From Planctomycetota bacterium (GTDB lineage: Bacteria > Planctomycetota > UBA8742 > SKZP01 > JAIOTL01), in NCBI GenBank assembly GCA_021106775.1, contig JAIOTL010000208.1, positions 1 to 9,734 on the forward strand: DNA of 9,734 nucleotides. The letters are read 5' to 3'. A program made the position numbers and the translations under genes. This document shows positions 1-9,734 of the stretch, in pieces. Each line of letters starts with the position of its first letter. Position 1 is the first letter of the stretch. The notes under the pieces were generated by a model. That model was not told the DNA's origin and searched no databases. It worked only from the letters and a program-made list of their open reading frames with translations.

Positions 1-17
1 AATTATCAGTTGTTGCT

Positions 18-96
18 TGTCATTCCTGCGAAAGCAGGAATCCAGGAAATTTAGAACTTTTTGGCTTCTGGATTCCCAATCAAGTTGGGAATGACA
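18..96. repeat. 79-bp palindromic intergenic element (TGTCATTCC...GGAATGACA)
   Basis: The element begins TGTCATTCC and ends GGAATGACA. Inside, GAATCCAG (39-46) is mirrored by CTGGATTC. Each end also forms its own hairpin: CCTGC-GAAA-GCAGG on the left, and TTCCCA/TGGGAA around a short loop on the right. It shares its terminal TGTCATTC and its internal TCCAGG with the two larger elements at 207-425 and 5301-5510, so it looks like a short member of the same non-coding family. No coding potential is seen. Confidence 0.7.
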
Positions 97-143
97 ACTT
101 CTTAAAAAAAATGTCACAAACCACTAGCTTTAAAGTTAACTTG

Positions 144-175
144 AAAAACCTTGGGAATTTCTCAAGGTTTTTTTT
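144..175 (+). terminator. Intrinsic terminator of a plus-strand gene left of the window
   Basis: AAAAACCTTG (144-153) pairs perfectly with CAAGGTTTTT (163-172). The 9-nt loop can close further through G155-C161 and a G-U pair. The stem runs into eight T residues (168-175). The best direction is plus, implying a gene ending upstream of the window. The A-run on the 5' side would also allow weak termination of minus-strand transcripts. Confidence 0.6.
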
Positions 176-206
176 CATAAACTCATATTTCATAAATTGA
201 TATTTT

Positions 207-425
207 TGTCATTCTGTGCGAAGCGAAGCGGACGAAGTCCTTTAATTATCCAGGCTAGCGCAATGTAAAACGTGGAATACATTAAAATGAATTATGTAAG
301 AATAATTCTGAACCTTATTCAATAATATTTATTGGAAAAGATGAAATACTGTATTCTCTGTCTTGCGATGGACTATCCTGGATTCTTCACTTCATTCGCT
401 ACGCTTCACACCGTTCAGAATGACA
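207..425. repeat. MITE-like element, copy A (219 bp, long imperfect terminal inverted repeats)
   Basis: The element starts TGTCATTCTG and ends CAGAATGACA. Its arms of roughly 50-70 bp are imperfect inverted repeats rich in GAAGCGAAGCG/CGCTTC units, and each arm carries a CCAGG..TAG block facing inward. The AT-rich interior of about 110 bp has no ORF. Copy B at 5301-5510 matches it: the first 52 bases agree at 46 positions. The interior, however, matches in the opposite orientation, with shared blocks TCCATCGCAA, TTTCATC and TTTCCAAT. No target-site duplication is evident. It lies just beyond the 3' end of lpxC and could act as that gene's transcription stop through its hairpin arms (inference). 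Confidence 0.75.
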
Positions 426-478
426 AAAGCATTATCTTTTTTTCAGCAATAGATTGGCATGTAGTATGAACAGTAAAT

Positions 479-1405
479 TTACTTTTTCTGTTCGTTTTCG
501 ATAATTTCGGTGAGTTTTCGAACAAGCGCGATATTAACGTTATGCCCGCTGCGAACCGCGATTAAATGCGCCTTCAAAGTTTTTGGTAAAAGTGATATGT
601 CACCGATTAAATCAAGCACTTTATGCCGTGTAAATTCGTTGGGAAAACGCAAATTATTCTCTATAACGCTGGTTTCGCCTACCACAAGGGTGTTTTTCGT
701 GGTCGCACCCTTGCCGAGACCCGCCAGCTGAAGCATTTGCACTTCGCTCTCAAGAACGAAAGTACGTGCAGGTGAAATATCGTTGATGAACGTTTCCTTT
801 TCGAGTTTATAGCTTAGGAAATCCTGCAAAAGCGGATGCTGATATGCAAGTGTGTAATCTATCTGAAGTTCGAACTTATCCGTTGGCATCGCCACAAGTG
901 TTGCGCCGTTAATTGAAACCCCAACAGGATTAGAAAGCTCATAATACTCTCTAATGGTATCCTGCTCAAGTGTGCCGGCTTTGACGATTATATCAACGTA
1001 TGCTTTTGCCGACCCATCCGAACCGGGAAGCTCAGGACCGTTAATTTCGACAAATACATTGTCAATTTCACAGCCTTTTAACGCAGCAAGCAGGTGCTCA
1101 ATTGTATGAATTTCCACATCACCGACAGTAAGTGCGGTGCGCCGCTGTCTCTCAACAAGATTATGCACTGAAACCAAAAGTCTGGGTTTTTCAGGTAGAT
1201 CGGTTCGAATGAAGACTACTCCCGTATTCTCAGGTGCAGGTTTCAGGGTTACTGTTACTTCACGACCCAAATGCAGCCCAATGCTTGTATGTGATACTTC
1301 ACTATTGATTGTTTGCTGATGTTTTTTTAGAAGTCCATCATCATTAGATTTAATATCTTCAGTTTTTTTCTGATTGTTAACAGCGTCAAAATCATGCTTA
1401 TTCAC
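479..1405 (-). CDS. lpxC: UDP-3-O-acyl-N-acetylglucosamine deacetylase (LpxC)
   Basis: LpxC is the zinc-dependent cytoplasmic deacetylase that commits UDP-3-O-acyl-GlcNAc to lipid A synthesis. The key residues are present. HTIEHLLAA gives the catalytic base E103 and zinc ligand H104. RHKVLDLIGD gives zinc ligands H261 and D265. SGHN gives the general acid/base H288. PELPGSDGSA (about 124-133) is also a family signature. The protein has 308 residues, close to the usual length, and is not fused to FabZ. The start codon is GTG at 1405: an in-frame stop lies four codons upstream, no in-frame ATG lies before the conserved core, and the Shine-Dalgarno is weak. The first ~27 residues are a polar, lysine/aspartate-rich extension ahead of the usual start of the fold (KKHQQTI). 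It ends in TAA. The 163-bp gap upstream suggests its own promoter. Confidence 0.96.
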   Translation of the reverse strand: MNKHDFDAVNNQKKTEDIKSNDDGLLKKHQQTINSEVSHTSIGLHLGREVTVTLKPAPENTGVVFIRTDLPEKPRLLVSVHNLVERQRRTALTVGDVEIHTIEHLLAALKGCEIDNVFVEINGPELPGSDGSAKAYVDIIVKAGTLEQDTIREYYELSNPVGVSINGATLVAMPTDKFELQIDYTLAYQHPLLQDFLSYKLEKETFINDISPARTFVLESEVQMLQLAGLGKGATTKNTLVVGETSVIENNLRFPNEFTRHKVLDLIGDISLLPKTLKAHLIAVRSGHNVNIALVRKLTEIIENEQKK

Positions 1406-1447
1406 TATGAATTCTCACTCGGTGTTTAACTGAATCTGAATTTTTCT

Positions 1448-1476
1448 AATCTATAAAATTAGCATAGATAAAACAA
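1448..1476 (-). promoter_or_regulatory. Possible sigma-70-type promoter of lpxC
   Basis: Reading the minus strand, TTGTTT (1471-1476) is followed after 17 nt by TAGATT (1448-1453), in an AT-rich stretch about 45-70 bp upstream of the lpxC GTG. Each box matches consensus at only about four of six positions, and AT-rich DNA offers several alternatives, so this is a weak call. Confidence 0.22.
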
Positions 1477-1568
1477 ATGTTTAACAAAATTTATAGTTTT
1501 TAGGAATTTACTTCAAAACACTCAAAAACACACAAAATTTGCAGTTGCATAAGTTGGTTAAGGTCGAA

Positions 1569-2411
1569 TTAAAATGTCACCACCAGACTGATTTCAGGAT
1601 GTTTTTTACCCCATTTTACATACCCTCCAAGCAGATTCGGATCATGTTCGAATGCTGCAATGAATTTATTGTCAATTATCTCGGTGAGAATTTCTTCACG
1701 CTCTTGCATGAGTTTATCGACGTTGAGGTCAAACGCCATGTTGTATGCAATGGGAAGATGTGCAGAAGTCGGAATCAAATCAGATAGGTAAACTACAGAT
1801 TCGTTTTCACCGCGAATCCAGACTGTCTGCATCCCAAGAGTATGCCCGTCGCTGCGCCTGACCGAAACTCTTTCGGACAATTGTGCGTTTCCGTTGACGA
1901 TATTGAGCTGTGGTACAAGCGGCATCCAATTCTCTTCGAAAATCGACGCTTTTTCATGCAGGTTCGGATTTTTCGATGTTTCAAGATGTGCCTGTTGAAT
2001 ATGATATTTAGCGTTGGGGAATCTCGGTACAACTTCATTTTGCTCGTTATAAACCGTCAAACCACCACCATGGTCGAAGTGCAGATGGGTAATAATCACA
2101 TCGGTAATGTCTTTTGCTGATAGATTTAAATCCTGCAGTTGCTCTTCAATATCTTTGTCAGGATACGTCAAACCAAAGATTTTTTTCATTTTTTCCGAAT
2201 ATTTTCTTCCAGCACCGGAATCGATGAGCATTATTCTGTCATTATCGAATATCAGCAAACCCTGCATCGAGAATCGCAGGCGATTGTTTTCATCAGCTTT
2301 CTGCCATTTTTCCCATATGACTTTAGGCAAAATTCCGAACATACTTCCGCCGTCTAATAGCAAATCACCGAAATATATCGACTGAACCTTAGTTCCGCCT
2401 AAATCAAGCAT
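1569..2411 (-). CDS. Metallo-beta-lactamase-fold hydrolase (quorum-quenching-lactonase-like)
   Basis: This is a 280-residue MBL-fold enzyme with a complete dinuclear metal site: THLHFDHGGG (H109, H111, D113, H114), H190 in SDGHTLG, bridging D211 in YLSDLIP, and H256 in FEHDP. The opening DGGSMFGILPKVIWEKW and the FEHDP ending are typical of a large MBL subfamily that includes lactonase-like enzymes. The real substrate cannot be read from sequence and may be any lactone, ester or other hydrolysable compound. There is no signal peptide, so the protein is probably cytoplasmic. The start is supported by GGAG (2417-2420) five bases before ATG. It ends in TAA. It lies 93 bp downstream of pilB and 163 bp upstream of lpxC on the same strand, a loose arrangement that does not establish a functional link. 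Confidence 0.88.
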   Translation of the reverse strand: MLDLGGTKVQSIYFGDLLLDGGSMFGILPKVIWEKWQKADENNRLRFSMQGLLIFDNDRIMLIDSGAGRKYSEKMKKIFGLTYPDKDIEEQLQDLNLSAKDITDVIITHLHFDHGGGLTVYNEQNEVVPRFPNAKYHIQQAHLETSKNPNLHEKASIFEENWMPLVPQLNIVNGNAQLSERVSVRRSDGHTLGMQTVWIRGENESVVYLSDLIPTSAHLPIAYNMAFDLNVDKLMQEREEILTEIIDNKFIAAFEHDPNLLGGYVKWGKKHPEISLVVTF

Positions 2412-2504
2412 TGTTTCTCCGTATTAAAATTTATTAATGCAAACAGAAGTTAAGCGATATTATGAAGTTTTTGGATGGATGAAAAAGTCTTCATCTTAAA
2501 TCTG

Positions 2505-4253
2505 TTAGATTTCATCGACATCGTAAATCAGAGATAAACATTCCTCGATTGTAATTGAGCCTGATTTTACCTTCTTAAATGCGTTACCAACAATCGTTTC
2601 CATTCCTTCCTTGTGTGCCTGTGTTGTTAGTTCCTGCTCGCTGTTACCCTTGACAATCATTTCGCGAATTTCAGATGAAATGAATAAAAGCTCGTGGACA
2701 GCGGTACGTCCTTTCTTTCCAGTGCCTTTGCAATTTGGACAGCCTCGTCCAGCCATGAATTTAAATCCAAAATCTTCTTCATCGAAATGTTTTACCAGCG
2801 CAGTAACAAGCTCCTGCTCAGGCTTGATAATTGTTTTACATGATGTGCAGATTCTACGAACGAGACGTTGGGAAACCGCAGCAGTAAGAGTTGAGGCAAT
2901 TAGAAACGGCTCAGTGCCCATATTTATCATACGTTGAACAGATGCAACTGCATTATTTGTATGCAAAGTCGAAAAAACAAGGTGTCCCGTTAACGATGCT
3001 TTGATTGCCATCTCAAGCGTTTCCTTGTCTCGAATCTCTCCAACCATGATAATATCAGGGTCCTGTCGCAAAATTGAACGCAAACCCATTGCAAACGTCA
3101 AGCCAACCTGTGTCCTGACCGCGACCTGATTGATACCCTTAAGCTGATACTCAACAGGGTCTTCAACTGTAACGATATTAACATCAGGATTGTTGACATA
3201 GTTCAGGAAAGAATACAATGTTGTTGTCTTTCCCGAACCAGTCGGACCGCATAGCAGAATAATTCCATACGGGCGTGCAATGAGCTTTTTCGCAAGTTCA
3301 AGGGTGTCAGATTCCATCCCGATTTCATTAATATCAAGCGAAGTTGCTGTTTTATCGAGAAGACGCATAACAACTTTCTCTCCATGTACAAGCGGAAGTG
3401 TTGATACACGAATGTCAATATCGCGATTCATCATGCGAATTTTACATCGTCCATCCTGCGGTACGCGTCTTTCCGCAATGTCAAGTCCGGAAATAACCTT
3501 GATACGTGAAATAATCGGAGATTGAAGCTTTTTTGGTGGTGAAGACATTGAGTGAAGCTTGCCGTCAACTCTGAATCGCACTGAAACTGATTTCTCTTGT
3601 GGCTCGATGTGCATATCTGACGCACCTTCTTTCACTGCCTGTGCAAAAAGCGAATTCACGTATTTTACAACTGGTGCAGCCTCGTGGTCCATGGAAACAT
3701 CCATGCTGTCACCGTCAACATCATCGATGAGGGAGACATCGTCGCCGCCTTCAAGCTCATCGAATGCATGTGAAAGATCAGCACCTTCGGTATAAAAATT
3801 CTCAATCGCTTTTTCAATTTGATGTGGTAATGAAATCACAGGTTGAACTTCTTGAACTTTTGTAATTTGCTTGATTGTGTCAATTGCGTTAATATTTTTC
3901 GGGTCTGCCATTGCAACAAAAAGTGTGGCTTTGTCACCAACCTTGCGAATCTGCACAACTAAAAATTTAAATTTGCGTGCAAGAATCTCAGGCACAAGTT
4001 TGACAACGTCGGTATTCACGACACCAGCTTCGTTAGGGTCAACCGAAGGTATGCCAAACGCTTCCGACAAAGCTTCGAGAAGTTCAGTTTCCTTCACGTA
4101 CTTGAGTTCAAGAAGCTGTTCCCCGATAAGCTTTCCTGTTTCCTTTTGCTTCTCAAGCCCTTCGTCAAGCTGTTCCATCGTGAGTGTCGGCACTTTCTCA
4201 AGAAGAATCTGTCCGAAAAGTTTTCCCCAAATCGCCCCTTTTTCGATTGCCAT
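2505..4253 (-). CDS. pilB: Type IV pilus assembly ATPase PilB (GspE/PilB family)
   Basis: This hexameric cytoplasmic ATPase drives pilin polymerisation at the inner membrane. The N-terminal ~160 residues form a MshEN/GspE N-domain (LLEKVPTLTMEQLDEGL..., AFGIPSVD). An acidic linker follows (about 175-200), then the catalytic core. Visible motifs are Walker A GPTGSGKTT (G336-T344), the Asp box VEDPVEY, the Walker B region DPDIIMVGEIRD, and the His box TGHLVFSTLHTNN. The tetracysteine zinc site of PilB/GspE is intact (C469, C472, C505, C508). The 582-residue length is normal. A longer in-frame start at 4352 exists, but ATG at 4253 has GAGGG just upstream and begins at the conserved N-domain, and the longer form would overlap the divergent gene. 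No PilC or PilT gene lies nearby, but two pilins are encoded 4 kb away. GspE of a type II system is the alternative reading. Confidence 0.93.
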   Translation of the reverse strand: MAIEKGAIWGKLFGQILLEKVPTLTMEQLDEGLEKQKETGKLIGEQLLELKYVKETELLEALSEAFGIPSVDPNEAGVVNTDVVKLVPEILARKFKFLVVQIRKVGDKATLFVAMADPKNINAIDTIKQITKVQEVQPVISLPHQIEKAIENFYTEGADLSHAFDELEGGDDVSLIDDVDGDSMDVSMDHEAAPVVKYVNSLFAQAVKEGASDMHIEPQEKSVSVRFRVDGKLHSMSSPPKKLQSPIISRIKVISGLDIAERRVPQDGRCKIRMMNRDIDIRVSTLPLVHGEKVVMRLLDKTATSLDINEIGMESDTLELAKKLIARPYGIILLCGPTGSGKTTTLYSFLNYVNNPDVNIVTVEDPVEYQLKGINQVAVRTQVGLTFAMGLRSILRQDPDIIMVGEIRDKETLEMAIKASLTGHLVFSTLHTNNAVASVQRMINMGTEPFLIASTLTAAVSQRLVRRICTSCKTIIKPEQELVTALVKHFDEEDFGFKFMAGRGCPNCKGTGKKGRTAVHELLFISSEIREMIVKGNSEQELTTQAHKEGMETIVGNAFKKVKSGSITIEECLSLIYDVDEI

Positions 4254-4257
4254 CTTA

Positions 4258-4262
4258 CCCTC
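4258..4262 (-). promoter_or_regulatory. Ribosome binding site deciding the pilB start
   Basis: GAGGG on the minus strand stands 4 nt before the ATG at 4253. No comparable site precedes the in-frame candidate start at 4352. Confidence 0.65.
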
Positions 4263-4336
4263 GTTTGTTTTACTTCTAATTATGTTATCATTTTTCAAAT
4301 TATTCTTAATTAATTTTAAACAATTGAATACAAAAC

Positions 4337-5251
4337 ATGAAATTATTAACAATAAAAGGAAGTAATATTCCTGAAAACCTTAGAACCTTGCCTGTGGTTG
4401 ATGAGCTGAAAAGTCTGATTCAACGCGGATTCATCGTTATAGACAAACCCGCTGGGATGACCTCGCACGACGTCGTTGATAGAATTCGAAAGATTTACGG
4501 TATTCGCAAGGTCGGTCATGCTGGTACGCTTGACCCGATGGTAACCGGAGTTTTGCCAATCGGAATCGGTGAAGGAACAAAGCTTTTGCGTTTCCTGCTT
4601 GAATCTGGCAAGGTTTATCTCTGTGAAATGCTTGTTCATAAGGATATCGAAGCGGAGTTGATTGAAAAATCCCTTCATGAGCAGATTGGTGTAATTACTC
4701 AGCTTCCGCCTGTAAAATCACGGGTTAAACGAGTTGAACGCGACCGAGAGATTTATTCGCTTGATATTAAATCAATCACGAAACGCAAAGCGATTTTCGA
4801 GGTTTATTGCGAAGCGGGAACGTATATCCGCAAGCTTTGCCATGATGTCGGCGAGCAATTGGGTATAGGTGCAAACATGCATAAATTGCAGCGTTTAAGT
4901 GCCGGCGGTTTCAAGATTGACGAAGCGATCACGCTTGATGAACTTGAGAAAGCAAAAGCTACGGATGCAAAATCTGTCTTGAAATATCTGCGACCGCTTG
5001 AAGTCATGGTCGCGCACAAGCCGAAAATCTGGATTACAGACGGTGCTTCTCGGACTGTTTCCCAAGGTGCCAAGCTTGCTGCCCCCGGAATAATCGCTTT
5101 CGAGAAGTTTTCTGAAAATGATTTTGTTTTTCTTTACCGTGCAGATGGGAGCCTTGTTGCTGTTGCACTAGCGGAGATTTCTTCTGATGAAGCACAGGAA
5201 ATTAATCGGGGAATTGTCGCAGTTCCGCATAAAATTATCAAAAACCCATGA
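4337..5251 (+). CDS. cbf5: Cbf5/dyskerin-type (archaeal-like) tRNA pseudouridine synthase, TruB family
   Basis: This TruB-family enzyme converts uridine to pseudouridine, most likely U55 of tRNA. The catalytic Asp is D66 in GHAGTLDP. The GFIVIDKPAGMTSHDVV motif (31-47) and EAGTYIRKL (159-167) are intact. The details match archaeal Cbf5, not bacterial TruB. PPVKSRVKR (124-132) corresponds to the archaeal PPLRSAVKR. The bacterial G.RTDT.D..G loop is missing. A complete C-terminal PUA domain (about 230-304: KIWITD, GAKLAAPGI, NRGIVA) follows LRPLE. The N-terminus is shorter than the archaeal DKCLD region. At 304 residues it is slightly shorter than archaeal Cbf5 (about 330-340). The ATG at 4337 lacks a Shine-Dalgarno; TTG or GTG codons at residues 18 and 20 are conceivable alternatives. 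It is divergent from pilB across 83 AT-rich bases and ends in TGA. No partner genes (Nop10, Gar1, L7Ae) are in the window. Confidence 0.9.
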   Translation: MKLLTIKGSNIPENLRTLPVVDELKSLIQRGFIVIDKPAGMTSHDVVDRIRKIYGIRKVGHAGTLDPMVTGVLPIGIGEGTKLLRFLLESGKVYLCEMLVHKDIEAELIEKSLHEQIGVITQLPPVKSRVKRVERDREIYSLDIKSITKRKAIFEVYCEAGTYIRKLCHDVGEQLGIGANMHKLQRLSAGGFKIDEAITLDELEKAKATDAKSVLKYLRPLEVMVAHKPKIWITDGASRTVSQGAKLAAPGIIAFEKFSENDFVFLYRADGSLVAVALAEISSDEAQEINRGIVAVPHKIIKNP

Positions 5252-5300
5252 TGCAAACCTCTCAAAACACTCTTCAATAATCAGATTAAACATTCTCTCC

Positions 5301-5510
5301 TGTCATTCAGAACGAAGTGAAGCGGATGAAGTCCTTTAATTATCCAGGTTAGTCCATCGCAAAACAGGGATTTACTGCATTTCATCGTTTCCAATGAAAA
5401 TAAAGATTCACGTTCAAAACATTTCATTCATAATATTTTTGGATTTAATCACCATTTTTTGTTTCGCTAGCCTGGATTCCTCGCTTCATTTCATTTCACT
5501 CGGAATGACA
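5301..5510. repeat. MITE-like element, copy B (210 bp)
   Basis: It starts TGTCATTCAG and ends CGGAATGACA, with long imperfect inverted arms. The left end shares GAAGTCCTTTAATTATCCAG with copy A at 207-425, in the same orientation. The interior (TCCATCGCAA...TTTCATC...TTTCCAAT) matches copy A only as its reverse complement. It fills most of the 5252-5577 gap between two convergent genes, where no other terminator is obvious, so its hairpin arms may end both transcripts (inference). No ORF and no clear target-site duplication are seen. Confidence 0.75.
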
Positions 5511-5577
5511 ATGGGGAAGCACACTATGCAAAATTTTTAAATTCAGTGAACAGAGCAACAGGGACACAAAGTAAAAA

Positions 5578-6726
5578 TTATTTTTGGAAAAGTGGCAGGA
5601 ATCTGTCCGGGATTGCGAGAATCATGGATGCAATTGCCGTGCCGTAAGCGTTGCCATATGATGAATTCCACGAGCCGTTAGCATTCTGCTTGGAAACAAG
5701 TTCATCGGAAATCTTCTTATAATACAATTTCCAGTCGGTACTTTTACTAGAGTGCCAAAATGCCTGTGATGCATAAAATTGTGCATAATAAAACCATGTT
5801 GTGTATGTTGAACGATCGCTTCCAGCACCGAAATTGTAGAAATAATTTCGCATCCACGACAGCGCACCTTCGAGGATTTCACCTTCGTAAATACCTGTAC
5901 CTTGTAGAACTGATGCGGCAGCAGCAGTTAATGGATATGATGATCTGTTTATACTCATCGATAATGAGTACTTAAACGTGTAACCGAGATGGTCTTTGCC
6001 GTCTGAACCCTTGAAATCAGTCGGCATCGCACATTTGTAAACATAGCGGATGGCGTTGTTAATCTTGCGTCTGGAAATGCTAATGCCTGCATCTCTTGCA
6101 GCACGCAGAAACTGAATCTGCGTGATTGTCGTTGAACCTTCATCAAATTGCTCATCATCAGGAACATATCCCCAACCACCGTCGCGAGTCTGACAATCCA
6201 GGGTCAATTTTTTTGCAGCTTTGACAATTGCGCTTTTTACTGAATCCTGAAGGTCTTTGTCGGTTAGCATTCCAAGAATCTGCGCCATGAACAAGCCAGC
6301 ATAGCCGTGTCCATGAATTCTTGAGTTGTCAGTGCGATAATGGAAATATCCTGTGTCTTTTCTCTGGATTTTCAATAGATGCTTGACGATTTTCTCGACG
6401 TTCTCAGCATATTCACCTCGATTGGGTAAATGTCCACCAGCAATAAAGGCAAGACCAGCAAGCGATGAGCAGGCGATGTCGTACGAACCGCCGTATGAGC
6501 CGTCACTGTTTTGCTCGCTCGATAAATATGCAAGACCGTTGTTTATTGCTCTGCGAATCCTCGATGTTATCTCAGATTCTTCCTCATCAGGTTCTTCGGT
6601 TGTTTCTCCATCTGAATCATCATCTCCATTATCAACAAGAGCAATTTTGCCGGGTTCATTGCCGAATGCCAGCACAAAAGTTAGGAGCAGCATGAATAAA
6701 AAGAGAAATCTATATTTCCGTATCAT
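5578..6726 (-). CDS. Secreted prenyltransferase/squalene-oxidase-repeat protein
   Basis: The 382-residue protein has a clear Sec signal: a charged start (MIRKYR), then hydrophobic residues 7-21, with cleavage likely near residue 22. No lipobox Cys is present. An acidic, disordered linker (32-52, mostly D and E) follows. The rest is a set of alpha-alpha repeats of the squalene cyclase/prenyltransferase beta-subunit type, with QW-like motifs NSDGSYGGSY (73-82), TRDGGWGY (about 180-187) and NANGSWNSSYGNAYGTA near the C-terminus. It ends IPDRFLPLFQK, an ending I associate with exported bacterial members of this repeat family. The cyclase DXDD acid motif is absent, so terpene cyclisation is unlikely. 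A binding or scaffold role in the periplasm or at the cell surface is an inference. GGAAG lies 9 nt before ATG. It is 71 bp downstream of the MATE gene and may be co-transcribed with it. Confidence 0.82.
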   Translation of the reverse strand: MIRKYRFLFLFMLLLTFVLAFGNEPGKIALVDNGDDDSDGETTEEPDEEESEITSRIRRAINNGLAYLSSEQNSDGSYGGSYDIACSSLAGLAFIAGGHLPNRGEYAENVEKIVKHLLKIQRKDTGYFHYRTDNSRIHGHGYAGLFMAQILGMLTDKDLQDSVKSAIVKAAKKLTLDCQTRDGGWGYVPDDEQFDEGSTTITQIQFLRAARDAGISISRRKINNAIRYVYKCAMPTDFKGSDGKDHLGYTFKYSLSMSINRSSYPLTAAAASVLQGTGIYEGEILEGALSWMRNYFYNFGAGSDRSTYTTWFYYAQFYASQAFWHSSKSTDWKLYYKKISDELVSKQNANGSWNSSYGNAYGTAIASMILAIPDRFLPLFQK

Positions 6727-6797
6727 GGATTTTTACTTCCAGAATTGATTCCGTACGTAAATACTTTATCACAATTCGCTTTAAATTCTCAAATATA

Positions 6798-7925
6798 TTA
6801 TTCGATTTGAAGGCTTGCGGGTATTGCAAGTCTTTGGGATTTTGAAGTTTCAATCTCGGGCAGATGTTTATTTGCATGTAAAATCCAGCGGTTTCTCGTC
6901 CACCAAAAGACCAGAACTATGCCCTTAAGGAGTGTTGTTGCGCTTATTGCCCACCAGATTCCGGTTACACCCATTTGCAGGTCAATTGCCAGGTAATATG
7001 CCAGCGGAATTCTCAGAATTGAAAGTGGCAGCGAAATAAATAATGTCGGCATCGTGTTGCCCGTACCTGAAAATGCCGCTCCCGCAATTATTTCCCAGCC
7101 CATAAATATCTCGAATACTGCACAAATCATCAAATATCTGCTTCCTTCGAAAACCACGTTTGCAGGTTGCTTGTACAAGGCATATATAAAAGGCGCACCA
7201 AAGAAAAAGAGCAGGCAGAAGAAAATGAGAATTATGTTTGTGTAACTTAGACAGATTTTAAATGATTCTTTCACCCGATCAAATTGCCTGGCTCCGATAT
7301 TCTGCCCGACTAAAGTCGCAACCGCGGTTGCAAGTCCATGAGCAATGAAAAACGGAATCCCCTCAATTCGATGACCGATTGTAACCGCAGCCAGAGGTGC
7401 ATCGCCAAACTTCGTTATTATCTTTGTTAGAAAAAGGTAAATGATTGAAAACCCCACACTAATTGACGCTACGGGCACTCCGATGTAAATAATCCTGCTG
7501 ACACTTGGGAAAAAACCGAATTCTTTATGAAATTTAACTTTGTATTTTCGCCTGACGAAAAGGATGACAAAAGTTATTACAGCAACTATTTCAGCAAACA
7601 ATGTTGCCCAGGCAGCACCCGCAACCCCAAGCTTCGGGAAAATCCATAACCCGTTAATCAAGAACGGATCGAGGGCAGCATTAATAACGTTTGCAACAAT
7701 CATGACAATCATCGGACGAACAGCATCTCCGTCACCTCTGAAAATACTGTCCGCAGCAAGAGCGAACGTGAGAATCGGTGCACAATAGAAAATAATATTG
7801 AGATAACTCGATGCGCTTGCTTTTGCGAGAACACTTAGCTCCATGAAGTCAAGGGCGAAAGGAGTTAGTAACTTGCCAGCAATTAGAATGAAAATCCCCA
7901 GAAATCCCGAGAATATAAAGCTCAT
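6798..7925 (-). CDS. MATE transporter, C-terminal fragment after the TAG (375 aa)
   Basis: This is the in-frame continuation of the MATE gene. It carries the remaining membrane segments, including conserved MATE loops such as DSIFRGDGDAVRPMI, LDPFLINGLWIFPKLGVAGAAWAT, and the second-half GARQFDRVKE and AFSGTGNTMPT. The ATG at 7925 (MSFIFSG) is only an internal methionine three codons after the TAG. No Shine-Dalgarno precedes it, so independent translation is doubtful. It ends in TAA. Confidence 0.6.
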   Translation of the reverse strand: MSFIFSGFLGIFILIAGKLLTPFALDFMELSVLAKASASSYLNIIFYCAPILTFALAADSIFRGDGDAVRPMIVMIVANVINAALDPFLINGLWIFPKLGVAGAAWATLFAEIVAVITFVILFVRRKYKVKFHKEFGFFPSVSRIIYIGVPVASISVGFSIIYLFLTKIITKFGDAPLAAVTIGHRIEGIPFFIAHGLATAVATLVGQNIGARQFDRVKESFKICLSYTNIILIFFCLLFFFGAPFIYALYKQPANVVFEGSRYLMICAVFEIFMGWEIIAGAAFSGTGNTMPTLFISLPLSILRIPLAYYLAIDLQMGVTGIWWAISATTLLKGIVLVFWWTRNRWILHANKHLPEIETSKSQRLAIPASLQIE

Positions 7926-7931
7926 AAACGA

Positions 7932-8240
7932 CTAATGTGCAATACCCTTCTGGTTTTTAGCACCTTTATTCTGCGAAATCATCGCTATTGTTGACGTGCT
8001 GATAATTGCGAAAAGGGAATACAAAAACCAGAGAATGAACGATGCTGCTCCGAAACCAGCGACCGTGGCGGTACTAAGGTTGGAGTCTTTGTACGCATTG
8101 GCAATCCAGTATGAGTCTGCCAGTTCAAACATAATCGCCGTTATCATCGAAATCATCGCAGGTATCGCCAGCTTCCACATCGCTTTTCGCAGGTTGCCGT
8201 GAGTGATTATGTTGAATTCATCTTTGGCTTCATCAGGCAT
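7932..8240 (-). CDS. MATE transporter, N-terminal fragment before the TAG (102 aa)
   Basis: This is the N-terminal part of the interrupted MATE gene. It covers the cytoplasmic start (HGNLRKAMWKLAIPAM, the usual entry to membrane segment 1) and the first two membrane segments, ending at GAKNQKGIAH. That GAKN(Q/K)KG loop is typical of MATE proteins just before the third segment. On its own it could not transport. It ends in TAG, which no other gene in the window uses as its stop. Confidence 0.6.
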   Translation of the reverse strand: MPDEAKDEFNIITHGNLRKAMWKLAIPAMISMITAIMFELADSYWIANAYKDSNLSTATVAGFGAASFILWFLYSLFAIISTSTIAMISQNKGAKNQKGIAH

Positions 8241-8287
8241 GGGTTATCCGTTAATTAGCATTCTATAGGTGTAAAAACATATAATAC

Positions 8288-8320
8288 AAAAAAGGAGATA
8301 TCGCGTTACACGAATCTCCC
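8288..8320 (-). terminator. Intrinsic terminator of the pilin gene at 8345-8803
   Basis: On the minus strand, GGAGAT (8314-8319) pairs with ATCTCC (8294-8299). TCG/CGA extend the stem after a one-base bulge, and six T residues follow (8288-8293). It sits about 25 bp past the pilin stop and isolates the gene from the MATE gene. Confidence 0.75.
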
Positions 8321-8344
8321 ATTGTTAATAAATTAAATCTGATT

Positions 8345-8803
8345 TTATTTCAGACTTCCATTCCAGGATTTGTCAAGCGAACGGTAAAAACCGGTTCCGT
8401 TTTGTGGTCCAGCATTGCTTAAACCACCTCCTGAAGCAGTAACGGTTATGATAAACTCACCGTCAGTACCATCTGTTTCGAATGTTAAGATGAAATCCAC
8501 AGCATCGAAAAATTGCAGTGTTGTGAAAGCAGCAGAACTTAATTTAAGATCATCGAAAGATAAAACTAATCCATTGCCTTCATTCATCCCACTAATATTG
8601 TTGCTATGACCTGCTTTGTAAACTTCAACCGATCTTTTTAAAGATGAAGTGGCAGTAATAGCTTCAGACCATTTTGCGCCGTCAGTGAAGCCAAGATAAA
8701 TCGGCATCGCAACAGATGCAAGTATTGCTGCCATTACCATCACAATTGCCAATTCGATAAGAGTAAAACCCTTTTTTGCGCGTGCGGAAATTGTTCGTTT
8801 CAT
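8345..8803 (-). CDS. Type IV pilin/pseudopilin, prepilin N-methylation signal
   Basis: The protein has 152 residues and a basic 12-residue leader (MKRTISARAKKG). A PilD-type peptidase would cleave after G12, before F-T-L-I-E, and E5 of the mature form is present. The hydrophobic stretch LIELAIVMVMAAILASVAMPIYLGF is the classic N-terminal alpha helix. The globular part contains TLQFFDAVDF, FIITVTASGGG and NGTGFYRSLD, and no cysteines. It is clearly paralogous to the pilin at 9276-9722. An ATG five codons upstream (8818) lacks a ribosome site. The ATG at 8803 has GGAG at 9 nt, so I chose it. It probably forms a monocistronic unit with its own terminator. Whether it is a major pilin, a minor pilin or a GspG-like pseudopilin cannot be settled here. 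Confidence 0.88.
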   Translation of the reverse strand: MKRTISARAKKGFTLIELAIVMVMAAILASVAMPIYLGFTDGAKWSEAITATSSLKRSVEVYKAGHSNNISGMNEGNGLVLSFDDLKLSSAAFTTLQFFDAVDFILTFETDGTDGEFIITVTASGGGLSNAGPQNGTGFYRSLDKSWNGSLK

Positions 8804-8812
8804 TTGCTTAAT

Positions 8813-8816
8813 CTCC
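8813..8816 (-). promoter_or_regulatory. Ribosome binding site deciding the pilin start at 8803
   Basis: GGAG on the minus strand lies 9 nt before ATG 8803. It falls inside what would be the second codon region of a start at 8818, which has no ribosome site of its own. Confidence 0.5.
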
Positions 8817-8833
8817 ATTCTGCATAATATTGA

Positions 8834-8839
8834 AGTATA
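8834..8839 (-). promoter_or_regulatory. Candidate -10 box of the pilin gene at 8345-8803
   Basis: TATACT on the minus strand matches the TATAAT consensus at five of six positions. It would give a leader of roughly 20 nt that still contains the GGAG site. No convincing -35 box is correctly spaced. Confidence 0.28.
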
Positions 8840-8975
8840 ATAAAAAAATAGAATTATGGAAGGAAAAAAACTTCAATTATTTTGCATTTGAAATTACGAT
8901 TCAATTTTATTTGTAATTTACGCTGCCTTTCTAAGCATTCTCTTACTATCATTCTGTCAAGAAACATTTGTTGGC

Positions 8976-9200
8976 GTCATTCCTGCGAAATCGGTAGGAC
9001 AGGCATCCTTGCCTGTCAAGAAAAGACTCACTTTCCTGTCATTCTGAGCATAGTGAAGAATCCATCTTTCTCTTGTCATTCGAGAGGATGAGACTACGGT
9101 CTTCAACCGTAGGTTAAATATTTCCGTGGAAACGCAACTCTTGTTTTTGTCATTGTGCTCAGAATGACAAGGGGTGTAGAGAATGTCATTCTTGCAAGAA
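8976..9200. repeat. Cluster of truncated palindromic/MITE-like remnants
   Basis: This gene-free stretch between the two pilin genes is a mosaic. GTCATTCCTGCGAAA (from 8976) copies the start of the 18-96 element. GACAGGCA-TCCT-TGCCTGTC (8998-9017) is a perfect 8-bp hairpin. TGTCATTCTGAGCATAGTG (from 9037), running into GAAGAATCCA, is a solo arm of the larger elements. CTACGGT/ACCGTAG (9094-9112) is another hairpin. TTGTCATT...AATGACAA (9147-9170) looks like two element tips joined with the interior lost. TGTCATTCTTGCAAG (from 9184) is a further fragment. A 69-codon plus-strand reading frame across it is not a gene. Confidence 0.65.
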
Positions 9201-9214
9201 AAATCATCATGGAC

Positions 9215-9247
9215 AAAAAAGAGCAGCTGAAATGGCTTCAGCTACTC
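9215..9247 (-). terminator. Strong intrinsic terminator of the pilin gene at 9276-9722
   Basis: On the minus strand, GAGTAGCTGAA (9237-9247) pairs with TTCAGCTGCTC (9221-9231) over 11 positions, with one G-U pair and a 5-nt loop. Six T residues follow (9215-9220). It begins about 29 bp after the stop codon. Confidence 0.88.
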
Positions 9248-9275
9248 TCAGATATGCATTAACGATTACAGCTTA

Positions 9276-9722
9276 TTACCTAAGGTCGCCTGTGTACGAA
9301 CCGGCTGATGAATCGTATGTACCAGTACCACCAGGACCATTTAAACTCTGACCACCACCTGCAACTGCTGTACAAGTAACAGTGTATGTATCGGCAATTG
9401 GTGCAACATTGTCAACAACAGTCATTGTGAAGTCAGCTGCATCAAAGAACTGAAGCGTGCTAAAAGCATCATCAGCAAGTTTAAGTTCGACTAGAAGTGT
9501 CGATGCAGGTGCAAAACCATTTACAGCTGGTAAAGCTGCGAGCTCACCACTCATTTTTGCTTTGTAGGTATCAACTGACGCTTTGATTGTACCAACTGCG
9601 GTCTTCGCTTCTGACCATTTTGAATCATCAACGATACCATTGTAAATAGGTACTGCGACGGCTGCGAGAAGTGCTGCGATGACGATTACAATCGCCAATT
9701 CGATTAGTGTGAAACCTTTCAT
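9276..9722 (-). CDS. Type IV pilin/pseudopilin with minimal leader
   Basis: The protein has 148 residues and starts MKG|FTLIELAIV, a three-residue prepilin leader cleaved after G3, with the conserved E5 of the mature pilin. The hydrophobic helix runs to about residue 27 (AALLAAVAVPIYNGI). The globular region shares KWSEA, SV.(T/V)YKA, AFSTLQFFDAADF, an alternating T/V strand followed by GG, and GPGGTGTYD with the neighbouring pilin, so the two are paralogues. It has a single cysteine (in TVTCTAV), so no intrachain disulfide loop. The ideal ribosome site and the strong terminator suggest high expression, making this the better candidate for the main subunit (inference). It ends in TAA. Confidence 0.9.
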   Translation of the reverse strand: MKGFTLIELAIVIVIAALLAAVAVPIYNGIVDDSKWSEAKTAVGTIKASVDTYKAKMSGELAALPAVNGFAPASTLLVELKLADDAFSTLQFFDAADFTMTVVDNVAPIADTYTVTCTAVAGGGQSLNGPGGTGTYDSSAGSYTGDLR

Positions 9723-9727
9723 AGTTT

Positions 9728-9732
9728 CCTCC
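9728..9732 (-). promoter_or_regulatory. Strong ribosome binding site of the pilin gene at 9276-9722
   Basis: GGAGG on the minus strand lies 5 nt before the ATG at 9722. This is the best Shine-Dalgarno in the window and fixes the three-residue leader as the true start. The promoter lies beyond the right edge. Confidence 0.8.
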
Positions 9733-9734
9733 GT

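Follow-up and report, generated by a model that had tools for sequence, protein, structure and literature searches.

The window, by which we mean the whole stretch of 9,734 nucleotides that was analysed, carries a gene for a Cbf5-family pseudouridine synthase, arranged divergently to a gene for a PilB-like ATPase and separated from it by a gap of 83 bases (4254-4336). An in-frame stop lies four codons 5' of its ATG, and its product (the window protein) is entered as P0001 in our list of relatives. The features referred to below are:

479-1405, minus strand: gene for LpxC, 308 aa (232.6 bits against a cut-off of 187.25)
2505-4253, minus strand: pilB-like ATPase gene, ATG at 4253 (best NCBIfam match TIGR02538; PF00437, 457 bits)
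4337-5251, plus strand: cbf5, Cbf5-family pseudouridine synthase gene, ATG start, 304 aa
4391-4477, plus strand: shortened N-terminal DKCLD domain, residues 19-47 (PF08068, 24.7 bits)
4454-4513, plus strand: TruB-like segment, residues 40-59 (profile score −22 for the window protein)
4532-4534, plus strand: codon of the catalytic aspartate, D66, in GHAGTLDP (invariant in 67 aligned sequences)
5021-5236, plus strand: PUA RNA-binding domain, residues 229-300 (PF01472, 61 bits)

The flanks of cbf5 are bacterial, as a preliminary description of this DNA had stated: the PilB-like ATPase scores 605 bits with TIGR02538 (below that model's cut-off of 675.65), LpxC exceeds its cut-off, and two pilin-like genes are present. 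The window LpxC has relatives at 75-89% identity and, among the matches listed, its named relatives come from Planctomycetota and Omnitrophota (44-48% identity; Aceula is counted with the latter). It is a standalone protein of 308 aa. P0122-P0124 share this form, but the majority of the 120 relatives listed are fusions of LpxC with FabZ, about 440 aa long. The window further encodes a metallo-β-lactamase-fold protein (1569-2411, minus strand), for which the YtnP lactonase model is nearest with 191.5 bits, far below its cut-off of 425, and a squalene-cyclase/prenyltransferase-like toroid protein with a hydrophobic N-terminus (5578-6726, minus strand), which a gene near Cbf5 in another genome (G037, L078:127-1197, minus strand) resembles by eye. 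A MATE-family transporter is split across the adjacent frames 6798-7925 and 7932-8240 (minus strand), reflecting either a broken gene or a sequencing error. Three elements, at 204-428, 5301-5510 and 9037-9169, are bounded by inverted ends resembling TGTCATTC, and a 70-base direct repeat (207-276 and 5301-5370) is 81% identical; these elements look like a small non-coding mobile element. We considered the stretch 3' of cbf5 (5301-5510) as a candidate guide RNA and rejected it, because it is an inverted-repeat element resembling that at 204-428.

The window protein exceeds the cut-offs of both NCBIfam equivalog models for Cbf5 (NF003280, 289.1 bits against 242; TIGR00425, 257.9 bits against 238.15) and stays below that of the TruB equivalog (TIGR00431, 128.1 bits against 151.45). 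In Pfam it matches TruB_N, TruB_C_2 and PUA, with a short DKCLD domain below threshold. Its top PDB matches by sequence are to Pyrococcus Cbf5 (about 195 bits), with yeast Cbf5 at 163 bits and TruB at 115.6 bits at most. An AlphaFold2 model (mean pLDDT 93.9, pTM 0.88) gave a similar picture in a Foldseek search against the PDB: among the 50 matches listed, rows 1-30 are all Cbf5/dyskerin and the top TruB is row 31, with two further Cbf5/dyskerin chains (9g25_E and 9yfo_A) ranking below it in rows 32 and 37. Compared with four TruB rows, both TruB insertions are missing from the window protein, namely the thumb insert and the one bearing the TDTxD motif, in agreement with the earlier remark that the bacterial TDT.D loop is absent; the T(D/S)TxD pattern itself occurs in just 8 of 15 TruB rows checked. 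The motifs quoted in that description are present in the translation. D66, Y94 and R165, which we take to be the catalytic aspartate and the active-site tyrosine and arginine, are invariant across 67 aligned sequences. Both equivalog matches, the side of the tree on which it falls (see below), the Asp/Tyr/Arg set and the PUA domain place the window protein in the Cbf5/dyskerin family, and the TIGR00431 score and the lack of both inserts place it outside TruB. As had been proposed, the window gene thus encodes a true Cbf5-family pseudouridine synthase in a bacterial setting, and its catalytic residues are intact.

The shortening of the N-terminal region, also noted previously, is evident from the DKCLD match, which covers positions 30-58 of the 58 in the PF08068 profile and, at 24.7 bits, falls short of the cut-off (27); the precomputed Pfam list includes the domain for this protein. 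That list gives no PF08068 for some accepted family members, such as P0074, whose name is H/ACA subunit 4, and P0110, a DPANN Cbf5 by name, and we treated DKCLD as typical of the Cbf5/dyskerin family, not as defining for it.

Four relatives of the window protein, P0002-P0005, share 71-88% identity with it, and all lie on other contigs. When we searched with a profile of its clade, P0001-P0010 ranked first, followed after a gap (416 vs 371 bits) by P0026 and P0011. P0007 is named as a planctomycetotal protein, and genome G286 encodes a Cbf5 identical to P0010. Among 392 evenly drawn Planctomycetota genomes, five have Cbf5 at E≤1e-50, a threshold at which the model matched all four archaeal and none of the ten bacterial control genomes; three exceed the model's cut-off, and the Cbf5 of G033 is a partial match below it (182.6 bits). 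When 199 genomes related to G286 were searched, four of the same five came up again and no new one was added. In a set of 39 genomes comprising G288 and its relatives, the CBF5 model found Cbf5 above cut-off in three (G288, G396, G400), weak TruB-like matches in two and neither enzyme in 34. Of 10 further relatives that were scanned (G033 not among them), nine pass both Cbf5 models and that of G010 passes NF003280 alone.

The Cbf5 proteins of G288, G396 and G400 are 51-57% identical to one another and lie beside a conserved block of genes for S30AE/hpf, PTS EIIA, HPr and enzyme I. This shared bacterial block indicates inheritance on a bacterial chromosome and not contamination. Other neighbours of Cbf5 are dapF in G286, an aceE-like gene in G033, and efp and a phosphopentomutase-like gene in G010. 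A Cbf5 lineage lives in bacteria, where it is best documented in Planctomycetota. The Cbf5 of G010 (L067 / L079:9009-9974) is diverged, with GHLGQLDPPLTG around the catalytic aspartate, and occurs besides a separate TruB; it may have a different target.

In a tree of 63 rows, as in an earlier one, Cbf5 and TruB are split with support of 100/100 and the window protein falls on the Cbf5 side, so that the phylogeny called for in the preliminary description places it outside TruB (our trees contained no eukaryotic row). Together with P0002-P0004, P0006-P0010 and P0026 it forms a ten-row clade (100/92), to which we refer as the window clade. The 31 archaeal-type rows form a clade of their own (95/87), outside of which falls the archaeal G003, and G037, G288, G396 and G400 group weakly (95/55). 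With TruB as root, P0011 and G033 branch first and the window clade second, ahead of the other 37 Cbf5 rows, at forks supported by 81/84 and 86/91. We also asked by AU tests whether all bacterial Cbf5 form a single clade. Computed on an earlier tree of 62 rows, for groups that we defined once that tree was known, they rejected a clade of 13 bacterial rows (p 0.0009) and did not reject one of 15 rows that included P0011 and P0026 (p 0.405), so that one entry into bacteria is indistinguishable from a few. G010, G037, G288, G396 and G400 as one group were not rejected (p 0.413). In these analyses, the archaeal-type rows are the nearest search matches, many of them unnamed and rich in DPANN, so that some hosts are uncertain; the truncated P0005 (248 aa) was excluded from trees and residue counts, and L059_TruB, which has a masked stretch, was kept in the earlier tree and dropped from the 63-row tree and the residue profiles.

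A misassembly of archaeal and bacterial DNA, named beforehand as the outcome that would overturn the assignment, finds no support. In GC content cbf5 resembles its neighbours, its GC3 is 0.40 where that of the neighbouring genes in the window is 0.30-0.42, and its RSCU correlation to the remaining genes is 0.81, within their own range of 0.56-0.91. P0002, which is 88% identical, sits on a separate contig of 18,875 bases. That an archaeal gene came to be here through misassembly or a binning error might be suspected since the relatives are largely metagenomic and few Planctomycetota (5 of 392) have Cbf5, but the codon usage and GC3, the occurrence of P0002 on another contig, the single conserved bacterial gene block in three genomes and the separation of the window clade from the archaeal-type rows in the tree all speak against it, and we regard such an artefact as scarcely credible. 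The data fit a single real lineage and not two organisms joined.

Within the Cbf5-like sequence, residues 40-59, which start within the DKPAGMTSHD motif, stand apart. Scored against profiles of the two families, this segment is below zero, that is on the TruB side, in all 14 TruB rows, the 166 archaeal-type rows all score above zero (+5.2 or higher), and all nine window-clade members examined lie on the TruB side, with scores between −15 and −29. Further scores are +11 in G003, +2 in P0026, −7 in P0011 and −9 in G037 and G288. The earlier claim that the protein follows archaeal Cbf5 along its whole length is slightly too strong, because this segment is closer to TruB than to archaeal Cbf5. A mosaic formed by recombination with TruB was considered and is not claimed here, because the tree of the N-terminal block (51 columns) is unresolved. 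We read the segment as the mark of an enzyme tuned to the free T-arm of tRNA, and as a clearer indication than the residue losses described below.

The same segment bears on where the bacterial copies came from. We infer that they originated by transfer from archaea. Alternatively, they could descend from a common ancestor of Cbf5 and TruB that predated the archaeal guide particle, in keeping with the TruB-like residues 40-59 of the window clade and with the branching of first P0011 and G033 and then the window clade ahead of the other 37 Cbf5 rows under a TruB root. Yet fast-evolving copies drawn towards the outgroup also branch basally, the forks concerned have supports of 81/84 and 86/91, and the AU tests, with groups chosen post hoc, rejected the clade of 13 bacterial rows and not that of 15. 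The patchy distribution, moreover, favours transfer, and we consider descent from such an ancestor rather improbable.

Residue conservation differs between the domains of the window clade. Across 167 archaeal-type rows, 87 columns are at least 85% conserved, of which the window clade (nine sequences) retains 72. Without G003 (166 rows, 85 columns), retention is 65 of 71 in the catalytic domain, 7 of 12 in the PUA domain and tail and 0 of 2 at the N-terminus (Fisher p 0.008 for catalytic domain against PUA and tail, with domain borders set by us and columns that are not independent). Fifteen of these columns are seldom matched by TruB; of them, all nine clade members examined keep 7 of 10 in the catalytic domain and none of the remaining five. 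An N-terminal glycine and arginine conserved in archaea are missing from 9/9 of them, the PUA domain lacks the archaeal-conserved histidine, lysine and glutamate, and the C-terminal tyrosine tail is gone as well. G037, G288 and G010 retain the N-terminal Gly/Arg, the PUA Lys/Glu and the tail Tyr, and do not retain the PUA His. The ACA end and the lower stem of the guide are held in place by the PUA domain, according to passages in PMC7991803 and PMC3726423, and the losses in the window clade could reflect release from guide binding. They were rejected as proof of guide-free action, for which they are not diagnostic because the Cbf5 of an archaeon with Nop10 and L7Ae (G003, Pacearchaeota; L060) has lost these five positions of the N-terminus, PUA domain and tail as well; four or five of these are also missing in 9 of the 166 archaeal-type rows. 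Since the Cbf5-specific columns of the catalytic domain are largely kept (7/10), some partner contact could persist.

In profile searches of five related genomes that carry Cbf5, we found no credible partner of an H/ACA particle. Nop10 had no match above cut-off in any of the five; two matches of 16 bits look like chance, lying within reading frames as long as 996 and 1048 aa. At the loose threshold, all four archaeal controls matched, as did two bacterial ones. L7Ae gave no match in 5/5 genomes and matched 4/4 archaeal controls, in a family that is not specific to archaea since four bacterial controls match too. Gar1 also gave no match in 5/5; its profile matched 4/4 archaeal controls, yet just two of all 14 controls exceeded the cut-off, and the sensitivity of this search is limited because it gave no match in G003 either, an archaeon in which Nop10 and L7Ae were matched. 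One genome from the window's own clade entered the partner and TruB searches, G286, which is in many contigs and has no stated completeness. Within the window, no Rfam model, box H/ACA included, gave a match, even with the threshold relaxed to E≤1. Guide use by the window Cbf5, which had been raised as one option, is thus unsupported.

The window protein might still catalyse pseudouridylation within a guide-RNA particle of bacteria if its partners had diverged from Nop10, Gar1 and L7Ae beyond detection, or were unrelated to them. This would account for the 7 of 10 Cbf5-specific catalytic-domain columns kept in all nine clade members examined and for the archaeal residues that G010, G037 and G288 retain at the N-terminus (Gly/Arg), in the PUA domain (Lys/Glu) and in the tail (Tyr). 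Nor does the loss of the five residues in the window rule out a particle, because G003 combines the same loss with Nop10 and L7Ae. Against it stand the lack of credible partners in 5/5 related genomes, the negative Rfam search of the window (E≤1) and the TruB-like character of residues 40-59, so that we hold a particle of this kind to be very unlikely. The broader notion that some bacteria run guide-RNA-directed pseudouridylation, with the Cbf5-specific residues kept for docking as yet undescribed bacterial partners and guide RNAs, appears slimmer still.

A transfer followed by replacement of TruB, as envisaged in the preliminary description, is plausible and not shown. In its favour, six of seven Cbf5-bearing Planctomycetota genomes have no separate TruB (five judged with the TruB_N model, G396 and G400 with the CBF5 model, which also catches TruB); G010 is the sole one of the five tested with TruB_N that has one. 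This remains suggestive because TruB_N is unmatched in 95 of 199 Planctomycetota genomes anyway (completeness not given), whereas all 14 controls match. Among the 104 genomes with a match, G033, G037 and G286 match solely through their Cbf5. In the class of G286 (20 genomes), one has Cbf5, two have a TruB match (one of them a contig-edge piece) and 17 have neither, and of the two genomes in the class of G037, G037 itself has Cbf5 and G005 has TruB. We therefore abandoned co-occurrence statistics as an argument for substitution, given that 95/199 genomes are without a TruB_N match and that 17/20 and 34/39 have neither enzyme. As a separate observation, the 95 unmatched genomes suggest that loss of the usual Ψ55 synthase may be common in Planctomycetota.

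Our preferred reading, to which we assign a probability of roughly 57%, is that the window gene belongs to an old bacterial Cbf5 lineage that works without a guide, as a single polypeptide making Ψ55 in tRNA, in place of an absent TruB. The PUA domain and the catalytic face of the lone Cbf5 polypeptide would bind tRNA without an H/ACA guide, U55 of the T-loop would enter the TruB-type active site (Asp66, Tyr94, Arg165) and be isomerised to pseudouridine, and Cbf5 would thereby take over the job of TruB where this is absent. We infer both U55 as the substrate of the window enzyme and its action without partners. The active site of the pseudouridine synthase family is described in general terms in a part of PMC7991803, and passages there and in PMC7912444 bear out the earlier statement that archaeal Cbf5 can make Ψ55 in tRNA alone, in vitro, and report that its PUA domain can hold the CCA end of tRNA. 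According to portions of PMC7912444, this in vitro activity is raised by Nop10 and Gar1, and a cbf5 deletion in Haloferax volcanii retains Ψ55, so that archaeal Cbf5 is not the main Ψ55 enzyme in that organism.

A lone bacterial Cbf5 could instead target rRNA, at a uridine of the peptidyl-transferase centre or of helix 69. For archaeal Cbf5, a part of PMC6138745 describes the guide-free formation of one pseudouridine in 23S rRNA, and hpf, the gene for a ribosome hibernation factor, is close to Cbf5 in G288, G396 and G400. G010, moreover, has TruB besides Cbf5, so that its Cbf5 must either be redundant or act on something else. The archaeal 23S activity depended on Gar1, however, again by an excerpt of PMC6138745, and Gar1 was not found in 5/5 related genomes; the proximity of hpf is weak evidence of a target and occurs on another branch than the window clade, whose TruB-like residues 40-59 point to the substrate of TruB. 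We therefore judge an rRNA target to be unlikely, though likelier than the other alternatives. Overall, the window gene probably encodes a guide-free bacterial Cbf5.

Reviews place Cbf5 in archaea and eukaryotes, with a guide RNA as partner and outside Bacteria (passages in PMC7912444 and PMC7991803), and describe bacterial pseudouridine synthases as stand-alone only (a passage in PMC7991803). The literature titles and openings of abstracts that we searched, a coverage that mostly leaves aside subscription journals and preprints, contained no bacterial Cbf5. Automatic database naming already extends to some bacterial relatives, P0007 being called 'RNA-guided pseudouridylation complex subunit', a name that calls for caution in proteins of this kind. 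A bacterial Cbf5 without detectable H/ACA partners breaks the rule that Cbf5 lies outside Bacteria, while the stand-alone rule probably survives. It offers a natural experiment on the role of Cbf5 without a guide and can help to separate the residues that serve the guide particle from those that serve catalysis.

Among known systems, archaeal Pus10, a Ψ54/55 synthase, makes Ψ55 without a guide, as stated in a part of PMC7912444, and yields a weak local profile match, but the window protein reaches only 36.7 bits with its model (cut-off 200), across about 80 residues. Eukaryotic Cbf5/dyskerin (3u28, 8oue) shares family and fold (TM 0.87 and 0.90, query-normalised), yet the window protein, with 304 aa, lacks its N- and C-terminal extensions, and it is less similar by sequence than archaeal Cbf5 (163 bits for yeast against 195 for Pyrococcus). 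Archaeal Cbf5, the catalytic subunit of the H/ACA sRNP (3hax, 2ey4, 2apo), resembles the window protein in full-length homology, PUA domain, catalytic Asp/Tyr/Arg, a short thumb, the lack of TruB inserts and the fold of the AlphaFold2 model (Foldseek TM 0.91 to 3hax, query-normalised). Unlike it, the window protein has a bacterial host, a short DKCLD domain and TruB-like residues 40-59, and is without the tyrosine tail and the PUA His/Lys/Glu, most of which some archaeal rows lack too; unlike the archaeal systems, the five related bacterial genomes contain no credible Nop10, Gar1 or L7Ae. Bacterial TruB, the tRNA Ψ55 synthase (1r3e, 1k8w), differs by the TIGR00431 score of the window protein (128.1 < 151.45 bits), by its inserts and by its position across the 100/100 split, but shares with the window protein the superfamily and the active site, resembles it at residues 40-59 and probably does the same job.
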